Notes under the pieces: generated by a model
What the model was told of the DNA's origin: nothing
Database searches by the model: none
What the model saw: only the letters and a program-made list of their open reading frames with translations
In this document: piece after piece, positions 1 to 64,000 of the stretch
Layout of the letters: each line of letters opens with the position of its first letter
How positions within the stretch are numbered: the stretch's first letter is position 1
Translations under genes and position numbers: made by a program
DNA from: Desulfitibacter sp. BRH_c19
GTDB lineage: Bacteria > Bacillota > DSM-16504 > Desulfitibacterales > Desulfitibacteraceae
Length of the DNA: 64,000 bases
NCBI GenBank assembly: GCA_001515945.1
Contig: LOER01000026.1
Span: forward strand, 124,001-188,000
Direction of reading: 5' to 3'

Positions 1-1
1 A

Positions 2-190
2 TCGTTAATTTATGAGAATCCTTCTACACATGGACCTTATGGGGCAAAAGGCTTAGGAGAGATGACAAACAATACTGCTGCACCAGCCATTGTAAACGCA
101 ATACATGATGCAGTAGGAATATGGATTGACAAAATTCCAGTAACACCTGAGAAGGTATTAAAGGCTCTCGAAGAACTGGGTAAAAATTAA
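2..190 (+). CDS. Molybdenum hydroxylase (xanthine dehydrogenase family) large subunit, C-terminal fragment
   Basis: Only the last 62 codons are in the window; the start lies upstream. The peptide contains GPYGAKGLGE, the loop of xanthine dehydrogenase/aldehyde oxidase molybdopterin subunits that carries the active-site glutamate, followed by the family's usual C-terminal helix with AAPAIVNAIHDAVG. By family knowledge the enzyme hydroxylates a heterocycle, aldehyde or aromatic acyl-CoA using water and a Mo cofactor in the cytoplasm. The substrate cannot be read from the tail. A hairpin follows at 275-305, so it probably belongs to a separate transcription unit from the oxidoreductase cluster downstream. 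Confidence 0.85.
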   Translation, partial: SLIYENPSTHGPYGAKGLGEMTNNTAAPAIVNAIHDAVGIWIDKIPVTPEKVLKALEELGKN

Positions 191-220
191 TAAGCATCAT
201 AGTACAGATTATTCGGAAGA

Positions 221-240
221 ATGTTCTTGAACGAGAACAT
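221..240. promoter_or_regulatory. Perfect 7-bp inverted repeat, possible operator
   Basis: ATGTTCT and AGAACAT are separated by TGAACG, giving a 20-bp dyad in the gap between the Mo-hydroxylase tail and the oxidoreductase cluster. There is no T-run after it, so it resembles a protein-binding site more than a terminator. No cognate regulator is identified. Confidence 0.3.
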
Positions 241-274
241 CTAAATTGAAGGTTTGTAAATTATAGTTCAAAAT

Positions 275-305
275 ATTGAGCTTGGTACTATAGGCCAGGC
301 TCAAT
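275..305 (+). terminator. Hairpin, probable terminator of the Mo-hydroxylase unit
   Basis: ATTGAGCTTGG pairs with CCAGGCTCAAT (one G-U pair) around a 9-nt loop, followed by TATTTG. The T-run is weak. It lies between the end of the Mo-hydroxylase gene and the ferredoxin gene. Confidence 0.5.
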
Positions 306-345
306 TATTTGAAATCTTGGAAATTTACAAGGGAGGGGTTAGTTT

Positions 346-552
346 TTGGCTACAATCATAGTAAATGAAGAAAGATGTAAAAGCTGTGGGCTATGTATCA
401 GTAATTGTCCTAAAAATCTACTAGAATTTGTTGAGTATAACAACAAACATGGATTTAAGCCGGTAAAACTAACGGATGTTGGGATTTGTAACGGTTGTGG
501 AACCTGTTATAAGATGTGCCCTGACTGTTGCATAGAAGTATATCGCTGTTAA
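346..552 (+). CDS. 2-oxoacid:ferredoxin oxidoreductase, delta (2x[4Fe-4S] ferredoxin) subunit
   Basis: A 68-residue bacterial-type ferredoxin with two CxxCxxCxxxCP motifs (Cys11/14/17/21 and Cys48/51/54/58), which bind two [4Fe-4S] clusters. Its position immediately before alpha, beta and gamma subunits shows that it is the electron-transfer (KorD/VorD-type) subunit, passing electrons from the thiamine centre to external ferredoxin. The start is TTG at 346, preceded by GGGAGGGG at about 331-338; there is no in-frame ATG near it. The gap to the alpha gene is 14 bases, so the genes are co-transcribed. Confidence 0.88.
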   Translation: MATIIVNEERCKSCGLCISNCPKNLLEFVEYNNKHGFKPVKLTDVGICNGCGTCYKMCPDCCIEVYRC

Positions 553-566
553 GGATGTGATGATGC

Positions 567-1616
567 ATGGAAAAGGTATTAATTAAAGGAAGTGAGGCAA
601 TAGCTGAGGCAGCAATTTTGGCTGGATGCAGATATTTTTTTGGATATCCTATAACTCCACAAAATGAAATACCAGAATATTTTTCACAAAGATTACCACA
701 GGTAAATGGGGTGTTTTTGCAAGCTGAAAGTGAAATAGCTGCTATCTATATGGTCTATGGAGCAGGTGGGACTGGGGCTAGGGTTATGACATCTTCTTCA
801 AGTCCTGGCATGAGTCTTAAACAGGAAGGTATTTCTTACCTTGCAGGAGCAGAGGTGCCTTGTGTCATTGCTAACATGATGAGAGGTGGTCCGGGGTTAG
901 GGGCAATCCAAGGGGCCCAACCAGATTATTTTCAGGCTGTAAAAGGAGGCGGGCATGGTGATTATAGACTGTTAGTATTTGCGCCAGCTTCTGTACAGGA
1001 AGCGGCTGATTTAACCTATGAGGCTTTCGACTTGGCTGATAAATATCGAAATCCTGTAATAATATTAGGGGATGGGGTTTTATCCCAAATGATGGAACCG
1101 ATATTATTACCCGAGACAAAAACAGACTTTCCGAGAAAGGACTGGGCTCTAGATTATAATCCCCATAGAAAAAGAAATATCATTAGTTCCTCTTATCCAC
1201 AGATAGAAGAACTTGAAAAAGTGATTATTAGGTTAAAAAATAAGTCGGAAGAAATGAAAAAAGAAGTTCGTTGGCAAACATATAGAACCGAAGATGCAGA
1301 ATATATTATTGTAGCTTATGGAACATCTGCTAGAATAGCTGAAAGTGTAGTTAATATTGCACGAGAGCAGAATATCAGGTTAGGTTTATTTAGGCCTGTC
1401 ACCGTATGGCCATTTCCTTATGACCCACTATTTTCTTTTGTACATCAAGTGAAGGAATTTTTGGTTTTAGAAATGTCTACTGGGCAAATGATTGAGGATG
1501 TTCAAATAGCTGTAGGTAAAGCAAAACCAGTTTTACATTTAGGGAGATATGGAGGGGTAATACCACTTCCTTCTGAATTATTGGATAAGATTAAAGAGTT
1601 AACCATGGAGGATTGA
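567..1616 (+). CDS. 2-oxoacid:ferredoxin oxidoreductase, alpha subunit
   Basis: 349 residues matching the pyrimidine-binding/transketolase-like alpha subunit of the KorA/VorB family. Visible are the N-terminal YPITPQNEIPEYF segment typical of these subunits, a central PGMSLKQEGISYLAGAEVP region, and a C-terminal half with VAYGTSARIAES and RPVTVWPFPYD, the transketolase C-like domain. With the beta subunit it oxidatively decarboxylates a 2-oxoacid to an acyl-CoA, or runs in reverse, in the cytoplasm. Substrate choice (2-oxoglutarate, branched-chain or aryl 2-oxoacid) is not decided by anything I can see. The stop at 1616 is one base before the beta ATG, implying translational coupling. Confidence 0.88.
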   Translation: MEKVLIKGSEAIAEAAILAGCRYFFGYPITPQNEIPEYFSQRLPQVNGVFLQAESEIAAIYMVYGAGGTGARVMTSSSSPGMSLKQEGISYLAGAEVPCVIANMMRGGPGLGAIQGAQPDYFQAVKGGGHGDYRLLVFAPASVQEAADLTYEAFDLADKYRNPVIILGDGVLSQMMEPILLPETKTDFPRKDWALDYNPHRKRNIISSSYPQIEELEKVIIRLKNKSEEMKKEVRWQTYRTEDAEYIIVAYGTSARIAESVVNIAREQNIRLGLFRPVTVWPFPYDPLFSFVHQVKEFLVLEMSTGQMIEDVQIAVGKAKPVLHLGRYGGVIPLPSELLDKIKELTMED

Positions 1617-1617
1617 A

Positions 1618-2364
1618 ATGGAAAAAATAATGTCGAGACCAAAATCTTTGATAGACGTTCCCATGCACTATTGTCCTGGATGTACTCATGGTATTATCCA
1701 TCGAATAGTGGCTGAAATTATTGATGAAATGGATATAAGAAACAATACTGTTGGGATTGCTTCAGTAGGTTGTTCTTGCTTTTGTTACGATTATTTTGAT
1801 ATAGATATGTCTGCTACAGCTCATGGCCGTGCTCCTGCTACGGCTACAGGTGTTAAGAGAGTACAACCGGACAAATTAGTTTTTACCTATCAGGGAGACG
1901 GAGACCTATGTGCTATAGGTTGTTCCGAAGTTATTCATGCGGCTGTAAGAGGTGAAAACATAACTGTAATATTTGTAAACAACGGTATTTATGGCATGAC
2001 AGGTGGACAAATGGCTCCCACAAGTCTGCTCGGAATGAAAACTACAACTTCCCCTTATGGAAGAACCGTAAGAGATGCAGGATATCCTATTAAAATGATA
2101 GAGATGCTAGCTCTACAGGAAGGCTGCACCTATGCAGAACGAACAAAAGTAAGTAGTGCTAAGAATGTAAATAGGACTAAGAAAGCTATACGTCAAGCTT
2201 TTGAATTGCAACTTAGTGGCAAGGGTTTTACTGTAGTTGAAATTCTCAGTACTTGCCCGACTAACTGGGGTTTAGATCCTTTGGAGGCCATTGCTTGGAT
2301 GGAAGAAAAACTAGAAGCCAATTACCCACTGGGTGTTATTAAAGCACCTAAGGAGGTTATTTGA
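1618..2364 (+). CDS. 2-oxoacid:ferredoxin oxidoreductase, beta (thiamine-diphosphate) subunit
   Basis: 248 residues. The thiamine diphosphate and Mg2+ binding signature is visible: GDGDLCAIGCSEV followed about 25 residues later by NNGIYGMTGGQM. N-terminal cysteines in HYCPGCTHG and SVGCSCFCYD match cluster-binding and structural positions of KorB-type subunits. It holds the catalytic thiamine of the complex. Size and order are typical of four-subunit KOR/VOR enzymes. The gene ends four bases into the next ORF, and AAGGAGG near its 3' end (2350-2356) serves the gamma gene. Confidence 0.88.
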   Translation: MEKIMSRPKSLIDVPMHYCPGCTHGIIHRIVAEIIDEMDIRNNTVGIASVGCSCFCYDYFDIDMSATAHGRAPATATGVKRVQPDKLVFTYQGDGDLCAIGCSEVIHAAVRGENITVIFVNNGIYGMTGGQMAPTSLLGMKTTTSPYGRTVRDAGYPIKMIEMLALQEGCTYAERTKVSSAKNVNRTKKAIRQAFELQLSGKGFTVVEILSTCPTNWGLDPLEAIAWMEEKLEANYPLGVIKAPKEVI

Positions 2365-2366
2365 CA

Positions 2367-2924
2367 ATGAAGCATGAGCTAATATTTGCTGGTTTTGGTG
2401 GTCAAGGAATTATGTCAATGGGAAAGGTCTTATCATATGCGGCTATGCTAGAAGGAAAGCATGTAATGTTTATACCTGCATATGGGTCAGAAATGCGAGG
2501 TGGGACAGCTAGTTGTACCGTAATTATTTCTGACAGATCAATTGACGCACCAGTAGCTCCTTTCCCATCCCTATTGGTAGCAATGAATTCACCCTCATTG
2601 GATAGATTTCAACCTCGCGTCCGTAAGAATGGGATAATTATTATAAACGCTACAATACTCGACAAGGAACAGGAACGGCATGATGTTAAAAATATTAGAA
2701 TTCCCGCCGATAAGATTGCTACTGATTTAGGTAATGAAAAGGTATCAAATATGGTTATTTTAGGTGCAGTATTAAAATGCACAGAATGTGTTGCTATGGA
2801 CTATATTATGGCTGCTCTAAAAAAGACTCTGCCGGAAAGGCATCATAAAATGCTACCCTTAAACGAGAAGGCCCTATATAAAGGAATTGAGATGGCCGAA
2901 GGTGGTGTAAATTATTATGGTTGA
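2367..2924 (+). CDS. 2-oxoacid:ferredoxin oxidoreductase, gamma subunit
   Basis: About 185 residues of the KorC/PorG type: the N-terminal [17 protein letters not shown] glycine-rich motif, then [15 protein letters not shown] and [11 protein letters not shown], all characteristic of the gamma domain that contacts CoA and the alpha subunit. I prefer ATG 2367 to the overlapping TTG 2361 because AAGGAGG at 2350-2356 is then 10 bases upstream rather than 4. It completes a delta-alpha-beta-gamma complex. Its 3' end overlaps the following gene by 8 bases. Confidence 0.87.
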
Positions 2925-3462
2925 GAACAAACAGGCATGCTATCAAGCTAAAAAAAATTGGAAGCAAGTGGATAGTTTGCGTATGGGAATGGATTGGGAT
3001 GAAGAGGACTTAGAAAGACCACAAATCCTTATAGATGATGTATGGGGTACTACTCATCCAGGAAATTATCATTTGGATACTCTTACAAAACAAGCAGGTA
3101 TTGGTGTATACCAAAGTGGAGGCAAACCAACCTATTGTCATATTTCTGATGTTTCATCTGATAAAACTCTCAATACAACAACAGCATTAATTACAGAAGG
3201 GAGATTTTCAGGGTTTTCAAGTGGGCTCTGTATTGGTCATGTATCTCCAGAGGCAATAGATGGTGGGCCAATTGCTGTAATTGAAAATGATGACTTAATT
3301 CAGATTGATATACCTAATCGCGAACTAAATATTATTGGTATCAAAGGGCAAAAGCGAACACAAGATGAAATTATAAAAATCTTAAAACAACGTAGTAAAG
3401 GAGTATTGAAACGCTATACTGATAATGCAGTTTCCGCAATGAAGGGTGCTTATGTAGAATGA
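2917..3462 (+). CDS. Internally deleted IlvD/Edd (dihydroxyacid dehydratase)-like protein
   Basis: 181 residues, against roughly 550-600 for the family. Residues about 15-80 resemble the IlvD N-terminus ([41 protein letters not shown]). Residues 88-145 resemble the IlvD C-terminal swivelling domain ([47 protein letters not shown]). The middle, which carries cluster ligands and the Mg site, is missing, and the N-terminal cluster cysteine position (usual PCxxH) reads PGNYH. Normal dehydratase chemistry is therefore unlikely. The frame is intact and overlaps both neighbours (8 bases with gamma, 4 with the ATPase), which suggests a maintained, co-translated protein rather than debris. It could be a binding or scaffold subunit, or the product of an old in-frame deletion. 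Function unknown. Confidence 0.75.
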
Positions 3463-4112
3463 AAACTACCATTTTTACTGGTGATTATGGATGCGGAAAA
3501 ACATTACTAGCCTTGCATTATGCTTTAAGGTTGGCTCATGGGGCAAATAGAGTCCTTCTAGTTGATGCTGACAACTCTAAGCCATGTTTCCGGTTACGGG
3601 ATGCTGTTAAAAAATATAAGCTTCCTGAAAATATTGATCTCATTCAACCCGAAGGAAAGGTAGCACATACAGATATTCCTACAGTAACCCATACCCTTGG
3701 CGCCCTTTTAAAATCCATAGAATACGATAGTGTGGTTTTAGACATACCTGGTGACTTCAAGGGCCGTTCTGTTCTAGGCCGGTTAAGAAAGTCCATTGAT
3801 TTATCCTTCGAGTTATTATTTGTTGTGAATACCAGCAGGCCTCTTAATAATATCTTAGCAGATATTGTAACTCATGTTAGAAAAATAGAAATGGTATCAG
3901 GTATGAAGGTGACAGGACTTGTTTCTAATACAAATATTGCTCAAGAAACTACTATGGAGGTAGTACTAAAAGGATTTGAAATATTATTACAGGTATCAAA
4001 ACATCTACAAATACCAATAAAAATGATTGGATGGATACCAGGTAGCCATGGAATAATACCTGATTGGGATGGAATATATTTGGAGGTTAATCCACCTCAG
4101 CAATTTGTGTAG
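3459..4112 (+). CDS. ParA/CooC-like P-loop ATPase
   Basis: 217 residues. The N-terminal Walker A GDYGCGKT (residues 8-15) is followed by [10 protein letters not shown] (switch-like aspartates) and [12 protein letters not shown] (Walker B), and later by [11 protein letters not shown] and [10 protein letters not shown] as in SIMIBI-class MinD/ParA/CooC ATPases. The first lysine of the deviant KGGxGK motif is absent. CooC-type members help insert metals or reactivate metalloenzymes. A maturation or reactivation role for a neighbouring iron-sulfur enzyme is an inference from position only. ATG 3459 overlaps the previous stop (ATGA). The gene ends in TAG; the next in-frame stop is TGA at 4191-4193, inside the next gene. 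Confidence 0.7.
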
Positions 4113-4176
4113 AATCTTAACCTTTGGATCTTGAAGGTCTTAAGAAAGGAAGAAAGGATGCTTAGGAGGGGAAAAA

Positions 4177-5622
4177 TTGAAGACAAGAGATGACTATATA
4201 GAATCCTTAAGAAAAATGGACTTTAAGCTTTATATGTTTGGTGAGGTCGTTACAGACATTGTAGATCATCCAATTATTAGACCGTCTTTAAACTCTGTGG
4301 CTATGACATATGAATTAGCTAATGATGGACAATATGAAGATTTAATGACAGTCAATTCTAGTCTCACGGGTAAAGTTATTAATCGTTTTACCCATTTGCA
4401 TCAAAGTACTGATGATTTAATAAAAAAGGTGAAAATGCAACGTTTACTTGGTCAGAAAACAGGGTCTTGCTTTCAGCGTTGTGTAGGCATGGATGCCTTT
4501 AATGCCATAGATAGTGTAACATATGAAATAGACCAGAAATATAAGACTGAGTATCATAAAAGATTTCGAAATTACTTAGTAAGAGTACAAAACGAAGATC
4601 TGGTTGTAGATGGAGCCATGACTGATGTCAAGGGAGACAGGAGTTTGTCCCCATCAAAGCAGAAAGATCCGGATATGTACTTGCATATTGTAGAGGATAA
4701 TAAGGATGGAATTATAGTTAATGGAGCAAAGGCCCATCAAACGGGGGCCTTAAATTCCCATGAGATTCTTGTCATGCCGACCTTAGCAATGGGTGAGCAA
4801 GATAAGAACTATGCTGTTTGTTTTAGCGTTCCTGCTGATGCTCAGGGGATTACCTATATTTATGGACGTCAGTCCTGTGACACACGAAAGATTGAGGAAA
4901 GTGATATAGATGTTGGTAATGCTAGATTTGGGGGTCAGGAAGCCTTAGTTATTTTTGATAATGTATTTGTGACATGGGATAGGGTTTTTATGTGTAGGGA
5001 ATTTGACTTTTCTAATATGTTAGTGGAACGTTTTGCAGGATATCATCGCCAGAGTTATGGTGGATGTAAGGTAGGAGTAGGAGATGTTCTAATTGGAGCG
5101 GTTGCTCTAGCCGCTGAATATAATGGAGTAAGTAAAGCGAGCCACATTAAAGACAAAATAATTGAAATGATTCATTTGAATGAAACTTTGTATTCGTGTG
5201 GAATAGCTTGCTCATGTCAGGGTTGCCCAACAGCTAGTGGAACCTATTTAATAGATTTGCTGCTGGCAAATATCTGTAAGCAAAATGTAACTAGATTTCC
5301 CTATGAGATTGCTCGTTTAGCTGAAGATATCGGTGGAGGTTTGATTGCGACTTTACCATCAGAAAAGGACTTTAGGAATTCCGAAATTGGCCCTCTTATT
5401 GATAAGTATATTAGGGGAGTATTCGAGGTCCCTACAGAAAATAGATTGCGCATTACTAGGTTAATTGAAAACATCACCTTAGGGACTGCAGCCGTTGGAT
5501 ACCGAACAGAGTCTATGCACGGAGCTGGTTCTCCACAAGCTCAAAGAATTATAATTTCGAGACAAAGCAATCTAGAATATAAAAAAGGATTAGCCAAAAA
5601 TATTGCAGGAATAGTTGACTAA
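4177..5622 (+). CDS. abfD: 4-hydroxybutyryl-CoA dehydratase-type (AbfD/HpaB family) enzyme
   Basis: 481 residues, closely matching remembered features of AbfD from Clostridium aminobutyricum: the [4Fe-4S] ligands correspond to Cys98, Cys102, His290 and Cys297 (TGSCFQRCVGMDAF and GYHRQSYGGCKVG). FAD-binding segments are also conserved (KAHQTGALNSHE, GRQSCDTRK). AbfD dehydrates 4-hydroxybutyryl-CoA to crotonyl-CoA through a ketyl radical and isomerises vinylacetyl-CoA; it is a cytoplasmic homotetramer and oxygen-sensitive. The start is TTG 4177, with AGGAGGGG about 10 bases upstream. Next to a 2-oxoacid:ferredoxin oxidoreductase it suggests acyl-CoA fermentation. A related hydroxyacyl-CoA substrate is possible. 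Confidence 0.85.
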   Translation: MKTRDDYIESLRKMDFKLYMFGEVVTDIVDHPIIRPSLNSVAMTYELANDGQYEDLMTVNSSLTGKVINRFTHLHQSTDDLIKKVKMQRLLGQKTGSCFQRCVGMDAFNAIDSVTYEIDQKYKTEYHKRFRNYLVRVQNEDLVVDGAMTDVKGDRSLSPSKQKDPDMYLHIVEDNKDGIIVNGAKAHQTGALNSHEILVMPTLAMGEQDKNYAVCFSVPADAQGITYIYGRQSCDTRKIEESDIDVGNARFGGQEALVIFDNVFVTWDRVFMCREFDFSNMLVERFAGYHRQSYGGCKVGVGDVLIGAVALAAEYNGVSKASHIKDKIIEMIHLNETLYSCGIACSCQGCPTASGTYLIDLLLANICKQNVTRFPYEIARLAEDIGGGLIATLPSEKDFRNSEIGPLIDKYIRGVFEVPTENRLRITRLIENITLGTAAVGYRTESMHGAGSPQAQRIIISRQSNLEYKKGLAKNIAGIVD

Positions 5623-5741
5623 GGTTATATTTTCATAGTAATTAAGCATTCCATAGAAGACGTCCAATCTTCTACAGGAAATATAATATACTTGCTAAAA
5701 AATAGCCGTTTTTTAATCCATTTACTCCATATTTCTAATTC

Positions 5742-5770
5742 TTGTAAATTATTACATCCTACAATATAAT
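5742..5770 (+). promoter_or_regulatory. Sigma-A-type promoter of the MalT-like regulator gene
   Basis: TTGTAA at 5742-5747 and TATAAT at 5765-5770 are separated by exactly 17 bases. The -10 box covers an upstream ATG at 5769, so translation must begin further downstream, in agreement with the ribosome site before 5841. Confidence 0.65.
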
Positions 5771-5840
5771 GAAAGACATGAGTGTGATACGATTATGGAC
5801 TCTTGAATTGCAGAAGAAATATGGCGGGGGAGTAAAAAAC

Positions 5841-8318
5841 ATGAATGCTAAATTGTTCAAACCTAAATTATTGCGCCGAAAGCGTATTGATAAATTATTT
5901 GAGGGGATACTTGAATTCCCGCTTTTCATCCTGCTTTCCTCTATGGGCTACGGCAAGACAACGGCAGTAAAAGATTTTCTAAACTCCAAACCAAATCTTC
6001 GGAATATTTGGTTTTCATTAAGCGTCGGAGAAAATGATGAGCTGTGGATGTGGCAGAAGTTCTCTCAAAGCCTTGCAGACATAAGCCTTGAGCTTTCCAA
6101 ACAATTTGTCGGACACGGGCTTCCGCAAACCTCCGTAGATATAGATCGTATCCTCAATATCATAAGAAAAACGGTTAAAGAGCCCACGGTTATTGTCATA
6201 GATGATTACCATGAAAACAAAAGTGTACATATGAATCACTTGCTTACGGCCATCGCAAGAGCCTCCATTTCCAAACTACATATAGTGCTAATTAGCCGTA
6301 GCATCCCTGATATCTCAATTGATGAGCTTGCATTAAAGGGTATGTGCATGGAGCTCTCCCAGGACCAATTCGAATTTAATGGGGAGGAAACAGTTGAGCT
6401 GTTTAAGCGAAATGGATTTTTGCTTTCCATTGAGGAACAAGCAATGCTTGTAAAAAACACGGATGGTTGGGTGGCAGCTATCTATCTTTCCCTTCTTAAA
6501 TACGCTGAGGACAAAACTGTTGAAGACATTCGAGACATAACACGGCTGATTCAAACAGCTGTATATGATAAATTTGACAAGGAGACACAACAAGTTCTGC
6601 TGAAGCTTTCCCTTCTTGATAATTTCAGTCTTAATGGAGCCATATTTGTGACCGGAAATAAAAAAGCAGGGGAGCTGATACGCGAAATTGAAGCAAACAA
6701 TTGCTTTGTAAGATATAACAACAAAGACGGAACCTACTCCATACACGCAATATTAAAAACAATGCTGATGGAATTATTTACGATTTCTGATATAGACAAA
6801 GCTACTCTGTTTTCCCGCTGCGGCGATTGGTGTGCGAGGAGTGATAGGCGCATTGAAGCGGTGGATTTTTATCACAGAGCAGGATGCTATGAGAAAATTC
6901 TTGATATTTATGAGCTACCAGGCTCAGCAGAGCTTATGGAAAGAGCACCCCATATCATGGTCACTGCTTTTATAGACATGGATAAAAAGCTGAAGCTATC
7001 ATATCCCCTAGCGTACATTACCTACATATACTCTTACATGCTGGCAATAGATACTATAGAGGGCGCAAGTCTACTTTATGAGGCAAAAGCGATCTATGAG
7101 GCAGACGACAACCTTTTGGATAAGGAGCAGATTTTAGGTGAAATCGTCCTTATTGAAAGCATTCTGGACTTCAATGACGTATCTGCTATGAGCGAATATC
7201 ATAAAAAAGCTTACGCCCTCTTTGGCGGCACAAGCTCCCAAATATTAAATGCCGATTCCGTATTCACCTGTGGTTCACCCCATACCCTCTATCTCTACCA
7301 CAAAAAGGAGGAAGCACTACTTTCGCTTGTAGAGCTTATTGAAAAAGACAATTGGTATCATACCCATGTATCAAATGGCTGCGGAACAGGCTTTGAGCAT
7401 GTGGCAAGGGCAGAATACTGCCTTGAAACCGGTGATTTGAATAACGCAGAGCTTTTTGCTTACAAAGCTATTCACAAGGCAAAAACCAAAAACCAGTTGA
7501 GTCTTATCATCTGTGGGAACCTGTGTCTTGCCCGCTTGGCAATCTTAAGCGGCAAACCCAATGAGGTGCTTCCTTTATTGGAGGAAGTTCAGGCAGAAGC
7601 AGAAGCTGCAGGCAGACCAATCCTACTAAATAGCGTTGACATTGCGGCAGGGTACATATACGGTATTTTGGGTAAATTGGAGCAGATACCAAAATGGCTG
7701 CAGGAGGGAGATATATCTCAAAACAATCTTTTTCATGAGGGGATGGGCATCAACTATATTGTTAGTGCCAGAGCGGCTATACTAAGAAAAAGCTACGCAG
7801 AGCTTGAGATTATCGTAGAAACAATGAAGGAACTCTATCAGTCTAATAACCATATATTTGGTTTCATTTATGCAGGCATCTATGATGCAATAGCAAAGAA
7901 ACATCTATATGGCATGGAAAAAGCAAGTGAAATACTGCTTCCTGCCATAAAGCTTGCACAATCAGATGGCATTATTACACCATTTGCAGAAAGTATGCCT
8001 GAGCTTGAGCCGATTCTACAGAAAATAAAGAGCACTCAGTACAGCGCATGGACTGACAAGGTCCTTAACCTGGGAGAACGCTTTACAAAGAGTATCCAAA
8101 AAATCAACAATCAACAAGAAACCGAACCACTAACAGCTAGGGAACTAGATGTACTAACTCTCTTGGGAGAGGGGTTTAAGCAAAATGAAATTGCAGAAAA
8201 TCTTTTCCTGTCCAATAACACAATCAGAAGACATTTGCAAAACATATATGAAAAACTCAGCGTAAACAACAAAACTTTAGCAATAAACAAAGCGAAAGAG
8301 CTAAACATGATCTCCTAG
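5841..8318 (+). CDS. MalT-type LuxR-family ATP-dependent transcriptional regulator
   Basis: 825 residues from ATG 5841, chosen because GGGGGAG precedes it by about 8 bases and because the upstream ATG at 5769 lies within the -10 box. N-terminal STAND-type NTPase: Walker A SSMGYGKT (residues 33-40) and Walker B VIVIDDYHEN. A long helical TPR-like middle follows, and the C-terminus is a LuxR helix-turn-helix (LTARELDVLTLLGEGF, NNTIRRHLQNIYEKL). Family members are activated by an inducer and ATP, oligomerise and activate nearby promoters. The genes downstream encode surface proteins, which are the likely targets (inference). Ends in TAG. Confidence 0.88.
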   Translation: MNAKLFKPKLLRRKRIDKLFEGILEFPLFILLSSMGYGKTTAVKDFLNSKPNLRNIWFSLSVGENDELWMWQKFSQSLADISLELSKQFVGHGLPQTSVDIDRILNIIRKTVKEPTVIVIDDYHENKSVHMNHLLTAIARASISKLHIVLISRSIPDISIDELALKGMCMELSQDQFEFNGEETVELFKRNGFLLSIEEQAMLVKNTDGWVAAIYLSLLKYAEDKTVEDIRDITRLIQTAVYDKFDKETQQVLLKLSLLDNFSLNGAIFVTGNKKAGELIREIEANNCFVRYNNKDGTYSIHAILKTMLMELFTISDIDKATLFSRCGDWCARSDRRIEAVDFYHRAGCYEKILDIYELPGSAELMERAPHIMVTAFIDMDKKLKLSYPLAYITYIYSYMLAIDTIEGASLLYEAKAIYEADDNLLDKEQILGEIVLIESILDFNDVSAMSEYHKKAYALFGGTSSQILNADSVFTCGSPHTLYLYHKKEEALLSLVELIEKDNWYHTHVSNGCGTGFEHVARAEYCLETGDLNNAELFAYKAIHKAKTKNQLSLIICGNLCLARLAILSGKPNEVLPLLEEVQAEAEAAGRPILLNSVDIAAGYIYGILGKLEQIPKWLQEGDISQNNLFHEGMGINYIVSARAAILRKSYAELEIIVETMKELYQSNNHIFGFIYAGIYDAIAKKHLYGMEKASEILLPAIKLAQSDGIITPFAESMPELEPILQKIKSTQYSAWTDKVLNLGERFTKSIQKINNQQETEPLTARELDVLTLLGEGFKQNEIAENLFLSNNTIRRHLQNIYEKLSVNNKTLAINKAKELNMIS

Positions 8319-8391
8319 GGGCGGTCTTAACTAGCCAATGCACCAGGAAATTAAAAATAAAAATGGTACTTTTATGTGATATGAAAGCCCA

Positions 8392-8428
8392 AAAAAATCC
8401 ACTATGCTTGTCGTATGGTGGGTTTTTT
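8392..8428 (+). terminator. Rho-independent terminator after the MalT-like gene
   Basis: AAAAAATCCACTAT (8392-8405) pairs with ATGGTGGGTTTTTT (8415-8428) with two G-U pairs and a 9-base loop, ending in a T-run. It also excludes 8404 as the start of the next gene. Confidence 0.75.
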
Positions 8429-8448
8429 ATGTGGAAAAGGGGGAGGAC

Positions 8449-8682
8449 ATGAATAAAATACGATCAATACAGCTTCTCGACGATCACAAAATAGCGGTTG
8501 AGCTAGAAAATGGTTCAAGCTTTGTGTATAACCTTAAACCTAGGTTGCAATCTATACGGTTTGCAGCTCTTGAGGATATTGAATTTTTTAAACAGGGAAG
8601 ACTTGTGGACAATGAGTATGTATGGTGGAGTGACAGTCTGATGCTCTACACCTATGAAATGCTGGATGCAATGAAAAAATAA
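8449..8682 (+). CDS. DUF2442-like small protein
   Basis: 77 residues from ATG 8449, which has GGGGGAGG just upstream; an earlier ATG lies inside the preceding terminator. The pattern IRSIQLLDDHKIAVELENGS, then VYNLKPRL, then a final VWWSDSLMLYTYEML segment resembles DUF2442 proteins, which are often found beside toxin-like DUF4160 genes. No such partner is visible here. It sits between a regulator and surface-protein genes. Function unknown. Confidence 0.6.
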   Translation: MNKIRSIQLLDDHKIAVELENGSSFVYNLKPRLQSIRFAALEDIEFFKQGRLVDNEYVWWSDSLMLYTYEMLDAMKK

Positions 8683-8711
8683 AGCCTGATAACTTCAAAA
8701 AGGAGGTTACT

Positions 8712-8756
8712 ATGGAAATTATAAAAGAAATAAAATACGGGGAGGAAAATCAATGA
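8712..8756 (+). CDS. 14-codon upstream ORF (possible leader peptide)
   Basis: AGGAGG at 8701-8706 precedes ATG 8712. The reading frame encodes MEIIKEIKYGEENQ and stops at TGA 8754-8756, overlapping the ATG of the surface-protein gene (ATGA). The second ribosome site (GGGGAGG) for the large gene lies inside this mini-ORF. The layout would allow translational coupling. Whether the peptide is made is unknown. Confidence 0.45.
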   Translation: MEIIKEIKYGEENQ

Positions 8757-11494
8757 AAATAAGAATAATGTTGGTACTATTGATGTTAATAATGGTGGTG
8801 GGACTGATGCCTGTCAGCACAGGTGCCGTTGAAGTACGTTATCCGAGTGAATTAAGCGGATCTACTGGCGGCGGTAACTATCAGCACGTTTATTACGGAG
8901 AATATGGCGGCAACTCAATAAGATGGCGTGTTCTTGACAACAGAGAGGGGGAGCTGTTCCTGCTGTCCGAGGGATTGGTGGCAAAGAGATTTTTTGGATC
9001 AAATAAATATGGCACAGCGTCTATTCGGACTTGGCTCCTGGGATATTTTATGAGTTCTTTTACAGGCGAGGAACAGGAAATCATTCGCCCACAGCAGGTG
9101 TTTGATCCTGATACTAAAGAAGGAATCAATGCAACATACGATCCAAGCGGCGATAAAGTTTTCCTGCTTTCAAGAGGTGAAGTCAGTGTAACCTATTTCC
9201 CTCGTCTTAAAGCAGACCGCATAAGTACGGATATGTGGTGGCTGCGCACCTCTTATGATACAAATGTCCAGATTGTTAATGATAAAGGAGAAATCAAGTT
9301 TTTGCCTGGGGGGAGTAGCTCGTTGGGTATTCGCCCCGCTTCAAAATTAGATTTGTCATCTATTCTCTTCGCACCTGCCGCTGATACTGGCGAAACTGCA
9401 ACTTTGGGAAAGGATCTTACAGCGGTAAGCCAACTGACCGGTGATATGAAGTTAACTATAGCCGACGACAGCAACCAAACATTGTCCATTGATGACGTTA
9501 CAGCCAACAGCTCCACAAGCGGCAGCGAAGTCACAGTCAATTACAGCGGGGCAACCCCAAGCTCCAGCAACTACCTTTGCGTAGAGCTTACCAGTGAAAG
9601 CGATACCTATCGGGGTGCCATCAAGGAACTAACAGCAGGCAACGCAAGCGGCACAGCAACCTTTAATCTGCCCACAGCACTTACCTATAACAGCTACACC
9701 CTTAAGCTGTGGAATGAAAAATATAACCCGGCAAACCACACCAACTATGGGAGCACTCCAGTAACAACAAGTATTGAATTTGCCAATCCTATTATTAATG
9801 TTATCCCGTTCAGCGGTATTGTGGCAACCCAGTTTAATGGGAACTTGACCGCCCAAGGAGGATTTGGGCCCTACAGCTGGAGCGTTACCGGACTGCCGTC
9901 CGGGCTTAGCTTGGACTCTTCCACCGGTGAAATCAGCGGCACCCCGGAGGATACGGGAACCTATAACTTAACAACTACCGTCACCGATAGTGATAATAAA
10001 ACAGATACGGCAAACTATACCCTAACCATCTATCAGACTTTCTCCATTGACCTAGCTAATCTGACGGTTGATCCCGGGACATTGAGCCCGGGCTTTCACA
10101 AAAACATTGTGACCTATCAGGTGAATGCCGTTTCTAGCATAAACAGCATAGACATCACCGCAGTAATGGAAGACCCCGGCTCTACCTTGACCATTGCCGG
10201 GAGCCCGGCAACCCACACCGTGACTCAATCAGTCTACCTTGATCAGGGTGCCAATCTGATTCCCATTGTAGTCACGGCCTCCGGGGGACACACTCAAAAG
10301 TCCTATGTCATCTCGGTCAACGGTACAGCAAGTGACGCAAACCTGGCAAGCCTTTCGGTTAATGGACATAGTTTAAACCCGGTGTTTTCAGCAGGGGAAA
10401 CAAACTATACTATCAACCTGGACAACAGTGTTGAAACATTGGAACTTTCAGCGTCAACTAGTGACACCAAGGCCTTGATGCTTGTAGAAGGGGCCATTTT
10501 AAATAGCGGGGATTCGCAGACAATTAACCTGGATACAGGGGAAAACACCATAGAGGTGATGGTGGTGGCCCAGGACGCGTCTACTCAGACCTATACTGTG
10601 ACGGTTAACCGTGCTACGGGGAATGTAGATCTTAGCGGTCTGACCCTAAGTGATGGAATCTTGAATCAAACCTTTGACCCGTCAGTTAACCAATATACTG
10701 CCGATGTGGTCAATAGCATTTCTGAGGTTATAGTGACACCAACCCTGTCAGACTCTGAGGCAACCACTACAGTAAACGGGGATGCACCATCCCTACCAGT
10801 CAGTCTTGAAGTAGGGGAAAATACCATTAACATAGTAGTAACAGGAAAAGATGGAGTAAGCACAAAAACCTACCAGGTCATCATTACCCGCAAAGAAGTA
10901 CTGACCATAAACAATGAAAGCCTGCCCATAGGAATAATAGGAGGATCATATGATGCTACTATGACGGCAGCAGGGGGAACTGAAGCTTATACATGGACAG
11001 CAACAGGACTTCCTGCAGAACTCACCCTCAATGAAAATGGAGAAATTACAGGAACCCTTGAGAGTGAAGGAAACTACCTAGTGGAAGTCAAGGTAACTGA
11101 TAGCACTGGAACTGAGGCCAGTAAAACGTTATCTCTGAGGGTTAATCTGGGCTCTGGCAACGGAGCCTACATCATCCATCCTATTGATGACACAACATAT
11201 ACAAAAGGATATACAGAGGGTGCCATTCCAATAATGACAGTAAAAGAAGGCATATCCGGTTTTAAATACTTTTCGGCATTAATTGAGCCTGTTACAGGAA
11301 ATAGTGGGAATGAGGTATGTGTTTTTATTCATATAAGAAACGGACAGCAGATATCAATTAATGCAACAAAGGCGGATTTTGATACAGTAAATCAAGCAAA
11401 GGCCGCATTCAATGTGAGGGCAGGTGATATCATCAAATCCTATATCGTAGACGATTTAACCAACGACCCGGATACCAATCCCAATGTTTTATAG
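8753..11494 (+). CDS. Secreted multidomain surface protein (DUF6273, putative Ig and cadherin-like domains)
   Basis: 913 residues. A signal peptide is visible (MKIRIMLVLLMLIMVVGLMP, processing near STGAVE). Residues about 35-205 resemble DUF6273 (GGNSIRWRVLDNREGELFLL, SIRTWLLGYF, DMWWLRTSYD). About 345-428 and 718-800 are two putative-Ig (He_PIG) units (FGPYSWSVTGLPSGLSLD; EAYTWTATGLPAELTLN). Between them are three cadherin-like beta-sandwich units with repeated LS-N-G-LNPxF and TYTVTVNR patterns. No SLH or LPXTG anchor is seen, so it may be held by the SLH protein encoded 28 bases downstream. Role: cell-surface or matrix protein, ligand unknown. Ends in TAG. Confidence 0.8.
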   Translation: MKIRIMLVLLMLIMVVGLMPVSTGAVEVRYPSELSGSTGGGNYQHVYYGEYGGNSIRWRVLDNREGELFLLSEGLVAKRFFGSNKYGTASIRTWLLGYFMSSFTGEEQEIIRPQQVFDPDTKEGINATYDPSGDKVFLLSRGEVSVTYFPRLKADRISTDMWWLRTSYDTNVQIVNDKGEIKFLPGGSSSLGIRPASKLDLSSILFAPAADTGETATLGKDLTAVSQLTGDMKLTIADDSNQTLSIDDVTANSSTSGSEVTVNYSGATPSSSNYLCVELTSESDTYRGAIKELTAGNASGTATFNLPTALTYNSYTLKLWNEKYNPANHTNYGSTPVTTSIEFANPIINVIPFSGIVATQFNGNLTAQGGFGPYSWSVTGLPSGLSLDSSTGEISGTPEDTGTYNLTTTVTDSDNKTDTANYTLTIYQTFSIDLANLTVDPGTLSPGFHKNIVTYQVNAVSSINSIDITAVMEDPGSTLTIAGSPATHTVTQSVYLDQGANLIPIVVTASGGHTQKSYVISVNGTASDANLASLSVNGHSLNPVFSAGETNYTINLDNSVETLELSASTSDTKALMLVEGAILNSGDSQTINLDTGENTIEVMVVAQDASTQTYTVTVNRATGNVDLSGLTLSDGILNQTFDPSVNQYTADVVNSISEVIVTPTLSDSEATTTVNGDAPSLPVSLEVGENTINIVVTGKDGVSTKTYQVIITRKEVLTINNESLPIGIIGGSYDATMTAAGGTEAYTWTATGLPAELTLNENGEITGTLESEGNYLVEVKVTDSTGTEASKTLSLRVNLGSGNGAYIIHPIDDTTYTKGYTEGAIPIMTVKEGISGFKYFSALIEPVTGNSGNEVCVFIHIRNGQQISINATKADFDTVNQAKAAFNVRAGDIIKSYIVDDLTNDPDTNPNVL

Positions 11495-11522
11495 ACGGAC
11501 ACTTTTAAAAAGAGGTGATAAA

Positions 11523-13091
11523 ATGATTAAGAGAAATTCTATTCTGAGTGTTTGTAGAATTTTCATATACAGCTTTTTGTGTCTGGCATTGGTTGTTCCT
11601 GGTTCAGCTTTTGCAGATACTATCAGTCTAACAATTGAACCCACAAGGGGATATGCAGGGGATAGTGTAATCGCTTCCGGCACAGCAGGTCATTCAGAAT
11701 GGGTGACCATAAAGGGCTTGGATGGTGAAGGTAGCATTGTATACTTAAATTCTATTATGTCAGATGAAAACGGTAATTACTCCGATACATTCAGAATCCC
11801 GGACATCCCACCAGGGGAGCTTCGGTTAATAGCGGGGTATGGAAGTAATATAATCACAGAGCTGTTTACAGTTGCTGCTTCCCGCTCCGGTGGTGGAGGA
11901 GGAAGGAATGTAGCACATACCTACAAAGCAGTTGTTTCAAGAAACAGTAAACCGGAGACCAATCTACCGGTCAATGTCAATTCTGATAAAGACAGGGCAA
12001 CAGTAAACCTGGAAACTTTGACGGGGGATATTTTCACAGGCAAGGAAAGGACCACCGTCATCGTGCCTTCCATCCATGGAGTGACCTCCTATACCTTGGG
12101 GATTCCCGCAGATACCATGTCCCGCTCTCAAAGGGAAGGTGCATTGACCTTCTCTACTGACCCAGGAAGTATCACCATAGGGGATAATATGCTTTCAGGG
12201 ATTTCGGAAACGGAAGGCAAAGAAACATGTATCACTATAGGTGAGGGAAACAAATCCCACCTGCCTGATGAAATAAAAGCAGCTATAGGTGAACGACCCT
12301 TAGTTCAGCTCACATTGACAGTAGATGGAGAGCAAACCCAATGGAATAACCCAGAGGCACCAGTCATGGTCGCCATACCGTATATTCCTACAGAAGAGGA
12401 GCTAAAGGACCCAGAGCATATCACAATATGGTATATTGACGGCGAGGGTAATGTAGTGGAAGTACCATCAGGAAGGTATGACCCTGCCACGGGATTGGTC
12501 ACCTTCACAACCACACATTTTAGTAAATATGCTGTTGTATATGTAACAAAAACTTTTGAAGACTTGGAAAGTGTGGCATGGGCGGAGAAACAAATTGAAG
12601 TCCTTGCATCTAAGGGTATATTGAAAGGTACATTGGAAAAAGAATACGCACCTCAAACAAACATCACAAGGGCAGACTTCCTGTATTTTTTCGTAAGGAC
12701 CTTGGGTGTCGATGCCAAGGTTGATGAAAACTTTGATGACATAAGTGAAGATGCATATTACTACAAAGAAATAGCAATAGCCAAAAAGCTCGGCATCACC
12801 AATGGCATTGGAAACAACAAATTCAACCCCAATGAAAGCATCACCAGGCAGGACATGATGACACTTACGGAAAGGGCCTTAAGAATGCTGAAAAAACTTG
12901 AACAACAAGGAACAGCTTCAGACTTGGAGAAGTTTGTTGACCAATCCAGTATTGCAGCCTATGCTGTAGATAGCGTTGCTTCTGTAGTAAAGGAAGGGTT
13001 GATCGTGGGTAGTGCTGATAAGATTAATCCCCTGGGCAATACCACAAGGGCTGAAACAGCCGTATTCTTATACAGGATATATAATAAATAG
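11523..13091 (+). CDS. SLH-domain S-layer-anchored protein
   Basis: 522 residues from ATG 11523, which follows AGAGGTGATAA. The signal peptide ends near GSAFA at about residue 31. Residues 32-118 look like a bacterial Ig-like fold (YAGDSVIASGTAGHSEWVTI), followed by a SGGGGG linker at 122-127, a beta-rich central region, and from about 345 to the end three SLH modules (WAEKQIEVLASKGILKG, NITRADFLYFFVRTLG, SITRQDMMTLTERAL, NTTRAETAVFLYRI). SLH modules bind pyruvylated secondary wall polymer. Likely the anchored partner of the preceding surface protein and in the same operon. Ends in TAG. Confidence 0.85.
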   Translation: MIKRNSILSVCRIFIYSFLCLALVVPGSAFADTISLTIEPTRGYAGDSVIASGTAGHSEWVTIKGLDGEGSIVYLNSIMSDENGNYSDTFRIPDIPPGELRLIAGYGSNIITELFTVAASRSGGGGGRNVAHTYKAVVSRNSKPETNLPVNVNSDKDRATVNLETLTGDIFTGKERTTVIVPSIHGVTSYTLGIPADTMSRSQREGALTFSTDPGSITIGDNMLSGISETEGKETCITIGEGNKSHLPDEIKAAIGERPLVQLTLTVDGEQTQWNNPEAPVMVAIPYIPTEEELKDPEHITIWYIDGEGNVVEVPSGRYDPATGLVTFTTTHFSKYAVVYVTKTFEDLESVAWAEKQIEVLASKGILKGTLEKEYAPQTNITRADFLYFFVRTLGVDAKVDENFDDISEDAYYYKEIAIAKKLGITNGIGNNKFNPNESITRQDMMTLTERALRMLKKLEQQGTASDLEKFVDQSSIAAYAVDSVASVVKEGLIVGSADKINPLGNTTRAETAVFLYRIYNK

Positions 13092-13132
13092 TAAACGTCT
13101 TATCCTAAAAATGGTGAGATTTTAGTTATCGG

Positions 13133-13172
13133 AAAAAGTAGTTGGCTCAATGAATAGAGTCAACTACTTTTT
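13133..13172. terminator. Bidirectional terminator between convergent genes
   Basis: A 16-bp stem (AAAAAGTAGTTGGCTC against GAGTCAACTACTTTTT, one G-U) with an 8-base loop lies between the SLH gene and the sigma-54 activator gene. The A-run and T-run on either side let it work for both strands. Confidence 0.8.
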
Positions 13173-13187
13173 ACTAGAGCAATATGA

Positions 13188-14972
13188 TTATCCTAATAAG
13201 TCATATTTTTTTAATTTCCGATAAAGCGTGGCTAAACCTATATTCATGTTGTGGGCAATTTGCTTTTTAGCTCTCAAAGAGGTTCCTCCTTTTTGTAAAG
13301 CTTCCATAAGCATCTGTTTTTCACTAATCTGAACTCTTTCTTTAAAGTCTTCCGGTTCCGAAATAGGAATATCAATGGGCGTAAACAACCAGGGGGGCAA
13401 ATATTCATTGGAAATAATTGCTCCGGTAGGAGAAAAGTTAATGGCATATTCCATGGCGTTTTCCAATTCTCTTACGTTTCCTGGCCATGGATAAGATAAC
13501 AGGACATTGAGGGCTTCTGGGGAAACCCCACGGATATTTTTTTTCAAGCTTGCAGCGTATTTTTCGCACATATAATCAACGAGGAGAGGTATATCTTCTG
13601 GCCGTTGTCTTAAAGGGGGAATGACGAGAGGAATGACATTTAGGCGGTAATATAAATCTTCCCGAAATAATTTTTTTGCAATCTGTTCTTTCAAGTTTTG
13701 GTTAGTAGCTGAGATAATTCTGACATCCACATGAATTTTTTTTGTTCCACCTATTTTTTGAATGGTTTTTTCCTGCAAAACTCTTAAAATTTTAACCTGC
13801 AGGTGTAGGGGCATATCTCCGATTTCATCTAAAAAGATGGTGCCCCCTTCAGCCAGTTCAAATAAGCCGGGTTTTCCGTCGTGTTTAGCCCCTGTAAAAG
13901 CACCTTTTTCGTATCCAAATAGCTCACTTTCTAGTAGTGAGTCTGGAATGGCACTACAGTTAATGTCCACAAAAGGTTCCTTTGCCCGAAGGCTGGAATT
14001 ATGAATAGCCCGAGCAAACAGTTCTTTTCCAGTCCCACTTTCCCCTGTAATCAAGATCGTGGAATAGCTTTGGGCCACATTTAAGGCCATTTTTTTTGCT
14101 TCTTTTATAATTAGGCTCTTGCCGATGATATGATCAAATGCTGTTGTTTGTTCCCTCTTGGTAAGACGGTAGGCTACACGATAAATGCTTTCTTCTGGAG
14201 AAAAAGACTCTACGGCACCGACGATGGTATCTGCGTCTTTAATTAGAGTAGCATTAGAAACTAGGTTAATGCTTTCTCCTAAGGTATTATTACAGTAGAT
14301 TTTTTCTTCATAAAATGAAGCAGAATTGGATAAAGCTTTGTTAAGCAAACTGTTGGGAGCTACATTGGATATATGTTTTCCTATAGCGTCCTCTTTAGAA
14401 ATTCCATAATTTCTTGCGGCAGATTGATTAAAGCAGGTGATGGTGCCGTGCTCGTTGCAGGATATGATTCCCTCGTGTACCGAATTTATGATTGTCTCCA
14501 AATATTCATTAGTCCGACACACCTCTTCCATAAAGATAGCTTCCTGAAGTTTTGTTGCCAAAAGATCGGCCATCTTCCCCGTAAAATCAAGGAAAATATT
14601 TTGATTGTTTATAAGAATTTCTTTTTGAATTTCGTTAAACCCCACTAAACTTATTACTCCATAACACTTTCCATTTGCGGTGATGGGATAGTAAATACCA
14701 CCTAAATAATAACAATCATCTTTATCGGGACAGGGAGCACACATTTTGTGTTGACCAGGCTTAGTTAAAACGAATGGATGATTGCTTTCTAGTACGTACC
14801 GGTTAATATGGGAATCAGATAACCTTTGATGCAATAGTAGTCCTCTTATTCGCCCTGTGGCACCTAAAACAATGTAATCCTCATCTACAATTTCTGTTTC
14901 AACCTTAAGTGCTGCGGAAATCACTTCTGCAACACTTTGTACATCTTTTTGAATTTTATAGAGATAACCCAT
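13188..14972 (-). CDS. Sigma-54-dependent transcriptional activator (sensor-PAS-AAA+-Fis)
   Basis: 594 residues. The N-terminal sensor region (about 1-150) contains a cysteine group [10 protein letters not shown] (Cys78/81/87) that could bind metal or sense redox. A PAS domain follows (about 155-265; [18 protein letters not shown]). The AAA+ domain has Walker A GESGTGKE (310-317) and the sigma-54 contact loop GAFTGA (357-362). The C-terminus is a Fis-type helix-turn-helix ending in [17 protein letters not shown]. It is divergent from the methylamine operon, which has a matching -24/-12 promoter, so it is the probable activator of that operon. The effector (amine, corrinoid or redox state) is unknown. 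ATG 14972 follows GAGGAGG. Confidence 0.88.
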
Positions 14973-15046
14973 AAAAACCTCCTCAAAAATTATCGATATT
15001 AATAACTTCTTCTCATTTGTTAGAATTCCTTTCTTGAAAGTTGACT

Positions 15047-15067
15047 ATTTCTCAAGTGGTGAGTATT
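15047..15067. promoter_or_regulatory. Imperfect dyad, candidate activator binding site
   Basis: ATTTCTCA and TGAGTATT flank AGTGG (6 of 8 positions symmetrical) about 65-85 bases upstream of the -24/-12 promoter, a usual distance for an enhancer-type site. Only one copy is obvious. Confidence 0.3.
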
Positions 15068-15131
15068 CTTTTTTGTTCCATTAGCCTTTAAAATAATACT
15101 AGGAGAGCTTTCAGCAGATTTGTTAAACAGT

Positions 15132-15147
15132 TGGCATAATGTTTGCA
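15132..15147 (+). promoter_or_regulatory. Sigma-54 (-24/-12) promoter of the methylamine operon
   Basis: TGGCAT at 15132-15137 and TTGCA at 15143-15147. The invariant GG (15133-15134) and GC (15145-15146) are separated by exactly 10 bases, matching the consensus TGGCAC-N5-TTGCA. It lies 45 bases before the first methyltransferase gene and beside a divergent sigma-54 activator gene. Confidence 0.88.
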
Positions 15148-15192
15148 ATATATAACAAAAAATAGGAAGACAAAAGGAGGGACAAGTTTTAG

Positions 15193-16641
15193 ATGAATCA
15201 TGTTAAATGGAAATCAACAATGGAAGTGTTGACAACAAAGGAGATTAATACTGTTCATGAAGCGAGTCTGCACATCCTTGAGAAAACTGGTATTTTAATG
15301 CCATTAGACAATCCCAGGTATGATCGCCTTCAGGACTTAGGTGCGAAAGTTGATCGAGAAAATAAAAGGGTCTATTTTCCACCCAATGTTATAGAGGATG
15401 CTTTAAAAAAAGCTCCATCCAATTACACACTTTGTGCTAGAGATCCAGAAAATGATCTCCCACTTGATGGTGAACATGGCTACCTTACCCTAGATGGATG
15501 CGGAAACCAGGTTATTGATATAGACACTGGTGATGTCTGTTTATCTTCAAAAGAAAGCCTTGGTAACGCCATAAGATTGGCCGACTTCTTACCTCAAATT
15601 GCTTTTTTGTGGCCTTGTATTAGCGCTCAGGACTGTAATCCAAGAATTCAACCGTTACATGAACTGCATGCTATGTTGCTAAATTCAAGTAAGCATATTC
15701 AAGCAATGACGGCGGTAGATCCTGTAAATGCTCATGGTACCGTGGAAATTGCTGCTGCAGTTGTTGGAGGCAAAGAAAATTTAAAGAATAGGCCGATTAT
15801 TTCAAATTTCCAGTGTAGTATTAGCCCACTTTCCTATGATGGTCATGGACTTGAAGCAGCTTTGATATTTGCAGAAGCTGGGGTACCAACAGGTTTTATG
15901 ATCATGCCTATAGGTTGTGCAACTGCACCGGCAACCTTAGCAGGAGAGATTGCTCTTGGAAATGCTGAGATTATTGCCGGAATGGCTTTCTTGCAAATCA
16001 TGTGTCCAGGCACACCTACTTTTTACGGATCTTGTGCTACCATGATGGAGCTAAAAAGGGGAGGAGTTACCTGCGGGGGACCAGAAGATTTTATACTGCA
16101 AGCAGCAGCTGCCCAAATGGCTCATTTCTATCAGGTGCCAGCCAATATAGGCACCTTTGCTACAGGGGCAAAAGCAAGCGATTGGCATGCAGGAGTGGAG
16201 AATTCTATATCTGGAGCAGTAAGCATGTTTTCAAAGGCTGATATGATGTGTGGTGCCGGCTTAATTAACGGGGCCAGTACCTTCTCTTTTGAACAGTGTG
16301 TCATGGATTGTGAAATTTATGAAATTTTACGAAGGGTGACGCAAGGATGTGATGTAAGCCCTGAAACACTAGCATTGGAAGTAATTGACCAAGTAGGTCC
16401 GGGAAATCACTATATGGTAGAAGAACATACAGTCAAGCATTTGAGAGAAGTATGGCAGCCAACGGTGATAGACCGCAGTCTTTATGATGAATGGGTAATA
16501 AAAGGTAAACCGTCACCGGAGCAGATTGCCCGGGAAAAAGCCAAAGAGATTTTGGCTAAACACCAACCTATGAAGCTTCAAAATGCCCAAATAGTTCAAG
16601 AAATAATAAATGAGTATGAGAAGAAAACCAAAAGAAGGTAA
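15193..16641 (+). CDS. Non-pyrrolysine MttB-superfamily methyltransferase
   Basis: 482 residues aligned end to end with the pyrrolysine-type MttB encoded downstream (for example ISPLSYDGHGLEAALIFAEA, ATLAGEIALGNAEIIAGM, TFYGSCATMMELKRGG, and the C-terminal VEEHTVKHLRE). At the pyrrolysine position it has an ordinary residue (Ala or Thr in FATGAKASDW). Characterised non-pyrrolysine homologues such as MtgB transfer a methyl group from a quaternary amine like glycine betaine to a corrinoid protein. A quaternary amine that feeds tri- or dimethylamine to the next enzymes is therefore plausible, but the substrate is not proven. First gene after the sigma-54 promoter, with AAAGGAGG upstream. Confidence 0.85.
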   Translation: MNHVKWKSTMEVLTTKEINTVHEASLHILEKTGILMPLDNPRYDRLQDLGAKVDRENKRVYFPPNVIEDALKKAPSNYTLCARDPENDLPLDGEHGYLTLDGCGNQVIDIDTGDVCLSSKESLGNAIRLADFLPQIAFLWPCISAQDCNPRIQPLHELHAMLLNSSKHIQAMTAVDPVNAHGTVEIAAAVVGGKENLKNRPIISNFQCSISPLSYDGHGLEAALIFAEAGVPTGFMIMPIGCATAPATLAGEIALGNAEIIAGMAFLQIMCPGTPTFYGSCATMMELKRGGVTCGGPEDFILQAAAAQMAHFYQVPANIGTFATGAKASDWHAGVENSISGAVSMFSKADMMCGAGLINGASTFSFEQCVMDCEIYEILRRVTQGCDVSPETLALEVIDQVGPGNHYMVEEHTVKHLREVWQPTVIDRSLYDEWVIKGKPSPEQIAREKAKEILAKHQPMKLQNAQIVQEIINEYEKKTKRR

Positions 16642-16680
16642 GAAACCAGATACTCGGATAAAAGGAATAGGAGGACACAA

Positions 16681-18075
16681 ATGATTGAAAATATTTTTAC
16701 CAGAATGGGAGATGGATCTGGAATATATATGAGTCGTGAAGAAATCCAACATGACTTGCAAGAGGGCACCCGTGATGCTGCAGATAGGGGGAATATTTCA
16801 GAACTGTCTAAAGAAGAATTAGATTACCTGTTTGAAATTATTGCTTCACCTGTTAATGTTACCAGTGTGATAAGAGGAAAGGAAGTAGTGACTTCTTCGG
16901 ATTCAGGAGCTTTTAAAATTACTTATCAGGCCAATATAGCTATGGACAGGGCTACGGCTATACAAGTTCATGAGAAGGTTCTCTCGGCGGATTCCCTGGA
17001 CCTGGGAAATATAGACTACAGCTACAAAGCTGTAAAGTCCATTCTCCATGACGAAGCCAAGGTAATGGAAAATGTACAGTTGAACACCACAATACCGATT
17101 TTATACGGAGCCATGCCAAACCTAGGTTTATATACTAAACCAGATGGTCCTGTAGAAAACTGGTCGGAGTTGCTGCCTCTAGGAAAAATAGCTGAAGCTA
17201 GAGCTGCTCAGGAAGAGGCAGTTGAGCATGCTGTAAAAGATATGGTGTATATTGCGGAGGGTATGTATGAAGCCGGAGCGGATGGAATGAATTTTGATAC
17301 CTGTGGTGCCTCAGGGGATGCCGATGTTCTAGCAGCACTAAAGGCAATTGAAATTATAAAACAAAAATACCCTGACTTAGGGATAGAAATGGGTATGGCC
17401 GGAGAATTTATTTTAGGTATGCATGGTCAACTAGAATATGATGGAACGCGTCTGGCCGGCTTATATCCTCATAAGCAGGTAGAAATCGCAGAAAAAGCAG
17501 GGGTAAACATTTTTGGCCCAGTAGTAAATACCAACAGCAACAGGTCATTCCCATGGAATATTGCCAGAGCAGTAACTTTTATAAAAGCTTGTTCTGAAAT
17601 ATCAAATATTCCAGTTCATGCAAATGTGGGAATGGGGGTAGGAGGCACACCAATGTCACCAGTTCCCCCGGCTGATGCGGTGTCAAGAGCTGTTAAAGCC
17701 ATAGTAGAGATTGGGAAGGCTGATGGATTGTAGGTGGGTTCCGGAGATCCATTTGGAAATGAAGCGACTCAAGAAGTAGCCGTTGGCATGGGCGGAATTC
17801 GTACTGCCGGAGATCTGGTATTACGTCTGCAACTGGCCAAAGGTATGAAGATAACAGAAGCTAAAAAATATGTGGCCCAAAAGTTAGGCATAACGCCATT
17901 TGAATTGAGTGACTGCTCAATAATGCGGGAAATACGCGAGGAATTGGATATAGGATATCCTATGCCAAACCATGGGGCAGCTAAGGGAATTGAAGCTAAG
18001 ATTCGGATTGCTAGTGTGCTTGGCATCAAAATCAATTCTGTGGAAAGATTTAAGAGAAAAACGGATTTAAAATAG
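16681..18075 (+). CDS. mtbB: Dimethylamine methyltransferase with in-frame UAG (pyrrolysine)
   Basis: 464 residues if the TAG at codon 351 (17731-17733) is read as pyrrolysine. The sequence around it (KADGL, pyrrolysine, VGSGDPFGNEA) and the flanks (MNFDTCGASGDADVLAALKA, MGMAGEFILGMHGQ, NVGMGVGGTPMSPVPPADAV) match MtbB, in which pyrrolysine is at about 356. It forms a TIM barrel that moves a methyl group from dimethylamine to the corrinoid protein MtbC. Reading stops at a second TAG (18073-18075), with TGA only nine codons later (18100-18102). AGGAGG lies before ATG 16681. No corrinoid protein gene is in the window. Confidence 0.93.
17731..17733 (+). other. In-frame UAG decoded as pyrrolysine in mtbB
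   Basis: Codon 351 of mtbB. The protein similarity continues in the same frame for 113 codons after it. Six-base arms ATGGAT (17723-17728) and ATCCAT (17747-17752) bracket the codon, a weak candidate context hairpin. Confidence 0.92.
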
Positions 18076-18098
18076 ATTTTTACAGAAAGGGTGAGGAT

Positions 18099-19571
18099 AT
18101 GAAAAGAAACTTGCATGCAGGCAGAAATTCATTTATTGGTTGTGGTATTAACCTCTTTAGTGATGAGGATTTAGAGATGATTCATGATGCCACACTAGAA
18201 GTACTCGAAGTTGCCGGATTATATGTTCAGAGCAATGATGCTATGGATATCTATGAAGGTGGAGGGTGTATTGTCGATAGGAAAGAACAAATTGTTAAAA
18301 TCCCCGCTCATATCGTGGAGGAAGCAATAGTTTCAGCTCCTAAAAAGGTGCTTCTAGCCGGAAGGGATCCTAAACATGATATTGTGATGGAAAGCGGCAG
18401 AGTTAATTTTTGTCCATTTGGAGAAGGAATTATGGTGATTGATCCTTATACTGGAGAGTATCGAAAATCTACCAAAGCAGACAAAGGAAATGTTGCGAGA
18501 CTAGTTGATGCCCTGGACCAATATGATATGTTGGAGAATACTGTTGCTCCCCGGGATGTGCATCCAGAAATGGAAAGCTTGCATAATTATGAAGTGACAA
18601 TTTCAAATACCACAAAACATGTTCCGCAGCCTTGTCATGATAAGCGTTCTGCTCAACTGCTGATAGAAATGGCTGCAGCGGTAGCAGGTGGGAAAGAAAA
18701 ACTTAAGGACAGGCCTATTGTTTCTGGCTGTACTTGTCCACAAAGCCCATTAACAATTTCGGAAGGGTGCGCTGACCCAATTATTGAATATGCAAAAGCC
18801 AATTTACCACAGAATATTTTATCTATGGCTTTAGCAGGTGCTACTTCCCCGGTGACTTTGGCGGGTACATTAGTAACTCATAATGCTGAGGTGCTAGGTG
18901 GGATTGTTTTGGCCCAGTTGACGAGGAAAGGGGCACCTGTAATGTACGGTAGCTCTACCTCAATGATTGATTTAAAACTAAGCACAGCCTCGGTAGGTTG
19001 CCCGGAACTTGGACTGATAAGTGCAGCCGTGGCTAAGTTGGCTCGATTTTACTTGCTACCCAGCTATGTAGCTGGTACATAGGGCGATAGCAAACTCTCC
19101 GACGCACAATCAGGCCACGAAAAAACTTTAACAACCCTTTTACCAGCATTGGCAGGTGCCAATATGATTTACGGTGGGGGCATGTTGGAGATGGGTCTTA
19201 CCATGAGTTTCGGTCAATTAGTAATGGATAATGAGTTTATTGCAATGACGAGAAAGGTATTGGAAGGAATTCCAGTCAATGATGAGACTTTGGCAGTGGA
19301 TGTGATCAAAAGTGTAGGTGCACGAGGACACTTCCTGGCCGAGGAGCATACTATAAAACACATGAGGAAATTATCGCAAACTAAGATCATGGACCGCAGG
19401 ATGCGCCAGTTTTGGACAGAGAAAGGTTCTAAAGATTTGGCAACCACCTGTGATGAAAGGGCAAGGGAAATACTAGAGACGCATAAACCAGATCCATTGC
19501 CGGATCATGTCCATAAGAAACTTCTCTCTATTATTAAAGAAAGAGAAGAGGAGTTGGGAATTAATGGGTAA
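18099..19571 (+). CDS. mttB: Trimethylamine methyltransferase with in-frame UAG (pyrrolysine)
   Basis: 490 residues if the TAG at codon 328 (19080-19082) is read as pyrrolysine. The frame and the MttB similarity continue after it (GDSKLSDAQSGHEKTL, ANMIYGGGMLEMGLTMSFGQ) to TAA at 19571. In archaeal MttB the pyrrolysine is at about 334, so the position fits. The enzyme transfers a methyl group from trimethylamine to the corrinoid MttC. The ATG overlaps the back-up TGA of mtbB and follows AAAGGGTGAGG. Last gene of the operon, followed by a hairpin at 19636-19670. MttC, MtbA and pyl genes must be elsewhere. Confidence 0.94.
19080..19082 (+). other. In-frame UAG decoded as pyrrolysine in mttB
   Basis: Codon 328 of mttB. 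Aligned with the non-pyrrolysine paralogue at 15193-16641, the shared SD dipeptide six residues later fixes the position, where the paralogue has Ala. Confidence 0.93.
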
Positions 19572-19635
19572 AGAAAGCAGGATATACTAAGCTATTATTC
19601 TGCATAGTATAGTAGCAATAACATAAACAAGGAAA

Positions 19636-19670
19636 GCTGAAGGCAGCAACATTAGGTTGCTGCCTTCAGC
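19636..19670 (+). terminator. Strong hairpin after mttB
   Basis: Perfect 15-bp stem (GCTGAAGGCAGCAAC and its complement) with loop ATTAG, 65 bases after the mttB stop. It has no long T-run (ATGTTTG follows). Terminator, or a transcript-stabilising 3' structure. Confidence 0.65.
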
Positions 19671-19817
19671 ATGTTTGAGTAAGGTCTGGGTAGTGTTAAT
19701 TAGAATATCTTACTCATTAGCATAATATCGGAAAACAGAAATAATATTATAACAAACCTAATTTGCTTTCCATGTCAAGGTAACCTTATTGTTTGATCAT
19801 CTAGGAGGCTTTTTTAA

Positions 19818-21263
19818 ATGGTGATTCTATATATTAAAAAAAGAATTCTTTATCTGTTATCTATAATATTGCTTATGCTGATTGTATTTCTCACCTATTC
19901 TTTACATAGCTCGAATTTTATTAATACTCTTGCCCAATTAAACTCCGCAGAAAGAATTCACTTTTCCACAATTGTGGTAGATACTCACTGTGACACCTTA
20001 AATAAAATTTTAGATGAAAACGGCTTCCCCCACATAAATCTAGGTGAAAATACTAATTTTGATGTAGATATTCTCAAGCTGTATGAAGGAGGAATCAATA
20101 TTCAATTTTTTGCTGTATGGGCACCAGAACGCTATTACCCCGGACAAGTCTTCCAGCAGACTTTAGCCTTACTAAATGGACTCCATTATACTATAGAAAG
20201 GAATCCATATGCAATTGGGTTAGCTTCATCAATTAATGATATCGATAGGTTAGTTCAAGGAGGAAGAATTGTAGCTATAGCAGCAATTGAGGGTGCAGAT
20301 TCTTTAAAAGAACCTGATGGTTCCATATTATTACAACAATACTATGATCTTGGGGTGAGGGTGATAGCTCCAACCTGGAATGATTCAAACCAGCTAGCAG
20401 AAGGATGCAGAGGAACATATTATGACAATACTCTCTCACCAAAGGGACTTTCCGATTTTGGCAAGCAAATTATTAAAGAGGCAAACCAATTGGGGTTAAT
20501 AATAGATGTTAGCCATTTGTCACAGGCAAGCTTTTGGGATGTTATGGACTTAATTGAAGAACCAGTTATAGCTAGCCATTCTGGAGTATATAGTCTTAAA
20601 AAACATGCTCGAAATCTCACGGATGAACAAATTATAGCAATAGCTGAAAAAGGCGGAGTGGTTCAAATACTATATCATAAACATTTATTAGCTGATCCTG
20701 GTACTCACGTAACGGTAAAAACAGTAGTTGACCACTTTGATTATGTAATCAATCTAGTTGGAATAGACCATGTAGGTCTTGGTTCAGATTTTGATGGAAG
20801 GGGCTGCAAAATGCCTGAGGACCTAACAAATACTTCAATGGTAGTTAATATTACTCAGGAGATGCTACGACGCGGTTATTCAAAGACAGGAATAGAAAAA
20901 ATCCTTGGTAAAAATACTTTAAGATTGTTAAGTGAGGTCTGGAAGGAATCTGCTCCTACTCATTTTGGAGATAATAACTTAATTCCTATTATTCCTTCCC
21001 ATACGGGAGAAATAATTCAGAATCCTTACCCTACCTTATCCGCAAGAATAAGTGATAATAAAGACATTGAAATTAATGACTACAATTGGCAGGTTATATT
21101 AGATGGCATGCTTTATCCACATCAATTCCAAGAATCAACAGGCACAATATCTATTTTATTAAAAGAACAACTACAAGAGGGATTTCATGTAATAACTTTT
21201 GCTGCAACAAACCACTCAGACAAAACAATTCGCCAAACAATGATTTTTTATACGGAATACTAA
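19818..21263 (+). CDS. Membrane-anchored dipeptidase (peptidase family M19) with C-terminal beta domain
   Basis: 481 residues. An N-terminal membrane segment (ILYLLSIILLMLIVFLTYSL) is followed by the renal-dipeptidase-type amidohydrolase fold with zinc-site motifs VVDTHCDT (HxD), AAIEGADSL (bridging Glu), DVSHLS and ASHSGVYSL (His ligands) and GLGSDFDG. M19 enzymes cleave dipeptides, often with D- or dehydro-residues. The N-terminal anchor puts this one outside the membrane. Residues about 385-481 form an extra beta-rich domain without a family name that I recognise. AGGAGG precedes ATG 19818. Apparently monocistronic. Confidence 0.85.
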   Translation: MVILYIKKRILYLLSIILLMLIVFLTYSLHSSNFINTLAQLNSAERIHFSTIVVDTHCDTLNKILDENGFPHINLGENTNFDVDILKLYEGGINIQFFAVWAPERYYPGQVFQQTLALLNGLHYTIERNPYAIGLASSINDIDRLVQGGRIVAIAAIEGADSLKEPDGSILLQQYYDLGVRVIAPTWNDSNQLAEGCRGTYYDNTLSPKGLSDFGKQIIKEANQLGLIIDVSHLSQASFWDVMDLIEEPVIASHSGVYSLKKHARNLTDEQIIAIAEKGGVVQILYHKHLLADPGTHVTVKTVVDHFDYVINLVGIDHVGLGSDFDGRGCKMPEDLTNTSMVVNITQEMLRRGYSKTGIEKILGKNTLRLLSEVWKESAPTHFGDNNLIPIIPSHTGEIIQNPYPTLSARISDNKDIEINDYNWQVILDGMLYPHQFQESTGTISILLKEQLQEGFHVITFAATNHSDKTIRQTMIFYTEY

Positions 21264-21293
21264 ATCTGATGCACTTTTAACCAGAAAGGAAAA

Positions 21294-21441
21294 AGACCCT
21301 TATTAACACCTCTAGGATTAGCATATTTGGCAGGAGTTTTACTAAAAAATGACCATCAAGTCAAAATTTTTCAAAGAGAAGTTGACTTCATTAAAAATGA
21401 GTTTAAATTAGACCGAGTCAATAAAAAAATGCTAAAAATGC
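21294..21441 (+). pseudogene. Remnant of a B12-binding radical-SAM protein N-terminus
   Basis: One frame reads PLLTPLGLAYLAGVLLKNDH, then QVKIFQREVDF and a short charged tail. PLGLAYLAGVL followed by a basic/hydrophobic strand is the usual start of cobalamin-binding radical-SAM proteins. It has no start codon with a ribosome site upstream, and the similarity ends within about 45 residues at the 3' end of the opposite-strand gene. Probably a decayed or truncated gene. Confidence 0.35.
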
Positions 21442-21456
21442 AAGAAACTTCGCCAT

Positions 21457-22995
21457 TTAATAGATATGGACTTTTTCTACCATTGCTTCAAGCTCAGCAA
21501 TGGTTTGTTTTTTATGTCTTTTATCTTTTGGTGACTTGTTTATCATAAGGTTCATATAATCCCAAAAGGCCGCAGTCATATTGTTCTCATTAATAGCAAA
21601 TATGACAGATGGTATTGAAGACTTTCCAACAAGCACTCCAATATCCTCTTTTACATAAAGCATACAACCCGGCAAATGGTTTGTATTTGCCAGATGCACG
21701 TTATAGTTTTCAGAAGCCTGAAGAAGTCTAATAATATTTTGAAAATGTCTGCTAATTTCCATTGTTGTATAAAATAGTGGAGTGTCACCAAGCATATCGG
21801 AAAAGTTAATCATTACTTTTCCTTCTTTGATATTTTCCAGGTCAGGGATGGTAATTATTTCAGTAAAGCTATGTTTTTGTAAACTATCTTCGAAGTCTTT
21901 TATTCGCCTTCTATGGTATGCCAGTAATTTGTCTTTTGTATCACTTTCTATTCGTGAATGAATACTTTCTGCCACATCAAGGGGTATGGTTATACTTGAA
22001 AGAGCATCTGTCTTAATAATTCTATTTGCTCCTTCATCCTCAAACTCTGAAAGAACGGTTAAATATTCACCTTTGCTAAAAGGTGTGAATATCTGCATAA
22101 GTGGCCTACATAGGCCAAGAAAGTCGTTGTATTCATCTGTAAGTGCCATAATGGCACGTTTATCTGTAATTAGAAAATTAGCAGTATTTTTTGTACCATT
22201 TCCTATAGAGGTTGAAACCACAGCAGCGGTATCTGGAGCTACAAACAACGTACGTCTAAATACCCCATCACGAGTTTTTGGATAATAATACGGCTCAATA
22301 GTACCGGTCATATAGATTGGTACCCACTGTTTAATAGCAGAGAACATTTCGTCTAGACTACGATTTACGGTATGAATTATTTTTATTTTATTTCCCCTCA
22401 TTATTATGTGGGACAAAAGTGATGCCCATTTTACAGTAAATTCACGGTTGCCGGTTAACCATTCCATGTCCTCATCGCTGTGTAAAAGCAGAGTTTGCGG
22501 GCTTTTGTTTTTTAATACAAGGGATAAAAATTGGATAACTGCATTTTGCTTACCTTCAATACCATACAATACCTCTTCTTTGTATGCATTATTTTCGGAT
22601 ATATTTGAAACATCTATGGCTGCAGCCTGTGGTGCTTTTTTAAAACTAAAGTTTTTAAAACCTTCAAGAAAATTCTCAATAGGTTTTGAATTATCTGCCT
22701 CCTCTTCAGAAAACCATTTATATAGAAGATTCGCTATGGTTTCACTATATTCAGGCATAAGTCTTGAGGTGTTTTTTATTGTTTCAAACAGTATTGTCTT
22801 TTGATATTCTGCACTACAGTTTTTAGCAAAATATTCGGCCATTTTCTTTATGTAATTCTCATTTTTTGCAGGAGTGCGTATGCCGCGGCGTAATCGACTG
22901 ACAAATGATGGATCAAGTGAAACATTTCTGGCAAGAACGCTGTTTGCGGTATTAGTAATATTCATTAGGAAATTAAGCTTTTCATTAAATTTCAT
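21457..22995 (-). CDS. Large regulator-like protein with N-terminal helix-turn-helix-like region, function unknown
   Basis: 512 residues from ATG 22995, which has AAGGGG 8-10 bases upstream; the GTG three codons earlier overlaps that site. Residues about 5-60 (NEKLNFLMNITNTANSVLAR, SLDPSFVSRLRRGIRTP) look like an XRE-type DNA-binding domain. The rest, about 450 residues, is mixed alpha/beta without a recognised catalytic motif and without membrane segments. It lies opposite to its neighbours and next to a membrane LuxR gene. I do not recognise the family beyond similar orphan regulators in Clostridia. Confidence 0.55.
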   Translation of the reverse strand: MKFNEKLNFLMNITNTANSVLARNVSLDPSFVSRLRRGIRTPAKNENYIKKMAEYFAKNCSAEYQKTILFETIKNTSRLMPEYSETIANLLYKWFSEEEADNSKPIENFLEGFKNFSFKKAPQAAAIDVSNISENNAYKEEVLYGIEGKQNAVIQFLSLVLKNKSPQTLLLHSDEDMEWLTGNREFTVKWASLLSHIIMRGNKIKIIHTVNRSLDEMFSAIKQWVPIYMTGTIEPYYYPKTRDGVFRRTLFVAPDTAAVVSTSIGNGTKNTANFLITDKRAIMALTDEYNDFLGLCRPLMQIFTPFSKGEYLTVLSEFEDEGANRIIKTDALSSITIPLDVAESIHSRIESDTKDKLLAYHRRRIKDFEDSLQKHSFTEIITIPDLENIKEGKVMINFSDMLGDTPLFYTTMEISRHFQNIIRLLQASENYNVHLANTNHLPGCMLYVKEDIGVLVGKSSIPSVIFAINENNMTAAFWDYMNLMINKSPKDKRHKKQTIAELEAMVEKVHIY

Positions 22996-23148
22996 GCATA
23001 TCACCCCTTATAATCAATGATATCATCTGTTTAATATTCAAGCAATACACTTGGCACAAGTTGTGTCAGGCTTTTGTCATTGCCAAACCGTGTAAAAGTA
23101 TTTTCAAGAAAAATTAAGCTGATAGAATAGGTCTAGAGGTGATTTTTC

Positions 23149-23451
23149 ATGAGTGTGGATATTAGGCTCAAAGCAGGTTTTTTCAAAACTCAGCTTTATA
23201 GCCTTGGTGTTTGCCAGAACCAGTTAATTTTGATTCCAAAAGAAAATACTGAGCTTAATAGGATTATTGTAACAGCTAACGAGCTAATGTCAGTAACGGT
23301 ATTCAAACGAGGTTCGAAAATAGTTGAACTTGAAATTAAGACAAAAGATACAAGTTATATTGGACATACTGCTTCAGAGACAAACCTAGAGGAACTTTTC
23401 TTTACTTTTTCAGGGGAGTTTGGAAATAAACTTACAATTGTTAATATTTGA
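23149..23451 (+). CDS. Hypothetical 100-residue protein
   Basis: Begins at ATG 23149 with AGAGGTGAT upstream. The sequence alternates hydrophobic and polar residues in a beta-rich pattern (NQLILIPKENTELNRIIVTA, VTVFKRGSKIVELEIKTKD) that could be a small PH-like or beta-sandwich fold. No signal peptide or membrane segment. It ends 73 bases before the membrane LuxR regulator and may be co-transcribed with it. Function unknown. Confidence 0.5.
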   Translation: MSVDIRLKAGFFKTQLYSLGVCQNQLILIPKENTELNRIIVTANELMSVTVFKRGSKIVELEIKTKDTSYIGHTASETNLEELFFTFSGEFGNKLTIVNI

Positions 23452-23524
23452 GTTTAAGTACCAAAGCACTATTATTGTTCTTCAGCAGGGTTCCATTGGA
23501 ATGAAAAATGGGGAGGTAGTTTTC

Positions 23525-24928
23525 TTGGATAGAGTTCAAAAGTATATCATTCTGTCCATAGGTCTGTATTTTGGTTGGTTGTTGTCTGTTCCATTTAACG
23601 GACCTATTATATATGCCACCATGGCATTCGTAGAAACTAATATATCAATACCTACAATTTATATATTTTTCCATGCAATAGGACTGTTAGTTCTTGGAAT
23701 AATGGTAAAAATAGCTGAGCATTGGAGAAGCCTAATTATATATGGAGGTGCTTTATCATTAGTACTTGGTTTATTGGTATTCTTTATGCCACCAATAATG
23801 TGGCCATTTATCTATGCAGTCATTGGTTTCTGTTCAGCAATGTTTGTCCTAGGTTGGAGCTATCCTTTTGCCCATGGTATTGATAATAAGTCTAGAATGA
23901 AATACATGGCCTTGGCAATAATCCTTGCCAACATTGTATATGTTTTATTAAGTATTCTACTTACTATTTTAACCCTTCAGCTAGTGTATATTATGGCCTT
24001 ATTATGCATAGTAGTGGCTTTAAGATTTTCCTTGTTATTAACTAGGGTAGAATTTCAAAATATCCAAAACAAAAAAGATGAAATAGAAGAAATTCCAGTA
24101 TTCCCAGGGGCATTTATGTTAATCGTTAGCCTGCTGATTTTTGGACTGTATATTAATGGTGGGTTTATGTATCAGGTAATGTATCCTTCTTTAGAAAGGT
24201 ACGAGAATATTGCAGTTTTTTATAGGAATATACCATACATAGCCGTGCTGGCAGTTATGTGGCGATATGGTAATCATCTTCAAAAACAACTGCCAATTTA
24301 TATGGGAGTATCCTTTATGGGTTTGGCATTCATATCCTTTTTGTTGATGCACAATACTCTTCCAGGGTTTTTCCTGATAGAAACTTTGATACAATCCTCC
24401 TTTGCCTTCTTAGATCTTTTCTTTTTTACAATTCTAGGGGATATTTCGGCAATTAATCGGAAACCTATTAGAACATTTGGTTTTGGTATGACAGCCATGG
24501 TAGGTGCCATTCTGGTAGGAGGTCTTCTAGGTGGGCAGCTTATGATGATTGGGGAAAGGTATTATTTGTTTACTGCCATGTTTGCTCTTTCAGCCATTTT
24601 TTTAACATTTTTGATTATACCGTGGATGTTTAATAAAATCGAAGATTTTTACTACAGCAGCAACCATGAGGAATCCAATAACGAGCTAACAAATATGGAG
24701 ATTGTTCAAAGTATATTTGAGGCTCATTCACTTACAGTAAGAGAAACAGAAATAGTTGAACATTTACTTCAGGGTTTGACAAATAAGCAAATTGCAGCGG
24801 AGTTATACGTGAGTGAAAATACCCTCAAAACCCATATCAAAAACATCTATTATAAATTGCAAATTAAAAGCAGGCGAGAGCTTATGCATAGAGTCCTTGA
24901 AAACAAAGAAAATCACTCCTTGGGATAA
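23525..24928 (+). CDS. Membrane-embedded LuxR-type transcriptional regulator
   Basis: 467 residues from TTG 23525, with GGGGAGG at 23510-23516; the earlier start at 23420 overlaps the preceding gene and lacks a ribosome site. About twelve hydrophobic segments run from residue 5 to about 375 (an MFS-like topology, e.g. YIILSIGLYFGWLL and MLIVSLLIFGLYING). A cytoplasmic LuxR helix-turn-helix closes the protein (LTVRETEIVEHLLQGLTNKQ, NTLKTHIKNIYYKL). Such one-component membrane regulators are known in anaerobes but poorly studied. The ligand is unknown. It sits 0.5 kb upstream of the giant SLH protein gene. A terminator follows. Confidence 0.8.
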   Translation: MDRVQKYIILSIGLYFGWLLSVPFNGPIIYATMAFVETNISIPTIYIFFHAIGLLVLGIMVKIAEHWRSLIIYGGALSLVLGLLVFFMPPIMWPFIYAVIGFCSAMFVLGWSYPFAHGIDNKSRMKYMALAIILANIVYVLLSILLTILTLQLVYIMALLCIVVALRFSLLLTRVEFQNIQNKKDEIEEIPVFPGAFMLIVSLLIFGLYINGGFMYQVMYPSLERYENIAVFYRNIPYIAVLAVMWRYGNHLQKQLPIYMGVSFMGLAFISFLLMHNTLPGFFLIETLIQSSFAFLDLFFFTILGDISAINRKPIRTFGFGMTAMVGAILVGGLLGGQLMMIGERYYLFTAMFALSAIFLTFLIIPWMFNKIEDFYYSSNHEESNNELTNMEIVQSIFEAHSLTVRETEIVEHLLQGLTNKQIAAELYVSENTLKTHIKNIYYKLQIKSRRELMHRVLENKENHSLG

Positions 24929-24930
24929 TA

Positions 24931-24956
24931 AATCACCCTTAGGGGTGATTGTTTTT
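24931..24956 (+). terminator. Rho-independent terminator after the membrane LuxR gene
   Basis: AATCACCC / TTAG / GGGTGATT followed by GTTTTT, three bases after the stop codon. Confidence 0.85.
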
Positions 24957-25029
24957 ATAGCCAATAAGTGTAAGCATCTAGTTTAATAGAACATCAAAAG
25001 TGGGTGGGTAAAAAAGGAGAGATGAATAT

Positions 25030-25119
25030 ATGGATGAACAAAGTCGAAAAATAGTCATCTATTCTGTTGTCATAATAACAATAACTATTCTAACGGTGTA
25101 TTTGCTCAGTAGTTTTTAA
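25030..25119 (+). CDS. 29-residue single-pass membrane mini-protein
   Basis: AAGGAGAG at about 25014-25021 precedes ATG 25030. The peptide begins MDEQSRKIVIYS and continues as an uninterrupted hydrophobic helix (VVIITITILTVYLL) ending SSF, then TAA. The pattern of a short charged N-terminus plus one membrane helix with a good ribosome site is typical of real small membrane proteins. It is followed 22 bases later by another small gene. Confidence 0.45.
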   Translation: MDEQSRKIVIYSVVIITITILTVYLLSSF

Positions 25120-25141
25120 GAAAAAGGGGGCAGGGGAATTA

Positions 25142-25333
25142 ATGAGCTCGGACCAATCAGCATCATTTTTGATTAGAGTATGGAGGAATAAGGAAAACCA
25201 ATGTGTAGGGCATATTGAAATTATTTTAACAGGACAAAAACTTCATTTTGAAGGATTAGAAAACCTGCAAGTTACCCTAGAAAATTTATTGGAGGAGAAA
25301 TCACAAGAAATTAAAAAAAGTAACACATTTTAG
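25142..25333 (+). CDS. Conserved hypothetical 63-residue protein
   Basis: ATG 25142 has AAGGGGGCAGGGG upstream. The sequence FLIRVWRNKENQCVGHIEII, then a GLENLQVTLENLLEE helix, is like small proteins with an FxVRVW start and an LxxLLxFL end found next to regulators in anaerobic Firmicutes and Chloroflexi. No enzyme motif. Ends in TAG inside the left arm of a terminator hairpin. Confidence 0.5.
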   Translation: MSSDQSASFLIRVWRNKENQCVGHIEIILTGQKLHFEGLENLQVTLENLLEEKSQEIKKSNTF

Positions 25334-25362
25334 AATATCACCCATATGGGTGATATTCTTTT
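25333..25362 (+). terminator. Rho-independent terminator
   Basis: Perfect 11-bp stem GAATATCACCC / ATAT / GGGTGATATTC followed by TTTT. Its left arm begins at the last base of the preceding TAG stop. Confidence 0.88.
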
Positions 25363-25452
25363 ACAGGGTATCGGAGCTAAAATAAGTCTAGTAATTCACT
25401 ATATTTTTCTATCGATGTTCTATAACAAAACATAGAAAGAGGAGGAACTAAA

Positions 25453-28400
25453 TTGTCATTATTAATTAGAAGGCTAGTGTGGATGGTAGTGTTTGTGCTG
25501 ACAATAGGTTTAATGCCCGGTACTGTATTAGGATTTGCTGGTGGTGATGGATCATCTGATAATCCCTGGAAGATTACCACAGCGGAGCATTTAGCAACTG
25601 TTAGGGAGGCAGTATATCTAAATGATCACTTTATGCTTATGAATGACATAGATCTTGCTGATTATCTATCAGCAACGGGTGATGGATACAATAGTGGTGC
25701 TGGATGGGAGCCCATTGGTTCTTATGCTTTACCACTATCCCAATACAGCTTTACTGGGAGCTTTGATAGCGGAGGGCATACCATTAGCAACCTCTACATA
25801 AATCGACCGTCAGCGGATTACATTGGTTTGTTTGGCTATACTGGATATTTTGATGGAGACGGTTACCCTAATAAAGCTACCATTAAAAACGTAAAACTTG
25901 AAGGTGTGAATATTACAGGTAAAAGAATAGTGGGTGGTCTAGTTGGATATGCTTCATCTACATCTATTACTGATGTAGTGATTGAAGGTAATGTTACAGG
26001 TAATGGTGATTTTGTTGGGGGTCTTAGTGGATCTTCTTCCTATGCTTACGTCTCTGATGCTTATGTTGAGGGAAACGTGAATGGGGCACAGTACGTTGGC
26101 GGTTTAACAGGCAATGCTCATAGTGGGGATGTGGAAAATTCATATGCTTTGTGTAACGTTATTGGCACCAATTATGTTGGCGGTTTGGTTGGTGCGGCTG
26201 CCAACTCTTGCGGTATTCATTATTCTTACAGCGGAGGAAGTGTTACTGGTAACGAGCGCGTGGGAGGTCTTGTAGGAGATGTAAGTTTTGGAGTAAGCAA
26301 CTCATATTCCATGAGTACTGTAGATGGAGATGACATGGTAGGGGGCCTTGTGGGGTTTAGTAGTGCATCTTCGATTAATAGATCTTATTCTGTGGGTAAG
26401 GTCACCGGTTTTCCAAGTTCTACTACTGTGGGAGGCCTTATTGGATCCTACTGGGGTACCAATTATACTTATTCCTCCTATTGGGATACTGCAACATCTG
26501 AGCAGGCTTTAAGTTCCGGCGGTACTGGTAAACCTACTGCAGACTTGCAGATTATATCTACCTTTGAGAACTGGGACTTTGATGATATTTGGGGCATAAA
26601 TCCTGGAGAGAATGATGGCTACCCATTTTTAAGATGGCAGGGGTATGAACATATAGAACCAGGAGAATTTGCAGGTGGTTCAGGAACAGCAGCATCTCCC
26701 TATCAAATTTCTACAGCAGTACACTTAGATAATGTCAGAAACTATCTTGGCAGCGAACACGCAGATAAACATTTTATATTAATTAGCCATATAGACCTGG
26801 ACTCAGCACCCTGGAATACAGGTGAGGGCTGGGACCCCATAGGCACATATGAAGAACAATTTGTTGGCAGCTTTGACGGGGATAATAAGATGATTACTGG
26901 TTTAACAATAAATAAAACAGATACAAATTATATGGGTTTGTTCGGGTACCTTGGAGATAATTCGGAGGTTAAAGATTTAAACCTAGAAGATGTTGATGTG
27001 AATGGTAGAGGAAGTGTTGGTGCATTAGCTGGGCGAAATGATGGAGATATAATTAATGTCAATGTTTCAGGAACGGTCACGGGCACAAGTAATAGTGTAG
27101 GCGGTCTGGTAGGAACAAATAGTGGTGAAATAACAGACAGCTATACCACATGCAATGTAACTATGTCTGCAAATTATCTATATATAGGTGGTCTTGCGGG
27201 TACTAATTATGGGGACATTTCCAATAGTTATTCAACTGGAAATGTAAGTGGGTATTGGTATGCTGGAGGTTTAGTTGGAACTAATGGGGGAACAATTGAG
27301 AACAGTTATGCCACAGGAACTGTAAGTGGTACGAGATATGTAGGAGGCCTGGTGGGTGAAACTGGTGGAACTGTGGAGGATTGCTACAGTATTGGTTCAG
27401 TTACAGCCACTAATGATACTGCCGGAGGATTGACTGCTTATAATACGGGAACTATTTTAAAAAGTTTTGCAGGAGGTAATGTACAAGGGCGTAGCGAAGT
27501 TGGCGGTTTAGTTGGAGTTAACTATCTTGGTTCCATCTCAAATAGTTATGCTACGGGTAGTGTCACAGGAGAATCTAACTCTGTAGGCGGCTTGGTAGGG
27601 ATAGTTTCATCCGGCTCAATTTCAAATAGCTACTCCATAGGATATGTAGATGGAGGCAGTCAAGTGGGCGGTTTGACCGGGGCTAATCATGGCACTATTA
27701 TAGAGAGTTACTATAACTCTGATACATCAGGACATACAGATACCGGCAGGGGAGAGCCAAAAACAACTGGTCAACTCAAAGACAAATCTACCTATATAGA
27801 TTGGGAATTTCCTGCCATATGGACTCTCAACAGTATAGACAATGGTGGATATCCTGCATTAGAGTGGCAGGGATACTCCCACGCAAATCCGGGAATTATC
27901 CAATTTGAAGCAGGATACTACAGCACTTACGAAGGGTATAATGGCTGGATTCGCGTTGAACGTATTGAAGGAACAGATGGAATTGTAACTGTTTCATATA
28001 CAACAGTTGATGATACTGCAAAGGCAGGAACACACTATATGGCATATAGCGGTACCCTAACCTGGGCTGATGGAGATGGTGACAGCAAGCCTGTACAATG
28101 CACAACAATAAACGATAGTATTTACAATGGCAGCTTATATTACAGCTATGAATTATCAAATCCCACAGGTGGGGCTGTTTTTGGAGACCAGAACCCATTA
28201 ACGGTTCAGATTAGTGATAATGACAACCCACCAACACCTACCGGACTTACAGCTACTGCAGGTAATGGTCAGGTTACTCTAAATTGGGATATGGTTAATA
28301 GTGCAAGGTATATTGTTTACTATTCAACTACATCTGGAGATTTTACAGATGAGAATAGTCATACTATTTATGATGAAGATGTAACAACATATACTAAAAC

Positions 28401-29841
28401 AGGGCTTACAAATGGTGTACAGTATTACTTTGCTGTAAAATCAGGTCACAATATTTATTATAGTCCATTATCTGAAGAAGTAACGGAAACCCCTACAGCA
28501 CCCAGAAGTGGTGGAGGTGGGAGTTCGACTCAAACTCCTGAACCGGAATTAGAACAGATAGGTGTTCAGGTATTTATTAATCAACAAGAAGAAACTGCAG
28601 GAATTGAAACAGTAACAGAAGAGAATGACCGGACAATCGTGGAAATTGAGCTGCAGGTGGATTTAATGAACCAAATACTTGACGAGGTCATTAAAGAACA
28701 GGAAGAAAACAGGCAAAACTTGGCGAACATTTTTGCTGTAACGAATAATGGTTCAGATAAGCTGTATGTCAGGTTAACAGGTGACGTAGTTAAGAAAATG
28801 GAAGATAATGCTTTTAGGTTATCTGTTAAGCTGGATGAAATTAATTATGTAATTCCAGCCAAGGAAATAGGTATTATAAGAGCAGCGGAAGAGTTGGGAA
28901 TACCAATAGAAAATTTACGACAAATTGACGTTGAAGTCATAATTGATAAAGCTGATGATGTAGTTCTTAATAGAATAACAGAAAGTGCGGCAGCAGAGGA
29001 TTATGAAATAGTCTTTCAGCCAGTTAACTTTACAATTGTTGCTAAAACCATGTTAGCAAACGGAGAAGAGAAGAAAGTAACTGTATCCACATTTACTCAA
29101 TATGTAGAAAGGGTAATAGAATTACCATCAGGGGTAGATCCGAGTAAGATTACAACAGGTACTGTTTATAATCCCGATGGCACCTTCTCCCATGTACCAA
29201 CATATGTATATCTAGAAAACAGGAAGTATTATGCAAAAATAAATTCTTTAACAAACTCAAATTATACTATAATATGGAATCCAGTAGCCGTATATTCAGT
29301 AGAAAATCATTGGTCAAAGGAAAGTGTTAATGATATGGCATCAAGGCTGGTTATAAATAATCCGGATACATTTGAGCCTAATGGAGAAATTTCTAGGGGT
29401 GAATTTGCAGAGTACATCACAAAAGCCCTTGGCTTATACAGGAAAGGTGCAGCAAAAGGGGATAAATTTAGCGATGTAGCCTTGCATAACGAGCTAGTAA
29501 GTGCCATTACAATAGCTACTGACTATGGTATAATAAACGGATATACAGATGGTTCCTTTAGACCAGATAATAAAATAACCAGAGAAGAAGCAATGACCAT
29601 GTATGCAAGAGCCATGGATATAGTTAAGCTAGAGGAAGTGAATTATAATAGAATTGCTTCATACAAGGATGCCGACAAGGTTTCTAAATGGGCGTATCCA
29701 TTTGTTAAAAAGTCCGTAAGTGCAAATGTTTTTAATGGCAGGACATCTGAGACAATAGTGCCACAAGGTACGCTAACCTATGCAGAAGCAGCTACAGCTA
29801 TTAGAAACCTGCTTGTAGAATCAGGGCTGATAAACAAATAG
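25453..29841 (+). CDS. Giant SLH surface protein with GLUG repeats, Calx-beta and fibronectin III domains
   Basis: 1462 residues from TTG 25453 (AGAGGAGG upstream). The signal peptide is MSLLIRRLVWMVVFVLTIGL with processing near VLGFA. Two homologous modules (about 28-395 and 402-810) each start with a GG-G-(S/T)xxxPWxI header and carry many GLUG-type repeats (YVGGLTGNA, NVSGYWYAGGLVG, DCYSIGSVTA). A Calx-beta domain (about 815-925), an Fn3 domain (about 928-1015), a SGGGGSS linker, a coiled or mixed region and three C-terminal SLH modules (about 1285-1462) follow. An adhesin or matrix-type protein bound to the wall polymer. Ends in TAG. Confidence 0.88.
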   Translation: MSLLIRRLVWMVVFVLTIGLMPGTVLGFAGGDGSSDNPWKITTAEHLATVREAVYLNDHFMLMNDIDLADYLSATGDGYNSGAGWEPIGSYALPLSQYSFTGSFDSGGHTISNLYINRPSADYIGLFGYTGYFDGDGYPNKATIKNVKLEGVNITGKRIVGGLVGYASSTSITDVVIEGNVTGNGDFVGGLSGSSSYAYVSDAYVEGNVNGAQYVGGLTGNAHSGDVENSYALCNVIGTNYVGGLVGAAANSCGIHYSYSGGSVTGNERVGGLVGDVSFGVSNSYSMSTVDGDDMVGGLVGFSSASSINRSYSVGKVTGFPSSTTVGGLIGSYWGTNYTYSSYWDTATSEQALSSGGTGKPTADLQIISTFENWDFDDIWGINPGENDGYPFLRWQGYEHIEPGEFAGGSGTAASPYQISTAVHLDNVRNYLGSEHADKHFILISHIDLDSAPWNTGEGWDPIGTYEEQFVGSFDGDNKMITGLTINKTDTNYMGLFGYLGDNSEVKDLNLEDVDVNGRGSVGALAGRNDGDIINVNVSGTVTGTSNSVGGLVGTNSGEITDSYTTCNVTMSANYLYIGGLAGTNYGDISNSYSTGNVSGYWYAGGLVGTNGGTIENSYATGTVSGTRYVGGLVGETGGTVEDCYSIGSVTATNDTAGGLTAYNTGTILKSFAGGNVQGRSEVGGLVGVNYLGSISNSYATGSVTGESNSVGGLVGIVSSGSISNSYSIGYVDGGSQVGGLTGANHGTIIESYYNSDTSGHTDTGRGEPKTTGQLKDKSTYIDWEFPAIWTLNSIDNGGYPALEWQGYSHANPGIIQFEAGYYSTYEGYNGWIRVERIEGTDGIVTVSYTTVDDTAKAGTHYMAYSGTLTWADGDGDSKPVQCTTINDSIYNGSLYYSYELSNPTGGAVFGDQNPLTVQISDNDNPPTPTGLTATAGNGQVTLNWDMVNSARYIVYYSTTSGDFTDENSHTIYDEDVTTYTKTGLTNGVQYYFAVKSGHNIYYSPLSEEVTETPTAPRSGGGGSSTQTPEPELEQIGVQVFINQQEETAGIETVTEENDRTIVEIELQVDLMNQILDEVIKEQEENRQNLANIFAVTNNGSDKLYVRLTGDVVKKMEDNAFRLSVKLDEINYVIPAKEIGIIRAAEELGIPIENLRQIDVEVIIDKADDVVLNRITESAAAEDYEIVFQPVNFTIVAKTMLANGEEKKVTVSTFTQYVERVIELPSGVDPSKITTGTVYNPDGTFSHVPTYVYLENRKYYAKINSLTNSNYTIIWNPVAVYSVENHWSKESVNDMASRLVINNPDTFEPNGEISRGEFAEYITKALGLYRKGAAKGDKFSDVALHNELVSAITIATDYGIINGYTDGSFRPDNKITREEAMTMYARAMDIVKLEEVNYNRIASYKDADKVSKWAYPFVKKSVSANVFNGRTSETIVPQGTLTYAEAATAIRNLLVESGLINK

Positions 29842-29857
29842 GGAATATAAATCGTCG

Positions 29858-29886
29858 GTCCTTCTGAAGGGTAATTTCGGAAGGAC
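29858..29886 (+). terminator. Hairpin after the giant SLH gene
   Basis: GTCCTTCTGAA pairs with TTCGGAAGGAC (one G-U) around GGGTAAT, 16 bases after the stop. The T-run is poor (TGTTGATT). Confidence 0.55.
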
Positions 29887-29984
29887 TGTTGATTATTACA
29901 GATGCCATTGAAATTAATGTATATATGGTTAATCAAAATGCATTATAAACCTTAGTAAACTAAAATTGAGAATGGAGAATGGAA

Positions 29985-30803
29985 ATGTCGATGATTAAAA
30001 CAGCAATGATTCAGATGTCAGTCTTCAAAGACAAATTAAAAAATATCGAAAAGGCGGGAGACTACCTGCAAAAGCTCGTGGATCAGAGAATTGATTTGGC
30101 AGTGCTCCCTGAAATGTTTTGCTGCCCTTACCAGACGAATAACTTTCCTATCTATGCTGAAGAAGAAGGCGGAACATGCTGGCAGCTGCTTTCAAATATG
30201 GCAGCATCCTATAATGTTTATCTTGCAGCTGGTTCTATGCCTGAAAAAGATGAAAAAGGTCGAATTTTCAATACTGCTTATGTATTTGACCGTCAGGGGC
30301 ATCAGATCGCAAAGCACCGTAAAATGCATCTCTTTGATATTAACGTAACCGGTGGCCAGAGTTTTAAGGAGTCAGAAACACTTACAGCTGGAGACCGGGT
30401 GACTGTGTTTGATACTGAATTTGGTAAAATGGGGATTTGTATCTGTTATGATTTCCGTTTTCCGGAACTTACCCGCCTGATGGTAAACCAGGGGGCAAAA
30501 GTCATCCTAGTACCTGCTGCGTTTAATATGACAACTGGCCCTGCACACTGGGAAACCATGTTCCGGCAGCGTGCAGTAGACAATCAAGTGTTCACCATCG
30601 GTGCTGCTCCAGCGCGCGACCCAGCTTCAGCCTACATCTCGTGGGGGCATTCTATCGCAGTAGCTCCATGGGGAAATGTATTAGTTCAGATGGATGAAAA
30701 GGAAGGCTACACAGTCCAGACACTAGATCTTGCTGAGGTAGATAAAGTACGCAGAGAATTGCCTTTGCTGAAGCACCGCAGATTAGATACCTATACAATA
30801 TGA
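29985..30803 (+). CDS. Carbon-nitrogen hydrolase (Nit/omega-amidase type)
   Basis: 272 residues from ATG 29985 (GGAG 7 bases upstream; an alternative ATG at 29979 is too close). The catalytic Glu-Lys-Cys triad of the nitrilase superfamily is visible in VLPEMFCCPY, KHRKMHLFD and GICICYDFRFPE (about residues 43, 113 and 154 from this start). The pattern MHLFDINV, then GQSFKES, is like omega-amidase/Nit2, which hydrolyses 2-oxoglutaramate or 2-oxosuccinamate, or repairs deaminated glutathione. Exact substrate uncertain. Stands alone before the TetR module. Confidence 0.82.
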   Translation: MSMIKTAMIQMSVFKDKLKNIEKAGDYLQKLVDQRIDLAVLPEMFCCPYQTNNFPIYAEEEGGTCWQLLSNMAASYNVYLAAGSMPEKDEKGRIFNTAYVFDRQGHQIAKHRKMHLFDINVTGGQSFKESETLTAGDRVTVFDTEFGKMGICICYDFRFPELTRLMVNQGAKVILVPAAFNMTTGPAHWETMFRQRAVDNQVFTIGAAPARDPASAYISWGHSIAVAPWGNVLVQMDEKEGYTVQTLDLAEVDKVRRELPLLKHRRLDTYTI

Positions 30804-30870
30804 AAACTAATAATTAGAATAAAATATCGTATTTAAATAAAATAGGCTTAAATAAGTGCAATTTTAATAT

Positions 30871-30919
30871 TTACAATTAGAAGTCGTCATAGTATACTTA
30901 ACATACCGACGGTCGGTTT
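30871..30919 (+). promoter_or_regulatory. Promoter with TetR-type operator (site 1)
   Basis: TTACAA (30871-30876) and TATACT (30893-30898) are 16 bases apart. Immediately after the -10 lies the palindrome ATACCGAC-G-GTCGGTTT (30903-30919), nearly identical to two further sites in this cluster. It controls the 148-residue protein and the hydrolase. Confidence 0.75.
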
Positions 30920-30951
30920 AATTACTGGTTTTCCAAAGGGGGTAGATCAAA

Positions 30952-31398
30952 GTGGGTACAAATATGGTTCTAGGTTTTTTAAAAGCCATTTTGCTTTTTA
31001 GTACTGGTAGAGTAAGTTTTTTAAAAAGTGATGTCGGGAAAGAATTGAATGAGAGTGGGCAAGTCTTTACGGTATTTAGACATGTCCAAATTAAAACGTT
31101 CTGTAAGCGTTCGAACCCTGAAGCAATATTCAAAATTACATTTAAGCCAGCAAATATGGGCATTGAACAAAACAAACGATTTTCTAAATTGCCAATGTTA
31201 GTATTTATGGGCTTTAAAGGATTTAGGTCCAAGTACTGGGCAGTAAATGAAAATACAGGTCTATGCCTAGGAATTTATGAATGGGATACAGTTGAAGATG
31301 CTGAAAACTATTCTAAATCCGTTGCTGTAAATTTCATGAAAAAGCGCTCGGTCCCGGGAACGGTTGAGTTTCAAGTTATTTCCAAAATAAATGAGTAG
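30952..31398 (+). CDS. 148-residue protein of the TetR module, possible ferredoxin-like alpha/beta barrel
   Basis: No catalytic motif is recognised. FRSKYWAVNENTGLCLGIYE followed by WDTVEDAENY is a pattern like dimeric alpha/beta-barrel (ABM/YdhR-like) proteins, which include small monooxygenases and heme- or ligand-binding proteins. That assignment is tentative. The start is a GTG at 30952 with GGGGG upstream. It is the first gene after operator site 1 and is followed by an alpha/beta hydrolase 45 bases later, so both are probably one unit. Ends in TAG. Confidence 0.55.
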   Translation: MGTNMVLGFLKAILLFSTGRVSFLKSDVGKELNESGQVFTVFRHVQIKTFCKRSNPEAIFKITFKPANMGIEQNKRFSKLPMLVFMGFKGFRSKYWAVNENTGLCLGIYEWDTVEDAENYSKSVAVNFMKKRSVPGTVEFQVISKINE

Positions 31399-31443
31399 AC
31401 ATGATTTGATTTAGAATCATTATAAAAAAGGAGAAATGTATTG

Positions 31444-32340
31444 ATGTTACCAATAGTTAATAATACTGAGATTAAAGAAGAAGTGCAGAATTATGACATA
31501 ATTACAGGTGGTAGTCTTTATACACGAATAATTAGTGGGAAAAAGGAAGGTAAAACAGCAATCTATATTCATGGAGGAGGTTCAGGGGGGAATCACACTA
31601 TGTTAGTTAGACCTTCTAAATGGATGATTGAAAAAGGTTTATTTAATAAGGTGATTTTACCTGACAGAAGAGGAGAAGGTTTAAGTAGCCCCCTTACACA
31701 TAAAGTTACAATAAAAGATCACGCACTAGACATGAAGGCATTACTTGATGTGCTTGATATTAAAGAAAAAGTAACAGCTATAGGAATTTCATATGGAGGC
31801 CCTATTGCCCTTACTTTAGCTAGCCATGATCAGCGCGTTGATGAAGTAATTTTGATGGCATCATCACCTTCTTTAAGAGAAGTAAAAGGGTTTAAAGGGT
31901 ATTTGTATAAACATAATCTATTAGAACCAATTGCTAAGCTTTTTTATAAGCTGAATTTAGGAAAAAAAGAAATAAAGTATTCCAATTTTGAAGGTGTTTA
32001 TGATTTAGAAAGTGAAAAAGAATTAATAAAGCTTTTTACCGATGCTATAAAGAGTACTGATAAGAAGATGTTTGAGAGCCTTATTTTACAAAATGCATCA
32101 ACTCTTGATGTGGATAATAGCAATATTGAACAGAATATAGAGCTTAAAATTCCAGTATATCAGGTAATTGGGGATAAGGATGAGATATGGGAAACTGATT
32201 TGAATCCATATATAGAGAGATTCCCGAATATAAAAAATGTCATAATTCCGGGAGCAAACCATAAGGCATCTTTATTAAGAGCTAGTGAGTTTTATGAGGC
32301 GTTATTAAGAATATATAAAAGAGAAGGTTTTACTATTTAA
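31444..32340 (+). CDS. Alpha/beta hydrolase
   Basis: 298 residues from ATG 31444, with AAGGAGA upstream. Oxyanion-hole region YIHGGGSGGN, nucleophile elbow GISYGGP (Ser), acid in QVIGDKDEIWE and a late His in PGANHKASL complete an alpha/beta-hydrolase catalytic triad. A serine hydrolase, soluble, with no signal peptide. Its place in a TetR-controlled module with a drug-modifying enzyme and an exporter suggests a role against a xenobiotic ester or amide (inference). The substrate is unknown. Confidence 0.78.
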   Translation: MLPIVNNTEIKEEVQNYDIITGGSLYTRIISGKKEGKTAIYIHGGGSGGNHTMLVRPSKWMIEKGLFNKVILPDRRGEGLSSPLTHKVTIKDHALDMKALLDVLDIKEKVTAIGISYGGPIALTLASHDQRVDEVILMASSPSLREVKGFKGYLYKHNLLEPIAKLFYKLNLGKKEIKYSNFEGVYDLESEKELIKLFTDAIKSTDKKMFESLILQNASTLDVDNSNIEQNIELKIPVYQVIGDKDEIWETDLNPYIERFPNIKNVIIPGANHKASLLRASEFYEALLRIYKREGFTI

Positions 32341-32372
32341 CTAAATTGTTTCATAAGACCCCAACTTTTAGG

Positions 32373-32427
32373 TTTACAAATAGGTAAAATTGTTATAGTA
32401 TATACATACCGTCGGTCGGTATGTATA
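32373..32427 (+). promoter_or_regulatory. Promoter with TetR-type operator (site 2), tetR autoregulation
   Basis: TTTACA (32373-32378) with a -10 at TAGTAT (32396-32401, 17-base spacing) runs into a 27-base palindrome at 32401-32427, arms TATACATACCGTC and GTCGGTATGTATA about a central G, with one mismatch. It lies directly upstream of the TetR gene, implying autorepression. Confidence 0.78.
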
Positions 32428-32451
32428 AATAGATGTGAAGAGAGGTAATTA

Positions 32452-33129
32452 ATGATGCAAGTACCAAAGGATAGCGAAGAACGCAAATGGGAATATCTTG
32501 ATAAGGCTCTTGAGCTGTTTCATGAGAAAGGCTATGAAAAGACTACAATCAATGACATTATACAAAAAGTTGGCGTATCAAAGGGAGCTTTCTATCATTA
32601 CTTTCAATCTAAGGAAGAAGTGATAGAGACAATAGCAAAGATATATGCAGAAAATACTGCAAGGATTATCAGGAATATTTCAGAAAGAAAAGATTTAACT
32701 GCCCTGGAAAAAGTAAACATGAGCATAACAAGGGTACAGGAGTATAAGGCTTACCATGCTGAAAAACGTTTGAGAATCCACGAAATATTTGTGAGTGAAG
32801 AGAATATAAAATTACAGCATAAGATTTTGGATAACTTTAAGGAACAGGCTTTTTCTTCTTATAAAACAATTATTAACCAGGGTATAAAAGAAGGAGTTTT
32901 TAATACGTCTTATGTGGAAGAAGCTGTTGAATTGCTCATAGACATGATGGGTAATCTTAATTATGTTTTGGCAAAATTTATTTTAGAAATAAAGAATGAC
33001 CCTGATGTAATGACAAGTGTCAAGCGAAAACTAGAGTTTTATGAGGAAAGTATGGAAAGGATTATGCAGGCGAAAAAAGGGTCAATTAAGCTGGCAAGAC
33101 CTATAATCGAAAGAATTCAAAGATTTTAG
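32452..33129 (+). CDS. TetR/AcrR-family transcriptional repressor
   Basis: 225 residues. The N-terminal TetR helix-turn-helix is clear (ALELFHEKGYEKTTINDIIQ, KVGVSKGAFYHYFQSKEEVI). The rest is an all-helical ligand domain. Three near-identical ACCGAC-G-GTCGGT palindromes in front of this gene, the small-protein/hydrolase unit and the MFS gene are its probable operators; the rph-like gene lies 67 bases downstream and is likely in the same transcript. The ligand is probably the compound handled by the module. ATG 32452 or 32455 both fit AGAGGT upstream. Ends in TAG. Confidence 0.88.
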   Translation: MMQVPKDSEERKWEYLDKALELFHEKGYEKTTINDIIQKVGVSKGAFYHYFQSKEEVIETIAKIYAENTARIIRNISERKDLTALEKVNMSITRVQEYKAYHAEKRLRIHEIFVSEENIKLQHKILDNFKEQAFSSYKTIINQGIKEGVFNTSYVEEAVELLIDMMGNLNYVLAKFILEIKNDPDVMTSVKRKLEFYEESMERIMQAKKGSIKLARPIIERIQRF

Positions 33130-33196
33130 TTGTCTTTAAAGCATCAAAACGAACTTGAATTAGTAAATGGTATAGTTTTATAAAGGAGAATGTTTT

Positions 33197-35791
33197 ATGT
33201 CCCAATTAAATTATGTAAAATCATTAAAAGATATTACCCGTAGAGATTTTGAAAATGTAGGTGGTAAGGGTGCAAACCTTGGTGAAATGATTCAGGCTGG
33301 GCTTCCTGTACCGGAAGGCTTTGTGGTTCAAACTTCAGCCTACCGCGACTTTATAAAAGAAAGCAATCTAAATGAGAGAATCAACTCGCTGGTAACTAAC
33401 CTCGAGGCTAACGACATTGAAGTTTTAGAAAATGTGTCAGAAATGATTAATAAACTATTTCAGGACTGCAGTATACCCAAGAGAATATTGGATGAGATAA
33501 ATGCTGTGTATGAGAATTTATATGGCATACCCGTTGCCATAAGGTCATCAGCTACTGCTGAGGATTTGCCTGGCACCTCGTTTGCGGGCCAATATGATAC
33601 TTTTCTAAATATTACGGGAATAGACAATGTGTATGTGGCAATAAAAAAGTGTTGGGCGTCTCTATGGAATGCTAGAGCCTTATCATATAGATTAAAATAT
33701 AATGTACCAAATGATGAACTAGCTCATGGTGTAGTTGTCCAGAAGCTTGTCAGCGGAGAAAAGTCTGGAATTTTATTTACTGCGAATCCTCTTAACGACC
33801 GGCGTGACCAAATGCTCATAAATGCTTCAAGGGGTTTGGGTGAAGCAATTGTCGGCGGTGAAGTTACCCCAGATCAATGGACGATAAAAAGTGCTACAGG
33901 GAGTATTGAAGAGGTCCGGATATCAATAAAAGAATTCATGACAGTTAAGGAAGATGGCGGGACTTGTACAAAAAAAGTTCCGGAAGAATTACAAAACAAG
34001 CCAGTATTAAATGAAGAGGAAATCAAAGCCCTCGTGGAATTTGGTAGAAAAACAGAACAGTATTTTGGATGTCCTCAAGACATAGAGTGGACTTTAAATG
34101 AAGGGATAATATATCTCGTTCAAAGTCGCCCAATTACGTCCCTATTTCCTATGCCAACATCAGATACGGACTCTGATAATACACTTAGAATATATTTGAA
34201 CTTTAACCTTATAGGCCAGGGATTGACAGAACCTTTTACACCAATGGGCCAGGAGATATGGAGATTGATTTTTTCAGGCTATACAAAAATAGCAACAGGA
34301 AAGGAAGATGTCAACTACCCTATCTGGTTTAAAGTAATTGCTGGAAGGATCTTCATAGATATGACAGATCTTATGCGTAAAAAGAAAGCGTGGAATAAAA
34401 GTGCTAATACACTATCAACGAAGGACCCTGTTACCTCAAAAGCTCTTTTGCAGTGGTTAGAGAAAAATGAGCAGGAGATTCTTAAGGGTAATAGGATAAA
34501 ATTCTCTGCTCACCTTATAAAAGTTGTAGTTTCTTTGGTTGGAGACTTTGTCTATGGAATGTTGCTTCCTCAAAAGGCAAGGAAAAAGGTCATAGAGATA
34601 GGTAATAAACATATTGACATTTTACGAAAACAAGCAGATAGTTTGATACGTATTGAGGATAAGTTAAGATTTATAGAAAAGAACGGAAAGGATATTACAT
34701 TAATAGGGTTCAAGAAAATGGCCTATATTGGTTTTGGGCTTCGGGCAATAGATAAAGCTGAGAGTCTCTTAATAAAGTGGAATATTGATACAGCGGGAAT
34801 AGATAGAATAAAACAATCCTTGCCCTATAATGTAACTACAGAAATGGGACTTGAATTATTGGAAATTGCCGAATGTAGTAAGGGGGAGAACCTTGAACAA
34901 TTTATTAAACATCCGGACATAGAAAGATTTATGAAAAAATATGGGCACAGGGCTGTAACGGAGATTGATGTTGGTATGGACAGATGGAGAGAAGATCCTT
35001 CCTATGTTATAGATTTAATCAAGTCCTATAGGGAGCATGGTGATTCAAAGGATAAAATAAAAAAGTTTTCCAATGGAATGGTCAAGGCGGATATGGCAAT
35101 TGAAGAATTTGTAGCATCAGTTAGGAAAAGAAAAGGAAGAGGGGCAGCTAATAAGATCAAAGGACTATTGCAAAGCTATAGAGAGGTTGCTGGTCTTCGA
35201 GAACAACCTAAATACGATATAGTACGGACCATAGATATATTTAGGGATATACTGCTAAGTATCGGAAAGGAACTAGCAATACTAAGTAGATTGGAAAAAG
35301 CAGAGGATGTTTTTTACATTACGTTTAAAGATATTGAATCGGGTATGCCTTTACATGAAATAGTATTAGAAAACAAAGACACATATCAAAAAGAACTTAA
35401 AAGAAAATCAACTCCAAGACTTGTTGCTAGCACAGGAGAAAGCATATACTCTATAAATGAAGAAGAAGGTCCAAATACTTTTGTAGGCATACCTGTTTCA
35501 CCCGGGGTCTATGAGGGGAAGGTAAGGATTATTGAAAAATTAAAGGATGCCCAATTAAAAAAGGGAGAAATCTTAGTCACCCGAGGAACAGACCCTGCAT
35601 GGACACCATTATTCTTAAATGCCGGAGCTATTATCATGGAAAGCGGAGGGCCCTTATCCCATGGAACCGTGGTAGCAAGGGAATATGGTATTCCAGCAGT
35701 TGTAGGGATAAGAAACGCTTGTACGAGGCTAAAAAATAGCCAGATAGTTCGTGTAAATGGAGAATCAGGACAAATTGTTATTATGGGTTAA
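33197..35791 (+). CDS. rph: Rifampicin phosphotransferase-like (PEP-synthase-related) enzyme
   Basis: 864 residues, the length of Listeria RPH. N-terminal ATP-binding domain (GGKGANLGEM, AIRSSATAEDLPGTSFAGQY, GLGEAIVGGEVTPDQW, DIEWTLNEG). A middle region of about 330-760 corresponds to the rifampicin-binding part. The C-terminal swivelling domain has the phosphohistidine motif GGPLSHGTVVAREYGIPAVV (His822). RPH uses ATP to phosphorylate rifamycins, giving AMP and phosphate. PEP synthase proper lacks this middle domain and has a PEP-binding TIM barrel, which I do not see. The drug identity is inferred; a related macrocycle is possible. AAAGGAG precedes ATG. Confidence 0.82.
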   Translation: MSQLNYVKSLKDITRRDFENVGGKGANLGEMIQAGLPVPEGFVVQTSAYRDFIKESNLNERINSLVTNLEANDIEVLENVSEMINKLFQDCSIPKRILDEINAVYENLYGIPVAIRSSATAEDLPGTSFAGQYDTFLNITGIDNVYVAIKKCWASLWNARALSYRLKYNVPNDELAHGVVVQKLVSGEKSGILFTANPLNDRRDQMLINASRGLGEAIVGGEVTPDQWTIKSATGSIEEVRISIKEFMTVKEDGGTCTKKVPEELQNKPVLNEEEIKALVEFGRKTEQYFGCPQDIEWTLNEGIIYLVQSRPITSLFPMPTSDTDSDNTLRIYLNFNLIGQGLTEPFTPMGQEIWRLIFSGYTKIATGKEDVNYPIWFKVIAGRIFIDMTDLMRKKKAWNKSANTLSTKDPVTSKALLQWLEKNEQEILKGNRIKFSAHLIKVVVSLVGDFVYGMLLPQKARKKVIEIGNKHIDILRKQADSLIRIEDKLRFIEKNGKDITLIGFKKMAYIGFGLRAIDKAESLLIKWNIDTAGIDRIKQSLPYNVTTEMGLELLEIAECSKGENLEQFIKHPDIERFMKKYGHRAVTEIDVGMDRWREDPSYVIDLIKSYREHGDSKDKIKKFSNGMVKADMAIEEFVASVRKRKGRGAANKIKGLLQSYREVAGLREQPKYDIVRTIDIFRDILLSIGKELAILSRLEKAEDVFYITFKDIESGMPLHEIVLENKDTYQKELKRKSTPRLVASTGESIYSINEEEGPNTFVGIPVSPGVYEGKVRIIEKLKDAQLKKGEILVTRGTDPAWTPLFLNAGAIIMESGGPLSHGTVVAREYGIPAVVGIRNACTRLKNSQIVRVNGESGQIVIMG

Positions 35792-35818
35792 ACCACTCCA
35801 GGACAGAAAGAAATACCA

Positions 35819-35847
35819 TTTACATACCGACGGTCGGTATATATAAT
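35819..35847 (+). promoter_or_regulatory. Promoter with TetR-type operator (site 3) inside the spacer
   Basis: TTTACA (35819-35824) and TATAAT (35842-35847) are exactly 17 bases apart, and the palindrome TACATACCGAC-G-GTCGGTATATA (35821-35843) fills the spacer. A bound repressor would block RNA polymerase directly. Controls the MFS gene. Confidence 0.82.
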
Positions 35848-35904
35848 GGTAGCTTCTGAAGTAAGAGAACATTATTTTGAAAATCTAAAAAGGTGGGAAG
35901 ATAA

Positions 35905-37062
35905 ATGGAAAGCAGTTTTAAAAAAGTAGCAATATTGTTTTTTAGTCTGGTTGTGGTCATGTTAGGATTTGGAATGGTTATTCCAATCGTACCTTTCTAT
36001 ATTGCAAAACTAGGTGCTGGAGGCACCTATCTTGGAATACTCATTGCTTCCTACAGCGTGATGCAGTTCATATTTGCACCTATATGGGGAAGTATTTCTG
36101 ATAATATTGGGAGAAGACCTGTCTTGATGATAGGAATGCTGGGTAATGCTGTTACCATACTGCTATTTGGCCTTTCCAGTAGTTTGTGGATGTTGATTGT
36201 AGCTAGAGCTTTGTCGGGAGTACTGTCTTCTGCTACCATCCCAGCTGCAATGGCATATATTGCTGACAGTACTACTGAAGATGAAAGGGGAGGCAGTATG
36301 GGTTTGCTTGGGGGTGCCACAGGTATGGGAGTAGTGATAGGGCCTGGGATAGGAGGATTATTAGCAGGAAATTCCCTATCTACCCCATTTTATTTAGCTG
36401 CTTTCCTATCAATAGTTGGGTTTTTGCTTATTCTGCTTTTTCTCCCTGAAACATCTAGTGAAATAGACAGCCAGAGGTGTAATGAGGATTATCCGGTTAT
36501 TCAATTGAAGCAGCTCTGGAATGTACTGTTTACCCCTATTGGGTTTTTACTGATATTGACATTGATATTGAACTTTGGAAAGTCAAACTTCCAGGGCATA
36601 TTTGGCCTTTATGTTCTCCAGAAGTTTAACTATAACCCGGAGCAAGTCGGGACTATCATGATGGTTATTGGACTGATATACGCTGTTAGTCAGGGAGTAT
36701 TTGCCGGTCTTATCACCAAACGTTGGGGAGAGTCAAGATTAATTAAAGTTTCTTTGATAGCCAGTTCCGCAGGCTTTGTAACAATGATATTTGCCCACAG
36801 TTATTTTACAGTTCTTTTTACTGCGGGATTCTTTGTTTTATTCAATGCTCTGCTTAAGCCAGCAATCACATCTGATATTTCAAAAAAGGCTAATATGGGC
36901 CTTGGTATTGCCATGGGATTGAATGAATCCTATGGTAGCTTAGGAAGAGTTATAGGACCTATCTGTGCGGGCTTTGTTTTTGACATAAATGTAAATTTTC
37001 CTTATATAGGTGGTGCGATAATAATGTGCCTGGTGTTTACAATAAGTTTATTTAAACTATAG
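35905..37062 (+). CDS. MFS multidrug efflux transporter
   Basis: 385 residues with about 12 membrane helices. MFS signature motif A is visible between helices 2 and 3 (WGSISDNIGRRPVLMIGML) and motif C-like glycines in GVVIGPGIGGLLAG, which mark drug:H+ antiporters of the DHA1 (12-TM) group. It has its own repressible promoter (site 3) and AGGTGGGAAG upstream of ATG 35905. With rph and the hydrolase it forms a resistance module of modification plus efflux. Ends in TAG; a terminator follows at 37156-37191. Confidence 0.85.
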   Translation: MESSFKKVAILFFSLVVVMLGFGMVIPIVPFYIAKLGAGGTYLGILIASYSVMQFIFAPIWGSISDNIGRRPVLMIGMLGNAVTILLFGLSSSLWMLIVARALSGVLSSATIPAAMAYIADSTTEDERGGSMGLLGGATGMGVVIGPGIGGLLAGNSLSTPFYLAAFLSIVGFLLILLFLPETSSEIDSQRCNEDYPVIQLKQLWNVLFTPIGFLLILTLILNFGKSNFQGIFGLYVLQKFNYNPEQVGTIMMVIGLIYAVSQGVFAGLITKRWGESRLIKVSLIASSAGFVTMIFAHSYFTVLFTAGFFVLFNALLKPAITSDISKKANMGLGIAMGLNESYGSLGRVIGPICAGFVFDINVNFPYIGGAIIMCLVFTISLFKL

Positions 37063-37155
37063 TACAAGCGGTTTATCTAGGCTACAGCACTTGTAACTGG
37101 TGTCATATTCATAAACGTTACTAATTAACCCCCTATTAAAGCAATTAATTTAACA

Positions 37156-37191
37156 AAAAATAGACTTCAACATATTTTGAAGTCTATTTTT
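37156..37191 (+). terminator. Rho-independent terminator after the MFS gene
   Basis: Perfect 15-bp stem AAAAATAGACTTCAA / CATATT / TTGAAGTCTATTTTT. Confidence 0.88.
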
Positions 37192-37297
37192 AATACTTTC
37201 TTAACCCTTTTAGCTCTAATTTTAATTCTTTATTTATTTATTTAACATTTATAATTAGGAATAATAAGTTGTAATTAGTGATAAGGGGAAATGCCTT

Positions 37298-37588
37298 ATG
37301 CTTTCAAAGTCAGTTATTATAAAAGCCCTGGAGTTACATTTAGAAACAGCACATTTTTTGAAAAGTCTTTCACGACATAATATCTATTTTAAACTATGGA
37401 AAGAGAGAACCAGAGAAACTCTTGTAGAGGCCTTTGGCATGGAATCGGAAATAGTAAAACAATTTGAAAGTATAAAGTATTTTGGAACACCAGAAAACAG
37501 GGCATCGTATCTTTCTGGAGTGGATGCTGCAGTACAATTGTTACAAAAAAGCTTAATCGTTGTTCAAAAAGATAAAAGGAGGTTGTAA
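37298..37588 (+). CDS. Hypothetical 96-residue helical protein of the potassium cluster
   Basis: Begins at ATG 37298 (AAGGGGAAATGCC upstream). Mostly alpha-helical (IIKALELHLETAHFLKSLSR, WKERTRETLVEAFGM) with no membrane segment. Its end carries the AGGAGG ribosome site of ktrA, and the stop is one base before the ktrA GTG, so the two are co-translated. I do not recognise the family. A role in K+ uptake control is only suggested by position. Confidence 0.55.
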   Translation: MLSKSVIIKALELHLETAHFLKSLSRHNIYFKLWKERTRETLVEAFGMESEIVKQFESIKYFGTPENRASYLSGVDAAVQLLQKSLIVVQKDKRRL

Positions 37589-37589
37589 C

Positions 37590-38243
37590 GTGTCAAAAGG
37601 AAACTTTGCTGTAATTGGACTAGGGAGATTTGGATCAAGTGTAGCAAGAACACTTATAAATCTTGGTCATGATGTCCTTGGTATAGATAAGGATGAGAAA
37701 AAGGTTGAGGAATTATCTAATATATTGACTCATGTGATTGTTGCAGATTCGAAAAAGGAAGAAGTCTTACAAAAAATTGGAATAAGAAACTTTGATACAG
37801 TGATAGTCGCAATAGGACATGATTTAGAAGCCAACATACTTACTACTGTCCTTTTAAGTCAGTTCGGGATAAAAAATATAATTGCCAAGGCAAGTTCAGA
37901 TATTCATGGTGACGTGCTACTCAGGGTAGGTGCAACAAAAGTAGTATTCCCTGAAAGGGATATGGGTGAAAAAATAGGGAAGGGTATATGCTCTGGCAAT
38001 TTCCTAGACTTTATAGATATCTCACCAGAATACTCTGTAGTGGAGGTAATAGCTCCAAAAAGATTTCTAAACAAAAGTCTAGGCAGTCTAAACCTTAGAC
38101 CAAAGTATGAAATTAGTGTTCTTGCAATAAAAAAAAGAGACCGAATACTGGTTGCTCCTGGAGCTAATGATATAGTCGAGGATGGAGATTTACTTGTTGT
38201 AATTGGTGAGAATAATAAACTGAGTACATGTTTTGAGATTTAA
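37590..38243 (+). CDS. ktrA: KtrA/TrkA-type potassium channel regulatory subunit
   Basis: 217 residues from GTG 37590 (AGGAGG about 8 bases upstream; the earlier ATG at 37560 is inside the previous gene). An RCK N-domain with Rossmann motif FAVIGLGRFGSSVARTL and acidic strand-2 end GIDKDE binds nucleotides (ATP/ADP or NAD). The RCK C-domain (SVVEVIAPKRFLNKSLGSLN to the end) is the usual c-di-AMP-binding part in Firmicutes. It forms the cytoplasmic gating ring for KtrB/TrkH, encoded at 41767, with the kdpDE-like pair in between. Confidence 0.88.
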   Translation: MSKGNFAVIGLGRFGSSVARTLINLGHDVLGIDKDEKKVEELSNILTHVIVADSKKEEVLQKIGIRNFDTVIVAIGHDLEANILTTVLLSQFGIKNIIAKASSDIHGDVLLRVGATKVVFPERDMGEKIGKGICSGNFLDFIDISPEYSVVEVIAPKRFLNKSLGSLNLRPKYEISVLAIKKRDRILVAPGANDIVEDGDLLVVIGENNKLSTCFEI

Positions 38244-38398
38244 TAGTTAGTTTTATAAGATATCTTGGGTGAACTATGTGCCAGGGTTGAAACTAAACCT
38301 ACTATTGGCTAAAATTAGGATAGTTGGGGGTGCGTCCCCTTTCAGTAAGATATCTGTAGAGGGGGAGGATCGTCATAGAACTTGTCAAACAGGATTCT

Positions 38399-41008
38399 GT
38401 GAAACATCGTGGGAAACTAAAGATTTTCCTTGGATATGCTGCTGGTGTGGGTAAGACCTATGCTATGTTTAAAGATGCCCAAAATAGGTTGTCCGAAGGT
38501 ATTGATGTAGTTATAGGTTATGTAGAGACCCACGAGAGAATGGAAACTAAAAAGTTAATAGATGGAATAGAGATGGTACCTAGAAAGGAAATACCTTATA
38601 AAGGTATTACTTTAACCGACCTTGATTTAGAAGCTCTTTTACAAAGGAAACCACAGTTAGCAATTGTTGATGAGTTAGCTCATATTAACTCTCCAAATCA
38701 AAGGCATCCCAAACGTTGGCAGGATGTAAAGGAATTATTAGATGAAGGTATTAACGTTTATACAACCTTAAATGTCCAGAACATAGAAAGTTTAAATGAT
38801 ACTGTTCTACAGATTATTGGGAACCCTATCAGAGAAAAAGTACCAGACATGCTTCTTGATAAAGCTGATGAAATAGTTCTTATCGACATCTCTCCCGAGG
38901 AATTAAGGCGGCGTTTAAAAGAAGGAAAGGTCTATGTTCCAAAAAAGTTTGAGGCTTCATTTCAAGAATTTTATAAGATTGGTACCCTTAATGCTCTCAG
39001 GCAGCTTGCCATGAGAAGGGTTGCCATGGCAGTAGATTCGAAAATGAGGGCCTACATGGAGTCTAAATCAATTCCAGGCCCATGGCCTGCTAATGAAAGA
39101 CTTTTAGTTTGCTTAGGTCCCAGCAAACTTAGTGAAAAACTTGTGCGCTCTACTAAACAAATAGCTTCAGAGCTAAAAGCCGAGTGGTTTGCCATCTATG
39201 TAGAAAACCCAAAACATAGATCATTAAGGGAAAATGAACAGGAACAGTTGTTAAAAAATTTTAAACTTGCTGGGGAGTTAGGAGCACAGGTAGTATCAAT
39301 CCCTGGAGATAATATAGCGGATACTGTAGTTGAATATGCTAAAAAATACAATATTACGAAAATAATTGCGGGTAAACCCTTATGCCCTAAATGGAAAGAG
39401 ATTATAAAGGGCTCAATAGTTGACCAAATTATTAGAAGAAGTGGTTCTATTGATGTTTATGTTGTCACGACAAGTGACAATAATATCAACTTTTCATTAC
39501 CATCTGTTGATAAACCTAGATTAAACCATAGAAAAAACTATTTATTAAGTATTGGACTTGTTATTCTTGCAACTGCAATCGGGGTTCCAATTCACTGGCT
39601 AATATCTCCAACAAACTTGGTAATGCTCTACCTGTTTGTAGTAGTGTGGGCGGCATTGTACTTAGGTCGCGGGCCTTCCATAGTGGCATCTGTTACTGGA
39701 GTTTTGGCTTTTGATTTCTTTATGGTTCCACCTCGTCATACTTTTGTAGTACATGACTCAGAATATATAATTACCTTTATTGGATTACTATCGGTAGGAC
39801 TTATAATAAGTAATTTAACTGCTTCTGCCAGAGAACAAGCACAGGTAGCTCAAAAACGTGAGGTCCATACGATAGAATTGTATGAGCTGAGTCGTGATTT
39901 AAATACTGTAGGTGATTTAAAAGGGCTAGGACAAAAACTTTTTCAGCGTTTAGAAAATATATTTTTTTGTGAATTGGCATTCTACGTTTCAGAAAAAAAT
40001 GGAACATTAAAATTGAAGATAAAAAGTGATAAGTTTGTTGTATATGAAAAACTAGACGAGATAACAAAATGGGTATATGAACATGGAATAACTGCAGGGA
40101 TAGGAACAGACAATTTCCATTCGTTCAATGCCCAATTTATACCTCTTAAGGCCTCTGAGAAAACCGTTGCTATTCTGGTTGTGGTGCCTAAGGATATAAA
40201 ACAATTTAATTCTATTGATAATAGTCGTTTATTAGATGCCTATGTTATGATAACAGCAATGGCTGTAGAACGGGTGCTGCTGACACAGGAAGCAAAAGAA
40301 ATGGAAATGTTAAAGATTACAGAAAAAATACAATCAGCACTTTTAAACTCTATATCCCATGAGCTTCGAACTCCTCTTTCTTCAATAGCTGGAGTTTTGA
40401 GTACCTTAAAAGAAACTACTGATGAACAGAGAAGCTATATTCGAATCAATGAAGAAACCAAAACAGAGTTAATTGATACAGCATGGGGCGAAGCCTTAAA
40501 ACTTAACAGATTAGTTGGTAACCTGTTAGAGATGACCAGACTAGAATCAGGGGCAATAAACCTTAGAGCCGAGTTAAATGATATTCAGGAGTTAATAGGA
40601 GAAGTAGTACGTCAAATGGCAGACAGAGTTATTGATAGGGAAGTATCAATTAATATACCTGATAATTTACCCCTAGTTAAAGTTGATTTTGTACTGATGT
40701 CTTTAGTACTTTCAAATTTGATTGATAATGCAGTAAAGTATTCACCATCTGGTTCCCCAATAGATATAAAAGTCCACCATAGCTCTAAAACAATTAAAAT
40801 ATATATTAGTGACAGAGGAATGGGGATTCCATCTGATGAGAGAGAAAGAGTCTTTGATAAGTTTTATAGAATAAGAAAGGAAGAAGGCGGAGGTACAGGC
40901 TTGGGTTTATCTATAAGCAAAGGAATTGTGGAAGCTCATGGGGGATATATATGGGCTGATGAGCGTGATGGGGGAGGAACAGTTGTTACTATTTCTTTGC
41001 CCTTGTAA
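38399..41008 (+). CDS. kdpD: KdpD-type sensor histidine kinase
   Basis: 869 residues from GTG 38399. KdpD N-domain with Walker A GYAAGVGKT (residues 12-20) and AIVDELAH, then a universal-stress-like domain, four membrane helices (about 380-480), a GAF-like region, a HisKA box SHELRTPLSS with phosphoacceptor His654, and HATPase motifs (NLIDNAVKY, GTGLGLSI). KdpD senses K+ limitation and phosphorylates KdpE. Start uncertain: a better ribosome site (GGGGGAGG, 38361-38368) faces an in-frame ATA at 38375. No kdpFABC genes are near; the pair sits within a Ktr/Trk uptake cluster. Confidence 0.9.
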   Translation: MKHRGKLKIFLGYAAGVGKTYAMFKDAQNRLSEGIDVVIGYVETHERMETKKLIDGIEMVPRKEIPYKGITLTDLDLEALLQRKPQLAIVDELAHINSPNQRHPKRWQDVKELLDEGINVYTTLNVQNIESLNDTVLQIIGNPIREKVPDMLLDKADEIVLIDISPEELRRRLKEGKVYVPKKFEASFQEFYKIGTLNALRQLAMRRVAMAVDSKMRAYMESKSIPGPWPANERLLVCLGPSKLSEKLVRSTKQIASELKAEWFAIYVENPKHRSLRENEQEQLLKNFKLAGELGAQVVSIPGDNIADTVVEYAKKYNITKIIAGKPLCPKWKEIIKGSIVDQIIRRSGSIDVYVVTTSDNNINFSLPSVDKPRLNHRKNYLLSIGLVILATAIGVPIHWLISPTNLVMLYLFVVVWAALYLGRGPSIVASVTGVLAFDFFMVPPRHTFVVHDSEYIITFIGLLSVGLIISNLTASAREQAQVAQKREVHTIELYELSRDLNTVGDLKGLGQKLFQRLENIFFCELAFYVSEKNGTLKLKIKSDKFVVYEKLDEITKWVYEHGITAGIGTDNFHSFNAQFIPLKASEKTVAILVVVPKDIKQFNSIDNSRLLDAYVMITAMAVERVLLTQEAKEMEMLKITEKIQSALLNSISHELRTPLSSIAGVLSTLKETTDEQRSYIRINEETKTELIDTAWGEALKLNRLVGNLLEMTRLESGAINLRAELNDIQELIGEVVRQMADRVIDREVSINIPDNLPLVKVDFVLMSLVLSNLIDNAVKYSPSGSPIDIKVHHSSKTIKIYISDRGMGIPSDERERVFDKFYRIRKEEGGGTGLGLSISKGIVEAHGGYIWADERDGGGTVVTISLPL

Positions 41009-41032
41009 AAACGACTCTTGGAGGAGTTAAGG

Positions 41033-41722
41033 TTGAATAAGGAATCAATTCGTGTACTAATAGTAGATGATGAGAAAGCTATAAGACGTTTCCTACGGGT
41101 TTCTCTTTCTGCCCAAAACTACCAAGTATTTGAGGCAGTAACTGGACAAGAAGGCATTTCAGAAATAATTTCTAAGAGGCCTGATCTAATAATTTTAGAT
41201 TTAGGATTGCCAGATATGGATGGAACAGATGTCATTCTGAATATTAGGGAATGGACCTCTATACCTATTATTGTTTTATCTGTTAGGGAGAGAGAGACAG
41301 ATAAGATAAAGGCTCTTGATGCTGGGGCTGATGATTATCTTACAAAACCTTTTAGCATCGGTGAACTCATGGCAAGGCTTAGAGTTATCGAACGCCACTT
41401 GAATACTGTTGATGAAGAACCCGTGTATAAGATAGCAAACCTATGTGTAGATCTTACCAGAAGGCGTGTGACTCTTGATAATCAAGAAGTATCTTTAACC
41501 CCTACCGAATATGAAATCATAAGGGTACTGGTTAAGAACAAAGGAAAAGTAATAACCCATGAACAAATGCTCCGACTTGTTTGGGGTATGGGTTATGCAC
41601 AGGAAAGAAATTTATTAAGGGTTAATATGAGTAATCTTAGACGCAAACTTGAACCTAATCCTCAGGTTCCCAGCTTTATTCTAACAGAACCTGGTGTTGG
41701 CTATAGACTAAAAGACGAGTAA
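41033..41722 (+). CDS. kdpE: KdpE-type response regulator
   Basis: 229 residues from TTG 41033, for which GGAGGAG is at 41021-41027; an upstream in-frame TTG at 41018 would overlap that site. Receiver domain with acidic pocket VLIVDDEKA, phosphoacceptor Asp in LIILDLGLPDMDG, and conserved Lys in DYLTKPF. C-terminal OmpR/PhoB winged helix (LTPTEYEIIRVLVKNKG, RVNMSNLRRKL, GVGYRL). It is paired with the kinase 24 bases upstream. The likely target is this cluster or a kdp operon elsewhere. Confidence 0.9.
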   Translation: MNKESIRVLIVDDEKAIRRFLRVSLSAQNYQVFEAVTGQEGISEIISKRPDLIILDLGLPDMDGTDVILNIREWTSIPIIVLSVRERETDKIKALDAGADDYLTKPFSIGELMARLRVIERHLNTVDEEPVYKIANLCVDLTRRRVTLDNQEVSLTPTEYEIIRVLVKNKGKVITHEQMLRLVWGMGYAQERNLLRVNMSNLRRKLEPNPQVPSFILTEPGVGYRLKDE

Positions 41723-41766
41723 TTGTAAATGCTCTAGCTATCAGATATTTAGGGGGAGTTTCTGAA

Positions 41767-43134
41767 TTGAGTTTATATGAAATCAAGTTAGGCAATAAAA
41801 AAGGCAACATAAATAAAAATCATTTTTTCCATCCTGCGAAAATATTTGTAATAAGTTTTGCTATTGTTATTCTGATTGGTTCTCTATTGCTTTCGTTACC
41901 AATTGCAACTAAAGACGGCACTTCTTTACCGTATATAGATGCATTATTCACAGCTACATCCGCAGTTTGTGTTACTGGACTAGTAGTAGTTGATACTGGG
42001 GACACATTCTCATTATTCGGTCAAACTATAGTAATGATGCTAATTCAGTTAGGGGGACTTGGCTTCATGACTTTTGCTAGTGTTGTTATGTTGTTCCTGG
42101 GAATCAAAATATCTCTAAAATATAGATTGATTTTGCAGGAAAATTTCAGTCATTATTCTACACAGGGTGTTGTTAAATTATTAAGAAATGTGGTTATATT
42201 AACATTGATATTTGAAACTATTGGAATGCTCGTATTGGGATTAAAATGGTATCCCGACATGGGACTGAAATCCTTCTATTTTGGCTTGTTTCATTCAATA
42301 TCTGCATTTAATAATGCAGGTTTTGATTTATTCGGTTCTTTTTCTAGTTTAACAAATCAAACTAGTGATATATTAACAAGCCTTGTCATCATATCCTTAT
42401 TTATTTTTGGAGGACTGGGATTTTTTGTACTCTCAGATATTTTCTTGTTTCCCAAGCGGAAAAGTCTACACTATCATAGCAAATTAGTTCTAACTATGAC
42501 TTTTATTCTACTTGCTGTGGGATTTGTAGGAATTTTTTCCATGGAAGGAAATAATCCTGACACAATGGGAAATTTAAGTTTATTAGAAAAAATAGTTGCT
42601 TCATTATTTGCGGCAGCTACTCCCAGGACAGCAGGTTTTAGTACAATTGATGTTGGAAGTTATAGTGATGCTGCATTACTTTTTACCATGGTATTAATGT
42701 TTATAGGGGCATCTCCAGGCTCCACAGGGGGAGGTATTAAAACAACTACCTTTGGAATTATTTTAGCTGGAATAATAGCAAATATTCGGGGAAATAAGCA
42801 AACAGTAATGTATGAAAGAGGTGTATCAAATGATATTATTTGGAAAGCAAGCACTATTGCTTTTCTGGCACTCTTTTTGATTATTATAACTACATTTGTG
42901 CTGACATTATCAGAACATAACACTTTTATTGAAAACTTTTTTGAATCAGTTTCTGCATTTGGAACAGTAGGGCTTTCTATGGGAATCACCCCTGACCTCT
43001 CGTTAATAGGTAAAATTATGGTGATAATTACCATGTTTATTGGCAGGGTAGGACCATTAACCTTGGCCTTAGTTTTAAGCCACAAGAGTGAAGCTGATAT
43101 AATATATCCAAATGGTGATGTGATGATTGGGTAA
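41767..43134 (+). CDS. ktrB: KtrB/TrkH-type potassium transporter
   Basis: 455 residues from TTG 41767 (AGGGGGAG upstream). Four repeated membrane-pore-membrane units are visible with pore-loop glycines: TSAVCVTGL, SAFNNAGF, ATPRTAGF and SAFGTVGL, the degenerate K+ selectivity filters of the SKT family. It imports K+ with Na+ or along the membrane potential, gated by KtrA. Its position after kdpD/kdpE makes K+ limitation-dependent expression likely (inference). It ends 20 bases from the convergent BlaR-like gene with no obvious terminator between. Confidence 0.9.
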   Translation: MSLYEIKLGNKKGNINKNHFFHPAKIFVISFAIVILIGSLLLSLPIATKDGTSLPYIDALFTATSAVCVTGLVVVDTGDTFSLFGQTIVMMLIQLGGLGFMTFASVVMLFLGIKISLKYRLILQENFSHYSTQGVVKLLRNVVILTLIFETIGMLVLGLKWYPDMGLKSFYFGLFHSISAFNNAGFDLFGSFSSLTNQTSDILTSLVIISLFIFGGLGFFVLSDIFLFPKRKSLHYHSKLVLTMTFILLAVGFVGIFSMEGNNPDTMGNLSLLEKIVASLFAAATPRTAGFSTIDVGSYSDAALLFTMVLMFIGASPGSTGGGIKTTTFGIILAGIIANIRGNKQTVMYERGVSNDIIWKASTIAFLALFLIIITTFVLTLSEHNTFIENFFESVSAFGTVGLSMGITPDLSLIGKIMVIITMFIGRVGPLTLALVLSHKSEADIIYPNGDVMIG

Positions 43135-43154
43135 GGCTAGATAAATCTGGTCAT

Positions 43155-45416
43155 TCATGTTAAAGGTTCTAATTCACCAGTAATTCGTTTAAGAACAATA
43201 TCTTTTTGGTTGTTAGATTCTAGATGCTCAATAAGATTTTTAATAAGCAATTCTGAACGATTTTTGTTGTTTCCATAATCATTCATTATTCTATCAAAAA
43301 GTCCATTTATTTCTTTCTTGGATATTGGCATTATGCAGTATTCTTTTATAGACTTTGAAAAGTATGAACCGTCCATAGCTTCCAAGTATTCATCTAATTT
43401 AAAGCTACCATCTTCATTTTTTGTATAAGTAATTGCCGCCGGAACAACACTACCACCCACCTCAGAGGTAGTTTTATCATAAAGTCTGTATCTGCTGCTA
43501 AAAACAGTTACAAATACTTTTAGTTTATTTTTTTCTTCATAGCTACCAAAAATGGTGGGTGCAACAACTGTAAATCCTTCGCTGGGTTGGGAGTATTGTT
43601 TAATGGCTGTATCATAAACAAGCTGTTCTATTGGGTCAGAAACATTCGCCTTAAAATCCGGCAGCTTTATTTCCTCACGTAGTGAGAGCTGGGAAAACCA
43701 ATCCTGCGGTGAAAGGCTTTCATCTGTTACATTATTTCTATCACCTAAAAGCTCTTTGCAGAGGGCCATTATAATATGGCCTCTAAGGTCGTTGTCAATA
43801 CTGCCTTTTTGAAATTGAGAAAGCAGATAATTAAGAGCATCATCACCCATCTTTAAAATGCTTTCATATTCGTCTTGATGAGCTGTAATATAGTTACTAG
43901 GATTGGATGATGTATTAGGTGAGGACATAATAATCTCTAGATACCTTTCAATTTGGTCAGCTTTTTCTGTTCCCACGGTAAAGGATGACACCTTACCAAC
44001 CGACATATTATTCAGTTCGTCAATAAGAAGTTTAAGGGAAGCGGAGGTTTCTGCAAAAGATCGAACATCGTACCCTATTCCATTCTCAACCATTTTTCTT
44101 GTATAGGTCAAAGGTGCATCGTCATAATTACTATTATCATCTAAGAATTGGTAATTTATGATGTCAACATTATCAATCAGACTAAAGAGCAGTATAGAAT
44201 TTTTATAAAGAGAATTTACAGTTCGGGCTATATTAGTAGAAATAGCGGAAGCGTCGGTTATATTTAAATTAATAGTTATTTCATAGGGCTGATTGGATGT
44301 TTGAAGCTCTACTGTATCACGTACAATACCTACTGGTAATGACATAGCATCGATGAGGGTGACAACTTTACTATTATTTCCTACATATGGAGTTTTGTTG
44401 GTGATTAAAACCTCTATATCGTATGCTAAATCCATAGTTGGGTCAACTGCCTGTTCAATTTTAGGATTTGCAGTCAGTACTACTATTAGTGCAGCGGTTA
44501 CAACAACTGTAACTGTAATGACCCAAAAAGCTGGTTTTTTATAGGCTAATATATTTTTGATTCTTGATTTAATATTGCTCTCACCAAAGGCAAGAGGACT
44601 ACCCATTAGCAAACTACTTCTTTTTAATGAAAGGGAAAGTAAAGAATGGGCATAGCTTCCTTTAATAGCTATATCCATTTCTTTAACGACACTTTCATCA
44701 CAGGACATTTCCATATCCTTACTCATTAATGCAAATGATAACCACATTAAGGGATTGAACCAATGAAGAATCAGCACTAAAAATGCACATGGTTTTACAA
44801 GATAATCTAATCTTTTTATGTGGGTTTGTTCATGTGCTAGAATATAAGACAACTCATTTTCATTTAAGCTAGTAGGAATGTATATTTTAGGTTCAATAAG
44901 TCCACATACAAATGGTGTAGTAATTCTATCAGTTTCAAAAATATTCTCTTTTACAAGGGTTGCGGTTTTCACGTTGTTTATTACTTTAAGGTAAGAAATA
45001 ATGCTGTAGATTAGCAAAATTACTATACCAACAACCCAAATAATACTGGCAATTTCAATTATGAGTTGCATAGGATTGGCACTTGCTGTTGGTGTAGCAA
45101 TTGGGAGCGATGTGTTCACAACAGTATTTATTTCGTTGCTCCCGACACTAACAGCAGGATTTTGCATGAAACCGATATTGTTAGGGACATATTCCATTGC
45201 ACTATTAGTTTGAGCATTATGTTTAAGAAAACCTAAAAAGCTGAAGCTAGAGTTAAAACTAAAAGGAAATATGAGTCTTATTAATACCGGCAACCATAAT
45301 GCATAAGAGAAAATCTTAGGAATTTTTTTAAAGGGTATCCTTATTGCAATAACTGCAAGAGCTACATAGCTTGCAGTAATACTCATATTAAGTATAGTAG
45401 TAAAGTAGCTTGTCAT
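43155..45416 (-). CDS. BlaR1/MecR1-family M56 metalloprotease sensor lacking a recognisable penicillin-binding domain
   Basis: 753 residues. Four membrane segments surround a cytoplasmic zinc protease with HEQTH (HExxH) in YILAHEQTHIKRLDYLV and the AxSCDE-like MSCDESVVKEM. After a last membrane helix (VITVTVVVTAALIVVLT) there are about 440 extracellular residues without the SxxK, SxN or KTG motifs of beta-lactam sensors. In BlaR1 systems ligand binding activates the protease to inactivate BlaI. The signal sensed here is unknown. ATG 45416 overlaps the blaI-like stop (ATGA), so the pair is co-translated. No beta-lactamase gene is adjacent. Confidence 0.82.
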   Translation of the reverse strand: MTSYFTTILNMSITASYVALAVIAIRIPFKKIPKIFSYALWLPVLIRLIFPFSFNSSFSFLGFLKHNAQTNSAMEYVPNNIGFMQNPAVSVGSNEINTVVNTSLPIATPTASANPMQLIIEIASIIWVVGIVILLIYSIISYLKVINNVKTATLVKENIFETDRITTPFVCGLIEPKIYIPTSLNENELSYILAHEQTHIKRLDYLVKPCAFLVLILHWFNPLMWLSFALMSKDMEMSCDESVVKEMDIAIKGSYAHSLLSLSLKRSSLLMGSPLAFGESNIKSRIKNILAYKKPAFWVITVTVVVTAALIVVLTANPKIEQAVDPTMDLAYDIEVLITNKTPYVGNNSKVVTLIDAMSLPVGIVRDTVELQTSNQPYEITINLNITDASAISTNIARTVNSLYKNSILLFSLIDNVDIINYQFLDDNSNYDDAPLTYTRKMVENGIGYDVRSFAETSASLKLLIDELNNMSVGKVSSFTVGTEKADQIERYLEIIMSSPNTSSNPSNYITAHQDEYESILKMGDDALNYLLSQFQKGSIDNDLRGHIIMALCKELLGDRNNVTDESLSPQDWFSQLSLREEIKLPDFKANVSDPIEQLVYDTAIKQYSQPSEGFTVVAPTIFGSYEEKNKLKVFVTVFSSRYRLYDKTTSEVGGSVVPAAITYTKNEDGSFKLDEYLEAMDGSYFSKSIKEYCIMPISKKEINGLFDRIMNDYGNNKNRSELLIKNLIEHLESNNQKDIVLKRITGELEPLT

Positions 45417-45772
45417 TTTGTTGCCCCCTCAATAATACGCTTTAGCTCTTCGGCCTCCTTTTCAGTAATCTTCTTTTCATCTAGAAATGCTGTTAAAAAC
45501 TGCGGTAAAGAGCCATCAAAAGTGTTTTCAATCATCGCCCGACTTTCGTATTTTTGAGCATCCTCTTTTTTAACAATTGCTGAAACTGTTGCATCTTCAT
45601 TTTTGAGTATCCCACGTTCACAAAGCTTTCTTAAAACTGTGTATGTAGTGGATTTTTTCCAACCCAGCTTGTCAAGACTAAGCTTTACAAGTTTGGTAGA
45701 GTTAATAGGTTCATTATCCCAAATTAAACTTGCAAATCTATACTCGGCATCGAATAGTTTGTATTGTTCCAT
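45413..45772 (-). CDS. BlaI/MecI/CopY-family transcriptional repressor
   Basis: 119 residues from ATG 45772, with GGAGG about 10 bases upstream; the TTG five codons earlier overlaps that site. Winged-helix core (FRFASLIWDNEPINSTKLVK begins as YRFASL; KKSTTYTVLRKLCERGILKN) followed by a dimerisation tail (ENTFDGSLPQFLTAFLDEKK) matches BlaI. It represses until cleaved by its membrane partner, encoded next. The promoter in front carries two direct repeats that are likely operators. Confidence 0.87.
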   Translation of the reverse strand: MEQYKLFDAEYRFASLIWDNEPINSTKLVKLSLDKLGWKKSTTYTVLRKLCERGILKNEDATVSAIVKKEDAQKYESRAMIENTFDGSLPQFLTAFLDEKKITEKEAEELKRIIEGATK

Positions 45773-45790
45773 AGTAACTACCTCCAAAAG

Positions 45791-45844
45791 TTTATCTCAA
45801 TAGACCTCATATACAAGTTTACTACGATAGACCTTGTTTGTCAA
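45791..45844 (-). promoter_or_regulatory. Promoter and putative operators of the blaI/blaR-like pair
   Basis: On the minus strand TTGACA (45839-45844) and TAAACT (45816-45821) are 17 bases apart. Two similar 18-base elements, 45791-45808 and 45818-45835, share AGGTCTAT near one end and ATAAA or GTAAA at the other, in direct orientation 27 bases apart. One lies in the spacer and one after the -10, as expected for autorepression. Confidence 0.65.
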
Positions 45845-45891
45845 GACAGCAGCAATGTTAAGGAGTAATTCATCTAAATATTTTATCTAGG

Positions 45892-48558
45892 TTAGGATTC
45901 TCGATATTTCAAAAGCCCCAACTCATGGGCATAAGCTACTGCCTGAGTACGGCTTCCCACTCCCAACTTGCCAAATATGTTTTTCACATGCCATTTTACT
46001 GTGCCAAGTGATATAAATAATTTCGAGCCTATCTCTGCGTTGGACAGTCCGGCCGCCAATAATCTTAAAACCTCCAATTCTCGCAGGCTTAATGTTTCAA
46101 TCATCTCTGAACCATGTAAGGATGGAATTGACGTTATCTCTTGTTTAGGTTGTTGGGCAAAGTGGCCTAAGAGAGGCGTTAGGAACTCCGGTTTTGTATT
46201 TTTCACGGCAAGCAGTAATTTCCCAACCTCCGATCCTTCGCCTAGAAAGGGACGTATGTATCCTTCTGTGGCTGCATAATTTACTGCTTCTACCATAGAT
46301 CTGATAGCTTCCTCTTGTCGGCCCAAGGCCTGTGAAACTAAAGAAAAAACAATATTTACATAAACTAACCTTCCGTATCTTCCTCTTTCCCGGTCAAACT
46401 GCTGGATGTTATTCAATATCTCCCAGGCTTCGTCGTACCGTCCTGCTTTGTATAATGTTCTTGCTATAACCATATATGGTATCTCTTTAAAAGAGGTAAT
46501 ACTGTCCACCGGATTTAAGCCTGAAGACTCGGCCCAGGCCAGAGCCCCAGCCAAATCTCCCTGTTTTAATAATAGATGTGCCTCGAAGGCCTTGTATCTA
46601 TCCCAAATGATTGGGAAAGCTTTGGCATCGGTATTGGCCTTAGCTTTCTCCAGCACATTCCACGCGGTCTGATTATCGCCTAAAGCCCAGTACACGAGGG
46701 CAAGCGTTTGTTCAGCATCACCGCCCAATATTCTGTTTAATCCCAAACTGAGGCTGGCCCTAATTCCCTCTTCCAGTAAATCTCGGGCTTGTTCCAGGTT
46801 GTTACCTTCGTATTGGAGTATTCCTAACGGAATATATAACAATTTCGCCATTGGCAGAGGTTTGCCTTGACCGTCAACATATTGGTGTAATGCCATATTA
46901 CATAGTTCCATTGATTCCCTGCGCCCACCTTGAATTACTAAATTCATGGTAATATCTAGCAAGGCTGCTAGGCTGGTAAATATGTGTGCTGCATTACGGG
47001 CTGTATCATATGCCATGTACAGAGTTGCCGTGGATTCTGGCATCGGTTCATTTTTTCTTTGGGCGTGGCCTAGTGACATGAGTGCAATCTCTCGAAAAAA
47101 GGGATCTTGGTCACCCAGTCTCTCTATAGCTAATAACGCAATTTCCTTGGTCCGGGGGTCTTCACTATAATTAGCTATCCAACCCCGCAGGGCTAATAAT
47201 CTCCCTTCTGCGAGCCGGTTAATGTTTTCCGGCTTAATTTGTTCAGTTTTTTCCAAAAAAAGTACTGTTTCTTCGCTTTTACCCAGCAAAAATAAAGCCC
47301 AAGCCTTGTAACCCGCAAATTCTCCATTAGCATCCACCAATTCAGCCGGTAGCAAATTTAGCCAATCTAACAGGGTGACCATTTCACCCTTTTGAAATAC
47401 CCGAGTAGCTTGGGTCTTAAGTAAATCGCCAGCTAAATCGTAAGCTCCGCCTGCCAGAGCATATTTGATACCTTCTTCTGGTAGACCATTGTCGGCAAAC
47501 CAATTGGCCGCCCGTTGCTGAATGTGGATTTGTTGGGATTTCGTTAATTCCGTACGTAGAAATTGAGCAAATAGGTGATGATACCTGTACCATTGGCTCT
47601 CACTATCCAAAGGGATTAGAAATAGGTTAGCCTGTTCCAACTGAGCGATAATCTTTTTGGCGTTACTCTCACCCGTCAACTCATCGCCCAATTCCGCATT
47701 GAATCGATCCACGACAGCAGTATGGGTAAGAAACATTCTTATCTCTGGATTAGTGAGCTTAATAACCTCTTCCATTAGATAATCGATAATATAGCGGTGA
47801 TTGCCGCTAAAATCCTTGATGAATTCACCCGCGTGTTCAGCAGCCCTTCCCTTAATCGAATGCGCGGCTAGTTGCAAACCGGCAATCCAGCCTTCCGTAC
47901 GGACCTCTAGTGCTGCAACTTCCTCATCTTTAAGCTTTACGCCAGCAGAAGTTATGAAGAATTCGATCGCCTCGGACAGATCGAAGCGTAGATCATTCAT
48001 ACGAATTTCCGTTATTTGATTACGAACCCGTAAACGTGGAAGAGAGATTGCCGGATCTTCCCTTGTTATTATTACTAGGTGTAGAAAGTGTAGATGATGA
48101 TCCAGTAAAGCCTGGACTGCTTGAAAAATATGTTCGTTTTTTATCACATGGAAATCGTCCAAGACAAGAATAAATGGCTCGGATGTCGTAAGTATCTCAT
48201 TGACTAAGTTGACCACTAGAGTTTGTGTCGGTAGCATGCCTGATCCAGTTAATAGTCTAGCGGTCTGTTGTCCCATTTTTAAATCAACAGTCTGCAAAGC
48301 TGCAATTATATAAGAAAAAAACCTCACAGGATCGTTATCATTTTCATCTAGGGAAAGCCAGGCCTTCGCACGGTCAACTTGCTCAAACCAATTTGTTATC
48401 AAGGTTGTTTTTCCATATCCCGCGGGAGCTGAGATCAAGGAAAAAGGTTTACCCATAAATAGCCCTTCATCAAGACGCTCTAACAGCCTCGTACGCCTAA
48501 CTAACGCCGGGCGGGGTTTTGGTACATGAATTTTGGTTTTGAGTAATGTACTTGCCAT
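45892..48558 (-). CDS. MalT-type LuxR-family transcriptional regulator (second copy)
   Basis: 888 residues. Starts ASTLLKTKIHVPKPRPALVR, the usual opening of this family, with Walker A APAGYGKT (44-51), Walker B LVLDDFHVI, a winged-helix and TPR-like middle, and a C-terminal LuxR domain (LSLRELEVLRLLAAGLSNAE, GTVKWHVKNIFGKLGVGSR). It is a large ATP-dependent activator of the STAND class, cytoplasmic. Base composition looks more GC-rich than its neighbours and the sequence is not close to the regulator at 5841. It lies next to a small three-gene set read in the same direction, separated by a terminator. Inducer unknown. Confidence 0.88.
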   Translation of the reverse strand: MASTLLKTKIHVPKPRPALVRRTRLLERLDEGLFMGKPFSLISAPAGYGKTTLITNWFEQVDRAKAWLSLDENDNDPVRFFSYIIAALQTVDLKMGQQTARLLTGSGMLPTQTLVVNLVNEILTTSEPFILVLDDFHVIKNEHIFQAVQALLDHHLHFLHLVIITREDPAISLPRLRVRNQITEIRMNDLRFDLSEAIEFFITSAGVKLKDEEVAALEVRTEGWIAGLQLAAHSIKGRAAEHAGEFIKDFSGNHRYIIDYLMEEVIKLTNPEIRMFLTHTAVVDRFNAELGDELTGESNAKKIIAQLEQANLFLIPLDSESQWYRYHHLFAQFLRTELTKSQQIHIQQRAANWFADNGLPEEGIKYALAGGAYDLAGDLLKTQATRVFQKGEMVTLLDWLNLLPAELVDANGEFAGYKAWALFLLGKSEETVLFLEKTEQIKPENINRLAEGRLLALRGWIANYSEDPRTKEIALLAIERLGDQDPFFREIALMSLGHAQRKNEPMPESTATLYMAYDTARNAAHIFTSLAALLDITMNLVIQGGRRESMELCNMALHQYVDGQGKPLPMAKLLYIPLGILQYEGNNLEQARDLLEEGIRASLSLGLNRILGGDAEQTLALVYWALGDNQTAWNVLEKAKANTDAKAFPIIWDRYKAFEAHLLLKQGDLAGALAWAESSGLNPVDSITSFKEIPYMVIARTLYKAGRYDEAWEILNNIQQFDRERGRYGRLVYVNIVFSLVSQALGRQEEAIRSMVEAVNYAATEGYIRPFLGEGSEVGKLLLAVKNTKPEFLTPLLGHFAQQPKQEITSIPSLHGSEMIETLSLRELEVLRLLAAGLSNAEIGSKLFISLGTVKWHVKNIFGKLGVGSRTQAVAYAHELGLLKYRES

Positions 48559-48657
48559 ATCAATCTAACCCCTTTATCTTTCACTATTTATCGTAATATT
48601 CTTACAGGCAACTGTGTTTTCCTGCATTACTTATGAAAAGTGTGAAATTTTCTCAAC

Positions 48658-48684
48658 AAAAAAAGCTGCCCTATAAGGACAGCT
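48658..48684 (-). terminator. Rho-independent terminator of the three-gene unit upstream of the MalT-like gene
   Basis: On the minus strand AGCTGTCC / TTAT / AGGGCAGCT is followed by a run of seven T. Confidence 0.85.
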
Positions 48685-48717
48685 AAATTACATTAGTTTT
48701 AATATTTTTTCATTATT

Positions 48718-48924
48718 TCACCCACGAACAAACTTAAAAAAGAGTGTACCTATGGTCAAAAGAGTTATTACTACCGTGGCTACTCCCAGAATAACGTGAA
48801 AGTTAATCGCATCATCAGGAATTGCTAGGGTGGTTTTTTGAGTTCTTATCCAGAGACCACAAATTAAAACAGATAGTAGTAAGAGACCAGATAATGAAGA
48901 CATTATAGTTGTAATAATTTTCAT
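48718..48924 (-). CDS. Small two-helix membrane protein
   Basis: 68 residues with two hydrophobic helices (SLSGLLLLSVLICGLWI and FHVILGVATVVITLLTIGTL) joined by a short polar loop. GGAGGGT is found upstream of ATG 48924. No family recognised. It is the last gene before a strong terminator and follows the 66-residue protein on the same strand. Confidence 0.6.
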   Translation of the reverse strand: MKIITTIMSSLSGLLLLSVLICGLWIRTQKTTLAIPDDAINFHVILGVATVVITLLTIGTLFFKFVRG

Positions 48925-49019
48925 GATTTTTTACCCTCCAGTATTGTATTTGTCAAAAATATTCTATGGATTTAGAGTCCACTTCTGTTTCCCCGATGTT
49001 CAGCTTTGGCTGAAAGAGT

Positions 49020-49220
49020 TCACTCCTTCTGCTTTACCGATAACAATGGTAAGCCCATATCCCTAACTCTGTTTAAGATGCCATGTAAAGCGGCCTGATC
49101 CGCTACTTCCCCAGACAGAAGGCTTTTCCCATCGGGAAGTTGAGTTATTTCAAGTCCTGCAAACCAATCTGCCCGGCGCCAATCAATGTGGCCCTTGATT
49201 ATGATCTCGTAATGTTTCAT
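49020..49220 (-). CDS. Conserved hypothetical 66-residue protein
   Basis: The pattern HIDWRRADWFAGLEITQLPD, then LLSGEVADQAALHGILNRV, ending LLSVKQ, is a conserved small protein often seen near MalT-like regulators in Chloroflexi and some Firmicutes (recalled pattern, not searched). No cofactor motif. GGAGGTGAT precedes ATG 49220. It may be a ligand- or protein-binding domain. Function unknown. Confidence 0.6.
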   Translation of the reverse strand: MKHYEIIIKGHIDWRRADWFAGLEITQLPDGKSLLSGEVADQAALHGILNRVRDMGLPLLSVKQKE

Positions 49221-49291
49221 CTGCGATCACCTCCTACTCACATTTTGTTTAAGCCTTACGAGTCAAAAGAATGGCTAATTTAATTTTCCTG

Positions 49292-50203
49292 TTAAATTGA
49301 ATTTTCACTTGGTTTTTCTACATTTCTTTTTGTAAAGAAGTCTTGTAGATTGAATAGCCTCCAGATTACAAGAAGTTCCAGCCCAACTCCTACCCAAATG
49401 GGTAAAGGTGAAAACCAAGTGACTAGCCAGACTACTCCTACGACTAATCCTGTTAGCCATCTCTTCAATGTTAGTCGGCGAATGAGTAGTGATAATAAAG
49501 TTGATATAAAAATCAAAGCAGTTAACACATAAATTACAACCTCTGTGTTTTGATGGGCCATTGGTTCTATTTGATTTTCTACCCGGCCTTTTACGCCTTG
49601 CAAAATTTTACGGACTGCAAGATAATCGGTGAATTCCGTGAATAGGTCTAGAGAAAGCAAGCTAGGCTCAGTCCAATGAAAAGACCAGCGAATGCGACTA
49701 ATTAAACGGGTATGGTCCTTATCTATAGGATATAATGCCCAGATAAAACTGCCTTTTTGTTCTGTTCCAGTCCAAATTATGTGTTGGTTTGGTTCAATAT
49801 CATAGAAGACCATGCGAGCTACAGAACTAATAGGAACTTCATCTCCAATCTTAAATTGTTGAAACTCTGGCAAGATGCGGTCAGCGCTGTGAATTCCTAA
49901 TGGACTTCCGAGGTTTTCCACAATATCATAGCCATAATACCCAGCTCGACCATATCCCATTTGTAGTAGCCAAGGCCAGATTTCCTCAGGCGTACCTGAA
50001 ATGGTAATCGCCCGTGTAGCGAAGAATTCTGGCTGTGGCTCCAAATGATCGCCTGGCATGACCTGTGTAACTTCTTGGTCCGTTGCGCCCCAATTAAGCT
50101 GGTAAGGTCGTGCCCAAACCAAATATACAGTCATTATTAAAATGATCAGGGCTAAGGTAGCCAGAACTTTCTTAAATAATTTTGATAAAGAAAAAGAACT
50201 CAT
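49292..50203 (-). CDS. Membrane protein with SRPBCC (polyketide-cyclase-like) domain
   Basis: 303 residues. N-terminal membrane helix (VLATLALIILIMTVYLVWA), then an SRPBCC-type domain of about 150 residues (FATRAITISGTPEEIWPWLL, MGYGRAGYYGYD, IWALYPIDKDHTRLISRIRW), then three C-terminal membrane helices (VIYVLTALIFISTLLSLLI and others). SRPBCC domains bind hydrophobic ligands. Here it would sit at the membrane, so a lipid or hydrophobic-compound role is plausible but unproven. First gene of a minus-strand unit with the two small proteins. Confidence 0.65.
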   Translation of the reverse strand: MSSFSLSKLFKKVLATLALIILIMTVYLVWARPYQLNWGATDQEVTQVMPGDHLEPQPEFFATRAITISGTPEEIWPWLLQMGYGRAGYYGYDIVENLGSPLGIHSADRILPEFQQFKIGDEVPISSVARMVFYDIEPNQHIIWTGTEQKGSFIWALYPIDKDHTRLISRIRWSFHWTEPSLLSLDLFTEFTDYLAVRKILQGVKGRVENQIEPMAHQNTEVVIYVLTALIFISTLLSLLIRRLTLKRWLTGLVVGVVWLVTWFSPLPIWVGVGLELLVIWRLFNLQDFFTKRNVEKPSENSI

Positions 50204-50629
50204 TACGATTCCCCCTTAAATAAAAATCTTCATGCTTTATTTATAAACCTTTCTAGTGCTTGGGGAACCTCTCGAAAGTAGGGTTTTGCCTTTATCCGAA
50301 AGTGGGGTTTTGGAAGGGTATGAAAATAATATTACTTTATTTTGAATAAGAAATATTAAAATTCAATCTGTAAAATCCTTTAATAATCCACTATTAAAAG
50401 ATACTCATTTTTATAAAGATATTAAAAGAATAATAATTTTAAATAAGTATCATGAATTGAGCTAAGGGATCAAAAAGCACTTCTTAGTGTAGGGGATTAC
50501 CATAAGAGGTGCTTTATTGCTTGTAAAACACATAGAAACTTAACACTATAACTTAAGAAAATATATTATGATTAAGAGGGAATAATATAGTTTAACGGAA
50601 TAATATTTATATTAAAGAGGGTGATAAAA
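50204..50629. other. 426-bp intergenic region between divergent genes
   Basis: Contains the start regions of the SRPBCC gene (minus) and the yyaL gene (plus) and one hairpin: AAAGCACTTCTTA (50474-50486) against TAAGAGGTGCTTT (50503-50515), one G-U pair. On the minus strand it is followed by a short T-run, though no minus-strand gene ends there. Otherwise very AT-rich, with nothing else recognised. Confidence 0.5.
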
Positions 50630-52672
50630 ATGTCAAATCAAAAAATACCCAATAGATTAGCTAATGAAAAATCTCCATATTTATTACAACATCAATATAA
50701 TCCTGTAGACTGGTATCCCTGGGGAGAAGAGGCATTTGAAAAGGCCAAAGAGGAAGACAAGCCTGTGTTTCTAAGTATCGGCTACAGCACTTGCCATTGG
50801 TGTCATGTGATGGAAAGGGAATCCTTTGAGGATGAAGAGGTAGCAGAGGTTCTAAATAAATATTACATATCAATTAAAGTAGATAGAGAAGAACGGACTG
50901 ATGTGGATGCAATATATATGGCAGTATGTCAGGCGCTCACGGGTCAGGGAGGTTGGCCGTTAACAATTTTTATGACTCCCGATAAAAAGCCCTTCTTTGC
51001 TGGAACTTATTTTCCAAAGGAGAGGAAATATGGCCGTTCTGGGATAATAGAAATATTAGAAGAACTCCAAGATGCATGGGAAAATAAAAGAGATAAGGTA
51101 CTTAGTGCAGGGGAATCCGTAGTTAAGGGAATTGAGAATAAATACTTTAAAAGTGAAGCTGGAGCAGTTGAGAGAGAGGCTCTTGATCATGCTTACCGTT
51201 ACTATGAACAGAGTTTTGATTCTATATATGGAGGTTTTGGGGAAGCACCTAAGTTTCCTACACCCCATAACTTGACATTTTTATTACGATATTGGAAGAT
51301 GTCAGGCAATAAGAAGGCTTTAGATATGGTAGAAAAGACCCTTCAGTCTATGTATCAGGGTGGAATGTATGATCATGTTGGTTGGGGATTTTCTAGATAT
51401 TCCACAGATAAAAAGTGGCTAGTACCACATTTTGAGAAGATGCTCTATGACAATGCCCTCTTAGCCATAGCATATCTAGAATGCTATCAAGCTACTCAAA
51501 ATGAGTTTTATGCAAGGGTTGCTAGAGAGATATTTTCATATGTTTTACGGGATATGACTTCAGAGGAAGGTGGTTTCTTTTCTGCAGAGGATGCAGATTC
51601 AGAAGGTGTAGAAGGTAAGTTTTATGTTTGGTCTCTTGATGAGGTTTTTGATGTGCTGGGTAGGGAAAGTGGAAAAGCATTTTGCCAGACATTTGATATT
51701 TCTAATGCAGGTAACTTTGAAGGAGAAAACATTCCTAATATTATTGGAAAAGACTTAAATACTGGGCAGGATCTAAAAAATGAAAGAGAAAAACTCTTTT
51801 TACACCGAGAAAAAAGAATACATCCTCTAAAGGATGACAAAATACTAACCGCCTGGAATGGTTTAATGATAGCTGCCTTGGCCACAGGTGCAAGGGTATT
51901 AGGTGATAAAAAGTATGCAAAAGCAGCAGAGAATGCCGCAGAATTTGTAAATACTAAACTAAGAAGAGAAGATGGAAGATTATTTGCTCGTTATAGAGAT
52001 GGTGAAACTGCACATCTGGCCTATGTGGATGATTATGCATTTTTTATATGGGGTTTAATTGAGCTCTATCAAACCTCCTATAATCCAAAGTATTTGGCTT
52101 TATCTCTAGAGTTTCATCAGGATATGGTAGATTTGTTCTGGGATGAAAAAGAAGGTGGCTTGTATTTATACGGTCATGATGGAGAAAAACTTATTACAAA
52201 ACCTAAGGAGCTATATGATGGCGCCGTACCTTCAGGAAACTCAGTAGCTGCACTAAACTTTCTAAGATTGGCTGACCTTACAGGTGATGAAAAGATTGCA
52301 GAGCTTGCTGATAAGCAATTAAATGCATTCGGGGGTACTGTAAGTCAATCACCTCCGGGATATGCTTATTTTCTAATGGCAGTCTATTTTGCAGAAAATC
52401 CAACAACTGAAATTAATATTATTGGTGACCTTAATAAGAAAGAAACAAGTGATATGTTGGACATTATAAATAAGGGATTCAATCCAGAAAGGCTTGTTGC
52501 AGTTAAAATGCCTGGTTCCTCGGGTGAGGAAATTTGCAGGCTTATTCCAATTATTAAAGAAAGAGATACAGTAGATGGGAAAACTACCGCTTATATATGT
52601 GAAAATTTTTCTTGTCAACCGCCTACAACGGATATTAAAAAGTTGGAAATATTACTGGGGAAGAAGAGCTGA
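50630..52672 (+). CDS. yyaL: YyaL/DUF255 thioredoxin-domain protein (N-acylglucosamine-epimerase-like C-terminus)
   Basis: 680 residues from ATG 50630 (AAAGAGGGTG upstream; GTG 50621 overlaps it). The N-terminal DUF255 thioredoxin-like domain has [20 protein letters not shown] and the CxxC active site in [11 protein letters not shown], with [14 protein letters not shown]. The remainder is an (alpha/alpha)6 barrel-like region ([39 protein letters not shown]). The family is widespread; its biochemical role is unsettled. Cytoplasmic, no signal peptide. It converges on the DUF368 gene with 7 bases between stops. Confidence 0.88.
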
Positions 52673-52679
52673 TGCAACA

Positions 52680-53462
52680 TCACTCTTCACTTACCTCAGG
52701 GATATTCCTTTTAGCACTAAATTTCCAGACCATAGTAAAGCCTAATGCAAAAAGCAGTAAATAAACGGGTTCAAAAGAAGACGGTAGTAGTCCCTTTGAG
52801 GACCCTATAATCAGTCCGGCAAAAAAGTAGGAAATTAACATTTTATGGTTAGTATAGATAATATTCAGGGTATTGGCCAAAAGAAAAATTCCCAGTATGC
52901 TTCCTATACCAAACATCGAAAGATTAAATAAGTTAAGTTCTGCTATAGAAAAAAGAATTACATCGTATACTCCAAATATTATAAGGATAGAACTCCCAGG
53001 AATTCCTGGAATCATCATGGCTGCAGTTGCCAGGGCACCTCCTATAACAAGTAAAAACCAGTTAATATTTAAGTCAAGATTAATAGCGCCGATATCTTCA
53101 AAAACTAGAACATAACCAATAACTATTCCCAAAACAACAGCCAAAGCCGTAGAAGTCAAACTCTTCTTATCAGGTTTTGGACAGGATTCAACAACAGGCT
53201 TTACTGATGCTAGAAGTAACCCAAGAAGAAATACAACAGTGGCATCTCGATGAAGTTCAAAGAATAAACTGAAGCCTAAACCACCTAAATAGACGCCCAG
53301 TAATAACCCAAGTCCCATGGGTAAATATGGTTTAAGATTAAACTTGGATAAATCTCTCATCAACTGTTCATAAATACCAAAAATTAAAAATACTGTTCCG
53401 CCACTCATCCCTGGCAAAACTATGATAAAACCTAGCAGCAATCCCTGAATAGCCATTTTCAT
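52680..53462 (-). CDS. DUF368 (PopT-type) undecaprenyl-phosphate translocase
   Basis: 260 residues with about eight membrane helices. The family hallmark GFIIVLPGMSGGTVFLIFGI occurs at the N-terminus and again in the second half as MMIPGIPGSSILIIFGVYD, showing the internal repeat of DUF368. Members (PopT) flip undecaprenyl phosphate back across the membrane for cell-wall synthesis. AGGAG lies 9 bases before ATG 53462. Apparently monocistronic. Confidence 0.85.
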   Translation of the reverse strand: MKMAIQGLLLGFIIVLPGMSGGTVFLIFGIYEQLMRDLSKFNLKPYLPMGLGLLLGVYLGGLGFSLFFELHRDATVVFLLGLLLASVKPVVESCPKPDKKSLTSTALAVVLGIVIGYVLVFEDIGAINLDLNINWFLLVIGGALATAAMMIPGIPGSSILIIFGVYDVILFSIAELNLFNLSMFGIGSILGIFLLANTLNIIYTNHKMLISYFFAGLIIGSSKGLLPSSFEPVYLLLFALGFTMVWKFSAKRNIPEVSEE

Positions 53463-53603
53463 AATAATGATCTCCTAGTTATGCGAAATTAAGTAGCAAT
53501 ATTTTAAATGCCTGCATAATTATAGCATATTTTTCAAGCTTTTATTAATATTGACGTATTGATTTGATTTGAAACATTTTACATATTAATTATAGTGATT
53601 CAA

Positions 53604-53634
53604 AAATCCCCTGAAAATTTTTCACAGGGGATTT
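53604..53634 (-). terminator. Rho-independent terminator after the 153-residue membrane protein
   Basis: 10-bp stem AAATCCCCTG / CAGGGGATTT with an 11-base loop, followed on the minus strand by TTTTTG. Confidence 0.8.
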
Positions 53635-53669
53635 AAACATATCCTAGTCAACTTATTTAAATACCTTTA

Positions 53670-54131
53670 TTATACGGCTTCCTTCTTATTTAGACGCCTT
53701 TGGAAGAACATAAATATGGGGAATGGAATGACTATCCAACCAAAACTCTTAATTAGATTGTTTTGTGCCCTGCTAATTTGGCGTTCTTTTTCTGAAGATA
53801 CCATAGCATCATATTTCTCTCTTAACTCTTCCGCAGAAAGGCTAGCTTCTTCTGAGACTTCACCATCTGGATAAGGTTTATCTGCACCCCAGCGTTGAAA
53901 TTCTTCAAAGGATTGGTAATATGGAGCTGGAGCAACTATATCGGCAACTGCCATAAAGGCTGCTACACTTCCACCAATGGTCATCATTAAAGTTGCAAAC
54001 AGTACCAAATAAATATACACATTTTTAATCACATTTTCTCCTCCTTTTTCTTGGTCAAATTTTACTCCAACTACTAGAAGTACAATTAGGGCGACAATTA
54101 GTACTGGAACAATAAGTAATATAATACTCAT
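53670..54131 (-). CDS. Hypothetical membrane protein, 153 residues
   Basis: Three hydrophobic helices: IILLIVPVLIVALIVLLVVG at the N-terminus, IYLVLFATLMMTIGGSVAAF, and FGWIVIPFPIFMFF near the C-terminus. They flank a polar stretch with a probable coiled helix (SAEELREKYDAMVSSEKERQ). The pattern resembles DUF5671-like membrane proteins but I cannot assign it. Stands alone with its own terminator. AGAAAG-type weak ribosome site upstream of ATG 54131. Confidence 0.6.
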   Translation of the reverse strand: MSIILLIVPVLIVALIVLLVVGVKFDQEKGGENVIKNVYIYLVLFATLMMTIGGSVAAFMAVADIVAPAPYYQSFEEFQRWGADKPYPDGEVSEEASLSAEELREKYDAMVSSEKERQISRAQNNLIKSFGWIVIPFPIFMFFQRRLNKKEAV

Positions 54132-54397
54132 TTCTTTCTCAACTCCCGTGTTAGTTTTCCTGTGAATAGTATTTAATTTAATAATACACTAATTTCAGGA
54201 TTAATGTGCACTTTAAAATAAAGCATATCAGTTATCCTATATATATAGACGAAAGTATCTCTAAAGAGTTTCAAACAGATAGATAAAAAATTTGGTTTTA
54301 CTAGTATCATTTGCAAAAGTCAAGTTATGAGCTATATAATGCTATAGAGATTAAGAATCTGTTTATGTCTTTCTAACAAAGGAAAGGATTTGATGAA

Positions 54398-55675
54398 TTG
54401 AATGATCAATTCCGGGCTCTGGATACTATGAATTCTCTAATGCCTGGACCTATACAGTTTCATGAACGAATTGAAGTTATAGATATAATACGTGGTTTTG
54501 CTCTTTTAGGGATACTAATTGTAAATATGGCTTTTTTCAGTTATCCAATTATGTATTTGGAACTATTGGGTCAAGAAATGTGGACAGTCTTCTTGGATAA
54601 AGCTGTTTTGGGAGTGATTAGCCTTTTTATTGAAGGAAAATTTTATTCCATGTTTTCTTTTCTTTTTGGACTTGGTTTTGTAATTTTTATGGAACGGGCA
54701 AAGGTAAGGAGTGCTAAACCATTACTACTTTTTTATAGAAGGATATTTATATTACTTATTATAGGTCTATTTCATGCCTTTTTTATCTGGTTCGGGGATA
54801 TTCTCGTTTCGTACGCAATACTGGGATTTTTATTACCCCTATTCTTTAACCGTAAACCTAAAACCATACTCACCTGGGTTGTAATATTCTTTACTATTGC
54901 AGTACTACCTACAGCTTTAACGCTGTTATCTACAATCTCTGTAGATGATGTAGCTTACGCTGTATACATGCAGGAGTTTTTTACAAACATTGAGATGAAA
55001 GTAGAAAGCTCCATTTATGCTTATGGTCAAGGTACCTTCGGTGAACTAATGGCCCAGCGTGTGGAGGATACCCTCTTCACTTATAACTATCTCATCTTTG
55101 TCTTACCTTTGATATTTCCCATGTTTTTGTTGGGTCTTTACGGCGGTAAAAAAAGAATCTTTCAGGATATTAAGCATAATTTGCCATTTATAAAGAGGGT
55201 TTGGAAGTGGAGCTTAGTTATTGGTTTTAGCATGAGTATCATAAACTATCTTAGCGGGCTGCAAGTAGATCTAAGGTCTACTGGATCGATATACGATTTG
55301 ATAAATATGGGTTCCAGGGTTTTAGCAGATCCGGGATTAAGTATTTTCTATATGTCATCAATTGTATTGCTATGTCAGAATAAAGACTGGATACAAAAAT
55401 TAAGGCCATTGGCAAATGTAGGTAGAATGGCATTGAGCAATTATCTGTTCCAATCAATTGTTTGTACAACAATTTTCTATAGCTATGGGTTGGGTCTATA
55501 TGGTAAAGTTGGACCGGCTGCTGGGTTAGTTTTTACTCTCATAATCTTTGCTACGCAGATTTTTATAAGCAGACTGTGGCTGAATAAATATAGATTTGGT
55601 CCTATAGAATGGCTATGGAGGACTTTAACTTACGGCAAGCTACAGAAGATGACCATAACAGAAAAAATGTCTTAA
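54398..55675 (+). CDS. DUF418 (YeiB-type) membrane protein
   Basis: 425 residues from TTG 54398. About ten membrane helices; N-terminal RIEVIDIIRGFALLGILIVN and FSFLFGLGFVIFMERA plus the C-terminal GRMALSNYLFQSIVCTTIF and GPIEWLWRTLTYGK are hallmark DUF418 sequences. The family resembles acyltransferase/HGSNAT-type membrane enzymes and is thought to act on envelope substrates, but function is unproven. A GGAAAGGAT-like ribosome site precedes it. It runs towards the mscS gene on the other strand. Confidence 0.83.
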   Translation: MNDQFRALDTMNSLMPGPIQFHERIEVIDIIRGFALLGILIVNMAFFSYPIMYLELLGQEMWTVFLDKAVLGVISLFIEGKFYSMFSFLFGLGFVIFMERAKVRSAKPLLLFYRRIFILLIIGLFHAFFIWFGDILVSYAILGFLLPLFFNRKPKTILTWVVIFFTIAVLPTALTLLSTISVDDVAYAVYMQEFFTNIEMKVESSIYAYGQGTFGELMAQRVEDTLFTYNYLIFVLPLIFPMFLLGLYGGKKRIFQDIKHNLPFIKRVWKWSLVIGFSMSIINYLSGLQVDLRSTGSIYDLINMGSRVLADPGLSIFYMSSIVLLCQNKDWIQKLRPLANVGRMALSNYLFQSIVCTTIFYSYGLGLYGKVGPAAGLVFTLIIFATQIFISRLWLNKYRFGPIEWLWRTLTYGKLQKMTITEKMS

Positions 55676-55722
55676 AAAGGTAACCTTAGCTAGGCTTATC
55701 TGTCTAAGACATTATCATTGTG

Positions 55723-56520
55723 CTATTTACTCATATGGATATCCATCTGAGGATATGGGATGTTAATTCCTTCTTTATCAAACTCATGTTTAGCCGCTTC
55801 TAGAATGTCGAAATAGATTGACCAATAATCATCTTTTTCACACCATAATCTCATGTAGAAGATAACAGCATTGTCACCATGTTCTCCTAGTACTATTTGC
55901 ACGGGAGGGTCTTTTAGGACAAGAGGATTATTTTCTGCTATTTTTCTTAAGACCATTTTTACCTTTTTAATATCATCCTGATAACCGACACCGAATGTAA
56001 AGTCAACTCTTCTAGTTGGGTTTGAACTATAGTTTAATGTACTACTGTTTGATAAATTTGCATTAGGAATTATAACCCTTTTGTTATCTGGCGTATTTAA
56101 AATAGTATGGAAGATTTGAATCTCCTTTACAGTACCTGAGTAACCAACCACTTCAATGTAATCCCCAACCTTAAATGGTTTTAAAAGAAGAATTAAAACT
56201 CCCCCAGCAAAATTAGCCAGACTACCCTGGAGAGCAAGCCCAACAGCAAAGGCTCCAGCACCAATAACTGCTATAAAAGAAGTCATCTCTATTCCTATCA
56301 TGGAAGCAATAGAAATTACAAGTAGAATCTGCAATGATACTTTAACAATTGAAACTAAGAAAGGTTTTAATGCCTGATCAATTTCAATCTTTTCAAATCT
56401 TTTGGAGATTGTATTTACTAGCATCTTAATTATCTTCAAACCGACAATGAGAAATAATAATGCTAGCAAAAGGCTTGCACCATAGCTAATGAGTTTTTCA
56501 TAAATTATTTCAATATTCAT
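55723..56520 (-). CDS. mscS: Small-conductance mechanosensitive channel (MscS family)
   Basis: 265 residues. Three N-terminal membrane helices; the glycine/alanine-rich pore helix AVIGAGAFAVGLALQGSLAN is followed by FAGGVLILLLKPFKVGDYIE and the beta domain (IPNANLSNSSTLNYS), exactly the MscS order. It opens under membrane tension to release solutes during osmotic downshock, as a heptamer. The start ATG 56520 has GGAGG upstream. No operon partner. Confidence 0.9.
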   Translation of the reverse strand: MNIEIIYEKLISYGASLLLALLFLIVGLKIIKMLVNTISKRFEKIEIDQALKPFLVSIVKVSLQILLVISIASMIGIEMTSFIAVIGAGAFAVGLALQGSLANFAGGVLILLLKPFKVGDYIEVVGYSGTVKEIQIFHTILNTPDNKRVIIPNANLSNSSTLNYSSNPTRRVDFTFGVGYQDDIKKVKMVLRKIAENNPLVLKDPPVQIVLGEHGDNAVIFYMRLWCEKDDYWSIYFDILEAAKHEFDKEGINIPYPQMDIHMSK

Positions 56521-56625
56521 TGTGAAATTTCCTCCAGTTTTAAATGTATCTTATCACAGGGTTATTTACTTAACAATAGGCTTATGTTTTCCACTAATAC
56601 TATATGGATAATATTAATGGAAGTG

Positions 56626-56654
56626 AAAACCTGGAGACAATTCATCCAGGTTTT
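56626..56654 (-). terminator. Rho-independent terminator after sodA
   Basis: AAAACCTGGA / TCCAGGTTTT, a perfect 10-bp stem with a 9-base loop, on the minus strand ending in TTTT. Confidence 0.75.
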
Positions 56655-56686
56655 TGCAGTAGATTTGGAATTCTAGATAGCTATTT

Positions 56687-57274
56687 TTACTTAGCTAATC
56701 TATTATTTACATCTTCCCAGTTCACCAGGTTCCACCAAGCTTCTATCCAAGCAGGCCTTTTATTCTGATACTTTAAATAATACGCATGCTCCCAGACGTC
56801 ACAAACTAGTAAAGGAACTGCTCCCCAGATGGTTAAATCCTGATGCTTTTCAGCTGCCATTATTTCTAGCTTATTTCCATGAGGATTCCAGGCTAAAACA
56901 CCCCAACCAGACCCTTCAACTGTAGCTGCAACAGATGTAAAATGTTTTTTAAAGGCTTCAAAGCTACCAAAGTCTTTTTCTATTTGTGAAGCAATTTTTC
57001 CGGTTGGATTCCCGCCACCGTTAGGAGACATATTGTTCCAAAACAGGGTGTGCAGTACATGGCCCGATCCATGAAAAGCCAATTCCCTCTCCCAATGCTT
57101 AATCAATCCGAAATCTCCTGTCTCTCGTGCTTCGGCAAGTTTTGATATTGCATTATTTAGTCCATCGACATAAGATTTATGATGTGCATCATGGTGAAGC
57201 TTTAGTGTTTGTTCATCATTATGAGGTTCAAGGGCATCATATGCATACGGTAGTACTGGAAGTTCATACTTCAT
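56687..57274 (-). CDS. sodA: Fe/Mn superoxide dismutase
   Basis: 195 residues from ATG 57274, 9 bases after AGGAGTG; the 29 extra codons upstream have no ribosome site and do not belong to the family. Starts KYELPVLPYAYDALEPH. Metal ligands are visible as the first His in the N-terminal helix (DEQTLKLHHDAHHKSYV), His in GSGHVLHTLFW, and Asp and His in DVWEHAYYLKYQ. It disproportionates superoxide in the cytoplasm, giving some air tolerance in this anaerobe. Metal specificity is not decided here. Confidence 0.92.
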   Translation of the reverse strand: MKYELPVLPYAYDALEPHNDEQTLKLHHDAHHKSYVDGLNNAISKLAEARETGDFGLIKHWERELAFHGSGHVLHTLFWNNMSPNGGGNPTGKIASQIEKDFGSFEAFKKHFTSVAATVEGSGWGVLAWNPHGNKLEIMAAEKHQDLTIWGAVPLLVCDVWEHAYYLKYQNKRPAWIEAWWNLVNWEDVNNRLAK

Positions 57275-57457
57275 AAATATCACTCCTAAGATAATTTTTC
57301 TACATATTACAATAGTTTTATATTGAACTATATAACCCTTTTTTAAACTAGCTATCTTCATTAAATCTTCAAGATTGAATAAGTTTTTTCCTTATTGATA
57401 ATTATGAAATATCAATGTTAAATGGTAAAATGGGGTTATAAAGGAAGGTGATAGGTT

Positions 57458-58066
57458 GTGAGTTCAACAATAAACATTAATGAACTATGGAAAAAAGCAG
57501 TAGACTTTCATGGACATTCTTGTCCGGGTCTTGCCTATGGAGTAAGGGCAAGTGCAATTGCTCTAGAAAATCTTGCGTCTGGGCGTGCAGCTGATGAGGA
57601 AATGGTTGCTATAGTGGAAACAGATTCTTGTAGCGTTGATGGTATACAAGCATTAACAGGTTGCACTTTAGGAAAAGGTAATTTAATTTTTAAGGACCAT
57701 GGTAAATCCGCATTTACTTTTGTGTTACGAAGTAATGGAAAAGCTATCAGAATTATTATGGGTGCAGGAGAAGCCCATAGGCCAGATGATGCCTTAAGGG
57801 AAAAGGTAATGACAGGCAAGGCCTCTCAAATGGAGAAACAGCTTTTTCAAGAAATGAAAGAAAAGAGGATTCAGCATATTCTTAAAGGACCCCAAGAGGA
57901 GATCTGTAGTATCAATTGGGTTAATGTAAAGTTGCCAGAAAAGGCCCGTATTTTCAAATCAATTCTCTGTGATAAATGTGGGGAGCATTTTATGGAACCA
58001 AGAGGAAGGCTGGAAGATGGAAAAATTGTCTGCTTAGACTGTTTTAATGAGTATAAGAGGAGCTAG
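57458..58066 (+). CDS. FmdE-family protein with C-terminal zinc ribbon
   Basis: 202 residues from GTG 57458 (GGAAGGTGAT upstream). The FmdE-type domain has FHGHSCPGLAYGVRAS and ETDSCSVDGIQALTGCTLGK, cysteines and histidine conserved as putative metal ligands, in residues about 15-75. The C-terminus has a TraR/DksA-like zinc site CDKCGEHF...CLDCF. In methanogens FmdE accompanies the molybdenum formylmethanofuran dehydrogenase; in bacteria these proteins occur near molybdenum or tungsten enzymes and their role is unclear. Stands alone. Ends in TAG within a hairpin shared with the convergent gene. Confidence 0.8.
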   Translation: MSSTININELWKKAVDFHGHSCPGLAYGVRASAIALENLASGRAADEEMVAIVETDSCSVDGIQALTGCTLGKGNLIFKDHGKSAFTFVLRSNGKAIRIIMGAGEAHRPDDALREKVMTGKASQMEKQLFQEMKEKRIQHILKGPQEEICSINWVNVKLPEKARIFKSILCDKCGEHFMEPRGRLEDGKIVCLDCFNEYKRS

Positions 58067-58116
58067 TAGATAGAAAGGGGGGATTCATTATTGAACTGCC
58101 CTCTTTCTATGTCTAC
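58066..58116. terminator. Hairpin between convergent genes
   Basis: GTAGATAGAAAGGGG pairs with CCCTCTTTCTATGTCTAC (two small bulges), starting at the last base of the FmdE-type stop codon. No T-run, so termination strength is uncertain. Confidence 0.55.
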
Positions 58117-58120
58117 AGAA

Positions 58121-59200
58121 CTACTGTTTCATTCTTTTACAAACATCGGCCATTACAATAAAGTTATCTACAGTTTTAGGCATGAAGAGACCAGATGCAG
58201 TACCGCCTAAAATATAACCTCCACCTTTACCTGCAGCTTTAATACATTCTAAGCTAAGTTTTTCTACCTCTTCCGTAGAGGCTTTGGAAAGTACATTCAT
58301 ATCATCAATGTTGCCAACAAGGCACATTTTATTTCCAAGTCGTTCCTTCAGAACATGAAGATCAACATCACCTAAGGGGGGAGCTTCTAGCGGATCCAGA
58401 GCATCTGGGCCAATTTCAATAATGTCATCAATAACATCCATCATTTTATCATGCATATGCATATAGGCAATTCCACCACATTCATGAATTGTATCTACCA
58501 GTTTTTTGTCATACTTAACAATAATGTCCTTGAAGAATCTAGGTGGTAATACTCTAGGCGACGCATACTCTGCTCCAATTATTCTCCAAACCTTAACTCC
58601 CAGCTTACTTGCATTTTTTATTACATCACAAGCTCTTTCCACCAGAGCATCTTGTAATTGAATAATCAGTTCTGTATTGCTATATGTCTGAATTAAATTT
58701 TGTTCAGTTCCAAAGTAGTACGCAGGACAATAGAAAGGATTTGATATTTCTCCTAGCACAAGTCCTTCGGTACCAATATAGTTTTCCCACTTATAAAAGT
58801 TTTCCATTGGTGGATTAAGAGGCTTATAAGGAATAGAAAGGAATTTTTCCACATCTGAGGGATCTTTAAAAAGGTGTTCAAGATACCAATCAATATGGTC
58901 TCCAGTTGGTTTTATGGTTGCAGTTAGTTCTCCCTTGGGAGTTTGTATTACTTCTCTAATATTACCATCTGAAGTAGAAAATCTTTTGAAAACATTATGC
59001 AATTCACCCCCAACCCAGGTTTCGGCCTTGGTGCCTGTACGTACTGCCACCATAATATCAGTATTTGCTACAAGCCTATCAGCATAATCCTTTGGTGCAA
59101 GCCCAAACCAGGCATCAAAAACAAAAGGTGAACATGGTATTCTGTCAGTCTCCATAAGCTGTAAGGTTCTTAAAACTCTTTCTCTTGATGTTAACTTCAT
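58121..59200 (-). CDS. URO-D-superfamily (MtaA/MtbA-like) protein with atypical metal site
   Basis: 359 residues. N-terminal SRERVLRTLQLMETDRIPCS is typical of the uroporphyrinogen decarboxylase superfamily, as are GPDALDPLEAPPLGDVDLHV and LGNKMCLVGNIDD. In corrinoid:CoM methyltransferases of this fold a zinc site is made by HxC and a late Cys. Here these places read HMHDKM and LGGTASGLF, so the usual cysteines are absent. It could be a methyltransferase with a different metal site or a lyase. AAGGAGG precedes ATG. It is 57 bases after the GntR gene and probably regulated by it. Ends in TAG. Confidence 0.78.
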   Translation of the reverse strand: MKLTSRERVLRTLQLMETDRIPCSPFVFDAWFGLAPKDYADRLVANTDIMVAVRTGTKAETWVGGELHNVFKRFSTSDGNIREVIQTPKGELTATIKPTGDHIDWYLEHLFKDPSDVEKFLSIPYKPLNPPMENFYKWENYIGTEGLVLGEISNPFYCPAYYFGTEQNLIQTYSNTELIIQLQDALVERACDVIKNASKLGVKVWRIIGAEYASPRVLPPRFFKDIIVKYDKKLVDTIHECGGIAYMHMHDKMMDVIDDIIEIGPDALDPLEAPPLGDVDLHVLKERLGNKMCLVGNIDDMNVLSKASTEEVEKLSLECIKAAGKGGGYILGGTASGLFMPKTVDNFIVMADVCKRMKQ

Positions 59201-59257
59201 TAAATATTACCTCCTTGGTTAATTATGGTATGTTTGTTTCCCGAGAGCTAACTCATT

Positions 59258-59923
59258 TCACCCTTGCATACAGGACATGAGCAATTTCTTAGCATTAGTC
59301 AGATGATCTTCCATTGCGGTATATGCCTTCCAAGGCTGAGCACTTCTGATGTTTTGATAAATATCATTATGTTCTTTTATTGTACTATCCATTCTACCTT
59401 CCATTTTCAACGTGTCCATACACAATCTTTCAACACGGCTTCTGATATCTTCAAAGTTTTCAATGAACTTGTTATTGTCGATATAGTTTATAATTTCTCT
59501 GTGAAATAATTCGTCCATCTCCATAAACTCATATTTATACTCAGGATTAGCTAATTCTTTCTGTTTGTCAATTAAATTTCCTAGATGAGATATGAGTTTT
59601 TGAGCGGCCTGTGTATTCGATTCTTTGGCTAAAGTTATAACACAAAAACCTTCTAGGGCTAGACGAATCTGAAAGGTCTTCTCGATATCAGACAAAGAAA
59701 TTTCTTTTACAACAATTCCCTTGCAAGGAAGAGTTTCAAGTAAACCCTCTCGCCTAATTTGTAGAATTGCTTCCCTGACAGGTGTTCGTGATACCCCTAG
59801 GAAATCTGCAAACCATTGCTCTGAATAAGTTTTACCAACTTCTATTTCGCCAGTGAGGATTGCTTTTTTTAAATAAATGTATACTTGATCTTTCAAGGTA
59901 GTTTTTGTTATTAATTTATCCAA
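59258..59923 (-). CDS. GntR-family (FCD-type) transcriptional regulator
   Basis: 221 residues from TTG 59923, which has AAGGAGG 8 bases upstream; GTG 59932 overlaps that site. N-terminal winged helix (VYIYLKKAILTGEIEVGKTY, WFADFLGVSRTPVREAILQI, RREGLLETLPCKGIVV). The C-terminal helical FCD domain has FQIRLALEGF, DELFHREIINYIDNN and TIKEHNDIYQNI with metal-binding Asp/His positions. FCD regulators bind organic acids. A palindrome overlapping the promoter's -10 box fits autoregulation and control of the next gene. Confidence 0.87.
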   Translation of the reverse strand: MDKLITKTTLKDQVYIYLKKAILTGEIEVGKTYSEQWFADFLGVSRTPVREAILQIRREGLLETLPCKGIVVKEISLSDIEKTFQIRLALEGFCVITLAKESNTQAAQKLISHLGNLIDKQKELANPEYKYEFMEMDELFHREIINYIDNNKFIENFEDIRSRVERLCMDTLKMEGRMDSTIKEHNDIYQNIRSAQPWKAYTAMEDHLTNAKKLLMSCMQG

Positions 59924-59942
59924 AATAACCACCTCCTTATTG

Positions 59943-59975
59943 TGCAGTATACTGCATGGTGCACACTACTGTCAA
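59943..59975 (-). promoter_or_regulatory. Promoter of the gntR-uroD-like unit with overlapping operator
   Basis: On the minus strand TTGACA (59970-59975) and TATACT (59946-59951) are 18 bases apart. The perfect 14-base palindrome TGCAGTATACTGCA (59943-59956) covers the -10, and a second small dyad TGTGCACCA lies in the spacer. This suits an FCD-type GntR operator with a GTATAC core. Confidence 0.75.
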
Positions 59976-60099
59976 TGGGTTCTTGCATCTATAAGTGGGG
60001 TTTTAAGTGCCATCAAAAGCAGAAAGGTGAGCCTATACTGATGAATGCATAGGATTTAGAGAGTTAGAAGATATATAATTATTAGCTGAAATAGAATTT

Positions 60100-60156
60100 A
60101 AAAAACTCCCCTTTGGTAACAGATTATATTATTTAACCTGTCTACCTTAAGGGGAG
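60100..60156 (-). terminator. Rho-independent terminator after transketolase
   Basis: On the minus strand CTCCCCTTAAGGTAGACAG pairs with CTGTTACCAAAGGGGAG (a few mismatches) and ends in TTTTTT. Confidence 0.75.
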
Positions 60157-60203
60157 CATATCAAAAAGGGGAGTTATATCAAAATGGGGAGCTATATCAA
60201 AAT
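60151..60203. repeat. Short tandem repeat, 17-18-base period
   Basis: ATATCAAAAAGGGGAGTT (60158-60175), ATATCAAAATGGGGAGCT (60176-60193) and a partial third copy (60194-60203) follow the right arm of the terminator, so GGGGAG occurs three times. They could arise by duplication of the terminator arm. Confidence 0.6.
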
Positions 60204-60229
60204 GTAAAAAATACTAAGGGGTAATATAT

Positions 60230-62230
60230 TTAGCTCTGCATGTTCTTCATCAATCCAACCACTTTTTCAACAATATTATCTACAGAAAAACCCATATTCT
60301 CTAGTACTATTTTACCCGGCGCAGATGCTCCAAAGCTTTCAATGCCTATTATACAGCCCTTATCACCGACAAATTCTCTCCATCCAAGAGGGCTTCCAGC
60401 TTCAACGGATATCCTCCTGGTTACTGAGCTTGGGATGATACCTTCTCTATACTCGAATGGCTGCCTTTTAAACACTTCCCAGCTAATCATACTGACAACT
60501 CTTGTATCAATCTTTTGGATCCATAGTTCTTTTTGAGCATTCAGGGCTAAGGGCACCTCTGATCCACTTGCGAGAATAATGACTTCTGGGTTCCTACCTT
60601 TTTCCATTCCAATAACATATGCACCCTTTTGTGCTTCTATAGAACTATTTTCTAAAATGGGTAAATTTTGTCTAGTAAGTACTATGGCTGTAGGCCCATT
60701 CTTTCTTTTTAGAGCTGCCAACCAAGCTGCAGTTGTTTCCTTTGCATCACAAGGCCGGAATACCTGGATATTTGGAATTGCCCGCAAAGCTATCAAGTGT
60801 TCAATTGGTTGATGGGTAGGACCATCCTCCCCAACTGCTAGAGAATCATGTGTAAAAACATAAATTACAGGCAGACCCATAAGGGCTGCAAGCCTTATGG
60901 AAGGTTTCATATAATCAAAAAACACAAAGAAGGTGGATCCAAAAACCCTAAATCCTCCATGTAGAGCAATTCCATTAAGGATTCCTGCCATTGCGTGTTC
61001 TCTAATGCCAAAAAACAAGTTATTGCCATCAGGTGTATCAGCTTGAAAGTCACCCATATTTTTCAAGTAGGTTTTAGTTGAAGCATTAAGATCTGCTGAA
61101 CCACCAACCAGGTTTGGCAGATATTTCGTGAGCTTATTCATTACCTGACCCGAAGCACTACGTGTGGCAATTGGCTTATCATCGAAATTCCACAAGTCAT
61201 CATCCTCTAATAATTGAGTAGGAAGTTCATCACAATGCCAATCATCCCATTTGCTTGCTAGCTGTGGATATGCCTTTTTGTAGTTAGTAAATAACTTTTC
61301 CCATACCTTAGACTTGGTATTAAGCTTATTAATAATCTGTGAAAAATGCTTTTTTACTTCCTCAGGTACATGGAATTCTTCACTATACTCCCAGCCTAAA
61401 TTCTCTTTTAGGGCAGCTACTTCATCCTTCCCAAGGGGAGCTCCATGGGAAGCGGCCTTGCCCTGCTTATTAGGGCTTCCATAGCCAATGATAGTCTTTA
61501 AAATGATAATAGTTGGCTTATCAGTAGCTGTTTTTGCCTTTTCTAATGCAGCCAGTATTGCTTCCGTGTCGTTACCGTCAGTAACCTCTATAACCTGCCA
61601 ACCAAAGGCTTGGTATCGCATACCAACATCCTCGGTAAAGGTTTGAGCGGTATCACCATCTATTGTGATGTCATTGTCATCATAGATACAGATGAGCTTT
61701 CCTAGCTTTAGGTGTCCAGCTAATGAAGCTGCCTCTGAACTAATGCCTTCCATCATATCTCCATCGCTTGCAAAGATATATGTAAAATGATCCACAATAT
61801 TGTGCCCTTCACGATTGAACTCAGCAGCTAATCTTTTTTCGGCAATGGCCATACCAACACCATTGGCAAAACCCTGTCCTAATGGACCAGTTGTAGTTTC
61901 TACTCCTACTGTATGGCCGTATTCTGGATGGCCTGGTGTATCACTTCCCCATTGTCTGAAAGACTTAATGTCATCCATAGATAATCCATAGTCAAATAAA
62001 TGTAGAAGACAGTAAAGAAGTATGGAGCCATGGCCTGCTGAGAGAATAAATCTGTCTCTATTAGGCCATCTAGGATTAACGGGATTATGCTTTAATACTT
62101 GAGACCACAATACATAGGCCGCTGGTGCTAAACCAAGGGGAAGTCCTGGGTGTCCTGAATTTGCCTTTTCAACTGCTTCAGCAGACAATACCCTGATGGT
62201 ATTTATTGTAAGTTCTTTAATGCTTGTCAT
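60230..62230 (-). CDS. tkt: Transketolase
   Basis: 666 residues, full length. Thiamine diphosphate motif [20 protein letters not shown] with [13 protein letters not shown]-terminal [18 protein letters not shown] and [12 protein letters not shown], central [14 protein letters not shown] and the catalytic-region [20 protein letters not shown], and C-terminal SWEVFKRQ. It transfers two-carbon ketol units in the non-oxidative pentose phosphate pathway, in the cytoplasm. ATG 62230 follows GAGGAGGTAG. Monocistronic, with its own terminator downstream. Confidence 0.94.
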
Positions 62231-62324
62231 ATCTATCTACCTCCTCATAGGGGAAAATTAAGTTCTATTGCTATTATACACATATATGATAAGATTTCCA
62301 AAATGATGGAGATTTACCCGATGG

Positions 62325-62488
62325 CTAACTACCACTAAGACTCCCACCTCTTGCTTTGCACTGGTATTTCTACGCATTGCAAAAATCACAATGCTAGAAC
62401 TACTGGCGGCTCTGCACTAGTATTTCTACGTATCGTAAAAAACACAATACTAGAACTACTGGCGTAGTGGGAGATAAGTGGTACTAAG
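62325..62488. repeat. Structured element: long outer inverted repeat enclosing two 52-56-base tandem units
   Basis: Outer arms 62325-62350 and 62464-62488 are imperfect inverted repeats (shared TACCACT and CTCCCAC against GTGGGAG and AGTGGTA). Between them are two near-identical units, 62357-62412 and 62413-62464, starting TGCACTAGTATTTCTACG or a variant and ending CTAGAACTACTGGCG. Each unit carries its own short inverted arms (CTAGTATT with AATACTAG; in the other copy CTGGTATT with AATGCTAG, pairing kept by G-U). It lies in the 397-base gap between nadC and tkt. Confidence 0.7.
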
Positions 62489-62538
62489 CCCCTGGATAAC
62501 GGTTTCTAATATTCAGATGAAGTCATTCAGTAAAACTT

Positions 62539-62562
62539 AGTTCAGGTGACTGTCCCTGAACT
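62539..62562 (-). terminator. Hairpin downstream of nadC
   Basis: Perfect 8-bp inverted repeat AGTTCAGG / CCTGAACT around TGACTGTC, 66-89 bases after the nadC stop on the minus strand. A short T-run follows after a few bases. A weak terminator. Confidence 0.5.
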
Positions 62563-62627
62563 CTAGTTGAACTAATCCTGTGGGAAACTCCACCTGAATA
62601 AAGAATCCTGTTTATAAGGTTTGAGTT

Positions 62628-63464
62628 CTAGGATAACTCTAGACTAATGTCAAGGGCTTTTACTGAATGGGTGAGGTCGCCAACAGAGATTATATTTACT
62701 CCTGTTGCTGCAATTTCCTTAATACTATCCAGAGTTATTCCTCCAGAAGCTTCTATTATTGCTTGATCCTTTACTAGCTCTACAGCTTTAACCATCATTT
62801 CTGGAGACATATTGTCCAGCATGATAATGTCTACTTTATTGTCGAGAGCTTCTTGAACCATCTTAAGATCTTCCGTTTCTACCTCGATTTTAATGGTAAA
62901 TGGAAGCTTTTCTTTTAAAATGCTAATTGCTTTTGTGATGCTGCCTGCTGCTTTTAAGTGGTTATCCTTAAGCATTACTGCATCATAAAGCCCGAAGCGA
63001 TGATTGCTTCCGCCACCGACTCTTACTGCATATTTATCTAATATTCTCAAACCAGGGGCAGTTTTTCTTGTATCAACGATTCTTACCGGATAACCTTTAA
63101 CCTTTTTAACATAGCTATGGGTTTTAGTTGCTATACCAGAAAGACGTTGTAAAAAGTTTAATGCTACTCGTTCACCTGTTAAGATAGCTGGTAGTGAACC
63201 AGAGATGTAGACTAGTTTCATTCCATTCTGTACCTTGTCTCCATCCTTTACTATTTCTTCCCATGCTATATTTGGGGAAAGGGTCTTAAAAACAGTCTCA
63301 GCTACTGTAAGTCCCGCAATAATTCCGTCATCCTTTGCCAAGAAATAACCCTTGGCCTGAATATCATGCGAAAATAAATTATCAGTAGTAAGATCACCAT
63401 GTCCAATATCCTCTACAAGCGCCTGGGTAACTAATTTTTGTAATTGAGATAGGTTTATTTCCAT
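62628..63464 (-). CDS. nadC: Nicotinate-nucleotide pyrophosphorylase (quinolinate phosphoribosyltransferase)
   Basis: 278 residues, full length. Conserved features are ALVEDIGHGDLTTDNLF, ERVALNFLQRLSGIAT, RIVDTRKTAPGLRILDKYAV, GGGSNHRFGLYDAVMLKDNH and the C-terminal EASGGITLDSIKEIAATGVN with ISVGDLTHS. It converts quinolinate and PRPP to nicotinate mononucleotide in de novo NAD synthesis. It follows nadB by 17 bases on the same strand, the usual nad operon order. GGAGG lies 8 bases before ATG 63464. Ends in TAG. Confidence 0.95.
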   Translation of the reverse strand: MEINLSQLQKLVTQALVEDIGHGDLTTDNLFSHDIQAKGYFLAKDDGIIAGLTVAETVFKTLSPNIAWEEIVKDGDKVQNGMKLVYISGSLPAILTGERVALNFLQRLSGIATKTHSYVKKVKGYPVRIVDTRKTAPGLRILDKYAVRVGGGSNHRFGLYDAVMLKDNHLKAAGSITKAISILKEKLPFTIKIEVETEDLKMVQEALDNKVDIIMLDNMSPEMMVKAVELVKDQAIIEASGGITLDSIKEIAATGVNIISVGDLTHSVKALDISLELS

Positions 63465-63481
63465 TTAAAAAGATACCTCCT

Positions 63482-64000
63482 CTATGAAGATTTGTCCTTA
63501 GGTAAAGAATTGGTTCTGTAGTGTGCACCACAGCTAATATTTCTTGCCATTGCAGCTTGAGTAACCATATATGATACAATTACTTTATTTTGAAACTCAA
63601 TGCCTTCTTTAGACTGTAAATCATGGTCAAGAAAGGGAAAAACCATCTGTAATAAATTTAGATGCTTCTTTAAATCCTGAGCATCTCGAATTATACCTAC
63701 ATTTTCCTGCATGGATTGTTTTAAAAGCTTGTCATACTCCTGCGAATCTAGTTTTTTTGTTTTTTGTTTGGTATAGTTCAGAGATTCTATATTGCTCTTA
63801 TCATAAGATGTATCCTCAAGGGAGGCTGCTTTAGCTGTTCTGTAACCGAAAACAAGACCCTCTAACAACGAATTGCTAGCAAGTCTATTTGCACCGTGTA
63901 CTCCAGTACATGCCACTTCACCACATGCATATAGTCCACTAATATTTGTTCTTCCCCATGTATCAGTTTTTACACCTCCCATTAGGTAATGTGCACCAGG
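63482..64000 (-). CDS. nadB: L-aspartate oxidase, C-terminal part (gene continues beyond the window)
   Basis: The last 172 codons are present and the frame stays open to the window edge, so the start is outside. PGAHYLMGGVKTDTWGRTNI followed by GLYACGEVACTGVHGANRLA and SNSLLEGLVFGYR is the FAD/active-site region of NadB in the fumarate reductase/succinate dehydrogenase flavoprotein superfamily, followed by its helical C-terminal domain. It oxidises aspartate to iminoaspartate for NadA; anaerobes can use fumarate as acceptor. Co-transcribed with nadC. Ends in TAG. Confidence 0.93.
   Translation of the reverse strand, partial: PGAHYLMGGVKTDTWGRTNISGLYACGEVACTGVHGANRLASNSLLEGLVFGYRTAKAASLEDTSYDKSNIESLNYTKQKTKKLDSQEYDKLLKQSMQENVGIIRDAQDLKKHLNLLQMVFPFLDHDLQSKEGIEFQNKVIVSYMVTQAAMARNISCGAHYRTNSLPKDKSS

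Follow-up and report, generated by a model that had tools for sequence, protein, structure and literature searches.

A predicted pyrrolysine-decoded, sigma-54-controlled methylamine methyltransferase operon without an adjacent corrinoid gene in Desulfitibacter sp. BRH_c19

Two neighbouring genes of Desulfitibacter sp. BRH_c19, identified as mtbB and mttB, each contain one in-frame TAG, which raises the question of whether these codons end translation or specify pyrrolysine (Pyl), and with which partner proteins the full-length products would work. The window, which is the whole stretch of DNA analysed here (64,000 nucleotides; G000:C26:124001-188000), is part of a 3.85 Mb genome in which the analysis was made on targeted stretches. 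The locus is very probably a Pyl-decoded, sigma-54-controlled operon for methylamine demethylation, served by a corrinoid protein in trans, and we infer that Pyl is inserted at both TAGs.

The first of these genes, mtbB (16681..18075, + strand), is a putative dimethylamine:corrinoid methyltransferase gene, while mttB (18099..19571, + strand, stop TAA) encodes a putative trimethylamine:corrinoid methyltransferase. A first-pass annotation had placed one in-frame TAG at the Pyl residue of each, with similarity on both sides, and had stated that automatic calling divides each gene in two; both statements agree with the present analysis, as ORF calling gives pieces of 350 and 113 amino acids for mtbB and of 327 and 140 for mttB, and the family matches span the TAG. 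With TAG read as O, mtbB is a single gene for a product of 464 amino acids with the internal TAG at codon 351 (17731..17733, + strand; predicted Pyl), matching nearly the whole TIGR02368 model (511 bits, curated cut-off 369) as well as PF09505 (640 bits). Read in the same way, mttB is a single gene for 490 amino acids with its internal TAG at codon 328 (19080..19082, + strand; predicted Pyl), and its product matches nearly the whole TIGR02369 model (732 bits, curated cut-off 525) and also PF06253. Automatic annotation thus reports four fragments in place of two enzymes that are predicted to be active, by which methylamine metabolism is hidden in this genome.

As aligned with the solved Methanosarcina MttB (7xcl/7xcm), codon 328 of mttB corresponds to Pyl334, and the equivalents of Gly110 and Tyr364 are retained. 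The window MttB thus shares the TAG position and these residues with MttB/MttC of Methanosarcina barkeri (7xcl, 7xcm, 7xcn; PMC9842639), but differs in its bacterial host and in an operon without a cognate corrinoid gene. No sequence relative of MtbB was found in the copy of the PDB searched, so the position of the mtbB TAG was tested comparatively: the codon homologous to codon 351 is TAG in 80/80 related loci of public genomes and never a sense codon, and one internal TAG is present in all the 13 mtbB copies of the source genome and two sister genomes. In an AlphaFold2 model of MtbB (mean pLDDT 92.5) residue 351 lies on a short strand (349-352), and a Foldseek search of this model against the PDB returned generic TIM barrels only (TM-score of about 0.3 to the query). 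Since no MtbB structure came up in the PDB copy searched, the mtbB clade offers candidates for structure determination.

Both mtbB and mttB are almost certainly whole genes that are not broken by TAG. Downstream of the TAGs, dN is low relative to dS in comparison with L064 for mtbB (dN 0.112, dS 0.996) and mttB (dN 0.044, dS 1.457), so both proteins are selected beyond the TAGs; judged from these substitutions, purifying selection continues past both codons. L064 belongs to sister genome G002 (contig JAGXSK010000228.1, isolate CROMO_A_192), and comparisons with L064 and with G002 are therefore not independent. It might be argued that the TAGs are true stops and that the two genes are decaying or yield truncated proteins only, as TAG is a common stop in this genome and ORF callers split both genes; but this reading is highly improbable in view of the selection past both TAGs, the TAG at the same mtbB codon in all 80 relatives, the presence of the whole operon in sister genomes and the complete pyl set described below. 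Chance or sequencing error is an unreasonable source of codons that are conserved, followed by selected sequence and enclosed in full-length family matches. TAG also acts as both sense codon and terminal stop within mtbB, whose own stop is TAG (18073-18075); a TGA follows in the same frame at 18100-18102. TAG is likewise the terminal stop in 10 of the 80 relatives. Since TAG is also an ordinary stop, some truncated MtbB or MttB product is likely.

The first-pass annotation had predicted pylT, a split pylS-type synthetase and pylBCD in the genome, and had named the absence of pyl genes as a finding that would speak against Pyl. The complete set was found on contig C22 (locus L006). It comprises the gene for tRNA-Pyl with the anticodon CTA (11069-11141), followed on one strand by pylB (11214-12323), pylC (12320-13489) and pylSn (13514-13843), whereas pylD (13879-14703) and pylSc (14737-15573) lie on the opposite strand; the products of all five pyl protein genes score above their curated cut-offs. 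The closest PDB entries of PylSc are the bacterial-type PylSc 3dsq/2zni. Split PylSn/PylSc, PylBCD and tRNA-Pyl are common to this genome and the Desulfitobacterium-type cassette (3dsq, 2zni; PMC3941956), whereas the order, in which pylT-B-C-Sn converges on pylSc-pylD, is identical in sister genome G001 but does not correspond to either published arrangement, pylTScBCDSn or pylSnScBCD (PMC3941956). The insertion of a standard amino acid at the UAGs by a near-cognate tRNA, in favour of which no observation was made, is accordingly given almost no weight, as the genome encodes tRNA-Pyl(CTA), PylRS and the entire Pyl biosynthesis pathway, and the mtbB codon is TAG, never sense, in the 80 relatives.

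Decoding as Pyl does not extend to a genome-wide recoding, as TAG is the stop of 38 of 156 sampled ORFs (24%, Pyl codons set aside) and thus ends about a quarter of the genes. In the 241 kb scanned, the ORFs that end in TAG and continue for more than 100 open codons were 12 MttB/MtbB genes and one coincidence of adjacent genes, with no others. One candidate for a new Pyl gene (L146:989-2779, - strand) was rejected, as it comprises a B12-binding aminomutase subunit followed by a separate dehydrogenase; the TAG of the former abuts the in-frame ATG of the latter, and read-through by tRNA-Pyl would fuse both proteins. No excess RNA folding that could act as an insertion signal was seen after the TAGs of mtbB and mttB (z -0.14 and 1.28), and neither avoidance of TAG stops nor selection for backup stops was seen, the distance to the next stop not differing from that for TAA (p=0.70). 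A following G is present at 6 of 12 Pyl codons and at 7 of 38 stops (p=0.055), a difference that is not relied on here.

The operon is transcribed divergently from a putative sigma-54-dependent activator (13188..14972, - strand) with PAS and AAA+ domains (Pfam Sigma54_activat, 242.7 bits), for which the nearest curated model is PrdR (NF041552), matched at 443 bits, below its cut-off of 795. A -24/-12 sigma-54 promoter (TTGGCATAATGTTTGCA; 15131..15147, + strand), the sole exact match in the window, lies 61 bases upstream of the operon and occupies the same place in the sister genomes (L172 and L173), and RpoN is encoded in the genome. Both sister genomes retain the activator (83-84% identical and likewise divergent), the sigma-54 site and the gene order; the nearest named matches are from uncultured Bacillota, G002 among them. 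Of the earlier description of two genes in a sigma-54 operon, sigma-54 control is borne out by the site, the activator and RpoN, but the operon contains three genes.

The additional gene, first in the operon (15193..16641, + strand), encodes an MttB-family protein (PF06253, 293 bits) that contains no TAG at the Pyl site and scores 428 bits against TIGR02369, below the cut-off of 525; on these sequence criteria it is classed as a superfamily relative only, not as a Pyl-MttB. In the alignment, Ala occupies the Pyl position and Cys that of Tyr364, and a family-conserved Gly and Gln are changed. The Ala/Cys replacements are retained in orthologs down to 61% identity, and the values between the window and L064 (dN 0.09, dS 1.64) indicate a maintained protein. 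The gene belongs with the non-Pyl MttB superfamily, exemplified by the glycine betaine methyltransferase MtgB (9yce, 2qne), but is set apart from its other members by its own clade (one FastTree run), the Ala and Cys replacements and the Gly/Gln changes.

A point against the reading of a corrinoid protein in trans is that the operon has no corrinoid gene of its own, as cognate pairing of methyltransferase and corrinoid protein is the rule. Methanosarcina MtbB is reported to use MtbC, not MtmC (PMC9842639). No gene for a methylamine-type corrinoid protein was found in the window by tblastn with the genome's corrinoid proteins as queries (E 1e-3), and the eight closest relatives (L064-L071) likewise have none at a distance of up to 4 kb from mtbB, insofar as their contigs extend that far. 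Among the 80 loci, a corrinoid gene is located within 1 kb of mtbB in 46. The loci were searched at E 1e-12, again by tblastn and with those corrinoid proteins of the source genome that were usable as queries; very distant members could escape both searches. In the three sister genomes a corrinoid gene adjoins 10/10 of the other mtbB copies and 0/3 copies of the window-type operon; among the former is an MtbB paralog with 78% identity (L059/L043) that has a corrinoid gene beside it. The absence of a corrinoid gene is thus a conserved trait of this operon and not incidental, which makes partner specificity directly testable. The window mttB is not encoded together with a cognate MttC, a usual but not strictly defining feature of MttB.

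Corrinoid proteins had been predicted to be encoded elsewhere in the genome, which indeed encodes many of the methylamine type (17 corrinoid-family matches, 14 of them strong), with none found in the window; the likeliest reading is that such proteins act in trans with the enzymes of the operon. The genome further encodes two proteins with a RamA C-terminal domain (RamA-type activases), a CdhC-type acetyl-CoA synthase domain and 18 matches to the URO-D fold, the fold of MtbA, while an MtrH-type methyl acceptor was not found in it. The prediction of a methylcobamide methyltransferase in the genome is consistent with these URO-D-fold matches, but the further statement that none lies in the window is qualified by a URO-D-fold protein encoded at 58121-59200 (- strand). 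This protein is a distant relative of MtaA/CmuA (56.6 bits, cut-off 235.4), and its gene adjoins that of a GntR regulator.

The same observations leave some room for a role other than ordinary catabolism of trimethylamine (TMA) and dimethylamine (DMA), in which the Pyl-read enzymes and the altered MttB relative would form a special unit for another amine, a mixed complex or sensing. In line with such a unit, the eight closest relatives have no corrinoid gene in the vicinity of the operon, as against one within 1 kb in 46 of 80 mtbB loci; adjacent corrinoid genes are distributed 10/10 against 0/3 in the three sister genomes; and the first gene keeps its Ala/Cys pair down to 61% identity and is under purifying selection. 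A special unit of this kind is nevertheless judged unlikely, as MtbB and MttB pass their equivalog cut-offs and keep key active-site residues, and any of the 14 strong members of the corrinoid family found at other loci could act in trans. A further, tentative and rather improbable proposal is that the operon represents a conserved corrinoid-less branch of Pyl methyltransferases (mtbB-mttB, led in some lineages by the Ala/Cys MttB relative), inherited as one unit with its own sigma-54 activator and either using a shared corrinoid protein in trans or having a role other than simple TMA and DMA catabolism; if so, the altered MttB relative would be a partner subunit or act on another amine. Our limited literature search found no description of a conserved Pyl mtbB-mttB unit that is led by an altered relative and has no corrinoid gene.

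In two Emergencia MAGs (L074 and L077) an mtbB-mttB pair is joined by another MttB gene that lacks Pyl, again in a locus devoid of a corrinoid gene, and the divergent sigma-54 activator of L074 is 54% identical to that of the window.

For the preferred reading, methylamine demethylation with a corrinoid protein in trans, the following route may be proposed. The split PylSn/PylSc synthetase would charge tRNA-Pyl(CUA) with pyrrolysine made by PylBCD, and this tRNA would read the one UAG inside each of mtbB and mttB to give full-length enzymes. Trimethylamine (by MttB) and dimethylamine (by MtbB) would then be activated by forming adducts with the Pyl ring. From there each enzyme would pass a methyl group to the Co(I) of a corrinoid protein whose gene lies at another locus, in keeping with the mechanism of the family, where addition of the amine to the Pyl imine precedes transfer of its methyl group to the Co(I) of the corrinoid protein (PMC9842639). 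From the CdhC-type domain and the biology of acetogens, the methyl group is expected to reach tetrahydrofolate and the Wood-Ljungdahl pathway. The host would be an anaerobic, probably acetogenic member of the Bacillota. The substrates TMA and DMA, the corrinoid protein in trans and the final acceptor are what we infer for this operon.

Pyl methyltransferases are already well documented in Bacillota, and what is unusual here is an operon without a corrinoid gene. 'Candidatus Formimonas warabiya' DCMF contains 82 mttB genes and all the pyl genes, and 23 of its 96 methylamine methyltransferase genes have Pyl (PMC6778437); its Pyl-MttB proteins are present in the metaproteome (PMC9768040); further cases are known from gut and marine bacteria (PMC7593587, PMC8318568). 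DCMF resembles the source genome in being a member of the Bacillota with a full pyl set, Pyl-MtbB and numerous MttB both with and without Pyl, the MtbB copies being 60-75% identical to that of the window. Only 67 bases separate the nearest DCMF mtbB (locus L073) from a corrinoid gene, in contrast to the window operon.

The source genome brings together Pyl and non-Pyl MttB relatives and five MtbB copies, all of which contain TAG. Eight of the 40 MttB-family matches contain TAG. Seven of these are full-length, their TAG coinciding with the Pyl site; the eighth is a contig-end fragment (G000:C14:53116-53718) with one TAG and one TAA before that site, probably a decayed copy. Several MttB genes without TAG (L102:2939-4393, L131:238, L097:4137, L092:9369 and L093:4005) are nested in the Pyl-MttB clade with Leu, Ala, Val or Ile in place of Pyl, which suggests that Pyl was lost more than once among these genes. 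No TAG was found among the MtmB matches of the genome (L038, L039, L040 and L041 on G000:C42, C34 and C13; L040 and L041 are partial at contig ends); close to the Pyl site, as placed by eye, the residue is Thr or Met. Non-Pyl relatives of MtmB are known (PMC13044021), and the corrinoid-type gene upstream in L038, L039 and L041 resembles the non-Pyl MtmB/MtqB arrangement (PMC13044021).

An ethanolamine/microcompartment operon (EutB, EutC, EutQ, PduL) immediately precedes the pyl cassette on contig C22 (L144, L145, L006), and the order EutE-PduL-pyl is shared with sister genome G001. Genes for one Pyl-MttB and one non-Pyl MttB lie upstream, together with two choline-kinase-like genes, an arrangement that may link choline demethylation to the use of ethanolamine.
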